A DNA stretch of 44,097 bases, from assembly GCA_019247195.1 (NCBI GenBank), contig JAFAPI010000092.1:1-44097 (forward strand), in the 5' to 3' direction. The first letter of the stretch is position 1. Each line of letters starts with the position of its first letter. This DNA comes from Gammaproteobacteria bacterium. Lineage in GTDB: Bacteria; Pseudomonadota; Gammaproteobacteria; Steroidobacterales; Steroidobacteraceae. The position numbers and the translations under genes were made by a program. Below the pieces are notes generated by a model that ran no database searches, had not been told where the DNA came from, and saw nothing but the letters and a program-made list of their open reading frames with translations. Positions 1 to 44,097 of this stretch are shown piece after piece.

Positions 1-1
1 C

Positions 2-1879
2 GGCTGGGACGGGGGATACGACTGGAGCCCGCTCTTCCCCGAGCCGCAGGCGTTCCTTAGCTGGCTGCGCGCGCGCGGTATCAAGCTCTCGCTCAACGAC
101 CATCCGGGCTACATCCACACCGACGAGAGCATCTTGTCGCTCGAAGACAGCCACGCGGGCCAGGTGCTGAAGGATCTGGGGCGCCCCGCTTCCGTATGGC
201 CGGGATTCGAGCTCGACCTGTCGCAGCACTGGTCCTTCGCGCCCGACGCGCGCGATGCCGGCCTCAGCCAGCGCTGGTATGAGGACCCGGCGCGCGCCCG
301 CTGGCGGCCGATCCGCATCGGCCTCCCCTGGCAGGCGCAGGGCTACGCCGGGCAGCTCGGCTGGTACCGCGCCTCCATCGACCTGCCGGCGCATCTGCCG
401 CCCCGCGTCATCCTCTATCTCGGGGCGGTGCGGCGCGCCTACCGGCTGTTCGTGAACGGCCAGGAGGCGCAGCCGAGCCGCATCCACTGGCCGCAGCGCC
501 TCACGCACACCGACATCACGCGCTTCATCCGTCCCGGCACCACCAACGAGATCCTGCTGCGGGTGGAAGCGGAGGGCGAGCGCGGCGGCGGCATCCTGCT
601 CGGACCCGTGGCGCTGCGCGACGTCGAGCCCCCGCCACGCATCGCCTTCGATCTCTCCAACCGCGAGCAGGCGCAGGTATCCATGCGCGATCTGCATGGG
701 CCACTCCTCGATCAGGGGGTCGACTTCTGGTGGGTCGACGGGGGGAGCGGGGCGACGGGCATGCCCGGCCTCAATGCGCAACTTTGGACCAACAAGGTGT
801 TCTACGACTACACGCAGGAGCACAGCGGCCGTCGCGCCTTCATCCTCGGCCGCTACGGTGACTGGGGGAGCGAGCGCTATCCGGGCTTTTTCACCGGCGA
901 TACGTATTCGCAGTGGCCGGTGCTCGCCTACGAGGTGGCCTTCACCGCGCGCGGTGGCAACGTGCTGGTGCCATACATCAGCCACGACATCGGTGGGTTT
1001 CACGGCGGGCGCATCGATTTCAACCTGTACGCGCGCTGGATCGAATTCGGCGTCTTCAGTCCCCTGCTGCGCCTGCACAGCGCCCACGCCAACCCGCGCG
1101 AGGGGAACCTGCGCATGCCCTGGCAGTACGGTCGCCGGGGCGTTGAACTCATGCGCCGCTACTTCACGCTGCGCCTGCAGCTGTTGCCCTACCTGTACAC
1201 CTACAGCTGGCTCGCGCACCGCGACGCGCTGCCCCTGCTGCGTCCGCTGTATCTCGCCTATCCACGCCTCGAGGAGGCCTATCACGCCTCCCAGGAGTAC
1301 CTGCTCGGCGCGGAGATGCTCGTGGCCCCGGTGCTGGATCCGGCGGGCAACGTGAGTATCTGGCTGCCGCCGGGTGAGTGGATCGACTTCTTCAGCGGTC
1401 GCCACTACGAGGGCGACCGGCGCTTCAGCGCACACTATGCGGTGGACGAGACGCCGGTGTTCGTGCGCGCCGGAGCGCTGATACCGCAGCAGGAGCCGGC
1501 CCTCTACTCCGACGCCCATCCCCTCGACCGGCTGTTTCTCGATGTGTATCCCGGCGCGGCGGGGCATTTCGATCTGTACGAGGATGACGGCGTCACCCTC
1601 GCCTTCGACAAGGGCGAGTCGGCGCTCACCGGGCTCAGCTACAGGGAAGGGCTCGATGGCGCGCACACGCTCACGATCGCCCCGACGCAGGGTGTCTTCC
1701 AGGGGCAGCCACGCGAGCGGGCCTGGCAGGTGCGCATCCACGCCGCCGCCGCGCCCGCCGAGATCCGCATCGATGGCCGGCCCGCGACCGCCTGGCGTTG
1801 GGATGCGGCGCACCTCACCGCCGAGGTCGCGCTGCCGAGCCGCAGCATCCGCACCGCCACCGAGGTCACCTGGCACTGA
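2..1879 (+). CDS. GH31 alpha-glycosidase, 5' end outside the window
   Basis: Predicted glycoside hydrolase of family 31 (alpha-glucosidase / alpha-xylosidase type). The frame is open back to base 2, so the start and N-terminal part lie outside; 625 residues are visible. The likely nucleophile is the Asp of WWVDGGSG (visible residue 246) and the likely acid/base the Asp of FFTGDTYSQW (residue 300), a normal GH31 spacing. SHDIGGFHG, LLPYLYTY, GAEMLVAPVLDP and DLYEDDG are family landmarks of the barrel and the C-terminal beta domains. Between HPGYIHTDE (about residue 40) and the nucleophile sits an insert of well over 100 residues containing a beta-rich stretch (GLPWQ, WYRASIDLP, YRLFVNGQEA) like the sugar-binding jelly roll of GH2 enzymes. 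It heads a plus-strand group of exported glycosidases. The true substrate (alpha-glucoside, alpha-xyloside, dextran-type) cannot be decided. A TTG at 134 is inside the gene and is not the start. Confidence 0.9.
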   Translation, partial: GWDGGYDWSPLFPEPQAFLSWLRARGIKLSLNDHPGYIHTDESILSLEDSHAGQVLKDLGRPASVWPGFELDLSQHWSFAPDARDAGLSQRWYEDPARARWRPIRIGLPWQAQGYAGQLGWYRASIDLPAHLPPRVILYLGAVRRAYRLFVNGQEAQPSRIHWPQRLTHTDITRFIRPGTTNEILLRVEAEGERGGGILLGPVALRDVEPPPRIAFDLSNREQAQVSMRDLHGPLLDQGVDFWWVDGGSGATGMPGLNAQLWTNKVFYDYTQEHSGRRAFILGRYGDWGSERYPGFFTGDTYSQWPVLAYEVAFTARGGNVLVPYISHDIGGFHGGRIDFNLYARWIEFGVFSPLLRLHSAHANPREGNLRMPWQYGRRGVELMRRYFTLRLQLLPYLYTYSWLAHRDALPLLRPLYLAYPRLEEAYHASQEYLLGAEMLVAPVLDPAGNVSIWLPPGEWIDFFSGRHYEGDRRFSAHYAVDETPVFVRAGALIPQQEPALYSDAHPLDRLFLDVYPGAAGHFDLYEDDGVTLAFDKGESALTGLSYREGLDGAHTLTIAPTQGVFQGQPRERAWQVRIHAAAAPAEIRIDGRPATAWRWDAAHLTAEVALPSRSIRTATEVTWH

Positions 1880-1885
1880 GCGATC

Positions 1886-1914
1886 TTGAGCCGGGCGCCC
1901 AAGCACACTATCGT
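1886..1914 (+). promoter_or_regulatory. possible sigma70 promoter upstream of the GH13 gene
   Basis: TTGAGC (1886-1891), a 17-base spacer and TATCGT (1909-1914) give a four-of-six match in each box. It lies just after the GH31 stop and about 65 bases before the chosen GTG start of the GH13 gene. Weak on its own; it would allow the GH13-GH65-oxygenase genes to be transcribed separately from GH31. Confidence 0.3.
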
Positions 1915-1978
1915 CCGGCCACTGCCTGAGGAGAAAGCGCGTGCCTTCCTTCCCCCCTCTGCCCACCCCGGTGCCGCG

Positions 1979-4105
1979 GTGAAGCGTCTGTGGATCTGGC
2001 TCACCGCGCTGTTGCCGGCGGCCGCTCCGGCGCCGCCCGCAGCGGAAAGCGTGACCGCGCGTACCGGCGCCGACGGCGGCTACATCCGCTGGCTGGAGGA
2101 GCGCTCGATGCTGCACGCCGCGCAGCAGCTCGCGCGGCAGTACGCCGGCAATTCGCTGCAGTGGCGCCACCCTTACGGTACCCCGCAGCCGCGCCTGGCG
2201 GTGTCACGAGCCTCGGTCTGGTTCACGGCCTACCCGGCCTCGACGATCCCGGCCAGCCCGGGGATGTCGGTGCTCGGCACCCTCGCCGATGAGCAGCTGT
2301 GGCGCGCCTTTCAGGCGATCGGCATCCAGGGCATCCACACCGGACCGATGAAGCGCTCCGGCGGCATCACCGACCGCACCTATACGCCCTCGGTCGATGG
2401 CAACTTCGATCGCATCAGCTTCGATATCGACCCGGCCTTCGGCAGCGAGTCGCAGTACAGGGAGATGGTGGCCGCCGCCAAGGCCCACGGGGCGATCGTC
2501 ATCGGCGACGTGATTCCCGGGCACACCGGCAAGGGGGCGGATTTCCGTCTCGCCGAGCGCGGTTATGCTGACTACCCGGGCATCTACCACATGGTGCGCA
2601 TCGAGCGCGGTGACTGGAGCCTGCTGCCGCCGGTGGCCGCGGGCCGAGATGCCGTGAACCTCAGTCCCGCGACCGTGGACACGCTGCAGGCCAAGGGCTA
2701 CATCGTCGGTCGACTCTCGTCCTCGATCTTCTACGAGCCCGGGGTCAAGGACACCGACTGGAGCGCGACCGACGTCGTGCGCGGCGTCGACGGCGTCGAG
2801 CGCCGCTGGGTGTACCTGCATTACTTTAAGCAGGGTCAGCCCACGCTCAACTGGCTCGACCCCACCTTCGGCGCCGAGCGCCTGGTGATCGGCGACGCGG
2901 TGCATGAGATCGGCGTGCTCGGCGACGGCATGCTGCGCCTGGACGCCAACGGACTGCTCGGCATCGAGCGCGACCCCAGCGGCAAGGTGTGGTCGGAGGG
3001 GCACCCGCTGTCGCTGACCGCGAACCAGCTGATCGCCGACATGGTGCGCAAGCTCGGGGGCTACACCTTCGAGGAGCTGGCGCTGCCCTTCGACACCATG
3101 CGCGAGATGTCGCGCGGCGGGCCGGATCTAAGCTACGACTTCGTCACGCGCCCGGCCTACGACTATGCGCTGCTGAGTGGCGATGCCGAGTTCCTGCGCC
3201 TGGTCTTTCAGCTGATGCGCCAGAACGAGGTGGATCCAGGGCGGCTGATCCACGCGCTGCAGAACCACGACGAGCTCACCATGGGTCTGGGACACTTCGC
3301 GGCGCACGGCGCCGATCGCTTTCCCTTCCGCGGCGGCGAGCTCACCGGGCAGGCGCTGCGCGAGCTGGTACAGAAGGAGATGTACGCGAAGCTGCTCGGC
3401 GTGCCCTATAACCTCAAGTTCGGGGACGGGGTCGCTTCAACCACGGCCACCGTGATCGCCGCCACCCTCGGGTTGCGGGACCTCGCCGCCCTGAGCGCCG
3501 CGGATATCGAGCGCATCAAGCAGCTGCACCTGCTTCTCGCCTTCTACAACGCGATGCAGCCGGGGGTCTTTGCGCTCTCGGGGTGGGACCTGGTGGGCGC
3601 GCTCACGCTCCCCGCGGATGCGGTGCGCCCACGCCTCGCCGACGGCGACACGCGCTGGATCAACCGCGGCGCCTACGACCTCTTGGGGACCAACCCGGAC
3701 GCGACCGCTTCCTCGGCCGGGCTGCCGCGCACCCGCGCCCTGTACGGGCCGCTGCCCGAGCAGCTGCGCCACCCAGACTCGTTTGCCTCCCAGCTCGCCC
3801 GGCTGCTCAAGGCGCGCGCCGAGCTCAAGCTGTTCGCCGCCCGCCTGGTCGATGTGCCGGCGGTGAAGGCGCCGGGACTGCTGGTACTGGTGCACGAGCT
3901 GCCCGAGGGAGCAGGCCTCGAGGTCACGGCGCTCAACTTCGCGCCGGCCGCGGTGCAGGAGCGGGTTGCGCTGCACGCGGCGGCCGCGGGCGCGCGGCTG
4001 ACGGACGTCCTCACCCCGCAAGCCGCGCCGCTGGAGATCGCCGCCGACCGCAGCGTGCAGCTACAGCTCAACCCTTACGAGGCCAAGGCATGGCGGATCC
4101 AGTGA
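1979..4105 (+). CDS. exported GH13 enzyme, trehalose-synthase-like
   Basis: Alpha-amylase-family (GH13) protein of about 708 residues, closest in layout to trehalose synthase / maltose glucosyltransferase. Visible motifs: GDVIPGHT (region I, with Gly where Asn is usual before His), GMLRLDAN with probable nucleophile D322, YTFEEL with candidate acid/base E365 or E366, and QNHDELT with H430-D431, as in the NHDELTL motif of trehalose synthases. I chose GTG 1979 because it begins a good signal peptide ([19 protein letters not shown]), placing the enzyme in the periplasm; a TTG at 1886 would add 31 non-signal-like residues. No strong ribosome site precedes 1979. Classical trehalose synthases are cytoplasmic, so export is unusual. 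The GH65 gene overlaps its 3' end. Substrate is inferred to be an alpha-glucoside, but isomerase, transglycosylase or hydrolase activity cannot be told apart here. Confidence 0.82.
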
Positions 4106-6372
4106 GGCCGCGCACGGGGCGCTGGCTGTGTGCGCTCCTGCTCGCGGCGAGCGCCGCTGCGCGCGCCGAGACCGATCCCACTTTCCTGCTGAAGGCGACG
4201 CCCGAGGATTGGCCGCGCTACTTCCCGAGCTACCTCGCGAACGGGTATCTCTCGAGCATGACCGGCCCGCGCGGCACCGAGAGCAACCCCGCGTACCTCG
4301 TGGCCTTCATGGACTACAAGAAGGAGGACATCGCGCGCCCGGCGGCGATCCCGGGCTGGAGCGGGATCGACTACAGCACCGGCAGCAGCACGGCGGGGCA
4401 GTTCTGGCTGAACAACACCAGGCTCAGCGACAAGTCCTTCGCCGACTACGGCCAGACCCTGAACCTCTACGAGGCGACGCTCACCACTCACTACCGCTAC
4501 ACGGATGACAGCGGCAAGCGCACCGCGGTCGTGGTGACGAGCTTCGCCAGCGAGGCCGCCCCGCACCTCGCCGCCTCGCAGCTCGCCATTACCCCGGAGT
4601 TCAGCGGCACCGTACAGCTCACCTTCTGGTTCACGCTCTGGGCGGAGCACCAGCCGCGCTTTCCGATCCGCACCATGAACGGCGAGGAGATGCAGGCCGC
4701 GGTCGCCGCCAACGACATGACGGTGCTCGAGCCGCTCAACCCGGCCACCCCTGATCGGGCGCCGGTCTGGTACTACGGCCATACCGAGGTTCGCGCTGGC
4801 GAGGCCGACGCGCGCGAGCTCACCTTCTGGCTCGACGGCCGCGCGATCGAGGGACTGTCCATGGCCGAGGCGGCCGCCGTGGGCGTGCCCGCCGATGCGC
4901 AGCCGAGCGACGTCAAGCTGATCCGCACCCCCTACCAGCTCGGCCTCACGCTGAGCGTACCCGTGCAGGCGGGGCACACCTATCGCTTCAGCAAGTACGT
5001 GGCCGTGGCTCGCCAGGGCTGGGGTGGAGATGCGCGCGAGATGCTCGGGGTGGCGAGCGCGGCGCGGGCGCAGGGTTTCGAGTCGCTGCTGGAGGCGCAC
5101 CGCGCCGCCTGGCACACGCTGTGGCAATCGGACATCCGCATCGAGGGCGACGCGCCGGCGCAGCAGGCGGTGCACTCGGACCTGTACTACCTGCTGTCGA
5201 ACTCCACCGTCGACACGGCGTGGCCGATGGGGGCCTGCGCGCTAACCCCCAACTATGCCGGGCACGCTTTCTGGGACAGCGACTCGTGGGTGTTCCCGGC
5301 GCTGCTGCTGCTGCACCCGGAGCGAGCCAAGCCCATCGTCATGTTCCGCCATCGCACCCAACAGCCCGCGCGCGAGCGCGCGCGTCAATATGGGGTGCGC
5401 GGCACGATGTATCCCTGGGAGGCGGACCCGGAGACCGGCGTCGACCACACCCCGTACTTCGCCTACGGCGTTTACCGTGAGATCCACGTCAATGCCGACA
5501 TCGCCATCGCACAGTGGCAGTACTACCTGGCGAGCGGTGATGACGCCTGGCTCAGGGAGCACGGCTGGCCGGTCATACGCGAGATCGCGGAGTTCTGGGT
5601 AAGCCGCGTCACCTACAATTCCGCCGCGCATCGCTACGAGATCCACCACGTGGTCTCGCCCGATGAGGCCTACGATGACGTGCCGAACGATTCGTTCACC
5701 AATGCCGCCGCCCGCAAGGCGCTGCAGATCGCGACCGCGGCCGCGCAGCGCGTGGGCGCGGCGCCTGACCCGCAGTGGGCACGGATCGCCGCCGACATGT
5801 ACATCCCGTTCTCGGCGCGCGAGCAGCGCCACCTCGACTTCGATGTCAGTGTGCCGCACGACAAGATCACCTGGATGGGCTCCTCGCTCTCCTGGCTCGT
5901 CTATCCGAACCTCGACCTGCCGATGAGTCCTCAGGTGCGGCGCAACGACTACGAGTTCCAGCTGCACGAGCTGAAGGTCCACGGCGACGACCCGAACGAG
6001 ATGATGATGGTGATGCTGGCGGTGCACGCCGCCGAGCTTGGCGAGGGCGATACAGCCGGGCAGTGGATCGACCGCAACCTGGTGGGGTTCCTCAAGCCGC
6101 CCTTCAACGTGCGCAGCGAGACCGCCGCGAACAATGCCGGCTATATCCTCTCCACCTCGGCGGGGTTCATCCAGAGCTTCGTCTACGGGCTGACCGGGCT
6201 GCGGATCACGGAGCAGGGCCTGACCCAGGCGTACGCGCCGGTGCTGCCCTCGTCCTGGAAGTCTCTCAGGCTGCAGAACGTGGCCTTCCGCGGCGCGCGC
6301 TTCGATATCACGGTCGCCCGCGATGCAGCCGGGCGCGTGCGGCTCACCCGCGTCCCGCACGTGCCCTCATGA
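4090..6372 (+). CDS. exported GH65 alpha-glycosidase (hydrolase-type)
   Basis: Family 65 glycoside hydrolase of 760 residues with an (alpha/alpha)6-barrel. [26 protein letters not shown] and [17 protein letters not shown] mark the catalytic domain; E526 in SPDEAYDD is the likely general acid. The stretch [19 protein letters not shown] resembles the matching part of mammalian PGGHG/ATHL1 glucosidase, and the His of the phosphate-binding loop of GH65 phosphorylases is replaced (MGSSLS), so I favour hydrolysis over phosphorolysis. Bacterial GH65 hydrolases acting on kojibiose are known. A signal peptide ([17 protein letters not shown]) places it in the periplasm. ATG 4090 has GAGG seven bases upstream and overlaps the GH13 stop; GTG 4102, overlapping that stop as GTGA, is the alternative. 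It ends in an ATGA overlap with the next gene, so the genes are probably translationally coupled. Confidence 0.85.
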
Positions 6373-7046
6373 GCGGCAGGTTCAGCTTCACGTTCCGCGC
6401 CGGCGAGGCCGGTCCGAGCCCCGGGGCTGCCCGCGCCGCGCCGGCCGCCGGGCCGGCGCTGAACGCGCTCGACCTGTTCCCCACCCGGATCTGGCAGGCG
6501 CGCCTCGAGCCGCTCGCGCCTCGACTGCCGGAATGGGTGGATGCCGTGCTGGCGATGCGCGCCGCGAGTCCGCGCCCCGCCGGGCGCACGGTGCGCCAGG
6601 GATGGAACAGCACCGACATGCGCGTGCTCGAGCGCGCAGAGTTCGCGCCCCTGCACGCGGCGATTCGTGCCGCGTGCCAGGTCGCGCTCGCCGAGATGGG
6701 TCTCGGCAACCGCGTCTTTCACCTGCAGTCCTGGATCAACCTGCACGACCGCGGCGGGTTCAATTTCCTGCACCTCCACGAAGGTTCGCTGCTCTCCGGC
6801 AGTTTCTACCTGCAGGTGCCGCCCGGCTCAGGCGCGTTCGTGCTGCGCGAGCCCCGGCCGGGTGTCATCCACGGCTCGGTCAAGGGTGTGGTTCCCAACG
6901 GCCACAGTGACGTGCACCTCACCCCCAGTGCGGGGCTGCTGGTGCTCTTTCCCTGCTGGATGGAGCACTACGTCGAGCCCCACGAGGGCGATAGCCCCCG
7001 CATCACCATCGCATTCAACGCGGTGGAGGGCGAGCCGCCCCGCTGA
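6369..7046 (+). CDS. PF13759 / TIGR02466-type 2OG-Fe(II) oxygenase-like protein
   Basis: 225-residue protein of the putative 2OG-Fe(II) oxygenase family PF13759 (TIGR02466). The double-stranded beta-helix signature is clear: WINLHDRGGFNFLHLHEGS with the family's HxH, SGSFYLQVP, then SAGLLVLFPCWMEHYVEP with the distal His and SPRITIAFN with the 2OG-type Arg. Residues 1-40 are Ala/Pro-rich and poorly conserved-looking. The ATG overlaps the GH65 stop (ATGA), so it is almost surely in the same transcript as the glycosidases. No signal peptide, so it should be cytoplasmic. The reaction is not known for this family; hydroxylation of a protein or small molecule is inferred from the fold only. The gene ends one base before the convergent TPR gene, which carries a related domain. 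Confidence 0.85.
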   Translation: MSGRFSFTFRAGEAGPSPGAARAAPAAGPALNALDLFPTRIWQARLEPLAPRLPEWVDAVLAMRAASPRPAGRTVRQGWNSTDMRVLERAEFAPLHAAIRAACQVALAEMGLGNRVFHLQSWINLHDRGGFNFLHLHEGSLLSGSFYLQVPPGSGAFVLREPRPGVIHGSVKGVVPNGHSDVHLTPSAGLLVLFPCWMEHYVEPHEGDSPRITIAFNAVEGEPPR

Positions 7047-7047
7047 A

Positions 7048-8877
7048 TCAGCCGGGGCCGGCCGGCACGGCATCGAAGGCGACCGTGAGGCGGGTGCCGC
7101 CGCCGTGAAAGGGCACCGTGCCGTGCCAGAAGTACGAGGGGAACAACACCAGCATCCCCTCAGCCGGCTGCACCTCGTGCTCGGAGGGTAGCGGCGGATG
7201 GGTCGGAAAGCTCGGCGTGCCGAAGCTCAGAAAGCCTGCCCGCGTGGGCGGCGAGGGGGCGGCCGGCAGCTCGATGTAGCAGGCCGAGGAGATCCAGCCA
7301 CGCGGGTGCACGTGAGCGGTGTGGAAACCCGAGCTGCGCAGCCGCACCGACCAGCTGCCATTGAAACGCCACCGGCCGGCGTTGCGGCGCCGCAGCGGAT
7401 CATTCCCGTGTCCGATGCGGGCGAGATACGCGTCGATCGGTGCGGCGAACGCACGGAACAATCCCTGGATGAGCGGATCGGCACTGCGGGTGAGGTCCTG
7501 CGTGGTCTCGGTGCCGTGACGCAGCGACTGGAAGAGCAGGGCGTGTCCCCCGGGGTCGTGCAGTCGCTCGAGGCTCGCGCGCAGCGCCGCGAGGAACTCC
7601 GCGAGGTTGCCCCACGGCGCCGGCGCCTCGAGCTGCACCGGCATCACCAGGCGCGTGTAGTCGCAGCGCTCCGCGTAGCGCGGATCCCCGAGTAGCCGCC
7701 AGGCGGTCGTCTCGAGGGCGATGAGATATTGATCGTCCGGGCTGCGGGCGAGGAGGGTCTCGCAATGCGGCAGCGCCCCTTTGGCCTCGCCGACACCGAG
7801 CAGGGCCGCGGCCAACACGGTGCGGGCCGCTCTGTTGTCAGGCGCGCGCGCCAGGGCGCGCTCCGCCAGGCGCACGGCCGCGGCCGGCTCGAACTCCAGC
7901 GCCGCGAGTGCACCGCGGACCAGGAGCGCGGGCGCTGCCCCGTCTGCCTGCAGCCACCGCTCGAGGCAGCCGTACGCGGCGCGTGCATCCCCCGCCCCCT
8001 GCAGCAGCGCCGCCTTGGCGGCCCAGAGCGTCACATCGTTCGCATGGTGCCGCAGCGCCGTATCGAGCGTCGCGGTGGCCTGGCCGAGGTCGCCGGTGCG
8101 CAGCCACACCAGCTGCGCGAGGCTGCTGTGCGCCTCACTCAGGCGTGGCTCGAGCCGCACCGCCTCACGCAGGGCCCGCTCCGCTTGCGCATGCTCGCCG
8201 GTGGCGATGAGGCTGCGCCCGTGCGCTAGGCAGAGCGCCGGACTGGCCGGCGCACGCTCGAGTGCCTGCGCCGCCACTCGCGCCGCGGCGGCGGGCTCTC
8301 CGGCGGCCTGCAGGGCCAGGCTGAGGCCGTGCGCGACGGCCGCCGAGGTGCCGTCGGCCTCGATGCGCTCGCGGTACAGGGCCACGGCCTCGGCCGGGCG
8401 ACCGAGGGCGGCCAGCGCGGCGACGTGCTGGGCCACAAGCTCGCTGTCCGCCTGACCCGAGGCGCACAATGGGGCGGCGATGGCGAGCGCGCGCTCGGGG
8501 CGGCCGCTGTCGTTGTAGAGTCGCGTGAGCAGCAGCGCGGCGCGTGGCATCGGGGGCGTGCCGGACGCCGCCCGTTCCAGCAGCGCCTCGGCCTCCTCCG
8601 TGCGTCCTGCGGCGAGCAGAAGTTCCGCCAGGGTGACGAGCGTGGGCGCCCAGGCGGGATCGAGCGCGAGCGCTCGGCGCAGCACTGTCTCAGCCGTGGC
8701 GGGCTCCCCCAGGGCGAGCTGGGTCCCGCCGAGGAGCCGCAGCGCCTCGGGGTAGTCCGGGTGTCGGGCGAGCACCGACTCCAGCTGCGCACGCGCGGCG
8801 TGCAGCTGCCCGGCGCGCAGCAGCTCGCCGATGCGTCGCATGGCCTCAACGGGTGGGGTACTCACCGTGCGGCACAT
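7048..8877 (-). CDS. TPR protein with C-terminal PF13759-like oxygenase domain
   Basis: 609-residue two-part protein. Roughly the first 400 residues are tandem TPR-like helical hairpins (for example PDYPEALRLLGGTQLALGEP and SEAHSSLAQLVWLR), a protein-binding scaffold. The last 200 carry a 2OG-Fe(II) oxygenase-like domain: RWRFNGSWSVRL, FHTAHVHPRGWISSACY (HxH), EGMLVLFPSYFWHGTVPF (distal His) and GTRLTVAFD (Arg). ATG 8877 has GAGG four bases upstream (strand sense); a TTG at 8904 was rejected because it lies at the A/T tract of the terminator. No signal peptide. It follows the TonB-receptor gene on the same strand beyond a strong terminator, so it needs read-through or a promoter in a 26-base gap. 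A scaffold plus oxygenase suggests modification of a protein partner, but none is identified. Confidence 0.87.
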   Translation of the reverse strand: MCRTVSTPPVEAMRRIGELLRAGQLHAARAQLESVLARHPDYPEALRLLGGTQLALGEPATAETVLRRALALDPAWAPTLVTLAELLLAAGRTEEAEALLERAASGTPPMPRAALLLTRLYNDSGRPERALAIAAPLCASGQADSELVAQHVAALAALGRPAEAVALYRERIEADGTSAAVAHGLSLALQAAGEPAAAARVAAQALERAPASPALCLAHGRSLIATGEHAQAERALREAVRLEPRLSEAHSSLAQLVWLRTGDLGQATATLDTALRHHANDVTLWAAKAALLQGAGDARAAYGCLERWLQADGAAPALLVRGALAALEFEPAAAVRLAERALARAPDNRAARTVLAAALLGVGEAKGALPHCETLLARSPDDQYLIALETTAWRLLGDPRYAERCDYTRLVMPVQLEAPAPWGNLAEFLAALRASLERLHDPGGHALLFQSLRHGTETTQDLTRSADPLIQGLFRAFAAPIDAYLARIGHGNDPLRRRNAGRWRFNGSWSVRLRSSGFHTAHVHPRGWISSACYIELPAAPSPPTRAGFLSFGTPSFPTHPPLPSEHEVQPAEGMLVLFPSYFWHGTVPFHGGGTRLTVAFDAVPAGPG

Positions 8878-8902
8878 TCTGCCTCGTACGCCGCGGTGCT
8901 CC

Positions 8903-8941
8903 AAAAAAAAGACCCCCCGCGCCCGGCAGGCGCGGGGGGTC
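8903..8941 (-). terminator. strong intrinsic terminator of the TonB-receptor gene
   Basis: Perfect 13-bp stem GACCCCCCGCGCC (8911-8923) / GGCGCGGGGGGTC (8929-8941) with a 5-base loop. Eight A on the plus strand (8903-8910) read as T8 after the stem on the minus strand. It begins 13 bases after the receptor stop codon and ends 26 bases before the TPR gene start. Confidence 0.93.
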
Positions 8942-8953
8942 GTTCCTAGCTCA

Positions 8954-11611
8954 TCAGAACAGGTACTTCGCCTGGACGTTGATCTCGCGGCCCTCGATCG
9001 GGCGCGCCATGATCACCCCACCGATACCGGTGTTGACACCGAAGATACGCGCGTTGCCTTCCGTGAGCGCGATCTGGTTGGTCAGGTTGGTACCCTGCAG
9101 GCGGAACTGCCAGTTCTTGCCCACATCCACCACCAGGCCGCCACTGAGCATGTAGTAGGAGCCGAGGGGCTGCAGGCCCGACTGGTCCTCGTAGCGCTGG
9201 CCGACGTGCTCGTAGGTGACCCACAGCGTGGCATCGCCCCAGGTGCCGGGCACGGTGTAGCTCGGCGTGACCCGGATCTGGAACTTCGGCTGCCGCTGCA
9301 GCGGCGCGCCGTTGATGCTGATGCACTGTGTGTTGCCGTTGATGTCCTTGTACGGCGCACAACCGATGTAGTCGGTGTACTTGCCGTTCATGTAGTCGCC
9401 TACCAGGCGGATGTTGAAGTGCTCGATCGGCGTCAGGGTGGTGATGAAGTTGATGCCTTTCGAGTCCGAGCCGTAGTTGGAGATGGCACTCAGCGGGTTA
9501 CCCTGGGTATCGGTCTCCTGGTACTGCAGACCGGTGAAGTCCTTCTTGTAGACGCTGATATCGACGTAGGCGAACTGGTTCTGGAACTTGAACCCCGCTT
9601 CGTAGTTGGTCAGTGTCTCCAGGGGCGAGAACTTGCCCATCGCGCCGCGGATGCCGTTGTCGAAGTCGTCGAAGTGCACACCGGTGTTGGCACGGGCATA
9701 GACGCTCATGTTCGACCCGATCTCGTAGTTGATGCCGCCGGTGTAGGAGGGCCGGGTGCGCACGTAGTGCTCATAGTCCCAGGTGCCGTTGCAGATCGGT
9801 ACGGCGTTGTCCCACAGGTCGAACGGTCCGCCCAGCGCGGTTGGCGTGCGGTTGCAGGTGCGCTGGTTCGCATCGAGTCGCTCGACACGCGCCGAGACGT
9901 CGATCAGCAACGGCCCCGACTTCCACGAGTTCGACAGGTACGCCGCGATGTTATTGGCGTTGCCGTGCTCGAGGATGTTGTAGTTGTTGTTGTAGCTGAC
10001 GAAACCCTGTGGACTGGTGATGTTGTACGTGCCGCCGGGGGCCGTCGCGCCCGCGCCGCAGGCGGGACCCGTGGCCCCGGTGCAGGTGAGCGTGATGGCG
10101 GTGGCGTGCGGCGTATTGGTCATGAGCATCGTGTTGCCGAGTGACCAGTTGTCGTCGTCGCTGTAGCGGGCCAGGTAGATCCCGCCGGTCAGCGTGTCGC
10201 CGTCGAAGATCATCCTGCTGACCCGGAACTCGTCCACCAGGTTCTTCAGCGTCTTCTGGATGTACCACCAGCCCTGGGTGATCACGCTCTGTGACAGCGG
10301 TACCGCACCGCCACCGACGTAGTTGGCGCTGACGGCGCCGGTCAGTCCCATCCCGCCCGGGCCGAGGTTGTTGGTGTCGACCGGAGTGCCGGTCCCGCTA
10401 CAGTAGCCCGCCGGCAACGGCCCGGCGGCTGCCTGGCAGCCGTACAGGTAGTAGCCGAGCGGCCGCGGGTTCGGACCCGAGAACAGCGCGTTGGTATTGA
10501 GGTGGCCGCCGTCGATCAGGAAGTTGTTGAGCACGTTCCAGTCGCCGAACTTCTGTTCCCACTTGCTGCCGAGGTAGTACAGCTCGCCACCGCGACCGTT
10601 GGCGAGATCGGCGTTCTCCAAGCCGCCACCGGGGTTCGGCAGCGTCACGTGCTGGATGTTGTGACTGCCGTAGGAACCGGTCAGCGGGTCGAAGCCCGGA
10701 TACGCGCCAAAACTGTCGCTGCCGGTCTGGATCAGGGGGATGGGCACGATGAACTGGTTCTTGTCATCGAGCGCCCGCGCCCAGAACATGAGTGACCCGC
10801 CATCCAGGTCGTGACTCAGGGTGCCGGTGAGCTGCCCGCCTTTGTCGGCCTTGAACTGCGGATCGCGCACGCCGTTCGACTCGCGGTAGAAGCCACCGAT
10901 GCTGCCGTACCAGCCCTCGCTGATCGGGAAGCCATAGAACCCGTCGACGCGGTACAGGCCCTCATTGCCGTAGGTGAGGCCCAGCGATCCGCTCGGCGTG
11001 GCCGTGCCGCGGCGCAGGATGAAGTTGGCCGTGGCGCCCATCTGACCGGGGCCGAAGATCGCGCCCGGGCCGCCCTGCACCACTTCGACGCGATCGACGG
11101 TATCGTCGAGACGGAACAGGGAGCTCGAGTCCATGAAGGAGAGCGAGGGCATGCCGTACATCGGCGTGCCTTCGATCATGTTGGTGAAGAAGGGCGCGTC
11201 GCCGCCGCCGGGAATGCCGGCGATCTCGATGTTGGCTCCCGTTTGTCCGCCCGAGGACTCGGGCCAGATGCCCGGCGACACCTTGAGGATGTCGGCCGTG
11301 CTCTTCGGGTTCGCCATGCGAATCTGCTCGGCGTCCGCCGAAACGATGTTGTAGCTCGCGTCGAGCTTCTTCACGCCGTTGGCGGCGTTCGCCGTGACGA
11401 CGACTTCCTGCAGCGAGTCGGCGGCGGGCGCCGTGGCCGGTGATTGGTCCTGCGCGTAGCCGGCGGCGCTGTACAGAATGCCGGCCACCGCTGCGGCGAC
11501 GGTGTTGGCGGCGGCGCCGCGCAGCCCCGGCCGTCGCATCAACGATAAGTCAAACGTGTGCTGCGCCAACCGGGCACTTCGTCGAAGTGCCTTGTTGCTT
11601 TTCCCTCTCAT
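8954..11611 (-). CDS. TonB-dependent outer-membrane receptor
   Basis: 885-residue TonB-dependent receptor, the outer-membrane gate for energy-coupled uptake. The signal peptide is long, with a basic stretch before the hydrophobic core ending near SAAGYAQ; such extended signal regions are common in receptors of this group. A TonB-box-like QEVVVTA follows, then the plug domain (VDRVEVVQGGPGAIFGPGQM, ANFILRRG) and a 22-strand-type barrel ending in NVQAKYLF with the C-terminal Phe needed for barrel assembly. ATG 11611 has an excellent GGAGG five bases upstream; ATG 11539 is a possible internal alternative. The 238-base leader holds an inverted repeat at 11783-11802, and a strong terminator follows the gene. 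Neighbouring GH31, GH13, GH65 and GH36 genes suggest an alpha-linked oligosaccharide as substrate, by context only. Confidence 0.95.
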   Translation of the reverse strand: MRGKSNKALRRSARLAQHTFDLSLMRRPGLRGAAANTVAAAVAGILYSAAGYAQDQSPATAPAADSLQEVVVTANAANGVKKLDASYNIVSADAEQIRMANPKSTADILKVSPGIWPESSGGQTGANIEIAGIPGGGDAPFFTNMIEGTPMYGMPSLSFMDSSSLFRLDDTVDRVEVVQGGPGAIFGPGQMGATANFILRRGTATPSGSLGLTYGNEGLYRVDGFYGFPISEGWYGSIGGFYRESNGVRDPQFKADKGGQLTGTLSHDLDGGSLMFWARALDDKNQFIVPIPLIQTGSDSFGAYPGFDPLTGSYGSHNIQHVTLPNPGGGLENADLANGRGGELYYLGSKWEQKFGDWNVLNNFLIDGGHLNTNALFSGPNPRPLGYYLYGCQAAAGPLPAGYCSGTGTPVDTNNLGPGGMGLTGAVSANYVGGGAVPLSQSVITQGWWYIQKTLKNLVDEFRVSRMIFDGDTLTGGIYLARYSDDDNWSLGNTMLMTNTPHATAITLTCTGATGPACGAGATAPGGTYNITSPQGFVSYNNNYNILEHGNANNIAAYLSNSWKSGPLLIDVSARVERLDANQRTCNRTPTALGGPFDLWDNAVPICNGTWDYEHYVRTRPSYTGGINYEIGSNMSVYARANTGVHFDDFDNGIRGAMGKFSPLETLTNYEAGFKFQNQFAYVDISVYKKDFTGLQYQETDTQGNPLSAISNYGSDSKGINFITTLTPIEHFNIRLVGDYMNGKYTDYIGCAPYKDINGNTQCISINGAPLQRQPKFQIRVTPSYTVPGTWGDATLWVTYEHVGQRYEDQSGLQPLGSYYMLSGGLVVDVGKNWQFRLQGTNLTNQIALTEGNARIFGVNTGIGGVIMARPIEGREINVQAKYLF

Positions 11612-11849
11612 GGAGCCTCCCCATGCGGATAACTGGTGAAAACCGTAGATCCCGCGGTCCCGTTAGAGGTACTGGGCTGCTCGGGCGCATCACGTCTTTT
11701 TTCCCCTCGAGGGACGCATACGCATCGTCGACCTGCACCTCGCAAAAAAACTGTAATTCGGAAACGGGGGGAGATACAAGGGTCGTTGCAAAATCGCAAC
11801 GAACCGTAAGCTTAAGCGGGAGAACGCAAAACGGGGGCAAACCGGTGGG
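11612..11849. other. intergenic region upstream of the receptor
   Basis: Longest non-coding stretch in the window, between the GH36 stop and the receptor start. It is clearly less G+C-rich than its surroundings, with short A/T runs (11744-11751). It holds a 7-bp-arm inverted repeat (11783-11802) and a 10-bp palindrome CCCTCGAGGG (11704-11713). On the minus strand TTGTAT, 17 bases and TTACAG form only a poor promoter match. No convincing gene. Confidence 0.6.
11783..11802. promoter_or_regulatory. inverted repeat, candidate operator for the receptor gene
   Basis: TCGTTGC (11783-11789) and GCAACGA (11796-11802) are perfect inverted arms separated by AAAATC. It lies about 172 bases upstream of the receptor start in an A/T-rich patch. 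The size fits a dimeric sugar-responsive regulator, but no such regulator is encoded in this window. Confidence 0.5.
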
Positions 11850-14051
11850 TCACGGCGGAGGCCGGTATGCGGGGGGTCGGATTTGCTCAAAAAAGACAAG
11901 TTCTGATGACAGAGGCGACATCAACGTGACGCTCACGCCCTCGCTGGCCAGGTCGCGGCCTGGCAGGACTTGCGTCGGCGCGGTGTGATCCGCAAAGCGC
12001 AGCCGATAACTGCCCGCCTCTTGCAGGCCCGTGAGGCGAAAACGCTGCACCGCCTCACCGCCTGAGCCGCGGAAGGCGTACAGCACGCCGCGTCGTCCGT
12101 CGTGTGTCACGTATTCGATCCCGTCCCAGTGCACGCCGTCGGGTCGCGGACCGGCGTGGTAGAGATCGGCGCTGCGGATGAGAGGCCGCAGCGCGCGCTT
12201 GTAAAGCGCGATCTGCGCGCGCGCTTCGGCGCGCTGGGTCGCGCTCCAGCTCGCCGGATCGAGCATGAGTGAGAACCATCCCAGCATCCCGCTGCGCAGC
12301 AGGTAGCGGAAGTTCTCCACTCGGGGCGTGGGCCACGCGGCCACGTAGCTCTCGAGCATCGCGGGGGGCAACACGTAGCTCGAGTCGTAAAAGGCGCGCC
12401 GGTTCGAGAGCGGATCGTAACTATCGGTGATGGAGAAATAATCGCCGTGTGCCGCGCTGCCGAAATCGACCATGCGGCCGCCGTCGTTACAGACCTCCAG
12501 GAGCAGCCGCGGGTGCTGCCGCCGTAGCGCCTCGTGAATCGCGTAGTAGGCACGCGTCGCGTGGTCGCTGACGTCGGTCGAGTTCGAGCCTTCGACCCAC
12601 AGGTATCCCGAATCCTCGTAGACGCGCACAGTACCGGGCGCGGGGGCCGCGGCCGGGTGGTCGGCACGGGTGCTCCCCTGGGCGACGAGGTAGCCGTCGT
12701 GCTCGAGCATGTCGAGGTGGAACGCGGTGATCGTGCGCTGCAGCTGCCCTTCGGCCCAGGCCCGGGCAGCCGGCACGCCCACATCGAAGGTGATGCCCTT
12801 GAACGGTTCGCGATGCTGCCAACCGGGCGGTGGATCGGCGATCAGCCAGTCACGGGTCTGCGGATCGTCGACCGAGCGGGCGCCGCGTCTGGCGGAGGTT
12901 CCGGCCTGCGTCCAGTCCATCCATAGCCCGAAGCGCAGCCCGTGGCGGTGCGCGAGATCGGCGAGCGCGGCCACACCGTGCGGGAACTTCACCGGGTCCG
13001 GGGCCCAGTCACCGACGTCGCGGAACCACCCGGCGTCGAGATGGAACATCTCAAGACCGAGCGCCGCGGCGCGCAGGATCATGCCTCGGGCGAGCCGCTC
13101 GTCCACGGCCATGCCCGCTCCCCAGCTGTTGCTCACGAGCAGCGGATAGCGTGGATCGGCGATCGTGGCGGGACGGTTGAGAGCGCCGCGCACCCAGGCG
13201 CGCAAGGAATTGCCGGCAGCGTCGGGGCCACCGGCGCTCGCACCCAGAAAAACGGTGGGCGTGGCGAACACCTCGTCCGCACGCAGCCGGGTGCGATAGG
13301 GCCCGGGCTCGGGATCCAGGCCCGCCTCCGCACTCAGCAGCTCCCCGACACGGCGCAGCGCGATACGGGTACGCCCGCTGAACTCGATGCCCACGTACCA
13401 CCCGGCGCGCGGGCCGCCCGCCTGCTCCACCAGCACATAGGGAATCATCTCCCGCTCCCGACCCGCGAGCGGGCGAGCGTAGGTACTCGAGCGACCCTCC
13501 CACGCGAAGTGCGGACCGACGGGGTCGAGGTGCGTGCCCTGCGCAGACGGGGTGTCCGCCCCCTTCTCGACCCAGAAACGCTCGAGCGTGCCGGTGGCCC
13601 CGATCTCCCAGGCGGACAGCAGACTCGGCTGGTGGGACAACCAGAGGTCCCGTCCGCTGTGATTCTCGAGCCGTACCGTGTGTTCGAGGGGTCCGGCGCC
13701 GAGCGGGGCCCGCCAGCGCCAGCGCCACGTCAGCCGTGGGGCGGCGCTCCGGTACACGAATTCCACCGCGCCGCGCTCGAGCCGACTGGCCGCGGCGTCG
13801 AAAGTCCACGTGAGCGGATGCGTGGTGCCGTCCATCTCGACGGAGGCGGGTGGCGGCTCCTCGCGCTCATTGCGCCAGTCGGGGCCGGCGGCACCGCGGA
13901 GACGCAGCAGCTTGGGGGCGGCGGGATCCGCTTCGAGCTCGAGCACCGTCTCGGTCGTCGCCAAGCGGGCGCGAACCGGTGCGCCTGCATCGGCGCGGTC
14001 GATGGAGGGCAGTCCGAGCAGCAGCAGAGCGATTGGCAATGCGCGCCGCAC
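11850..14051 (-). CDS. GH36-type alpha-galactosidase-like enzyme, exported
   Basis: About 733 residues, clan GH-D, closest to GH36 alpha-galactosidases. An N-terminal beta-supersandwich is followed by a barrel with MFHLDAGWFRDVGDW (the family's DDGWF-type motif) and KFPHGVAALADLAHRHGLRF. FHLDMLEHDGYL carries the likely nucleophile Asp, and DSYDPLSNRR the likely acid/base Asp. GTG 14051 was chosen because it starts a signal peptide (VRRALPIALLLLGLPSIDRADA) and follows the stop of the upstream lipoprotein gene by seven bases; the frame is open further upstream but only in low-complexity Arg/Ser/Pro sequence. Export places it with the GH31, GH13 and GH65 enzymes on the opposite strand. Activity on alpha-galactosides is the family expectation, but other alpha-glycosides are possible since the DDGWF-type motif is changed to LDAGWF. 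Confidence 0.85.
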   Translation of the reverse strand: MRRALPIALLLLGLPSIDRADAGAPVRARLATTETVLELEADPAAPKLLRLRGAAGPDWRNEREEPPPASVEMDGTTHPLTWTFDAAASRLERGAVEFVYRSAAPRLTWRWRWRAPLGAGPLEHTVRLENHSGRDLWLSHQPSLLSAWEIGATGTLERFWVEKGADTPSAQGTHLDPVGPHFAWEGRSSTYARPLAGREREMIPYVLVEQAGGPRAGWYVGIEFSGRTRIALRRVGELLSAEAGLDPEPGPYRTRLRADEVFATPTVFLGASAGGPDAAGNSLRAWVRGALNRPATIADPRYPLLVSNSWGAGMAVDERLARGMILRAAALGLEMFHLDAGWFRDVGDWAPDPVKFPHGVAALADLAHRHGLRFGLWMDWTQAGTSARRGARSVDDPQTRDWLIADPPPGWQHREPFKGITFDVGVPAARAWAEGQLQRTITAFHLDMLEHDGYLVAQGSTRADHPAAAPAPGTVRVYEDSGYLWVEGSNSTDVSDHATRAYYAIHEALRRQHPRLLLEVCNDGGRMVDFGSAAHGDYFSITDSYDPLSNRRAFYDSSYVLPPAMLESYVAAWPTPRVENFRYLLRSGMLGWFSLMLDPASWSATQRAEARAQIALYKRALRPLIRSADLYHAGPRPDGVHWDGIEYVTHDGRRGVLYAFRGSGGEAVQRFRLTGLQEAGSYRLRFADHTAPTQVLPGRDLASEGVSVTLMSPLSSELVFFEQIRPPAYRPPP

Positions 14052-14058
14052 GCGCGTC

Positions 14059-14343
14059 TCAGAACTGCAGCGGCCGCCGGGTGGTGCAGTTGAAGATGAC
14101 GGAGCTCTCGTGCTCGCCCTCCGGTCCGATGGCCCCGTGATCATAGAAGCTGTCGATCTCGGCCTGCCGACCGTGCCGGCTGCAATAGGCGTCCGCCTGC
14201 TCGACGGCGGCTTCATGCGCGCCGTAGTAACCGCCGGAGGGGGCCACCGCGCGGAGCGAGAGCTGGCCATTGCCCATCTCCTGCACGTCAAGTTGCGTGC
14301 AGGCGCTGAGCAGCACGGCCACGGCCAGCGCCTCGGTCCTCAT
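14059..14343 (-). CDS. small lipoprotein of unknown function
   Basis: 94-residue protein with a lipoprotein signal: MRTEALAVAVLLSAC, lipobox LSAC with C15 as the lipidated residue. The mature part has two further Cys (in DAYCSRHG and VIFNCTT) that could form a disulfide, and a small mixed alpha/beta pattern with no motif I recognise. The ATG at 14343 is chosen for the signal; upstream codons in the frame look non-coding. It ends seven bases before the GH36 start, suggesting an operon. Function unknown; membrane-anchored periplasmic location inferred. Confidence 0.72.
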   Translation of the reverse strand: MRTEALAVAVLLSACTQLDVQEMGNGQLSLRAVAPSGGYYGAHEAAVEQADAYCSRHGRQAEIDSFYDHGAIGPEGEHESSVIFNCTTRRPLQF

Positions 14344-14514
14344 GCGGCGATGGTACCCCACCCCGGCGCGCCGCCGCTGAGCCGGCTCGGGCAGAGGAGT
14401 GCGCCCGCAGCTGCCCACCGGGACTTCCCTGTGCCCGCTCCAATGTGTGACGGGCTTCACTTCGGTGCCCCGGGAGGCCCCTGCGGCGACTCATTTTTGA
14501 GAGCCCGGGACACG

Positions 14515-14550
14515 ATGAAAGAGGAGATCCGATTTAGCTTATTACGGTGA
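14515..14550 (+). CDS. 11-codon ORF overlapping the kinase start
   Basis: MKEEIRFSLLR, from ATG 14515 to TGA 14548-14550. Its stop overlaps the GTG start of the histidine kinase as GTGA. The strong purine block AAAGAGGAG (14518-14526) lies inside this ORF and is about 20 bases from the kinase GTG, too far for a normal ribosome site, so the kinase may depend on translational coupling to this ORF. It may instead be chance. Confidence 0.35.
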   Translation: MKEEIRFSLLR

Positions 14551-16403
14551 GTATTCGCTCCAAGGTCACCATCCTCATCGCCGGCGTCTTCCTGATCCTC
14601 GGTGCCGCCGTGGTCATGGTCGGCAAGCTGGTGATCATGCGCAGTTTCGCGGAGCTCGAGCGCGCCGATGCCCGCACCGCCATGCGGCGCATCGATTACG
14701 CGCTGGCCGAGAATCTCGAGCAGGTCGCGGTCGATGCCCGCGACTGGGGTAACTGGGCCGATACGTACCGGTTTGCCTGGGATCACAACTCGGGCTTTCC
14801 GGCGGCGAACATCACGCCGGCGGCGCTGAAGCTGCTCGACGTCAACGTCGTCATCATCATCGACCGCGCCGGCCAGGTGCTCCTGGCCGAAGACGTGGAC
14901 GAGAGCGGTGAGCGACCCCTGCATCTGGATCTCACCGCCTGGCGTTCGCTGCCCGCGGACTTCCCCTGGCACGAGAATCTCGGCAACGCGCAGCCGGCGC
15001 GCGGACTGCTGCGCACCGACGGTGGCACGCTGCTGCTCGCTTCCGGCCCGCTGCTCGATGGTAACGGCGGCGGACCCTCGCGCGGCATGATCATCATGGG
15101 GCGGCTCTTGACGCCGACGGTCTTGAAGCACGTCGCCGCGCAGGCGCAGGCGCGGCTCGAGCTCCTGCCGGTGGACCGCAACGGACCCGCGGAGCGGCTC
15201 GAGGCCACCGATACGCTCACCCGCGTCTACCGCGGCTACGCCGATGTGTACGGCAAGCCGCTCATGACGTTGCGGGTAGACGTGCCGCGCGAAGTCTCCC
15301 TGCGCGGTAGGGCAGCCGTACGGGTGGCGGCGCTGTGCATGCTCGCCGCGGCCGCGCTGATCATCGTGCTGCTCGTGGCGGTGCTAAATCAGGTCATCCT
15401 CAATCCGCTGCGCATCGTGACCCGACACGCGGTGGCCATCGGCGCCGGTCGTGACCTGACGACGCGGCTCGACCTCAAACGTGCCGATGAGATGGGGGTC
15501 CTGGCCAAGGAGTTCGACCGCATGGTCGAGCAGCTGGCGGAGTCTCACACCCAGCTCATGGACCAGTCCTTCCAGGCTGGCTTCGCCGAGCTGGCGCGGG
15601 GCGTGCTGCATAACCTGGGCAATGCGCTCACACCGCTCGGGGTGCGGCTGGCGAACCTCGGCAACCGCCTCAAGGAAGCGCCGAGCGAGGATGCTGCGCA
15701 GGCGATACAGGAGCTCGAGGGCGCGGTCGCGGATCCGCAGCGCCGGGCAGACCTTGAGCAGTTCGTGCGCCTCGCGAGCCGCGAGCTCGCGGCCCTGGTG
15801 CGCACCACGCAGGAAGACATCGCGATCATGAGCCGCCAGACGACGGTGATCCAGAGCATGCTGGCCGAGCAGATGCGGACCACACGCAACGATCACGTGG
15901 TGGAGCCGGTACGTCTGCCTGAGCTCGTCTCGCAGTCACTCGAGATCGTCCCGGACGCGTGCCGGCAGCGCCTGCGCATCGACGCGGACGAGACGCTGCA
16001 GCGCCTCGGCACGGTGCGCGTGGCGCGCACCGTGCTGCGACTGGTGTTGCAGAACCTCATCATCAACGCCGCCGACGCGGTGCGGGATGCCGGCAAGGAA
16101 CGCGGCACCTTCAAGGTCAGCGCCGAGATCGTGCGCGAGGATGAGGTCGCCCAGCTGCATCTGCAGTGCAAGGACGACGGCGTCGGCATCGCCGCCGACA
16201 ACCTGACCCGGGTATTCGAGAAGGGTTACACCACCAAGTCACCCGACACGAACCACGGCATCGGGCTGCACTGGTGCGCCAATGCCATCAACGCGCTCGG
16301 CGGCCGCATCTGGGCCGCCAGCGAGGGGCCGGGCCGCGGCGCCTCGATGCACCTGCTCCTCCCCCTTACCGGCCACGAACCGGCGGCCGCCGCCGCCGCC
16401 TGA
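14547..16403 (+). CDS. CHASE4-HAMP sensor histidine kinase
   Basis: 618-residue membrane sensor kinase. TM1 spans about residues 8-30; a periplasmic CHASE4-type domain follows (VDARDWGNWADTYRFAWD is the family signature); TM2 is about residues 258-280, then HAMP (NPLRIVTRHAVAIGAGRDL). The phospho-accepting region ELARGVLHNLGNALTPL puts H355 in the HN-x-GN type of H-box. The ATPase domain shows LQNLIINAADAV (N-box), DDGVGI (G1) and HGIGLHWCANAINALGG (G2). The GTG start gives an intact TM1; its Shine-Dalgarno spacing is poor (see the short ORF at 14515). It sits eight bases before the REC-GGDEF-EAL gene, its obvious partner. The Ala-rich C-terminus is unstructured. The ligand is unknown. Confidence 0.92.
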   Translation: MSIRSKVTILIAGVFLILGAAVVMVGKLVIMRSFAELERADARTAMRRIDYALAENLEQVAVDARDWGNWADTYRFAWDHNSGFPAANITPAALKLLDVNVVIIIDRAGQVLLAEDVDESGERPLHLDLTAWRSLPADFPWHENLGNAQPARGLLRTDGGTLLLASGPLLDGNGGGPSRGMIIMGRLLTPTVLKHVAAQAQARLELLPVDRNGPAERLEATDTLTRVYRGYADVYGKPLMTLRVDVPREVSLRGRAAVRVAALCMLAAAALIIVLLVAVLNQVILNPLRIVTRHAVAIGAGRDLTTRLDLKRADEMGVLAKEFDRMVEQLAESHTQLMDQSFQAGFAELARGVLHNLGNALTPLGVRLANLGNRLKEAPSEDAAQAIQELEGAVADPQRRADLEQFVRLASRELAALVRTTQEDIAIMSRQTTVIQSMLAEQMRTTRNDHVVEPVRLPELVSQSLEIVPDACRQRLRIDADETLQRLGTVRVARTVLRLVLQNLIINAADAVRDAGKERGTFKVSAEIVREDEVAQLHLQCKDDGVGIAADNLTRVFEKGYTTKSPDTNHGIGLHWCANAINALGGRIWAASEGPGRGASMHLLLPLTGHEPAAAAAA

Positions 16404-16410
16404 GGACGCC

Positions 16411-18324
16411 ATGCCCGAGTCCAAGACCCAACCGGTCCGCGTACTGATCGCCGATGACGAGGCGGACGTGCGCGACGCTTACCGGCAGATCCTTCTGGAG
16501 AACGAGGTGACGCAGGAGATCGCCGGATTCCGCGAGCTGCGCAGTCGCCTCTTCAAGAAGAGCCCCGCCGACACCGCGCGGGAGCGCTCACTCGCGCGCG
16601 GTGCGGTTTTCGAGCCGGTGTTCGTGTCCGGCGCCGAGGCCGCCGTCAGCGCGGTGAAGGACGGCCTGGCGAACAACCAGCCCTTCGCGGTGGTGTTCCT
16701 CGACATGCGCATGCCGCCGGGGCCCGATGGTGCGTGGGCCGCCACCCGGATCCGCGAGCTCGATCCGGCGGTGGAGCTGGTCATCTGCACGGCGTACTCG
16801 GACGTCGACCCACTGGAAATCGGCGGGCTCGCCCCGCCCGAGGACAAGCTGTCCTACCTGCAGAAGCCATTCCATCCGCACGAGATCCGCCAGCTGACCA
16901 TCGCCCTCGGCAGCAAGTGGCGGGCGGAGCGTCGCATCGTGCGGCTGGCCTACTTTGACACCCTCACCGGCCTGCCGAACCGCGAGCAGTCGCGTAACCG
17001 CCTGGTCGGAGCCTTGCAGGTCGCCAAGGAGCACGAGCGTACGCTCGCCGTGCTGTACCTCGACCTCGACAACTTCAAGCGCGTCAACGACACACTCGGC
17101 CACGCCGTAGGTGACCAGCTGTTGTGCGTGGTCGCGGACCGTCTGCGCGGCTCGCTGCGCTCGGGCAACGCGGAAACCGCGACGGCGAACGCGATCGATA
17201 CCTCGCGACTCGGCGATCTGGCACGGCTGGGGGGCGATGAGTTCATGGTGCTGCTGCCCAACCTGCGCGCCGCGACCGACGCCGGGGCAGTAGCCGAGCG
17301 CTTGATCGCGGCGCTGCGTGAGCCGGTACAGCTGGCCCGCAACAGCCTGGTCGTCACCCCGAGCGTTGGCATCGCCATCTATCCGCGCGACGGGGCGGAC
17401 GCGGAGACGCTGCTGCGCAATGCCGACCTCGCCATGTATTTTGCCAAGCGGCGCAGCCCCGGGACCCATGCGTACTACGACGTCGCCATGAACGCGACTG
17501 CGCTGCATCGCTTCACCATCGAGGAGCAATTGCGTTTCGCCCTCGAGCGCAACGAATTCTCGCTGCAGTATCAGCCGCAGTTCGACGTGCGCACCGGCAA
17601 CATCTCGGGCATGGAGGCGCTACTGCGCTGGAACAGCGCCCAGCTCGGCCCGGTGAGCCCGGGCGAGTTCATCCCCGTGGCGGAGGAGACCGGCCTCATC
17701 CACGCGATCGGCAAGTGGGTATTGCGCTCGGCGTGCCTGCAGGCCAGGGCATGGCAGGTCGAGAACCTGCCGTTCGAGCGCATCGCCGTCAATGTCTCCG
17801 GGCGCCAGTTCGCGCTGGCGGAGTACCCGGCCGAGGTCGCCGCCGTGCTGGCCGAGACGGGCCTGCCGCCCTCGGCGCTCGAGCTCGAGATCACCGAGTC
17901 CGTCGTCATGGCCGACGAGGAGTGGGCAGAGAAGGCGATCAACCAGCTCAAGTCTATCGGCGTCTCACTCGCCATCGATGACTTCGGCACCGGCTATTCC
18001 AGCTTCGGCAGGCTGCGGCACTTCTCGGTGGATCGCCTCAAGATCGACCGCTCCTTCGTCAGCAGCGTGACGGAATGCAATGACGACCGTGCCATCGCCT
18101 CGGCGATCATCGCCATGTCGCGTTCGCTGCGCATCAACGTGACCGCCGAGGGCGTGGAGAATTTCCCGCAGCTCGCTTTCCTGCAGGAGCAGGACTGCCA
18201 GGACGCCCAGGGCTTCCTGCTCAGCCGCCCGCTGCAGGCCGAGGCGGCCCGCGAGCTGCTGAAGCGGGTCGAGGCGGCGAGCGCGGAGTCGCGTACCCAG
18301 CGCCTCAAGGCCATCATGGGCTGA
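16411..18324 (+). CDS. REC-GGDEF-EAL response regulator (cyclic-di-GMP)
   Basis: 637 residues. The receiver domain has acidic LIADDEADV, phospho-acceptor D98 in VVFLDMRMPP, T127 and K152 (LQKPF). About 35 extra residues (roughly 36-70) sit between the first helix and the next strand. The diguanylate cyclase domain is intact (FDTLTGLPNRE, LGGDEF with GGDEF at 274-278). The phosphodiesterase domain keeps MEALLRW (EAL at 402-404), DDFGTGYSS, KIDRSFV and AEGVE. Both enzymatic activities therefore look possible. RLGD at 266-269 is one residue too close to GGDEF for a standard RxxD inhibitory site. ATG 16411 has GAGG overlapping the kinase stop, so the two genes are co-transcribed and probably coupled. 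Cytoplasmic. Whether synthesis or breakdown of cyclic-di-GMP dominates after phosphorylation cannot be read from sequence. Confidence 0.95.
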   Translation: MPESKTQPVRVLIADDEADVRDAYRQILLENEVTQEIAGFRELRSRLFKKSPADTARERSLARGAVFEPVFVSGAEAAVSAVKDGLANNQPFAVVFLDMRMPPGPDGAWAATRIRELDPAVELVICTAYSDVDPLEIGGLAPPEDKLSYLQKPFHPHEIRQLTIALGSKWRAERRIVRLAYFDTLTGLPNREQSRNRLVGALQVAKEHERTLAVLYLDLDNFKRVNDTLGHAVGDQLLCVVADRLRGSLRSGNAETATANAIDTSRLGDLARLGGDEFMVLLPNLRAATDAGAVAERLIAALREPVQLARNSLVVTPSVGIAIYPRDGADAETLLRNADLAMYFAKRRSPGTHAYYDVAMNATALHRFTIEEQLRFALERNEFSLQYQPQFDVRTGNISGMEALLRWNSAQLGPVSPGEFIPVAEETGLIHAIGKWVLRSACLQARAWQVENLPFERIAVNVSGRQFALAEYPAEVAAVLAETGLPPSALELEITESVVMADEEWAEKAINQLKSIGVSLAIDDFGTGYSSFGRLRHFSVDRLKIDRSFVSSVTECNDDRAIASAIIAMSRSLRINVTAEGVENFPQLAFLQEQDCQDAQGFLLSRPLQAEAARELLKRVEAASAESRTQRLKAIMG

Positions 18325-18327
18325 GCC

Positions 18328-18356
18328 GGAACAGCCCCGGCAGGGGCGCGTAGAAT
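18328..18356 (+). promoter_or_regulatory. possible promoter of the glcF-like gene
   Basis: GGAACA (18328-18333), 17 bases, TAGAAT (18351-18356; five of six to TATAAT). Transcription would start near 18363, inside the hairpin described at 18359-18382. The -35 box is weak. Confidence 0.4.
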
Positions 18357-18358
18357 GG

Positions 18359-18382
18359 CCCCGCTCCGATCAGAAAGCGGGG
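18359..18382 (+). promoter_or_regulatory. hairpin covering the ribosome site of the glcF-like gene
   Basis: CCCCGCT (18359-18365) pairs perfectly with AGCGGGG (18376-18382), leaving a 10-base loop. The right arm ends one base before the ATG at 18384 and contains the only Shine-Dalgarno-like purines (GCGGGGA), so the stem could restrict translation. Confidence 0.4.
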
Positions 18383-18383
18383 A

Positions 18384-19628
18384 ATGCAGACCGCGCTCGC
18401 CGAATCCCTTCAGCACCGCGCCGACGCAGCCGAGGCCGCCTCGATCCTGCGCGCGTGCGTGCACTGCGGGCTCTGCCTCGCCAGCTGCCCGACCTATCAG
18501 TTGCGGGGCGACGAGCTGGACAGCCCGCGTGGCCGCATCTACCTGACGAAGCAGCTTCTCGAAGGCGGCGCGGCGAGCGCGCGCACACGGCTGCACCTGG
18601 ATCGCTGTCTGTCCTGCGGCGCATGTGAGAGCGCCTGCCCCTCCGGTGTGCGCTATGGACGGCTGCTGGAGATCGGACGCTCCGTGCTCGACAGCCGGTC
18701 GGCGCGACCGCTGCGGCAGGTACTCGCACGCTACCTGCTGCGCAAGCTGATCCCGCACCGTCGGCGTGTGCGAGTGCTGCTCATGGTGGCCCGTATGGCG
18801 CGACCGCTGCTGCCGCAGCGGCTGCGCGCGCACGTGCCACGGCGCCGCCGGCGTGCCGGGTCGAGCGCCTGGCCCGCACCGCGACACGCGCGCCGGGTCC
18901 TGCTCCTCGAGGGGTGCGCGCAGGCCGCGCTGGCACCCGAGATCAACGTGGCGGCGGCGCGCGTCCTCGATACGCTAGGCATCAGCGCGCTGCGGGTGCC
19001 GCAGGCCGGCTGCTGCGGCGCGCTGACCCACCACCTCGGCGCGGAAGAGGAGACCCGCGCACAGCTGCGCCGCAATGTCGATGTACTCGAGCCGCTGCTC
19101 GATGAAAGGGTCGAGGCGGTGCTCTCCGCCTCGAGCGCCTGCAGTGCCGTGCTCACGCAGTACGGCCGGCTCCTGGCCGCCGAGCCCGGCTACGCGGCGC
19201 GTGCCGCGCGCATCGCCACCTTAGCGCTGGACCTCAGCGAGGTGGTTGCTGCGGAGGGCGATGCGCTGCGACGCGAACTTCCCCCGGGTCGTGGCGCCGG
19301 CGTGCGCGTCGCGTTCCAGTCACCCTGCACCCTGCAACACGCGCTGCAGAGTGCCGGCAAGGTCGAGCCGCTGTTGCGCGCGGCGGGTTACGAACTCACC
19401 GCGGTCGCAGATGAGGGGCGCTGCTGCGGGGCGGCGGGCACCTACTTCCTCCTGCAGGGTGAGCTCTCGGTGCAACTGCGCGACGCGAAGCTCGCCGCAC
19501 TGCAGGCGGGGGAACCGGCGTTACTCGCCACCGCCAACATCGGTTGCCTGCAGCAGCTGCGCAGCGCCGCGACGCTGCCGGTGCGGCACTGGATCGAACT
19601 CCTGGCCGCGAGGCTCGATCGTGGCTGA
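18384..19628 (+). CDS. glcF: GlcF-like iron-sulfur subunit of glycolate oxidase
   Basis: 414 residues, matching the iron-sulfur subunit of glycolate oxidase. GlcF passes electrons from the FAD subunit GlcD/GlcE to the membrane quinone pool. Two 4Fe-4S motifs, CVHCGLCLASCP and CLSCGACESACP, are followed by two cysteine-rich CCG repeats (QAGCCGAL and GRCCGAAGTYF), the usual GlcF order and length. A basic linker (about residues 110-165) has many Arg. No glcD or glcE is next to it; glcF normally sits in a glcDEF operon. The APC permease begins inside its 3' end (8-base overlap), suggesting co-transcription. Related two-cluster proteins for other 2-hydroxy acids (for example LutA-type lactate proteins) are an alternative reading, but two ferredoxin motifs plus two CCG domains favour GlcF. 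Confidence 0.87.
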   Translation: MQTALAESLQHRADAAEAASILRACVHCGLCLASCPTYQLRGDELDSPRGRIYLTKQLLEGGAASARTRLHLDRCLSCGACESACPSGVRYGRLLEIGRSVLDSRSARPLRQVLARYLLRKLIPHRRRVRVLLMVARMARPLLPQRLRAHVPRRRRRAGSSAWPAPRHARRVLLLEGCAQAALAPEINVAAARVLDTLGISALRVPQAGCCGALTHHLGAEEETRAQLRRNVDVLEPLLDERVEAVLSASSACSAVLTQYGRLLAAEPGYAARAARIATLALDLSEVVAAEGDALRRELPPGRGAGVRVAFQSPCTLQHALQSAGKVEPLLRAAGYELTAVADEGRCCGAAGTYFLLQGELSVQLRDAKLAALQAGEPALLATANIGCLQQLRSAATLPVRHWIELLAARLDRG

Positions 19629-20982
19629 CGCCTGGGGCGAGCGCATGCCGCGCTCGGTCACGCTGTTGCAGACCATCGGGGTCTCGGTGGGCATCACCAT
19701 CGGCAGCGGCATCTTCATCGTCCCGGCCACGATTGCGGGGCAACTGCAGACGCCGGGCCTCATCCTGCTCTGCTGGGCGCTGGGCGGCCTCATTGCGATG
19801 TGCGGGGCGCTCAGCCTCGCCGAGCTCGCCGGGGCGCTGCCGCGCTCGGGCGGGGTCTTTGCCTACCTGCTCGAGGCCTACGGCCCGCTGCCCGCGTTCC
19901 TGTTCGGCTGGACCGAGTTCGTGGTGGTGCGCGCGGCAGCACTCGGCGCCATCGCGACCGTGTTCGCCGAATACCTCGGCTATTTCACGCCGTTGTCCGC
20001 GTTCCAGGTGCGCGAGGTCGCCGCGCTGGCGATCCTGGCGATCGGCGTGCTCAACTACGTGGGCGTGCAGCGCGCCGCAGCACTGCAGAACCTGACCACC
20101 GCGCTCAAGTACGCGGCGCTCTTCGGCCTTGGCCTGCTCGCCTTCACGGCGCGCGGCGGCACCGCCGCGCACTTCAGTCCCGCTTTCAGCGGCGGCCTGC
20201 CGCTGTCGTTGCTGGCGAGCGCGCTGATACCGGTCATGTGGACCTACGATGGCTGGGCTGACGCGGGGGCGGTGGCCGGGGAGGTGCGCGATCCGCAGCG
20301 TAACCTGCCCCGGGGGCTGATCGGCGGCGCGCTATGCGTGATGGTGGTCTACCTGCTGGTGAACGTGGGATTTCTGTATGCCCTGCCGCCGTCGGCCATG
20401 TCGGGCTCGCGGCTCATCGCCAATGACGTCGCGGCGCGCGTGCCGCTGCTGGGCGCGGCCGGTATGGCGGTGGTCGCCGGCGCGGTGGCCATCTCGGCAC
20501 TGGGAAGCCTCAATGGCTCGATGCTGACCGGCTCGCGCATCTTCTTCGCCATGGCCGACCGCCGGCTGTTCTTCGGTCTCGCGGCCCACCTCTCGCCGCG
20601 TTTTCGCACGCCCGACGTCGCCATCGCGATCGCGACCGTGCTCGGTATCGTGTTCGTACTGCAGAACGACTTCGCACAGCTGGCGCGCAACTTCGTGCTG
20701 GGTATCTGGCCGTTCTACGCGCTGGCCGTGGCGGCGGTATTCGTGCTGCGCCGCCGGCGGCCCGAGTTGGCGCGTCCGTATCGGGTGAGCGGCTACCCGC
20801 TGGTGCCGGCCGTCTTCCTGCTCGCCTCCCTGTACATGGTCGTCAACGCGCTGCTGAGTGATGCCGCCAAGACCGGCTTGACCCTGCTGATCATTCTCGC
20901 CGGGATCCCGGTCTACTGGCTGCGGGCGCGCTGGCTCGGGCGGGCAGCCAGCCTATCCTCCGGCGCCGGTCTCCCCGGCTGA
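19621..20982 (+). CDS. APC-family amino acid permease
   Basis: About 453 residues with roughly 12 hydrophobic segments. The first helix carries GVSVGITIGSGIFIVPA, the substrate-binding unwound-helix motif of the APC superfamily; a further conserved stretch is MWTYDGWADAGAVAGEVRDP, typical of LAT/SteT-like permeases. Inner membrane, probably amino acid uptake or exchange; the substrate is not predictable. GTG 19621 overlaps the GlcF stop by eight bases; ATG 19645 (MPRSVTLLQ) is the main alternative and would lose only eight residues. Sixteen bases separate its stop from the HlyD-type gene. Confidence 0.88.
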   Translation: MADAWGERMPRSVTLLQTIGVSVGITIGSGIFIVPATIAGQLQTPGLILLCWALGGLIAMCGALSLAELAGALPRSGGVFAYLLEAYGPLPAFLFGWTEFVVVRAAALGAIATVFAEYLGYFTPLSAFQVREVAALAILAIGVLNYVGVQRAAALQNLTTALKYAALFGLGLLAFTARGGTAAHFSPAFSGGLPLSLLASALIPVMWTYDGWADAGAVAGEVRDPQRNLPRGLIGGALCVMVVYLLVNVGFLYALPPSAMSGSRLIANDVAARVPLLGAAGMAVVAGAVAISALGSLNGSMLTGSRIFFAMADRRLFFGLAAHLSPRFRTPDVAIAIATVLGIVFVLQNDFAQLARNFVLGIWPFYALAVAAVFVLRRRRPELARPYRVSGYPLVPAVFLLASLYMVVNALLSDAAKTGLTLLIILAGIPVYWLRARWLGRAASLSSGAGLPG

Positions 20983-20997
20983 CGCCCTGGGCGCACG

Positions 20998-22053
20998 ATG
21001 GCCAGCAGTCCGCCTGCCGCACCGCGCCTGCGCCCACCGCGTCGCATCGCGCTGCTGGCCGCCGCTGCTCTGCTGGCCGGACTTGGGCTGGCCCTCTGGT
21101 GGTGGCAGCGCCAGCGGCCGGACGATCCGCACGCCCCTTTGCTGCTGTCGGGCAACGTGGACGTGCACCAGGTGGAGCTGGCCTTCCGCGTCGGGGGGCG
21201 CATCGCGCGCCTCGAGGTGCAGGAGGGAGCCCAGGTCGAGGCCGGGGCAGTGCTCGGTGAGCTCGACGCCGTGCCCTTCCAGACCGACGTCGCGGCGGCG
21301 CGCGCGGACGTCGAGCAGGCGCGCGCACAATCGCAGAAGACCGAGCGGGGCTTCCGTCCCGAGGAGATTGCGCAGTCACGGGCGCTGGTGGCGCAGCGCA
21401 CCGCCGATGTCAGCAACGCGCGGGTAACCCTGGCGCGGCAGCAGGAGCTGATCGGCTCCGGGCTCGCGACCCGTCAGCAGATCGATGACGCACAGGCCCG
21501 TCTGCGCATGGGGGAGGCCGCACTGGCGGCCGCGCGCGATCAGCTCAACCTGCAGCTGCATGGCTCGCGTATCGAAGACATCGAGGCCGAGCGCGCCCTG
21601 CTGGAGTCCGCCGAGGCACGCCTCGCCAAGGCACAGACCGCTCTTGCGGACACGGTGCTGCGCGCGCCGAGCGCCGGCATCATTTCCGTGCGGGCGCGCG
21701 AGCCGGGCGCCATAGTCGAGGCGGGTCAGACTGTGTATACCCTCGCGCTCACCGTACCGGTGTGGATCCGGGCCTACGTGCCGCAACCCCAGCTCGGGCG
21801 CATCAAGCCGGGCATGACGGTTCAGTTGAGCGTGGATTCGATGCCCGGACGTCAATACACCGGCACGGTCGGTTTCATCTCGCCGAGCGCGGAGTTCACG
21901 CCCAAGACCGTGCAAACCGAGCAGGTGCGCGATGACCTCGTCTATCGTGTCCGGGTCATCGCCGCGGACCCTGACAATGTATTCCGGCAGGGGATGCCGG
22001 TGACGGTGCGCGTTCCGCCGGCGGCCGCGGGCACGCTGGCCCGCAATCCCTGA
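20998..22053 (+). CDS. ybhG: HlyD/YbhG-type membrane-fusion protein
   Basis: 351-residue periplasmic adaptor for an ABC exporter. One N-terminal TM helix (RRIALLAAAALLAGLGLALWWW) anchors it. Then come the biotinyl-lipoyl half (GNVDVHQVELAFRVGGRI), a long coiled coil (about residues 95-200, Gln/Ala/Glu-rich), the second lipoyl half (DTVLRAPSAGIIS) and a beta-barrel domain (IRAYVPQPQLGRIKPGM). Length and order match YbhG. It is the first gene of a four-gene set in the same order as E. coli ybhG-ybhF-ybhS-ybhR. The next gene starts immediately after its stop, so the set is a tight operon. Confidence 0.9.
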   Translation: MASSPPAAPRLRPPRRIALLAAAALLAGLGLALWWWQRQRPDDPHAPLLLSGNVDVHQVELAFRVGGRIARLEVQEGAQVEAGAVLGELDAVPFQTDVAAARADVEQARAQSQKTERGFRPEEIAQSRALVAQRTADVSNARVTLARQQELIGSGLATRQQIDDAQARLRMGEAALAAARDQLNLQLHGSRIEDIEAERALLESAEARLAKAQTALADTVLRAPSAGIISVRAREPGAIVEAGQTVYTLALTVPVWIRAYVPQPQLGRIKPGMTVQLSVDSMPGRQYTGTVGFISPSAEFTPKTVQTEQVRDDLVYRVRVIAADPDNVFRQGMPVTVRVPPAAAGTLARNP

Positions 22054-23757
22054 GTGGTGACCGCGCCCGAGCCCGCCGCCCGGGTGCAGGCCCTCGTCAA
22101 GAGCTTCGGTGCGACCCGCGCGCTCGATGGCATCAGCGCGAGTCTGCCGGCGGGGACGATCCTCGGGCTGCTGGGCCCGGACGGGTCGGGCAAGACCACG
22201 CTCATCCGTCTGCTCGCCGGTCTCATGACGCCGACCGCAGGGTCCGTCGAGGTGCTCGGCCGCCGCCCGGACGCCGAGGGCGGGGCCACACAGGCCGAGG
22301 TCGGCTACATGCCGCAGCGTTTCGGGCTCTACGAGGACCTGTCGGTGCTCGACAACCTGAGCCTGTACGCCGATCTACGTGCCCTGCCGACCCCGGCGCG
22401 GCAGGCGCGCTTCGCGCAGCTGCTGGCCTTTACCGGTCTGGCGCCTTTCACTGCCCGGCTCGCCGGCGCTCTCTCCGGCGGCATGAAGCAAAAGCTCGGT
22501 CTGGCCTGCGCGCTGTTGGGACGGCCCCGGCTGCTGTTGCTCGATGAGCCCGGCGTGGGCGTCGACCCCCTGTCGCGTCGCGAACTGTGGCGCATGGTGA
22601 ATGAGCTGTTGCAGCAGGGGGTGACGGTGCTGTGGTCCACCGCGTATCTGGAGGAGGCGGAGCGCTGTGCCCATATCTGGCTGCTCGATGCCGGACGCCT
22701 GCTGTACGCGGGCGCGCCGCAGGAGCTCAGCCAGCGGGTCGCGGGGCGCGTGTTCCGCAGGCCAGTCGCGGCCGGCACGGCGCGGCGCGCTGCGGACGCC
22801 GAGCTCGAGCGCCCGGGCGTGCTCGACGCGGTGATCCAGGGCGCGAGCGTGCGTGTGGTCGCGCGTGCCGTCCCGGTAGCGCAGTTCGCACCGCCCGCTT
22901 ACCAGGCGGTCGCGCCACGCCTCGAGGACGCCTACGTCGAGCTCCTCGGCGGGGCCCGCAAGGGGGCGAGCGCACTCGCGCAGGGGTGGCCCAGTCGCGC
23001 ACCCGAGCGTGGTTCTGTGCTGGTACGCGCGCGCGGCCTGACGCGGCGTTTCGGCGACTTTACGGCCGCGGACCGGGTCAGTTTCGAGGTCCGGGCCGGG
23101 GAGATTTACGGCCTGCTGGGCCCGAACGGTGCCGGCAAGTCGACGACCTTCCGCATGCTCTGCGGTCTTCTGCGCCCGACCGCAGGCGAGGCGAGCGTCG
23201 CGGGGGTGAACCTGCTGCACGCTGCCAGCCAGGCGCGCGCGCGTCTGGGCTACATGGCGCAGAAGTTCTCGCTCTACGGCGACCTGTCGGTGCGGCAGAA
23301 CCTCGACTATTTCGCCGACATCTACGGACTGCGCCGTGAGGCACGCCGCACGCGGGTGAACGCCATGATCGACATGTTCGATCTCGGGCCGCATCTGCGC
23401 GACAACGCCGCTCTGCTGCCCCTCGGCTACAAGCAGCGCCTGGCGCTTGCCTGCGCCACGCTGCATGCCCCCGCCGTGCTGTTTCTCGATGAGCCGACCA
23501 GCGGCGTCGATCCCTTGATGCGACGTGAGTTCTGGCACCACATCGGCGCGCTCACCACCCGCGGCGTCGCGGTGGTGGTCACCACGCACTTCATGGAGGA
23601 AGCCGAGTACTGTGACCGCATCGGCCTCATCTGGCGCGGGCGCAAGATCGCCGAGGGCACGCCGGATGAACTCAAGCAGCGCGTGCGTAGCTCCGCGCAC
23701 CCCGAGCCGACGCTCGAGGATGCCTTCATAGCGCTCATCGGGAGCGAGGCGGCATGA
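22054..23757 (+). CDS. ybhF: YbhF-type tandem ABC ATPase
   Basis: 567 residues with two fused nucleotide-binding domains. Domain 1 has Walker A GPDGSGKT, signature LSGGMKQKL and Walker B LLLLDEPGVGVD. Domain 2 has GPNGAGKST, a divergent signature LPLGYKQRL and VLFLDEPTSGVD, followed by THFMEEAEYCDRIGL. The altered second signature is, as far as I recall, normal for YbhF. GTG 22054 directly abuts the ybhG stop; a second GTG follows at 22057. It energises the YbhS/YbhR permease pair in the inner membrane. In E. coli this system is linked to drug and cation tolerance; the substrate here is unknown. Confidence 0.93.
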   Translation: MVTAPEPAARVQALVKSFGATRALDGISASLPAGTILGLLGPDGSGKTTLIRLLAGLMTPTAGSVEVLGRRPDAEGGATQAEVGYMPQRFGLYEDLSVLDNLSLYADLRALPTPARQARFAQLLAFTGLAPFTARLAGALSGGMKQKLGLACALLGRPRLLLLDEPGVGVDPLSRRELWRMVNELLQQGVTVLWSTAYLEEAERCAHIWLLDAGRLLYAGAPQELSQRVAGRVFRRPVAAGTARRAADAELERPGVLDAVIQGASVRVVARAVPVAQFAPPAYQAVAPRLEDAYVELLGGARKGASALAQGWPSRAPERGSVLVRARGLTRRFGDFTAADRVSFEVRAGEIYGLLGPNGAGKSTTFRMLCGLLRPTAGEASVAGVNLLHAASQARARLGYMAQKFSLYGDLSVRQNLDYFADIYGLRREARRTRVNAMIDMFDLGPHLRDNAALLPLGYKQRLALACATLHAPAVLFLDEPTSGVDPLMRREFWHHIGALTTRGVAVVVTTHFMEEAEYCDRIGLIWRGRKIAEGTPDELKQRVRSSAHPEPTLEDAFIALIGSEAA

Positions 23758-24896
23758 TCCTGGGCGCACCACTGCGTGCCTGGTGGCAGCAGCTCGGCGC
23801 CATCATGCTCAAGGAGGGCAAGCAGGTGGTGCGCGATCCGTCCAGCTGGATCATCGCGGTGATTCTGCCCCTCACCTTCCTGTTTCTGTTCGGCTACGGC
23901 ATCTCCCTCGATACCACCGTAGTCAAGGTCGCCCTGGTGCGCGAGGACGCCAGCCGCGACGCCGAGCAGCTCGCCGGTGCGCTCGGCCACTCGCGGTGGT
24001 TCCGGGTCGACTGGTATACGGAGCGGCCGCGCGCGGAGCGCGCGCTGCGCGATGCGGCCGTGAAGGCGGTCGTCATCATTCCCGCCGAGTTCGGCCGCCT
24101 CTTGCACGCCACTGGCGGCGGCGCGCAGGTGCAGGTGCTGGTCGACGGGTCCGAGCCCAACACCGCCAACTACGTGCGGGGCTACTTGAGCGCGGTATGG
24201 AATGAGTTCCTCGCCGCCCGCGCCAGCGAGCTGGGGGTGAGCCAGGCCCCGGTGCTCGATGTGGCGGTGCGCTACTGGTACAACGCCAACGCCATCAGCC
24301 GCTGGTTTCTCATCCCCGGCTCGATGACGGTGATCATGACCCTGCTCGGCACACTGCTTACCTCGCTGGTGATCGCGCGCGAGTATGAGCGGGGCACACT
24401 GGAAGCGCTGTACGCTACCCCGCTCACCCGCGGCCAGATCCTGCTGGGCAAGAGCCTGCCCTATTTTCTGCTGGCGATGATCTCGATGGCGGTGTGCGTG
24501 CTGACGGCGCGCGGGCTGTTCCAGGTACCCCTGCGCGGCTCGCTGCTGACCCTCGGCCTGGTGTCTGCCACCTTCCTGGTGCCGGCGCTGGGCCAGGGGC
24601 TGCTGATCTCGGTGAGCATGCGCTCCCAGATGGCGGCTGCGCAGCTCGGGCTCATGACCGGTTACCTGCCCGCCATGATGCTGTCAGGGTTCCTGTTCGA
24701 CATCCATTCCATGCCCGGTTGGCTGCAACTGCTGACCTACCTGATTCCGGCGCGCTACATGAATGTCTCGCTGCAGACCGTGTTCCTCGCCGGTGACATC
24801 TGGGCAGTCTTGTTGCCGAACATGCTGTTCATGCTGCTGGTCGGGACGCTGTTCTTCGCGCTCACCTGGCGGCGCCTCCATAAGCGTATCGACTGA
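23754..24896 (+). CDS. ybhS: YbhS-type ABC-2 permease
   Basis: 380 residues, ABC-2 (PF12698-like) permease: one TM helix near the N-terminus (IIAVILPLTFLFLFGYGI), a large periplasmic domain (about residues 50-170), then five TM segments. IAREYERGTLEALYATPLTRGQILLGK is the cytoplasmic coupling region of the family. The ATG overlaps the ybhF stop (ATGA), implying translational coupling. It probably pairs with the YbhR-type protein that follows to form a heterodimeric channel. Confidence 0.93.
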   Translation: MILGAPLRAWWQQLGAIMLKEGKQVVRDPSSWIIAVILPLTFLFLFGYGISLDTTVVKVALVREDASRDAEQLAGALGHSRWFRVDWYTERPRAERALRDAAVKAVVIIPAEFGRLLHATGGGAQVQVLVDGSEPNTANYVRGYLSAVWNEFLAARASELGVSQAPVLDVAVRYWYNANAISRWFLIPGSMTVIMTLLGTLLTSLVIAREYERGTLEALYATPLTRGQILLGKSLPYFLLAMISMAVCVLTARGLFQVPLRGSLLTLGLVSATFLVPALGQGLLISVSMRSQMAAAQLGLMTGYLPAMMLSGFLFDIHSMPGWLQLLTYLIPARYMNVSLQTVFLAGDIWAVLLPNMLFMLLVGTLFFALTWRRLHKRID

Positions 24897-24906
24897 GGCC
24901 GCAGGA

Positions 24907-26031
24907 ATGCTGCAGCGCCTGTTCGCCATCGTACGCAAGGAACTCATCACCATGCTGCGCGACCCGCGGGCTCGCGCCTCGCTCATCGTCCCGCCGATTC
25001 TGCAGTTGTTTATCTTCGCATCCGCCGCCACGATGGAAGTGAAGAACATTTCCCTCGCCGTGGTCGATCTCGACGACGGTCCCTACGCCGCCGACCTCGA
25101 GCAGCGCCTGGCGGGCGCCCCGAGCTTCACCGCACTGCCGCGCTACCCGAGCGTGCAGGCGGCCCGCAAGGCCCTCGAGCGCGAGCAGGTCCTTGGCATG
25201 TTGGTGCTGCCGAGCGGTCTTTCGGCGCAGCTGGCGCGTGAGCACAGTGGCGTGGTGCAGTTGCTCATGGACGGTCGCCGCTCCAACGCCGCGCAGATCA
25301 CCGCGCAGTACGTGACCGCGGCGATCACTCCCGCCGGCTCGGCGAGCGCCGCGCCGCTGGATACCGCGGCGGCGGCCGGGCCCGTGCCGCGGGCCGAGCT
25401 GGTGATCGACAACTGGTTCAATCCGAACCTGGAGTACCGCTGGTTCATGCTGCCGAACCTGGTGGGTACGCTGAGCCTCGGGGTGGCGCTCATGCTTACC
25501 GCGCTTTCGGTAGCCCGCGAGCGCGAGCTCGGCACCTTCGACCAGACGTTGGTGTCGCCGGCCACGCCGGTCGAGATCGCCCTCGGCAAGCTGCTGCCCT
25601 CGCTGCTCGTGGCGCTCCTGCAGACGACCTTGTACCTGCTGCTCGTGACCCAGCTCTATGGGGTGCCGCTGCGCGGCAGCCTGGTCATCTTCTACGGGGC
25701 CGTGCTGGCTTTCGCCGCCGCCTGCGCCGGAGTGGGGCTGTTCATCTCCTCGCTGGTACATACCCAGCAACAGGCGTTTCTCGGCGCGTTCGCGGTGCTG
25801 TTGCCCTTCGCGCTGCTCTCTGGCTTTGCCACCCCGGTGGAGAACATGCCGTGGTGGCTGCAGTTGTTCACCGGCGTCAACCCGCTCGCGCACATGCTGC
25901 GCCTCATGCAGGGGGTCTTCCTCAAAGGTTCCGCGTTCGCCGCACAGGCCCACGAGCTCATGCAGCTGGTGATCATCGCGCTGTGCACGACCCTGGCGTC
26001 GGTGGTGCTGTTTCGGCGCAAGGCGCGCTGA
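24907..26031 (+). CDS. ybhR: YbhR-type ABC-2 permease
   Basis: 374 residues with the same layout as its neighbour: N-terminal TM (ASLIVPPILQLFIFASAAT), a periplasmic domain to about residue 185, and five C-terminal TM segments. The coupling motif is VARERELGTFDQTLVSPATPVEIALGK. The periplasmic part carries a low-complexity Ala stretch (about residues 140-160). ATG 24907 is preceded by GCAGGA; the frame is open further upstream but overlaps ybhS. Last gene of the YbhGFSR-type operon. No CecR-type TetR repressor lies next to it, unlike the E. coli arrangement. Confidence 0.92.
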   Translation: MLQRLFAIVRKELITMLRDPRARASLIVPPILQLFIFASAATMEVKNISLAVVDLDDGPYAADLEQRLAGAPSFTALPRYPSVQAARKALEREQVLGMLVLPSGLSAQLAREHSGVVQLLMDGRRSNAAQITAQYVTAAITPAGSASAAPLDTAAAAGPVPRAELVIDNWFNPNLEYRWFMLPNLVGTLSLGVALMLTALSVARERELGTFDQTLVSPATPVEIALGKLLPSLLVALLQTTLYLLLVTQLYGVPLRGSLVIFYGAVLAFAAACAGVGLFISSLVHTQQQAFLGAFAVLLPFALLSGFATPVENMPWWLQLFTGVNPLAHMLRLMQGVFLKGSAFAAQAHELMQLVIIALCTTLASVVLFRRKAR

Positions 26032-26105
26032 TGCGGGCCTTATCCGACAGCGGCTGTGGCGCCGCGGGGGATGCCGCGCGTGCGGTGCGCGGGTAGCGTG
26101 GCGGC

Positions 26106-26456
26106 ATGTCCCGCACGACCGCGAAGGTAGTACTGGCCGCTCTCGGACTGCTGGCTACGCCTGTGCTGCTCGCCCAGAGCAACGCGAGCACTCCCTCGAC
26201 GTCCGACCGGCCGGATGCGGTCTATCCCAAGCCCGCGGGGCAGGACAGCTCGCCGCAGCGTTCTCGTGCATCGAAGCCCGCAGCACCGGCGGCCGGTCAC
26301 GCCGCCCCCGAGCGTCCGGCCAACTACCACGGCAACAGTGGCAAGAAGAAGGCGACCTCCACCGCCTGCAGCAGCGCGCGCCTGACAGGCAATGGCCAAC
26401 TCGACTGCGGCACGCACGGGGATGCCGCCACCGGCGGCAAGCTAGTCACGAAGTAA
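26106..26456 (+). CDS. small exported protein of unknown function
   Basis: 116 residues. A signal peptide (TAKVVLAALGLLATPVLLAQ) is followed by a Ser/Pro/Ala-rich, probably disordered, mature region and a basic patch GKKK. Two Cys in the C-terminal third (TACSSARLTGNGQLDCGTHG) could form a disulfide. I recognise no family. The ATG has no good ribosome site (nearest GGGTAG, 12 bases upstream), so confidence is moderate. It stands alone between the ABC operon and the MFS gene. Confidence 0.55.
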   Translation: MSRTTAKVVLAALGLLATPVLLAQSNASTPSTSDRPDAVYPKPAGQDSSPQRSRASKPAAPAAGHAAPERPANYHGNSGKKKATSTACSSARLTGNGQLDCGTHGDAATGGKLVTK

Positions 26457-26482
26457 ACCCGGCGACTGGGGCGGCTGCTAAG

Positions 26483-27751
26483 ATGGCGCCCCCGTTTGCA
26501 CCGCAGGCCGACAGCTTGTCCCAGGCCGGCCGAGCCGCGCTCGCCTTCATCTTCGTCACCGTACTGGTCGATGCCATCGGCTTCGGCATCATCCTGCCGG
26601 TGTTGCCGCAGCTGATCATGCAGCTGACGGGAGTCGGTATCGACCAGGCGGCGGGCTACGGCGGCTGGCTCGGTTTCGTCTACGCGTTGATGCAATTCTT
26701 CTGCGCCCCCGTGCTCGGCAACCTGAGCGACCGGTTCGGACGTCGTCCGGTGCTTCTCTTCGCACTGCTCGCGCTCGGCATCGACTATGTGATCATGGGT
26801 GCGGCGCCGCGCATCGCCTGGCTATTCGCCGGCCGGATGATCTCAGGTATCGCCGGCGCTTCTTTCACTCCCGCGTACGCGTACGTTGCCGACGTGAGCG
26901 AACCGTCCCGCCGCGCGCAGAGCTTCGGGCTGCTGGGGGCGGCGTTCGGACTCGGCTTTATCCTGGGGCCGGCCATCGGCGGACTGCTGGGGGGCTTCGG
27001 CGCGCGCGCGCCGTTTTTCTGCGCCGGTGCGCTGGCGCTCGCCAACACCGGGTTCGGTTACCTCGCGCTGCCCGAGTCACTCCCGGCTGAGCGGCGGCGA
27101 CCGTTCCATTGGTCGCGAGCTAATCCGCTCGGAACGATGCGGCATATCCGCCGCTACCCGGCCGTCGCCTGGATGCTGGCCGCGATCTTTGCCTGGCAGC
27201 TCGGCCATCAGGTGCTACCCAGCACCTGGGCGTACTACACCATCTCCAGGTTCCACTGGAGCAGCGCGGAGGTGGGGTACTCGCTCGCCTTCGTCGGCGC
27301 GCTCATGGCGCTCGCGCAGGGCGTGCTGACGCGGGTCCTCATCCCCTCGCTCGGCGGCGAGCGGCGCGCGGCGCTGTTGGGCATGGCGGGTGCGCTGCTC
27401 GCCTACCTGGGCTACGCACTCGTGCCCCAGGGCTGGATGATGTACTGCGTATCGCTGTTGACCTTCGTGTTCGCGCTCGTCTACCCCTCGCTGAACGCGC
27501 TCGTTTCGCAGCAGACACCGGCGGACGCGCAGGGGGAGCTGCAGGGGGCGGTGGCGAGTCTGTACAGTCTGAGCGCGATCGTGGGGCCACCCCTGATGAC
27601 GCAGATCTTCGGCTACTTCTCCAGCGAGCGGGCCCCGGTGTATCTGCCGGGGGCGGCGTTCCTCGCCGCCGCCGCGCTCACCCTGGTCTGCGCCGCGCTG
27701 TTCGTATCCGCGCAGCGTCGCGCGCCGCAGCCGCTGCCGGCGGGCGACTGA
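26483..27751 (+). CDS. TetA-like MFS transporter (DHA1)
   Basis: 422-residue major facilitator with about 12 TM helices. Motif A is GNLSDRFGRRPVLL after TM2; LVDAIGFGIILPVLPQL in TM1 and the motif-C-like GAAFGLGFILGPAIGGLLGG in TM5 are typical of tetracycline-resistance-type exporters, a class found in many non-resistant bacteria. Inner membrane, proton-driven export; the substrate is unknown and drug resistance should not be assumed. The ATG at 26483 lacks a clear ribosome site and overlaps a -10-like TAAGAT; a TTG at 26516 is an alternative start that still precedes TM1. The stop overlaps the next gene by one base (TGATG). Confidence 0.88.
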   Translation: MAPPFAPQADSLSQAGRAALAFIFVTVLVDAIGFGIILPVLPQLIMQLTGVGIDQAAGYGGWLGFVYALMQFFCAPVLGNLSDRFGRRPVLLFALLALGIDYVIMGAAPRIAWLFAGRMISGIAGASFTPAYAYVADVSEPSRRAQSFGLLGAAFGLGFILGPAIGGLLGGFGARAPFFCAGALALANTGFGYLALPESLPAERRRPFHWSRANPLGTMRHIRRYPAVAWMLAAIFAWQLGHQVLPSTWAYYTISRFHWSSAEVGYSLAFVGALMALAQGVLTRVLIPSLGGERRAALLGMAGALLAYLGYALVPQGWMMYCVSLLTFVFALVYPSLNALVSQQTPADAQGELQGAVASLYSLSAIVGPPLMTQIFGYFSSERAPVYLPGAAFLAAAALTLVCAALFVSAQRRAPQPLPAGD

Positions 27752-28869
27752 TGCGCGCCGCGCTGAGTGCAGCACTCGGGCTGTGCGCACTGACCAGCGT
27801 CGTCCAGGCGGCGCTGCCACCGGTCCGACATGTGTTCGTGCTGCTGCTGGAGAACGAGTCGTTCGAGCGCAGTTTTGGCCCAGGCTCGCCTGCCCCGTAC
27901 CTCGCACGCGCGCTGCCGCGACGCGGCGCGCTGCTGCGCGAGTACTACGCCATCGGCCACGCGAGCCTGCCGAATTACCTGGCGCTCGTGAGTGGCCAGG
28001 CACCCAACGAGGTAACGCAGGACGACTGCCCGCAATTCCTCGAGTTCGAGGCCGCGACCGGCTCACCCGATGAGCACGGACAGCTGCACGGTCGTGGCTG
28101 CGTCTACCCGCGCACGCTGCCGACCCTCATGTCGCAGCTCGAGGCGGTGGGGCTATCGTGGAAGGGTTACATGGAGGACATGGGGGCGGATCCGACGCGC
28201 GAGGCGGCGGCGTGCGGTCACGTGCCGATCGGGGCCCGGGACGTGACCGAGGAGGCGACCGCGAACGACCAGTACGCCAACAAGCACGATCCCTTCGTGT
28301 ACTTCCACGCCGTCATCGACGATAGCGCGCGCTGCGCCGAGCGGGTCGTGAACCTGCGCCAGCTGCCACAGGACCTGCGCACGCTCGGCAGCACACCCAA
28401 CTTCGTCTTTATCACCCCGAACTTGTGCGACGACGGTCACGATGCGCCCTGTGCCGATGGACGACCCGGTGGTCTTAGGAGCATCGACGCTTTCCTGCGC
28501 CACTGGGTGCCGCTGATCGAGTCCGCGCCGGCTTTCCGCGCCGACGGAATGCTGATCATCACCTTTGACGAATCCAATGGCGGCGGTCCCGCCGGCGCCG
28601 CCGCCTGCTGTGGCGAGCGGGCGCTGCCCGAGGCGCGCTTTCCTCCCGGGCTCAACGGTCCCGGCGGTGGCCGAGTGGGTGCGTTGGTGCTCTCGCGCTT
28701 CGTCAGGCCCGGCACCGTATCGCGCACCCCCTACAACCACTACGCGCTGCTGCGCACCGTCGAGCTGCTTTTCGGCTTGGCGCCGATCGGCTACGCGGCG
28801 GACCCGCAGCTGCGCCCGTTCGGCCCCGACGTGTTCAGCGCCGCCGCGCAGCATCCACTCGTTCGATGA
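27751..28869 (+). CDS. exported phosphoesterase (acid phosphatase / phospholipase C family)
   Basis: 372 residues, PF04185-type phosphoesterase. The signal peptide (MRAALSAALGLCALTSVVQA) gives a periplasmic or secreted enzyme. HVFVLLLENESFERSFG is the family's metal-binding N-terminal motif, HASLPNYLALVSGQ follows, and MLIITFDESNGG carries the second acidic metal-binding pair. Several Cys (for example DDCPQF, RGCVYP, AACCGERA) could form disulfides. Likely removes phosphate from esters; lipase or phosphatase specificity is not decided. Its ATG overlaps the MFS stop, so the two are probably co-transcribed, though a functional link is unclear. Its last 35 bases overlap the 3' end of the opposing membrane-protein gene. 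Confidence 0.88.
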   Translation: MRAALSAALGLCALTSVVQAALPPVRHVFVLLLENESFERSFGPGSPAPYLARALPRRGALLREYYAIGHASLPNYLALVSGQAPNEVTQDDCPQFLEFEAATGSPDEHGQLHGRGCVYPRTLPTLMSQLEAVGLSWKGYMEDMGADPTREAAACGHVPIGARDVTEEATANDQYANKHDPFVYFHAVIDDSARCAERVVNLRQLPQDLRTLGSTPNFVFITPNLCDDGHDAPCADGRPGGLRSIDAFLRHWVPLIESAPAFRADGMLIITFDESNGGGPAGAAACCGERALPEARFPPGLNGPGGGRVGALVLSRFVRPGTVSRTPYNHYALLRTVELLFGLAPIGYAADPQLRPFGPDVFSAAAQHPLVR

Positions 28870-29320
28870 GTTCCAGCACCAGAGGATTGCGGCCGCTTAG
28901 CGAGTGCCACACGTTCTGCAGCGGTGAGAAGGTGACTTCCCGCCCGAAGCGGCCAGGCTGGCGCAGGGTCAGGGTCACCCGGGGCGGATTCACGAACGCG
29001 GTGTAGCTCACGTTGCTGATATTCTCGAGCGGGATGCGCTCTTCCTCGGCCCCGTACCGCACCCGCAGCGCATCGCCCTCGTCGTAGACCTCGTCCGCCA
29101 GGTCGGACACCAGCCTCCGCACCACGACGTAGCCGACGCCGAACAGAATCAGCGCAGGGAAAAGCCCGAACAGCAGGGGCGGCGGATGCGCGCCGCGCCG
29201 GCCCAGGGTGAGCGCGGCGACCAGTACTACGGCGCTGACGCCGAACCAGAGCAGCGGGAAGACCCGTTTGAGTAGGAAGGTCTGGCGCGATGAGACACGC
29301 CGCCCGCGCTGCCACGACAA
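28835..29320 (-). CDS. two-TM membrane protein with PH-like tail
   Basis: 161 residues. Two TM helices (about 19-40 and 49-67) precede a beta-rich soluble part (DALRVRYGAEEERIPLENIS, ISNVSYTAF, RVTLTLRQP) that looks like a bacterial PH-type domain. The start is TTG 29320, supported by a strong GGAGG seven bases upstream; no ATG or GTG is available before the first TM. The 3' end overlaps the phosphoesterase gene by 35 bases in antisense. Function unknown. Confidence 0.75.
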   Translation of the reverse strand: MSWQRGRRVSSRQTFLLKRVFPLLWFGVSAVVLVAALTLGRRGAHPPPLLFGLFPALILFGVGYVVVRRLVSDLADEVYDEGDALRVRYGAEEERIPLENISNVSYTAFVNPPRVTLTLRQPGRFGREVTFSPLQNVWHSLSGRNPLVLELIERVDAARRR

Positions 29321-29378
29321 AAACCGTCCTCCCTCCTCCTGCTGCAGCTACGCTAGCACAGGCCTGCGAGACGCCGGA

Positions 29379-29407
29379 CTCGACAATTAGTTGCCAAGGC
29401 AGTATTA
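29379..29407 (+). promoter_or_regulatory. sigma70 promoter of the efflux operon
   Basis: TCGACA (29379-29384; five of six to TTGACA), exactly 17 bases, TATTAT (29402-29407; five of six to TATAAT). It lies about 120 bases upstream of the outer-membrane-factor gene in a locally A/T-rich stretch. Inverted TTGCC (29390-29394) and GGCAA (29412-29416) bracket the -10 box and could be an operator. Confidence 0.72.
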
Positions 29408-29529
29408 TACCAGGCAAGCAATTGGCCTCTCGCTACCCGCTTGCTGGATGAGGCCCTCGACTCTCTCGGACGGCTGATCGCCAACAGCCAAACTGCCGGG
29501 AGACAATCCACCGTCCTCAGGGTGAGCTC

Positions 29530-30954
29530 ATGACGAACCGGCGCATGTATCTCCTGTTCGGCGCCGCACTGCTCGCGGGTTGCGTCGAGCGGGGCGGATG
29601 GAAGGCGGCCCCCCAGCTGCAGGCCGACAAGCTGGCCGCCACCCAAACGCTGCAGAGCCTGCCCACCGAGACCGCCGCTTGGCCGGGTGCCCAATGGTGG
29701 CGGGCGTACGGCGACCCCCAGCTCGATGCGCTCGTGGAGCAAGCGCTCGCCGGAAGTCCAAGTCTGACCAGCGCGGAGGCGCGGCTGCGGGCGGCCCAGG
29801 CCCAGTTAATCGGTGCCACCGGCGCCCGTTTGCCCTCGATCTCGGCGGACGGCGAGGTGACGCGGCAGCGCTATCCGCAGAACGGACTCTTCCCGCCCCC
29901 CTACGCCGGCTCGTACGTCACCGACGCGCGCGCCGCGCTCGATCTGAGCTGGTCCATCGACTTCTGGGGCCGGCAGCGTGCCCTCATTGCGGGCGCACGC
30001 TCGACGGTGCGCGGCGCCGAGGCGGATCGCGATGCGGCGCGCCTCGCACTCGCGGTCGCGGTGGTGCAGGCCTATATCCAGCTGGACCTGCAGCACCGGC
30101 TGCTCGAGGTAACCCAAGAGAACCTGCGTCAGCAGACCGCCATCCTCGAGCTCACCCAGCAGCGGGTACAGGCGGGCCTGGAGAATACGGCGCGCGTCGA
30201 GCAGTCCAAGGGCACGGTGGCTCTGACCCGCGCTGGCGTTGCGTACGTAGAGGGAAGCCTCGAGCTCGCGCAAAACCAGCTCGCCGATCTGGTGGGTGCC
30301 GGTCCTGATCGCGGCCAGAGCCTGCAGCGTCCGCACCTCCTCCCGCCGGCCGGCTTGGCACTGCCGAGCTCGGTGCCCTCAGAGCTGCTCGCGCGCCGGC
30401 CGGATATCATCGCCGCCCGAGCGCAGGTCGAGGCGGCCGGCCACAACGTCTCCGCGGCCGAGGCCGACTTCTATCCGAACGTGAATCTGGCCGCCTTCGC
30501 CGGCTTCCAGAGCATCGGGCTCTCGCAGCTCCTCACGGCCTCGGATCGCATCGTGGGCGGGGGGCCGGCGGTCCAGCTGCCGATATTCAACCGCAGCGGG
30601 CTGCGTGCGGCGCTCTATACGCGGCAAAGTGAGCTGGACCAGAGCGTGGGCCGCTACAACCAGGCGTTGCTGGATGCGGTGCGCGAGGTCGCGGACGTCG
30701 TGGTCAACTGGCGCGCCCTTGAGCGCGAGAGCGCCGAGCAGGCCACCGCGCTTGACGCCGCGGAGCGCTCCTACCAACTCACCAGCGACCGCTATCGCGC
30801 CGGCCTCGACAACTACCTGAGCGTGCTCTCCAGTCAGGGCCAGGTGCTGCAGGCACAACTGCTGCGTGCCCAACTGCAGTCGCGGCGGCTCAGCTTCAGC
30901 GTTGACCTCGTCCGGGCTCTCGGCGGCGGCTTCGGTCCCGCTCCCCTGAGCTGA
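29530..30954 (+). CDS. NodT-family outer-membrane efflux lipoprotein
   Basis: 474 residues, TolC-like outer-membrane factor of the NodT/OprM group. The lipoprotein signal MTNRRMYLLFGAALLAGC makes C18 the lipidated residue. WWRAYGDPQLDALVEQAL, LDLSWSIDFWGRQRA and the repeated GPAVQLPIFNRSG are typical, and the two long coiled-coil hairpins (about 150-240 and 360-460) are evident. ATG 29530 is preceded by GGGTGAGC. It forms the outer duct of a tripartite pump. It is the first gene after a good promoter and is followed nine bases later by an EmrA-type adaptor. Confidence 0.93.
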   Translation: MTNRRMYLLFGAALLAGCVERGGWKAAPQLQADKLAATQTLQSLPTETAAWPGAQWWRAYGDPQLDALVEQALAGSPSLTSAEARLRAAQAQLIGATGARLPSISADGEVTRQRYPQNGLFPPPYAGSYVTDARAALDLSWSIDFWGRQRALIAGARSTVRGAEADRDAARLALAVAVVQAYIQLDLQHRLLEVTQENLRQQTAILELTQQRVQAGLENTARVEQSKGTVALTRAGVAYVEGSLELAQNQLADLVGAGPDRGQSLQRPHLLPPAGLALPSSVPSELLARRPDIIAARAQVEAAGHNVSAAEADFYPNVNLAAFAGFQSIGLSQLLTASDRIVGGGPAVQLPIFNRSGLRAALYTRQSELDQSVGRYNQALLDAVREVADVVVNWRALERESAEQATALDAAERSYQLTSDRYRAGLDNYLSVLSSQGQVLQAQLLRAQLQSRRLSFSVDLVRALGGGFGPAPLS

Positions 30955-30962
30955 GACGGCGC

Positions 30963-32153
30963 ATGGACTCCGCGGTCGCTCCCCACCCCACTTCGGTGCT
31001 GCAGACGCGTCGCCGGCAGTGGCTCCTTATCCTCGGCGTGGGGCTGGTACTGATCGGGCTGCTCGCGGTCACGGCATGGTGGCTGTTCGGCCGCAACCAG
31101 CAAAGTACGGACGACGCGTACGTAGGCGGTGACCTCGTGAGCGTGATGCCCCAGGTTGCCGGCACGGTCATCAGCATCGGCGCCGACGAGACCGATCGAG
31201 TGCAGGCCGGCCAGGAACTCATCAAGCTCGACGCGACCGATGCCCGCATCGCCCTCCAGGACGCGGAGCAGCAGCTGGCACGGGCGGTGCGCCAGACGCG
31301 CACCGTGTTTGCCGGGCGGGACCAGCTGCGCGCGGTGGTAGCGGGTCGCGAGGCGGAGCTGCGGCGAGCGAGCGAGGACTTCAACCGCCGCAAGGACCTC
31401 GCGGCGAGCGGCGCGGTGTCGGCTGAGGAACTGGGGCATACCCGTGACGCGCTGCAGGCTGCGCGGGATGCGTTGCGCGCGGCGCAGGAGAACCTCGCGG
31501 CCAGCGCCGCGCTGGCGGGGGACAGCGATCTCGCCGAGCACCCGGACGTGCAGGCGGCGGCGACGCAGGTCGAGCGCGCGTGGCTCGCGCTGCAGCGCAC
31601 GAGCGTGCGCGCACCGGTATCAGGCTACATCGCGCGGCGGGTCGTGCAGCTCGGCGAGCATATAGCTCCCGGCGCCCCGCTGATGCTGATCGTCCCGCCA
31701 GAGCGGCTATGGATCGATGCGAACTTCAAGGAGGTGCAGCTGACCCGCATGCGCATCGGGCAACCGGCCACGGTGCGCGCCGACCTCTATGGGCGCCACG
31801 TTGAATTCCACGGCACGGTTGCCGGGCTCGGCATGGGCACCGGGGCCGCCTTCGCGCTGCTCCCGGCGCAGAATGCGACCGGCAACTGGATCAAGGTGGT
31901 CCAGCGCGTGCCGGTGCGGATCTCGCTCCCCGCGGCGGAGCTGCAGGCGCATCCGCTGCGCATCGGGCTGTCGACGCGGGTCAGCGTCAGCACCCGCGAC
32001 GCGAGCGGGCCGCAGCTCGCCCCGCGCGTGCGGCAGTCACCGGTGCTGCAGACCGCAGCCTATGAGATGGACCATGGGGCCATCGAGGCGCGTATCGCCG
32101 ACATCATCCGCGCCAACACGCGCGCGGCATCGCCCGCATCCGCGCCGCGCTAA
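30963..32153 (+). CDS. EmrA-type membrane-fusion protein
   Basis: 396 residues. One TM helix (WLLILGVGLVLIGLLAVTAWWLF) is followed by the EmrA hallmark STDDAYVGGDLVSVMPQVAG, a long coiled coil (about residues 95-205), a lipoyl half (RTSVRAPVSGYIARRVV) and the beta-barrel part (WIDANFKEVQLTRMRIGQ). It would link an inner-membrane pump to the outer-membrane factor upstream. The usual next gene, an EmrB-type 14-TM MFS pump, is absent: the stop overlaps that of the opposing Lrp gene. The pump partner must be encoded elsewhere or lost. Confidence 0.93.
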   Translation: MDSAVAPHPTSVLQTRRRQWLLILGVGLVLIGLLAVTAWWLFGRNQQSTDDAYVGGDLVSVMPQVAGTVISIGADETDRVQAGQELIKLDATDARIALQDAEQQLARAVRQTRTVFAGRDQLRAVVAGREAELRRASEDFNRRKDLAASGAVSAEELGHTRDALQAARDALRAAQENLAASAALAGDSDLAEHPDVQAAATQVERAWLALQRTSVRAPVSGYIARRVVQLGEHIAPGAPLMLIVPPERLWIDANFKEVQLTRMRIGQPATVRADLYGRHVEFHGTVAGLGMGTGAAFALLPAQNATGNWIKVVQRVPVRISLPAAELQAHPLRIGLSTRVSVSTRDASGPQLAPRVRQSPVLQTAAYEMDHGAIEARIADIIRANTRAASPASAPR

Positions 32154-32617
32154 TCGGTCTTCAGATAGCACAACGGCAGGGCCGTCGTGTACTTGATCGT
32201 CTCCAGCGCGAAGCTCGCGCTCACATCCTGAAACTCGACCGCGGAGATCAGTCGTTTATAGACGACGTCGTACGCGTCGATGTCGGGAACGACGATGCGG
32301 ATCAGATAGTCCACGTCGCCGCTCATGCGATGAATCTCGGTGACCTCCGGGATGTCGCGCACCGCGCGCACGAAGCGCTCGAACCAGGCCTCGCTGTGGT
32401 TGCCGGTCTTGAGCGTGACGAACACGGTGGTGCCGACATTGAGCGCATGCGCATCGAGCAGCACGACCTTGCGGCGGATGATCCCGTCCTGCTGCAGCCG
32501 CTGGATACGCCGCCAGCACGGTGCCTTGGACAGCCCGATGCGGTCCGCAATCTCAGCAGCCGTGAGTTCCGCGTTCCCTTGGAGCAGATCCAGGATTTTG
32601 GCGTCGAGCTTGTCCAT
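32150..32617 (-). CDS. Lrp/AsnC-family transcription regulator
   Basis: 155 residues. The N-terminal winged HTH (DKLDAKILDLLQGNAELTAA, GLSKAPCWRRIQRLQQDGII) is followed by the RAM ligand-binding domain (TTVFVTLK, EVTEIHRMSGDVDYLIRIVVPD). The Cys in the recognition helix (KAPCWRRI) is common in this family. ATG 32617 matches the normal start of the family; upstream codons in the frame are not conserved-looking. It probably senses an amino acid. A perfect palindrome (32657-32666) 40 bases upstream could be its own site, between it and the divergent DUF6356-YeiH pair. Its stop overlaps the EmrA stop by four bases. Confidence 0.93.
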   Translation of the reverse strand: MDKLDAKILDLLQGNAELTAAEIADRIGLSKAPCWRRIQRLQQDGIIRRKVVLLDAHALNVGTTVFVTLKTGNHSEAWFERFVRAVRDIPEVTEIHRMSGDVDYLIRIVVPDIDAYDVVYKRLISAVEFQDVSASFALETIKYTTALPLCYLKTD

Positions 32618-32656
32618 GCAACGTAGTCTCACACATAACAGACTCTGCGAAACATT

Positions 32657-32666
32657 GTTGCGCAAC
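32657..32666. promoter_or_regulatory. palindrome between the lrp-like and DUF6356 genes
   Basis: GTTGCGCAAC is a perfect 10-bp palindrome in the 110-base divergent gap. Its place next to an Lrp/AsnC gene suggests an autoregulatory operator; this is inference from position and symmetry only. Confidence 0.4.
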
Positions 32667-32727
32667 GCGCCCGCTTGTGCCAGAGCTTCGCAACCGGGTA
32701 GCCGGCAGTGGGGCCTAGCATGGGTCC

Positions 32728-32976
32728 ATGGACCTGATTCGCGCGTTCACGGAACACCCGGCTTCGGTCGGGGAGAGCTACTTCGAGCACCTCGGCCGGG
32801 CGGTCGGTTTCGGCACGCGCATGGTCTGCGCGGGCTTCGCCTGCCTGCTGCACGGCCTGATGCCGTTCCTTTTCGTCCGCACCGGCAGCCGCGCCATCGC
32901 TGAGCTCAATGACCGCATGGTCGTTAACCGGCGTACGACGCCTCCGGCGCTCGGCGAAAAGCGGCTGACCCTGTAG
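32728..32976 (+). CDS. DUF6356 small membrane-associated protein
   Basis: 82 residues, matching the DUF6356 pattern: FTEHPASVGESYFEHLGRA, then a hydrophobic stretch MVCAGFACLLHGLMPFLFV, then TGSRAIAELNDRMVVNRR. Probably membrane-associated through the central helix. Function is unknown in the family. It ends two bases before the YeiH-type gene, so the two are probably co-transcribed. A -10-like TAGCAT lies just before the ATG, with no matching -35. Confidence 0.82.
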   Translation: MDLIRAFTEHPASVGESYFEHLGRAVGFGTRMVCAGFACLLHGLMPFLFVRTGSRAIAELNDRMVVNRRTTPPALGEKRLTL

Positions 32977-32978
32977 CG

Positions 32979-34073
32979 GTGCCCGCCCTCGGGCGAGCGG
33001 CCGGGCCGCTGCGCACGCTTGCGCCCGGCATCGCGGTCGCGATCCTGCTCGCTCTGCTGGCGCGGCTGCTGGCCGCGCAACTGGCCGCCGGCGCCGCAGG
33101 GCTTCCCAAGCTGCCGTTGAGTCCGGTCATGTGCGCCATCCTCCTCGGGATGCTCTGGCGCAACATCCTCGGTGTACCCGGCTGGGCGGCCGGCGGGCTC
33201 AGCTGGACCATGCAGCGGCTGCTGCGCATCGGCATCGCGCTGGTCGGCATGCGACTCACCCTCGCCGGTGCAGGCCTGATCGCCATCACCGCCTTGCCCG
33301 TGGCCCTCACCTGCCTGCTGGTCGCGCTCGGCGCGGGTTGGCTGGTGGCGCGCCTGTTGCGCGTGCCGGCCGCGCTCGGGGTGCTGCTCGCGGTCGGCAC
33401 AGCGGTTTGCGGCTGCACCGCGGTGGTCGCTCTGTCGCCCGTCATCCGCGCCCGTCACGCCGAGACCGCTTTCGCGGTGACCTGTGTGGTGCTGTTCGGC
33501 TGCGTGGCCATGCTCCTCTACCCGTACCTTGCGGCTCACTTCTTCGCGGCGGCGCCCGTGCACGCCGGCATCTTTCTTGGCACGGCCATCCACGACACCT
33601 CGCAGGTAATCGGGGCTGCACTGATCTACGCCCAGCAGTCCGCGGCACCCCAGGCGCTCGCCGCCGCGAGCGTGGCGAAGCTGCTGCGCAACCTGTCTAT
33701 CGCGGTGTTGATTCCGCTGGCGGCGTGGCGCATGCGCGACGCAACGGCTCGTGGCGCGGTAGACGAAACCGCAGCGCGCCCCTCGCTGCTGCCCTTCTTC
33801 GTGGTGGGGTTCATCCTCTGCATCCTGATGCGCAGCGCCGGTGACGCACTGTTCGGCGCGCCATCACCCGGCTGGGTGGGCGTGGTGCACGCCAGCACGA
33901 CCGCTTCGGATCTGCTGCTGACCTGCGGCATGACGGCGGTGGGGCTGTCGGTGTCATTCGCCGACATGTGGCGCATCGGCTGGCGGCCGCTCGGCGCCGG
34001 ATTTACGCTGGCGAGTCTGGTCGGCGCCTGTAGTCTGTTGCTCAACCTCGTGCTGATGGGCTGGGGTTGGTGA
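32979..34073 (+). CDS. yeiH: YeiH-type putative transporter (UPF0324)
   Basis: 364 residues with about 10-11 TM helices, matching the YeiH / putative sulfate exporter family. Family landmarks: LSPVMCAILLGMLWRN, GIALVGMRLTL, LAVGTAVCGCTAVVALSPVI and GIFLGTAIHDTSQVIGAALIY. The GTG start follows the DUF6356 stop by two bases. Inner membrane; the family is proposed to export sulfonate or sulfate-like compounds, but the evidence is thin. In enterobacteria it sits beside the LysR gene yeiE; here the nearest regulator is the divergent Lrp-type gene. Confidence 0.87.
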   Translation: MPALGRAAGPLRTLAPGIAVAILLALLARLLAAQLAAGAAGLPKLPLSPVMCAILLGMLWRNILGVPGWAAGGLSWTMQRLLRIGIALVGMRLTLAGAGLIAITALPVALTCLLVALGAGWLVARLLRVPAALGVLLAVGTAVCGCTAVVALSPVIRARHAETAFAVTCVVLFGCVAMLLYPYLAAHFFAAAPVHAGIFLGTAIHDTSQVIGAALIYAQQSAAPQALAAASVAKLLRNLSIAVLIPLAAWRMRDATARGAVDETAARPSLLPFFVVGFILCILMRSAGDALFGAPSPGWVGVVHASTTASDLLLTCGMTAVGLSVSFADMWRIGWRPLGAGFTLASLVGACSLLLNLVLMGWGW

Positions 34074-34094
34074 GCACGGCGGCTGCGCTACACT
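34067..34094 (+). promoter_or_regulatory. possible promoter of folE
   Basis: TTGGTG (34067-34072), 16 bases, TACACT (34089-34094; four of six). It overlaps the 3' end of the yeiH-type gene and lies 45 bases before the folE start. Weak -35 box. Confidence 0.33.
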
Positions 34095-34138
34095 GCGGCG
34101 TCAGGGCGCCGGTCCGCCCTTAGCGAGAGGGCGTGAGC

Positions 34139-34738
34139 ATGGCGAGTGGCCGTCCCCGTGTGTCCCGAAGAGCTGCCGAGGCCGCGGTGCGCACGCTGTT
34201 GCGCTGGGCGGGCGAGGATCCGCACCGCGAGGGATTGCGCGATACCCCGCAACGTGTGGTCGATGCCTACCGTGACTGGTACTCGGGATACCAGATCGAC
34301 CCGGCCGCCTATCTGCGTCGCACCTTTCAGGAGGTCGGTGGCTACGACGAGCTCATCGTGTTGCGCGACATCGCCTTCGAGTCGCACTGCGAGCATCACA
34401 TGGCCCCGATCATCGGCCGCGTGCACGTCGGCTACCTGCCTGCGAACAAGGTCGTGGGAATCAGCAAGCTCGCACGCGTAGTCGATGGCTACGCCCGCCG
34501 CTTCCAGGTGCAGGAGAAGCTCACCGCCCAGATAGCCGACTGCATCACCGAAGTGTTGAAACCGCGCGGCGTGGGGGTGGTGGTGTCCGCGGTGCACGAG
34601 TGCATGACCACGCGCGGCATTCACAAACGCAACGTCTCCATGGTGACGAGCCGCATGACGGGGTTGTTCCGCAGCGACGCCCGTACCCGCGGTGAATTTC
34701 TCCGCTTCATCGACATGGCCGGGGCCCGCGAGCCCTAG
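34139..34738 (+). CDS. folE: GTP cyclohydrolase I
   Basis: 199 residues, type I GTP cyclohydrolase, which makes 7,8-dihydroneopterin triphosphate from GTP, the first step of folate (and pterin) synthesis. Visible: [15 protein letters not shown], the zinc-binding [12 protein letters not shown] (Cys and His ligands), [20 protein letters not shown], and [13 protein letters not shown] with the third zinc ligand Cys. All catalytic residues seem present. ATG 34139 has GAGAGG eight bases upstream; an upstream GTG at 34133 has worse spacing. Cytoplasmic homodecamer in known members. It converges with typA twelve bases away. Confidence 0.96.
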
Positions 34739-34750
34739 GCGCGCTCTGTC

Positions 34751-36574
34751 TCAGGCGGGGGCGAGGCTGTCGCTGCGGGCCGCGCGCTTGCGATCCTGCT
34801 CGCTCAGCAGACGCTTGCGGATGCGGATCGAGACCGGGGTCACCTCCACCAGCTCATCTTCGGCGATGAACTCCACCGCGAACTCGAGAGTGAGCTGGAT
34901 GGGCGGTGTCAGAAGGATCGCGTCGTCCTTGCCGGCGGCGCGGATGTTGGTGAGCTTCTTGGTCTTGATCGGATTCACCACCAAGTCGTTGTCACGACTG
35001 TGGATGCCGATCACCATGCCGCCGTAGACTTTCTCGCCGGGGCTGACGAACAGCCGGCCGCGCTCCTGCAGGTTGAATAGGGCATAGGCGACCGCCTCGC
35101 CGTGTTCGTTGCTCACCAACACCCCGTTGTGCCGGTCCGGGATGTCTCCCTTGACCGCCGCATAACCGTCGAAAATGTGACTCATCAGCCCGGTGCCACG
35201 CGTCAGGGTCAGAAACTCGCCCTGAAAGCCAATGAGTCCGCGCGCGGGTACCCGGTACTCGAGCCGGGCGCGACCGCCGCCGATGCTCATGTCAGTGAGG
35301 TCGGCGCGCCGGGCGCCGAGCGCCTCCATGACCGCGCCCTGGTGCGTTTCCTCGATGTCCACGGTCAGTGCCTCGAAGGGCTCGTGCACCTCGCCGGCCA
35401 CCGTGCGGGTGAGCACCTGCGGGCGCGATACCGCCAGCTCGTAGCCCTCGCGACGCATGTTCTCGATGAGGATTGTCAGGTGTAGCTCGCCACGGCCGGC
35501 GACCCGCAACACGTCGGGTTCGGCGGTGTCCTCGACCCGCAGCGCGACGTTGCTCTGCAGCTCGCGATACAGGCGCTCGCGCAGCTGGCGGCTGGTGACG
35601 AACTTGCCCTCCCTGCCGGCCAGGGGCGACGTGTTGACCTGAAAGTTCATGGCGAGCGTCGGTTCGTCGACGCTGATCGGCGGCAACGCCTCCGGCTGTT
35701 CGGCATCGCACAGCGTGAGCCCGATGGTCACCGCCTCGATGCCGGTGACCGCGACAATGTCGCCCGCCACCGCTTCCTCGACCGCGGTCCGCTCCAGTCC
35801 GCTGAAGGTGAGCACTTGCCCGATGCGGGCCAGTCCGCGCTCTTCCGCCCCGTAGCGCAGTGCGACGTTCATGCCTGGGCGTACCGCGCCGCGGCGCAGA
35901 CGCCCGATGCCGATGCGGCCGACGTAACTGTTGTAGTCGAGCGTCGAGATCTGCAGCTGCAGCGGCAGGTCCGCCTGCGCGGCCGGCGGCGGCACGTGGG
36001 TGAGGATCGCTTCGAACAGCGCGGCCATGTCCGGCCGCCGCTCGGTGTAGTCGGTGCTCGCCCACCCCTGCAGCGCGGAGGCGTAGATAACCGGGAAGTC
36101 GAGCTGGGCATCGCTCGCGCCCAGTTTGTCGAACAGATCGAAGGTCTGATCGATCACCCACGCCGGACGGGCACCGGGTCGGTCGATCTTATTGACCACC
36201 ACGATGGCCCTGAGGCCCAGGGCGAGCGCCTTACGCGTGACGAAGCGGGTCTGGGGCATCGGCCCCTCGACCGCATCGACCAGCAGCAGCACGCCGTCCA
36301 CCATCGACAGCACCCGCTCGACCTCGCCGCCGAAATCGGCGTGACCGGGGGTGTCGACGATATTGATGCGGGTGCCCCCGTATTCGATGGCGCAGTTCTT
36401 GGCGAGGATGGTGATGCCGCGCTCGCGCTCGATGTCGTTCGAGTCCATGATCCGCTCGCCCAGGCGCTCGTGCGCGGCGAAGGTGCCGGACTGCTTGAGC
36501 AGGCAGTCAACCAGGGTGGTCTTGCCGTGATCGACGTGCGCGATGATGGCGATGTTGCGGATCGGACGGTTCAT
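34751..36574 (-). CDS. typA: translational GTPase BipA/TypA
   Basis: 607 residues, full length. G1 AHVDHGKTT, switch I with RGITILAK, G3 [16 protein letters not shown] and G4 [12 protein letters not shown] are all intact. Next come the EF-G-like domains II, III and V and the BipA-specific C-terminal domain ([21 protein letters not shown]). A ribosome-binding GTPase that aids 50S assembly and growth at low temperature. The ATG at 36574 fits the family start ([17 protein letters not shown]), though no Shine-Dalgarno sequence is seen. It follows a DUF2721 gene on the same strand after 79 bases that hold nothing recognisable. Confidence 0.98.
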
Positions 36575-36653
36575 GCGCGGGCCCGCCGCCGCTGCGCCGC
36601 GGGCCGGTCAGAAAAAGGGTGCGCAGGGTAGCAGATCCGTAGCCGCGCCGCTG

Positions 36654-37088
36654 CTAGCGCTGCGGCAGTCCGATGCGCAGCGTGGCGGTGGCCTGGCGCA
36701 CCTCGATGAAGAAGGCCACGAAGGCCGCGCTCAGCACCAGCATGGCTCCCACGAACAGCAGGGCGATCACCTTGGCGAGAGCCACGCCGAGGAATGCGTT
36801 GGCGAACAGCGCCACCACCACGAGTGCCACCAGCAACGCGGCGATCACGCACAGCGAGATGGCGGAATTGATGTAGCCGGCACGCCGGGCCAGCACCGCG
36901 AGATCGGCGTGCAGGTGCGCGGCGAGGGCAGGGTGGGCCTGCAGTTCACTCTCCAGGCGCCGCGCGCGATCGACGATGCGGGCCAGGCGATTGGTGAGCA
37001 CGCCGAGCATGGCGGCGACGCCGGACAGCAGGAACACCGGCGCGACTGAGGACTGCACGAGGTGGGCGATATCGGTCGGCTCGGGCAT
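36654..37088 (-). CDS. DUF2721 membrane protein
   Basis: 144 residues with three TM helices (about 14-31, 70-92 and 100-125). The N-terminal block DIAHLVQSSVAPVFLLSGVA, followed by TNRLARIVDRARRLE, is the DUF2721 signature. ATG 37088 gives the family's usual start; the frame runs far upstream but across the Rieske gene on the other strand. Inner membrane, unknown function. It is divergent from the Rieske operon (126-base gap) and upstream of typA. Confidence 0.85.
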   Translation of the reverse strand: MPEPTDIAHLVQSSVAPVFLLSGVAAMLGVLTNRLARIVDRARRLESELQAHPALAAHLHADLAVLARRAGYINSAISLCVIAALLVALVVVALFANAFLGVALAKVIALLFVGAMLVLSAAFVAFFIEVRQATATLRIGLPQR

Positions 37089-37153
37089 GGGGGAATCCGG
37101 CGACGGGGGCGCCCTTGTATCACAAAGCGCCCGCGCCGGCAGGGCCGGGGCGG

Positions 37154-37183
37154 TTGCCGCTTGCGGATGCCTTACTGTACGAT
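37154..37183 (+). promoter_or_regulatory. putative promoter of the Rieske operon
   Basis: TTGCCG (37154-37159), 18 bases, TACGAT (37178-37183; four of six to TATAAT). It ends about 30 bases before the Rieske start. The palindrome at 37176-37189 covers the -10 box, which fits repression. Confidence 0.42.
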
Positions 37184-37189
37184 CGTTCA
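37176..37189. promoter_or_regulatory. TetR-type operator candidate
   Basis: TGTACGATCGTTCA is palindromic in 12 of 14 positions (the symmetric form is TGNACGATCGTNCA). It resembles operators of TetR-family repressors, overlaps the putative -10 box and stands before an operon whose third gene is a TetR regulator. Confidence 0.6.
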
Positions 37190-37214
37190 ACAACGGCAGC
37201 GGGTCAAGAAAGCA

Positions 37215-38384
37215 ATGAAAACCGCCCATCTGCACCGGCTCGACGCCTCGCCGGATGAGCTCGAGGGGCGGAGCCTGCCGGGCTGGATCTACCACGACCC
37301 CGAATTCCTCGAGCACGAGAAGCGCACCATCTTCCGCACCGCCTGGCAGATCGTGTGCCACTTGAACGACCTGCCACGGGTGGGCGACTACCAGGCCTTC
37401 CAGTTCCTGGGTGAGTCGGTGTTCGTGGTGCGCAGCGAGGAGGGCGTGCGGGCCTTCCACAACGTGTGTCGCCATCGCGCCGCGCGCCTGCTCGACGGCA
37501 ACCAGGGGCACTGCGGGCGGCGCATCACCTGCCCGTATCATGCCTGGAGCTACGCGCTCGACGGGCGGCTGGTCGGGGTGCCGGAGCGCGAGCTCTTCAA
37601 GGGACTCGACAGCGCGGCGCACGGCCTGGTGCCAGTGGAGCACGAGATCTTTCTCGGCTTCGTCTTCGTGCGCCTGGCGCCTGGACTCCCCAGCGTGCGC
37701 GACATGGCGGCGCCCTACCTGCACGAGCTCAAGCCCTATGGCCTCGAGACGCTGGTGCCGCTCGGTCGCATCTCGCTGCGGCCACGCCCGGTCAACTGGA
37801 AAAATGTCACCGACAACTTCTCCGATGGGCTGCACATAAACGTCGCCCATCCCGGACTGACGCGCCTCTTCGGTCGTGGCTACGGCATCGAGGCGAAGCC
37901 GTGGATCGACAAGATGTGGGGCACCCTGCGCGACACGCCCTCCAGCAACTGGTCCGAGCGCATGTACCAGCGGCTCCTGCCACCGCTGCCGCACCTGCCG
38001 CCGGAACGGCAGCGGTTGTGGACCTACTTCAAGCTCTGGCCCAACATCGCCTTCGACATCTACCCGGACCAGATCGATTTCTTTCAGATGCTGCCGGTCT
38101 CCCCGACCGAGACACTCATCCGTGAGGTGTGCTACGCACAGCCGGACGAACGTCGCGCGATGCGCGCCGCCCGCTACCTGAACTGGCGCATCAACAAGCA
38201 TGTCAGCCTGGAGGACAAGGCCCTTATCGAGCGCGTGCAGCAGGGCATGGGGTCGAGCAGCTACACCTCTGGTCCGCTAGCAGAGAGCGAAGTGTGCCTG
38301 CGCAGTTTCGCGCGGCGCATGCGCAGCCTCATTCCCCAGAGCAGCTTGCCGCAGCCCCCGCCCCGCGGCTGGAGCCTGGGCTGA
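37215..38384 (+). CDS. Rieske non-heme iron oxygenase, alpha subunit
   Basis: 389 residues. The Rieske [2Fe-2S] site is NVCRHRAARLL plus TCPYHAWSY (two Cys, two His). The mononuclear iron site is NVTDNFSDGLHINVAHPG, giving D-x2-H-x4-H as in naphthalene dioxygenase; a third acidic ligand probably lies in FDIYPDQIDF. All metal ligands are present, so it should be active. Choline monooxygenase-like and ring-hydroxylating enzymes both fit; the substrate is unknown. ATG 37215 is chosen for alignment with the family N-terminus; the Shine-Dalgarno is weak (AAGAAAG). No ferredoxin or reductase gene is beside it. The stop overlaps the next start (TGATG). Confidence 0.92.
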   Translation: MKTAHLHRLDASPDELEGRSLPGWIYHDPEFLEHEKRTIFRTAWQIVCHLNDLPRVGDYQAFQFLGESVFVVRSEEGVRAFHNVCRHRAARLLDGNQGHCGRRITCPYHAWSYALDGRLVGVPERELFKGLDSAAHGLVPVEHEIFLGFVFVRLAPGLPSVRDMAAPYLHELKPYGLETLVPLGRISLRPRPVNWKNVTDNFSDGLHINVAHPGLTRLFGRGYGIEAKPWIDKMWGTLRDTPSSNWSERMYQRLLPPLPHLPPERQRLWTYFKLWPNIAFDIYPDQIDFFQMLPVSPTETLIREVCYAQPDERRAMRAARYLNWRINKHVSLEDKALIERVQQGMGSSSYTSGPLAESEVCLRSFARRMRSLIPQSSLPQPPPRGWSLG

Positions 38385-40009
38385 TGACACCAGGCCGGCG
38401 CGACGTCCTCATCGTCGGCGGCGGTCACAACGGTCTGGTATGCGCCGCCTACCTCGCCGGGGCGGGCCTCGGGGTCACGGTCCTCGAGCGACGTGAGCTG
38501 GTCGGCGGCGCAGCGATCACCGCGGAGTTTTACCCGGGCTTTCGCAATTCGGTCGCCTCCTACACCGTCTCGCTGCTCAATCCCAAGGTCATCCGCGATC
38601 TGGAGCTCGCCGCTCACGGGCTGCGTCTGCTCGAGCGTCACTGCGCCAACTTCCTGCCCACTGCCGACGGGCGCTTTCTGCGCATGGGCGGCGAGCGCAC
38701 CGCCGCCGAGGTGGCACGCTTCTCGGCGCGCGATGCGGCGCGCCTCCCTGACTACAGTGCGCGGCTCGAGAGCCTCGCCGCTCTGCTGCGCGAGCTGATG
38801 CTGATCACCCCGCCCAACGCACTGCGCGGCAGTTGGCGCGTGGCCCTCCCGGAGCTGTTGCGCACCGCGCGGCTGGGCGGACGGTTGCGCCATCTCGACA
38901 TGCCACAGCGCCGTGACCTGCTCGCGCTTTGCAGCAGCTCGGCTGGCGACTACCTCGATCATTGGTTCGAGAGCGAGCCACTCAAGGCGGTCCTGGGCTT
39001 CGACGGTATCGTGGGTCACTACACCAGTCCGTACAGCCCCGGTTGCGCGTATGGGCTACTGCACCACGTTTTCGGCGAAGTGAACGGCCGGCGCGGCGTG
39101 TGGGGCCACGCGATCGGTGGCATGGGCGCCATCACACAGGCAATGGCGCGCGCCGCGGCCGCGCGCGGTGCGGTGATCCGCACCGCCTGTGGCGTGCGGG
39201 AGGTTCTGGTGGAGGCGGGTCGCGCGGTGGGGGTGGTCACCGAGTCCGGCGAGACCCTGCGTGCCGCCGCGGTGGTATCGAACGTCAACCCGCGGCTGCT
39301 CTTTCTCGAGCTCCTGCCACCCGAGGCCCTGCCGGAGGACGTGCTCGAGCACATGCGCGGCTACCGCTGCGCCTCGGGCACCTTCCGCATGAACGTCGCG
39401 CTCACTGAGCTGCCTGACTTCACCTGCCTGCCCGGAGGCGCGCTGGCGGCGCATCATACGGCGGGCATCATCCTCGCCCCGTCACTGTCGTACATGGAGC
39501 GCGCCTACTTCGATGCCCGCCGGGACGGCTGGTCTGCGCAACCGATCATCGAGCTGGTGATACCGTCTACGCTCGATGACACCCTGGCCCCGCCTGGCCG
39601 GCACGTGGCGAGCCTGTTCTGCCAGCACGTGGCTCCGCAGCTTCCCGATGGGACCTCCTGGGATGCGCATCGGGAGCAGGTGGCGGACCTGATGATCGAT
39701 ACCGTCGACTCCTACGCGCCTAACTTCAAGGCGGCCGTGCTGGGGCGTCAGATCCTGAGCCCGCTCGACCTCGAGCGCACCTTCGGATTGGTCGGCGGGG
39801 ATATCTTCCACGGCACGCTGAGCCTCGATCAGCTGTTCTCGGCCCGTCCGATGCTCGGCTACGGCAACTATCGCGGGCCGCTCGCGGGACTGTACATGTG
39901 CGGCGCCGGCACGCATCCCGGCGGCGGCGTGAGCGGGGTGCCCGGCCACAACGCGGCGCGCGAGGTACTGCGTGATTTTCAGCGCGGTCGGCTGCGGCGC
40001 GTCGCATAA
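38384..40009 (+). CDS. PYROXD2/CrtI-like FAD oxidoreductase
   Basis: 541 residues. The N-terminal FAD site is VLIVGGGHNGLVCAAYLAGA (GxGxxG), then LERRELVGGAAITAEFYPGF. The C-terminal FAD motif GLYMCGAGTHPGGGVSGVPG is typical of PYROXD2 and phytoene-desaturase-like flavoproteins, as is the length. GIGGMGAITQAM-type sequence occurs mid-protein (AIGGMGAITQAMARAAAARG). No carotenoid genes are nearby, so carotenoid desaturation is unlikely. It is coupled to the Rieske gene upstream (TGATG) and the TetR gene downstream (TAATG), so it probably acts in the same pathway, oxidising or desaturating the Rieske substrate or product. Cytoplasmic or membrane-peripheral. Confidence 0.9.
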   Translation: MTPGRRDVLIVGGGHNGLVCAAYLAGAGLGVTVLERRELVGGAAITAEFYPGFRNSVASYTVSLLNPKVIRDLELAAHGLRLLERHCANFLPTADGRFLRMGGERTAAEVARFSARDAARLPDYSARLESLAALLRELMLITPPNALRGSWRVALPELLRTARLGGRLRHLDMPQRRDLLALCSSSAGDYLDHWFESEPLKAVLGFDGIVGHYTSPYSPGCAYGLLHHVFGEVNGRRGVWGHAIGGMGAITQAMARAAAARGAVIRTACGVREVLVEAGRAVGVVTESGETLRAAAVVSNVNPRLLFLELLPPEALPEDVLEHMRGYRCASGTFRMNVALTELPDFTCLPGGALAAHHTAGIILAPSLSYMERAYFDARRDGWSAQPIIELVIPSTLDDTLAPPGRHVASLFCQHVAPQLPDGTSWDAHREQVADLMIDTVDSYAPNFKAAVLGRQILSPLDLERTFGLVGGDIFHGTLSLDQLFSARPMLGYGNYRGPLAGLYMCGAGTHPGGGVSGVPGHNAAREVLRDFQRGRLRRVA

Positions 40010-40704
40010 TGCGCCGGACCAAGCCACGCCGTTTCGTCGTGCCCGCCAACTCCTCTGCCCGCTCCGCTCCCCGTGCCGCGCGCTACGAGCGACAGCTGCC
40101 CGAGCAGCGCCGGCTGGCACTGATCGCGGCCACCATAGATTGTCTCAAGCGCTATGGTCATGAGGGCCTTTCCATCCGCACCATCAGTGCCCGCGCCGGT
40201 GTCTCCGTCGGCCTCATCAATCACCACTTCCCCAACAAGGATGAGCTGATCGCCGCCGCCTACCGGCACTTCAACGCCGAACTGGTGGCGGGGCTGAAGG
40301 CCGCCGTCGCGCGCGCCGCGCCGCAGCCGCGGCAGCGCCTGCGCGCCTTCCTGCAGGCCTCCTTCTCCCCGCCCAATCTGGATCGGGACGTGCTCGCGGC
40401 CTGGGTGGTGTTCTGGGGGATGTACCGGCACTCCCGTGCCATCCAGCGCGTGCACGGCGAGAACTATGAGAGCTACGTCGAGCTGGTACACGGCCTGCTC
40501 GCCGAACTGATCCGCGATGAGCGCCCGCGCGGAACATCGGTCAACCTGCGGTTCATAGCGATGGGGCTCAGCGCGCTGCTCGACGGGCTGTGGCTCGAGT
40601 GGTGCCTGGAGCCGGCTAATGTGCGTCCGGCCGAGGCCGTGGCTCTGTGCGAGAGCTGGATCGACAACCTGTGCCGCGGCGCCGATAGCTCACGGCTGGA
40701 ATAA
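40009..40704 (+). CDS. BetI-like TetR-family repressor
   Basis: 231 residues. An N-terminal Arg/Ala/Ser-rich arm (about 30 residues) precedes the HTH: LPEQRRLALIAATIDCLKRYG, LSIRTISARAGVSVGLINHH, FPNKDELIAAAYRHF. This sequence style (RRxxLIxATIxxI, GVSxGLIxHHFxxKxxL) is close to BetI, the choline-sensing repressor. The C-terminal ligand domain (WVVFWGMYRHSRAIQRVHG, ALLDGLWLEWCL) also fits. It overlaps the FAD gene stop, so it is the third gene of the operon and probably autoregulates through 37176-37189. BetI kinship hints at a quaternary amine or similar effector, but this is only inference. Confidence 0.92.
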   Translation: MRRTKPRRFVVPANSSARSAPRAARYERQLPEQRRLALIAATIDCLKRYGHEGLSIRTISARAGVSVGLINHHFPNKDELIAAAYRHFNAELVAGLKAAVARAAPQPRQRLRAFLQASFSPPNLDRDVLAAWVVFWGMYRHSRAIQRVHGENYESYVELVHGLLAELIRDERPRGTSVNLRFIAMGLSALLDGLWLEWCLEPANVRPAEAVALCESWIDNLCRGADSSRLE

Positions 40705-40756
40705 CTGCTAATCATCCCCAATCTACGCTTGATCGTTCCATGGCTGGAGGCGAGGC

Positions 40757-42049
40757 TTGGCGAGCCCATCAGCGACGCGGGTCGTGCTCGTCGGGTGCGG
40801 GTTCGGCGGCCTGTTCGCGGCGAAGGCACTGCGGCATACCCCTGCCGACGTGCTGGTCATCGACCGCAATAACTACCACCTGTTCCAGCCGCTGTTGTAC
40901 CAGGTAGCCTCGGCGGCCCTGGCGCCGGCTGACATTGCGCAGCCGATCCGTACCATTCTGCGCGAGCAGCGCAATACCCGCGTGATGCTCGCGGAGGTGC
41001 AGGCGGTCGATCTCGCGGCGCGCACGCTGCAGTGCGAGCGGCAGCGCATCCCTTACGACTACCTGGTACTGGCGCCCGGCGCCGTCGACAATTACTTCGG
41101 GCACGAGGAATGGCGGCCGCTCGCCCCCGGCATGAAGGTGATCGAGGAGGCGACCCTGATCCGCTCGCGGCTGCTGCGCTCGTTCGAGAGCGCGGAGATC
41201 GAGAGCGATCCCGCCCAGCGTCGGGCGAGGCTCACCTTCGTCATCGTCGGCGGCGGCCCCACCGGAGTGGAGCTCGCCGGGGCCATCAAGGAACTCGCGG
41301 TGGACGTCATTCCGCGTGACTTCCGCGTCGCGGACACGCGCCGCGCCCGCGTAGTGCTCATCGAGGCGGGCCCGCGCCTGCTGCCGGCGTTGCACCCGGA
41401 CTCATCTGTGCGCGCCCTGCGGCAACTGCGCGAGCTCGGCGTGGAAGTGCGGTTCGGCCAACCGGTCACCGAGGTGCTGCCGGACGGGGTCGCGCTCGGG
41501 GCCGAGCGATTGTCGAGCTACAACGTCATTTGGGCTGCGGGGGTACGCGCCGCGCCGGTGCTGGCCACGCTCGGGGTCGCGCTGGGGCCGGGCGGGCGCG
41601 TCGCGGTTAATCCCGACTGCTCGGTGCCCGGCCACCCCGAAGTGTTCGTCATCGGCGACGCCGCACACCTCGTGGATGCGGCGGGGCAGGCGGTCCCCGG
41701 AGTCTCGCAAAGTGCACTGCAGATGGGCCGCTACGTCGCGCGGCTGATCGATGCCCGGGTGCGCGGCGGCGCCGTCCCGGCCCCGCCGTTCCGCTATCGC
41801 GATTACGGCGCCATGGCGACCGTGGGCAAATCGCGCGCGGTGGTGGAGATCGGCCGGCTGCACTTCGGCGGTCTACCCGCGTGGATGGCCTGGATGGCGC
41901 TGCACATCACCGTGCTGATCGGGTTTCGCAATCGCCTGGCGGTGCTTGCCTCGTGGATCTACAGCTACGTTTTCTTCCGCCGCGGCTCGCGCCTGATCAC
42001 CCGCGGCTCACCCACGCTGAGCCCGGATCTGCGCGGGCCGCAGTACTGA
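40757..42049 (+). CDS. type II NADH dehydrogenase-like flavoprotein
   Basis: 430 residues, NDH-2 family: single-subunit NADH:quinone oxidoreductases that do not pump protons. FAD-binding VVLVGCGFGGLFAAKAL, NYHLFQPLLYQVAS, NAD-binding FVIVGGGPTGVELAGAI and the second FAD site EVFVIGDAAHL are all present. YRDYGAMATVGKSRAVVEIG and the aromatic C-terminal helices (IYSYVFFRRGSRLI) are the membrane-docking part. The start is TTG 40757, with GGAGG six bases upstream; the ATG at 40740 is out of frame. A half-site GATCGTTC (40731-40738), like the Rieske-operon palindrome, lies just before it. The next gene begins one base after its stop. Confidence 0.93.
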   Translation: MASPSATRVVLVGCGFGGLFAAKALRHTPADVLVIDRNNYHLFQPLLYQVASAALAPADIAQPIRTILREQRNTRVMLAEVQAVDLAARTLQCERQRIPYDYLVLAPGAVDNYFGHEEWRPLAPGMKVIEEATLIRSRLLRSFESAEIESDPAQRRARLTFVIVGGGPTGVELAGAIKELAVDVIPRDFRVADTRRARVVLIEAGPRLLPALHPDSSVRALRQLRELGVEVRFGQPVTEVLPDGVALGAERLSSYNVIWAAGVRAAPVLATLGVALGPGGRVAVNPDCSVPGHPEVFVIGDAAHLVDAAGQAVPGVSQSALQMGRYVARLIDARVRGGAVPAPPFRYRDYGAMATVGKSRAVVEIGRLHFGGLPAWMAWMALHITVLIGFRNRLAVLASWIYSYVFFRRGSRLITRGSPTLSPDLRGPQY

Positions 42050-42050
42050 C

Positions 42051-43901
42051 ATGGCCACGGCGACGCATCCGCCGCGCTTCAACGGCCGCGTCGCGACGCG
42101 CGATCCGACCACCCTGCGCGGCTTTTTCGGGGTGTTCCGCTACAGCCGCCGCGCGCTCGGGCTCGTGTGGGACACGAACCGCAGGCTTACGCTGGGTCTG
42201 CTCGCGGTCACCATCGCCGCGGGCATCCTCCCCGGCGCCGTGGCGAAGGTCGGTTCGCTCATCGTGGACGCCGTGGTCGGGGCGATACGCGGCGGGGGCA
42301 GCGCGACACCGGTCCTGCAGCTGGTGCTCCTCGAGGGGCTGCTCGTGGGTGCTATCTCGGCCGCGCAGCGCGGCATCTCACTCTGCCAGTCGCTGCTGCG
42401 GGCGCAGCTCGGTCAGCGGGTCAACGTGATGATCCTGGAGAAGGCGCTGACACTCGAACTGCAGCATTTCGAGGACTCGGAGTTCTACGACAAGCTGACG
42501 CGCGCGCGGCGCGAGGCGTCCACGCGGCCTTTGAGTCTGGTAATGCGCACCTTCGGCCTGGTGCAGAACGCCGTGTCGCTCATCACCTACGGGGTGCTGC
42601 TGGCGCACTTCTCTCCCTGGGCGGTGCTGGTGCTGTTGCTGGCGGGCCTGCCCGCCTTCGTCGCCGAAGCGAAATTCTCCGGCGACGCCTTTCGCCTGTT
42701 CCGTTGGCGCGCACCCGAGACACGCATGCAGATCTACCTCGAGACCGTGCTGGCACGCGAGGACCACGTCAAGGAGGTGAAGCTGTTCGGGCTCGGCGAG
42801 CGGCTGCTCGAGCGCTACCGCGACATCTTCCGCCGCCTGTACGCCGAGGACCGCGCCCTGACGCTGCGACGCGATGCGTGGGGTTTCGGGTTGGGGCTGA
42901 TCGGCAGCGCCGCGCTCTACCTGGCCTACGCATGGATCGCGGTGAACACCGTGCGCCAGCTGATCACGGTGGGGCAAATGACCATGTACGTCGCCCTGTT
43001 CCGCCAGGGGCAGGCGACGGTGTCGGCAATCCTCGCCGCGATGGGCGGGATGTACGAGGACAACCTGTACCTGTCCACGCTGTACGAGTATCTCGAGACC
43101 GAGGTGCGCGAGCCCCTCGGCACGGCCATGAGTGGCCCCGACCCGGCCGACGGCGTGCGTTTCGAGGATGTCAGCTTCACCTACCCGGGGGGCGATGAGG
43201 CGGCGCTCGAGCACGTCTCCCTGCACCTGCGCCCAGGGACGAGTCTCGCCCTGGTCGGCGAGAACGGCTCAGGCAAGACGACCCTCATCAAGCTGCTGAC
43301 GCGTCTCTACCACCCCACCTCCGGCCGCATACTGCTCGATGGCAAGGACCTGCGTGAGTGGAACGAGCACGCACTGCGCGAGCGCATCGGCGTGATCTTT
43401 CAGGACTTCGCGCGCTACCAGATGCTGGTGGGTGAAAATGTCGGCGCGGGCGACGAGCGCTACTTCGAGGACGAAGGGCGTTGGCGCTCCGCGGCCACCA
43501 AGGGACGCGCCAGTGACTTCATCGAGTCACTGCCCGCTGGCTACCACACGCAGCTCGGCAAGTGGTTCCGCGACGGCCGTGAGCTGTCCGGCGGACAGTG
43601 GCAGAAGATCGCGCTGTCGCGCGCCTTCATGCGCAGCCGCGCCGACATTCTGGTGCTCGATGAGCCGACCGCCGCGATGGATGCGCAGGCCGAGGCGGAA
43701 GTGTTCGAGCACTTTCGGCAGCTGGCGCGGGAGCGCATCACCATCCTGATCTCGCACCGTTTTTCCACCGTGCGCATGGCTGACCACATCGTCGTGCTCA
43801 ACAGTGGCCACATTGTCGAGCAGGGCAGCCACGAGGAGCTCATGGCACGCAACGGCCGCTACGCGCAGCTCTTCACCCTGCAGGCGCGCGGCTACCGCTG
43901 A
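42051..43901 (+). CDS. ABC exporter, fused membrane and ATPase domains
   Basis: 616-residue half-transporter (MsbA-like layout). Six TM helices lie in about residues 40-330; LELQHFEDSEFYDKLTRAR is a coupling-region pattern common in bacterial peptide/lipid exporters. The ATPase domain (about 365-605) has Walker A GENGSGKTT, signature LSGGQWQKIAL, Walker B ILVLDEPTAAMD and the switch His in LISHRFSTV. All motifs are intact, so a homodimer is likely. ATG 42051 follows the NDH-2 stop by one base, so the genes are co-transcribed. No peptide precursor or peptidase is seen nearby; the substrate is unknown. Its end overlaps the opposing DUF6491-like gene by ten bases. Confidence 0.92.
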   Translation: MATATHPPRFNGRVATRDPTTLRGFFGVFRYSRRALGLVWDTNRRLTLGLLAVTIAAGILPGAVAKVGSLIVDAVVGAIRGGGSATPVLQLVLLEGLLVGAISAAQRGISLCQSLLRAQLGQRVNVMILEKALTLELQHFEDSEFYDKLTRARREASTRPLSLVMRTFGLVQNAVSLITYGVLLAHFSPWAVLVLLLAGLPAFVAEAKFSGDAFRLFRWRAPETRMQIYLETVLAREDHVKEVKLFGLGERLLERYRDIFRRLYAEDRALTLRRDAWGFGLGLIGSAALYLAYAWIAVNTVRQLITVGQMTMYVALFRQGQATVSAILAAMGGMYEDNLYLSTLYEYLETEVREPLGTAMSGPDPADGVRFEDVSFTYPGGDEAALEHVSLHLRPGTSLALVGENGSGKTTLIKLLTRLYHPTSGRILLDGKDLREWNEHALRERIGVIFQDFARYQMLVGENVGAGDERYFEDEGRWRSAATKGRASDFIESLPAGYHTQLGKWFRDGRELSGGQWQKIALSRAFMRSRADILVLDEPTAAMDAQAEAEVFEHFRQLARERITILISHRFSTVRMADHIVVLNSGHIVEQGSHEELMARNGRYAQLFTLQARGYR

Positions 43902-44095
43902 CTGCTGCCGGCCTTGGTACGCGTCTCTGCGCGCATGCGCCGGTAGTCGACCGGGCGGATCTCGGCGATCTGGCAGCGCCAGTGGCCTGCCTTGACGAAG
44001 TCGAAACGGGCATAGACGGTACTGCCGGTGGAGGTGAGGCCGACGCGCGTGGCGAACGGCAGGTCCGGGCAGGGGCCGTTCACGCGGATGAGATA
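43892..44095 (-). CDS. DUF6491-like protein, 3' end only
   Basis: Only the last 67 codons are visible; the gene continues beyond the right edge. YLIRVNGPCPDLPFA, STVYARFDFVKAGHWRCQI and AEIRPVDYRRMRAE match the DUF6491 pattern (a Cys after the first beta strand, a second Cys and IRPVD near the end). Members are usually short exported proteins of unknown role. The two Cys may form a disulfide. The 3' end overlaps the ABC exporter gene by ten bases. Confidence 0.72.
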   Translation of the reverse strand, partial: YLIRVNGPCPDLPFATRVGLTSTGSTVYARFDFVKAGHWRCQIAEIRPVDYRRMRAETRTKAGSSQR

Positions 44096-44097
44096 GG

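Follow-up and report, generated by a model that had tools for sequence, protein, structure and literature searches.

Why are two oxygenase-like genes of family PF13759 built into a block of glycosidase genes around a TonB-dependent receptor (TBDR), and what do they do there? The window (the whole stretch of DNA analysed, 44,097 nucleotides) is the entire contig C23 of gammaproteobacterial MAG G000 (3.18 Mb, 92% complete). The contig start therefore truncates the GH31 gene at its 5′ end. Every gene named in the initial annotation was found. The features are as follows.

2..1879, + strand: GH31 alpha-glucosidase/xylosidase-like gene, 5′-truncated (Pfam PF01055/PF21365/PF17137)
1979..4105, + strand: trehalose synthase (TreS; maltose alpha-D-glucosyltransferase) of the P. 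stutzeri type, with a signal-peptide-like N-terminus (TIGR02455)
4090..6372, + strand: GH65 kojibiose-hydrolase-like gene with signal peptide, overlapping the TreS stop (PF03632, 142 bits)
6369..7046, + strand: OXY1, stand-alone PF13759/TIGR02466 oxygenase-like gene (profile matches), with an ATGA overlap with GH65
7048..8841 (possible TTG start at 8904), − strand: TPROXY, TPR superhelix plus C-terminal PF13759 domain (Pfam, structural model)
8911..8941, − strand: strong intrinsic terminator, 14-bp stem, U8 (−39.3 kcal/mol, z −4.3)
8954..11611 (alternative start 11539), − strand: TBDR, Plug plus barrel (PF07715 and PF00593)
9302..9304, − strand: TBDR Pro746 in the 861-aa numbering (770 in the 885-aa form)
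10436..10462, − strand: TBDR stretch PLGYYLYGC, P360-C368 in the 861-aa numbering (P384-C392 in the 885-aa form)
11850..14051, − strand: GH36 melibiase-like gene with signal peptide and GTG start (PF02065, 90 bits)
14059..14343, − strand: small predicted lipoprotein with lipobox LLSAC, just upstream of GH36

OXY1 and TPROXY are arranged tail-to-tail with 1 bp between their ends, and the ATGA overlap of OXY1 with GH65 agrees with the initial description of one PF13759 gene as coupled to the glycosidases. The hairpin at 8911..8941 lies on the strand shared by the TBDR gene and TPROXY, downstream of the former and upstream of the latter; because this strong terminator separates the two genes in the window, their co-transcription is uncertain. 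Signal-peptide-like N-termini are visible on TreS, GH65 and GH36, the same three proteins for which signal peptides had been noted. Neither OXY1 nor TPROXY has a signal peptide, and both are therefore predicted to be cytoplasmic. No Pfam family matched the small lipoprotein.

Sugar enzymes and likely substrate

The block had been described as containing four glycosidases. This description holds for GH31, GH65 and GH36. The fourth gene, assigned to GH13, scored 921 bits against TIGR02455 (TreS_stutzeri; curated cut-off 719.4) in the NCBIfam profile search, and its Pfam Alpha-amylase score was under the cut-off. Since it meets the TIGR02455 cut-off, its product is assigned as a maltose/trehalose isomerase, not a hydrolase, and the signal-peptide-like N-terminus makes it possibly periplasmic. 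Among the loci searched, TreS was found in the window alone; the 80 related loci listed gave no match. The kojibiose leaning suggested for GH65 was borne out, in that kojibiose hydrolases are its closest relatives: the protein scored 351 bits against the kojibiose hydrolase equivalog NF053734, below the cut-off of 800, and its nearest PDB entry is kojibiose hydrolase FjGH65A (7fe3, E 1e-76), followed by the collagen-disaccharide glucosidase PGGHG (9sd7). GH36 has a weak resemblance to characterised alpha-galactosidases. Full-length GH31 proteins in relatives have about 890-950 aa.

The usual gene order in Rhodanobacter, Dyella, Fulvimonas and Rudaea is LacI - GH65(-HAD) - TBDR - MFS - GH65 - TPROXY - GH65 - trehalase - lipase. 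In Steroidobacteraceae-type MAGs, TBDR and TPROXY lie beside genes for a 3-keto-disaccharide hydrolase, gluconate-dehydrogenase subunit 3, a GMC oxidoreductase, GH36 and GH31. TBDR homologues without an oxygenase adjoin trehalases and an MFS carrier, with a LacI-type gene in some genomes. The trehalases, MFS carriers, LacI, GH65 and 3-keto-disaccharide enzymes around the TBDR indicate that the block probably serves TonB-driven uptake and breakdown of trehalose-, kojibiose- or maltose-type small alpha-glucosides. A single polysaccharide target set by GH31 and GH65 was considered and rejected because the accessory enzymes vary between loci.

Two further genes of these loci were recorded. One, at L130:4013-7108 in Rhodanobacteraceae, encodes a GH65-HAD fusion (phosphorylase plus phosphoglucomutase-like) beside LacI and TBDR. 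The other (cluster c6, 20 loci; e.g. L058:4208-6184 and L147:2427-4496) encodes a secreted protein of ~660-690 aa, often adjoining GH65, that matches no Pfam family and has a very weak PDB match to an archaeal-type glycogen debranching enzyme (E 0.004). It is possibly an undescribed glycosidase family.

Oxygenase proteins and their co-inheritance with the receptor

Both oxygenases exceeded the PF13759 cut-off of 27 bits (OXY1, 77.4 bits; TPROXY, 73.8 bits). OXY1 also exceeded the TIGR02466 cut-off of 62.5 with 78.9 bits, and TPROXY reached only 30. The residues H135xH137...H200...R211 are invariant in the OXY1 orthogroup, H510xH512...H573...R584 are invariant across 54 TPROXY relatives, and the same metal/2OG-type pattern HxH...H...R is near-invariant in a wider PF13759 family set. 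Both proteins may use 2OG/Fe chemistry. dN/dS between relatives was 0.11-0.25 for OXY1 and 0.16-0.27 for TPROXY, indicating that both are real, maintained genes.

The OXY1 model had an overall pLDDT of 74 with a disordered N-terminus. Its nearest folds are members of its own family, 3bvc and 2rg4 (Z 20). Outside the family, the closest were the Pseudomonas prolyl hydroxylase (Z 16, the EF-Tu complex 4iw3 included; Z 16.4 for 4j25) and PHD2 (Z ~15); this resemblance is one of fold only and says nothing on a protein substrate. The TPROXY model (pLDDT 93.7) consists of an OGT/SPY-like TPR superhelix, with an arm of approximately 390 residues, and a 3bvc-like oxygenase domain.

When named genomes were scanned, the TPROXY alignment matched at least 80 loci, at least 52 of them at ≥55% identity. 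Flanking sequence reached 5 kb or more in 34 of the TPROXY loci among the matches listed, and 33 of these contained a TBDR of the same clade. Because these loci had been found via TPROXY, we repeated the analysis in an unbiased manner on 147 genomes of one Rhodanobacteraceae-type family, with ≥63% identity defining a TPROXY ortholog. An ortholog was present in 36 of the 147 genomes, and all 36 also had the TBDR clade. The neighbourhood is thus conserved in related genomes, and the initial reading, which placed PF13759 proteins inside a block for alpha-glucoside uptake, is supported. TBDR and TPROXY were spaced 1.3-7.1 kb apart on the same strand in 31 of the 36 genomes and were on separate contigs of fragmented assemblies in the other 5. 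Receptor trees confined this TBDR clade to loci of the present type.

The converse did not hold. Many TBDRs of the same clade in the 147 genomes occurred without TPROXY, and the 40 TPROXY-negative loci that we read retained the syntenic order but lacked TPROXY. At least seven gains or losses of TPROXY mapped to well-supported branches of the receptor tree. TPROXY depends on the locus, and the locus is independent of TPROXY. Since many Rhodanobacteraceae genomes carry the same locus without it, TPROXY has no essential role, and an integral part of the oxygenases in sugar uptake is not supported. OXY1 was found in 11 of 35 TPROXY-positive loci and in none of 36 TPROXY-negative loci. It is often tail-to-tail with TPROXY, and the glycosidase gene beyond it varies (GH65, GH31, GH36, GH125 or DUF1080). 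The oxygenases are an accessory layer on the locus.

Nothing pointed to a defence or phage function. Two apparent signals were discarded. The grouping of TPROXY-positive receptors as one clade in the first tree was a sampling bias that disappeared after the unbiased family scan, and a difference in LacI content between TPROXY-positive and TPROXY-negative loci was an artefact of flank length.

Other TPR-PF13759 genes and known systems

From the order and class, 54 PF13759 genes of TPR length were examined, 32 of them with full flanks. A TBDR gene was located within 6 kb of 18 of the 32, vs. 4 of 22 stand-alone PF13759 genes (p 0.01); the chance level, a rough estimate from receptor density, was ~12%. 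These receptors were mostly of other kinds than the locus receptor, and the presence of TPR-PF13759 genes beside unrelated TBDRs without glycosidases also tells against an integral role in sugar uptake. Other neighbours encode TPR-sulfotransferases, TPR-AspH hydroxylases and tryptophan halogenases. Five loci (L103:7107-9947, L275, L277, L286 and L287) contain one-polypeptide fusions of TPR, PF13759, TPR and Sulfotransfer_3, followed by a stand-alone PF13759 gene and beside a TBDR. The window's own genome has a related set at L114 (G000:C231:1-8199), consisting of a 1003-aa TBDR, a PF13759 gene truncated where the contig ends, a TPR plus PF05118 hydroxylase and a TPR-sulfotransferase; similar sets occur in L090, L255, L265, L267 and L272. 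Caulobacterales relatives of TPROXY are mostly away from TBDRs, near housekeeping genes. Because TPR-PF13759 genes lie beside unrelated TBDRs together with other TPR-modifiers, the recurring unit is evidently a TBDR plus a TPR-modifier, with sugar genes as one context. No published account of a TBDR/PF13759 association was found in the openly licensed literature.

The Caulobacter receptor CciT strictly needs the cytoplasmic dioxygenase CciO for its function, and its authors proposed substrate synthesis, inhibitor removal or substrate oxidation as models for CciO (PMC12004947). As in CciT-CciO, PiuA-PiuC and Fiu-YbiX, a TBDR gene here lies beside a co-conserved gene for a cytoplasmic Fe(II)/2OG-type dioxygenase (PMC12004947). 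However, the oxygenases of the window match only PF13759/TIGR02466 and one has a TPR arm. They were considered as PiuC homologues and rejected, there being no profile match to the CciO/PiuC/YbiX family. The receptor here lies among glycosidases, trehalases and a sugar carrier, with sugar genes on all sides, and probably not in the Fur iron regulon as in the CciT-CciO case; it scored 33 bits against siderophore receptor models (cut-off 223). Unlike CciO, the oxygenase here is often missing from the same locus and is dispensable. CciT-CciO is the closest published parallel, which the present locus resembles in outline without being a member. The block had been put forward as an undescribed system. 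That claim needs a qualification: a partnership of a TBDR with a cytoplasmic dioxygenase is published (PMC12004947), for a different oxygenase family and an iron receptor.

The dextran locus FjDexUL of Flavobacterium johnsoniae likewise combines GH31, a GH65 of the kojibiose-hydrolase type and a TonB-dependent transporter, but it is a SusC/D system, and the gammaproteobacterial locus has trehalose synthase, GH36 and oxygenases instead (PMC10316084). SusD/SusE, GH66 and GH97 were not found among the locus genes; for SusD this covers the eight window genes and the scanned neighbour genes of relatives. The structures 2RG4 and 3BVC (TIGR02466/PF13759) have the same family, fold and HxH...H...R residues as the window oxygenases, but represent stand-alone proteins, and TPROXY adds a TPR arm. 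AspH also has an N-terminal TPR part, which is needed for substrate hydroxylation (PMC6817910), and a C-terminal double-stranded beta-helix oxygenase; it differs from TPROXY in oxygenase family (PF05118) and in its location in the ER lumen. A Pfam search revealed no PF05118 domain in the window oxygenases, so that only the TPR plus oxygenase architecture is common with AspH. The protein prolyl hydroxylases PPHD (Pseudomonas putida prolyl-4-hydroxylase) and PHD2 showed 12-17% identity. Prolyl hydroxylases of this kind have HxD where the PF13759 family has HxH. Their HxD...H metal triad was absent from OXY1 and its family, which have HxH...H.

Receptor residues and candidate explanations

Receptor residues that track the oxygenases were sought as possible client residues. 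No TBDR residue tracked TPROXY over 46 TPROXY-positive and 40 TPROXY-negative receptors. P746, P360, Y363 and C368 of the receptor tracked OXY1. All OXY1-positive receptors except that of L132 have a loop NPxPLxYYLYGC and Pro746 within GxPLQRQP; L132 has OXY1, and its receptor lacks both Pro746 and the loop. Among the aligned OXY1-negative receptors, Pro746 was absent from all and the loop from all but one (L209). On the tree the OXY1-positive receptors occupy a single connected stretch, so that these residues rest on about two events. Columns lost on both sides numbered 8 shared vs. 3.6 expected (hypergeometric p 0.013, uncorrected for phylogeny or rate variation). We regard Pro746 and the NPxPLxYYLYGC loop as a possible lead and not as evidence for a modification site.

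The exceptional receptor of L209 (G450:C9) keeps the YYLYGC loop in a locus with neither oxygenase. Away from the receptor locus, the same genome contains a TPROXY-like gene (54%) whose reading frame includes a TGA.

The accessory association is real, conserved and mostly undescribed, and its function we infer. We tentatively favour, at somewhat less than even odds, accessory hydroxylation by the cytoplasmic PF13759 oxygenases of an envelope client of the locus, most likely the receptor, with a tuning rather than an essential effect. The TBDR would carry the sugar into the periplasm, where secreted GH65, GH31 and GH36, together with a trehalose synthase in the periplasm, would trim or interconvert it; in relatives, the MFS carrier and the GH65-HAD phosphorylase-mutase fusion would complete its use. 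The TPR superhelix of TPROXY may bind a protein client and hand it to the C-terminal Fe(II) oxygenase domain, and OXY1 may be a second hydroxylase of the same family in the same pathway. Among the envelope proteins of the locus, the TBDR prior to export would be the likeliest client, and its modification would tune it without being essential. In favour of this explanation are the dependence of TPROXY on the receptor, the recurrence of TPR-PF13759 genes beside unrelated TBDRs, the fold matches and the CciT-CciO precedent; against it are the lack of any TBDR residue that follows TPROXY, the exceptions L132 and L209 to the OXY1-linked residues, the many loci without TPROXY, the terminator and the Caulobacterales relatives away from TBDRs. 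A broader and more specific form of this explanation, which we consider unlikely, is that TPR-guided cytoplasmic enzymes of Proteobacteria (PF13759 or AspH-type hydroxylases, sulfotransferases and halogenases) post-translationally modify new TBDRs before export, altering ligand range or evading phages or toxins; TPROXY and OXY1 would then hydroxylate the alpha-glucoside receptor, OXY1 perhaps at Pro746 and/or the NPxPLxYYLYGC loop.

The predicted cytoplasmic location of both oxygenases, and the place of OXY1 in the glycosidase operon overlapping GH65 or GH31, would also suit enzymes acting on a cytoplasmic small molecule, which might be the sugar taken up, a sugar conjugate or some inhibitor. 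The three proposals of the CciO authors (PMC12004947) are of this kind, and the differences in the receptor loop and P746 may identify a receptor type whose ligand is different. However, a long TPR superhelix suggests a protein client, TPR-PF13759 genes lie beside many unrelated TBDRs without sugar genes, and the glycosidases alongside differ from locus to locus; we judge action on a small molecule to be rather unlikely, at roughly one chance in four. Alternatively, the oxygenases might sense O2, iron or 2-oxoglutarate and adjust expression of the locus by modifying a regulator or translation component in the cytoplasm. In favour of this, the nearest folds outside the family are the oxygen sensor PHD2 and a Pseudomonas prolyl hydroxylase solved with EF-Tu, and a terminator lies between TBDR and TPROXY. 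LacI and response-regulator genes nevertheless belong to the locus whether or not TPROXY is there, and the association is with many different TBDRs, not with one regulator, leaving a sensor role improbable.

The oxygenases might also be passengers, carried beside the receptor without acting on the locus. TPROXY is patchy with its seven or more changes, it is cleanly absent from otherwise identical loci, and no receptor residue tracks it. Against such a reading stand the receptor kept in every one of the 36 TPROXY genomes, an association that persists in several lineages although gene order and orientation have been rearranged, dN/dS of about 0.1-0.27 and the like association with other TBDRs; we consider it quite improbable.

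If the oxygenases do modify the receptor, as in the explanation that we favour, outer-membrane transporters would be subject to a regulated or tuning post-translational modification made in the cytoplasm. This would bear on why dioxygenase genes adjoin TBDRs in CciT-CciO, PiuA-PiuC and TPR-PF13759 clusters. The question can be tested directly in harmless soil bacteria, thanks to natural presence/absence pairs such as TPROXY-positive and TPROXY-negative Rhodanobacter loci.

One group of receptors (clade B, comprising L129, L136, L138, L143, L144, L165 and others) has a very long stem of 0.73 changes per site in otherwise slowly diverging loci. The long stem coincides with absence of OXY1, except in L132, and suggests a possible ligand switch.
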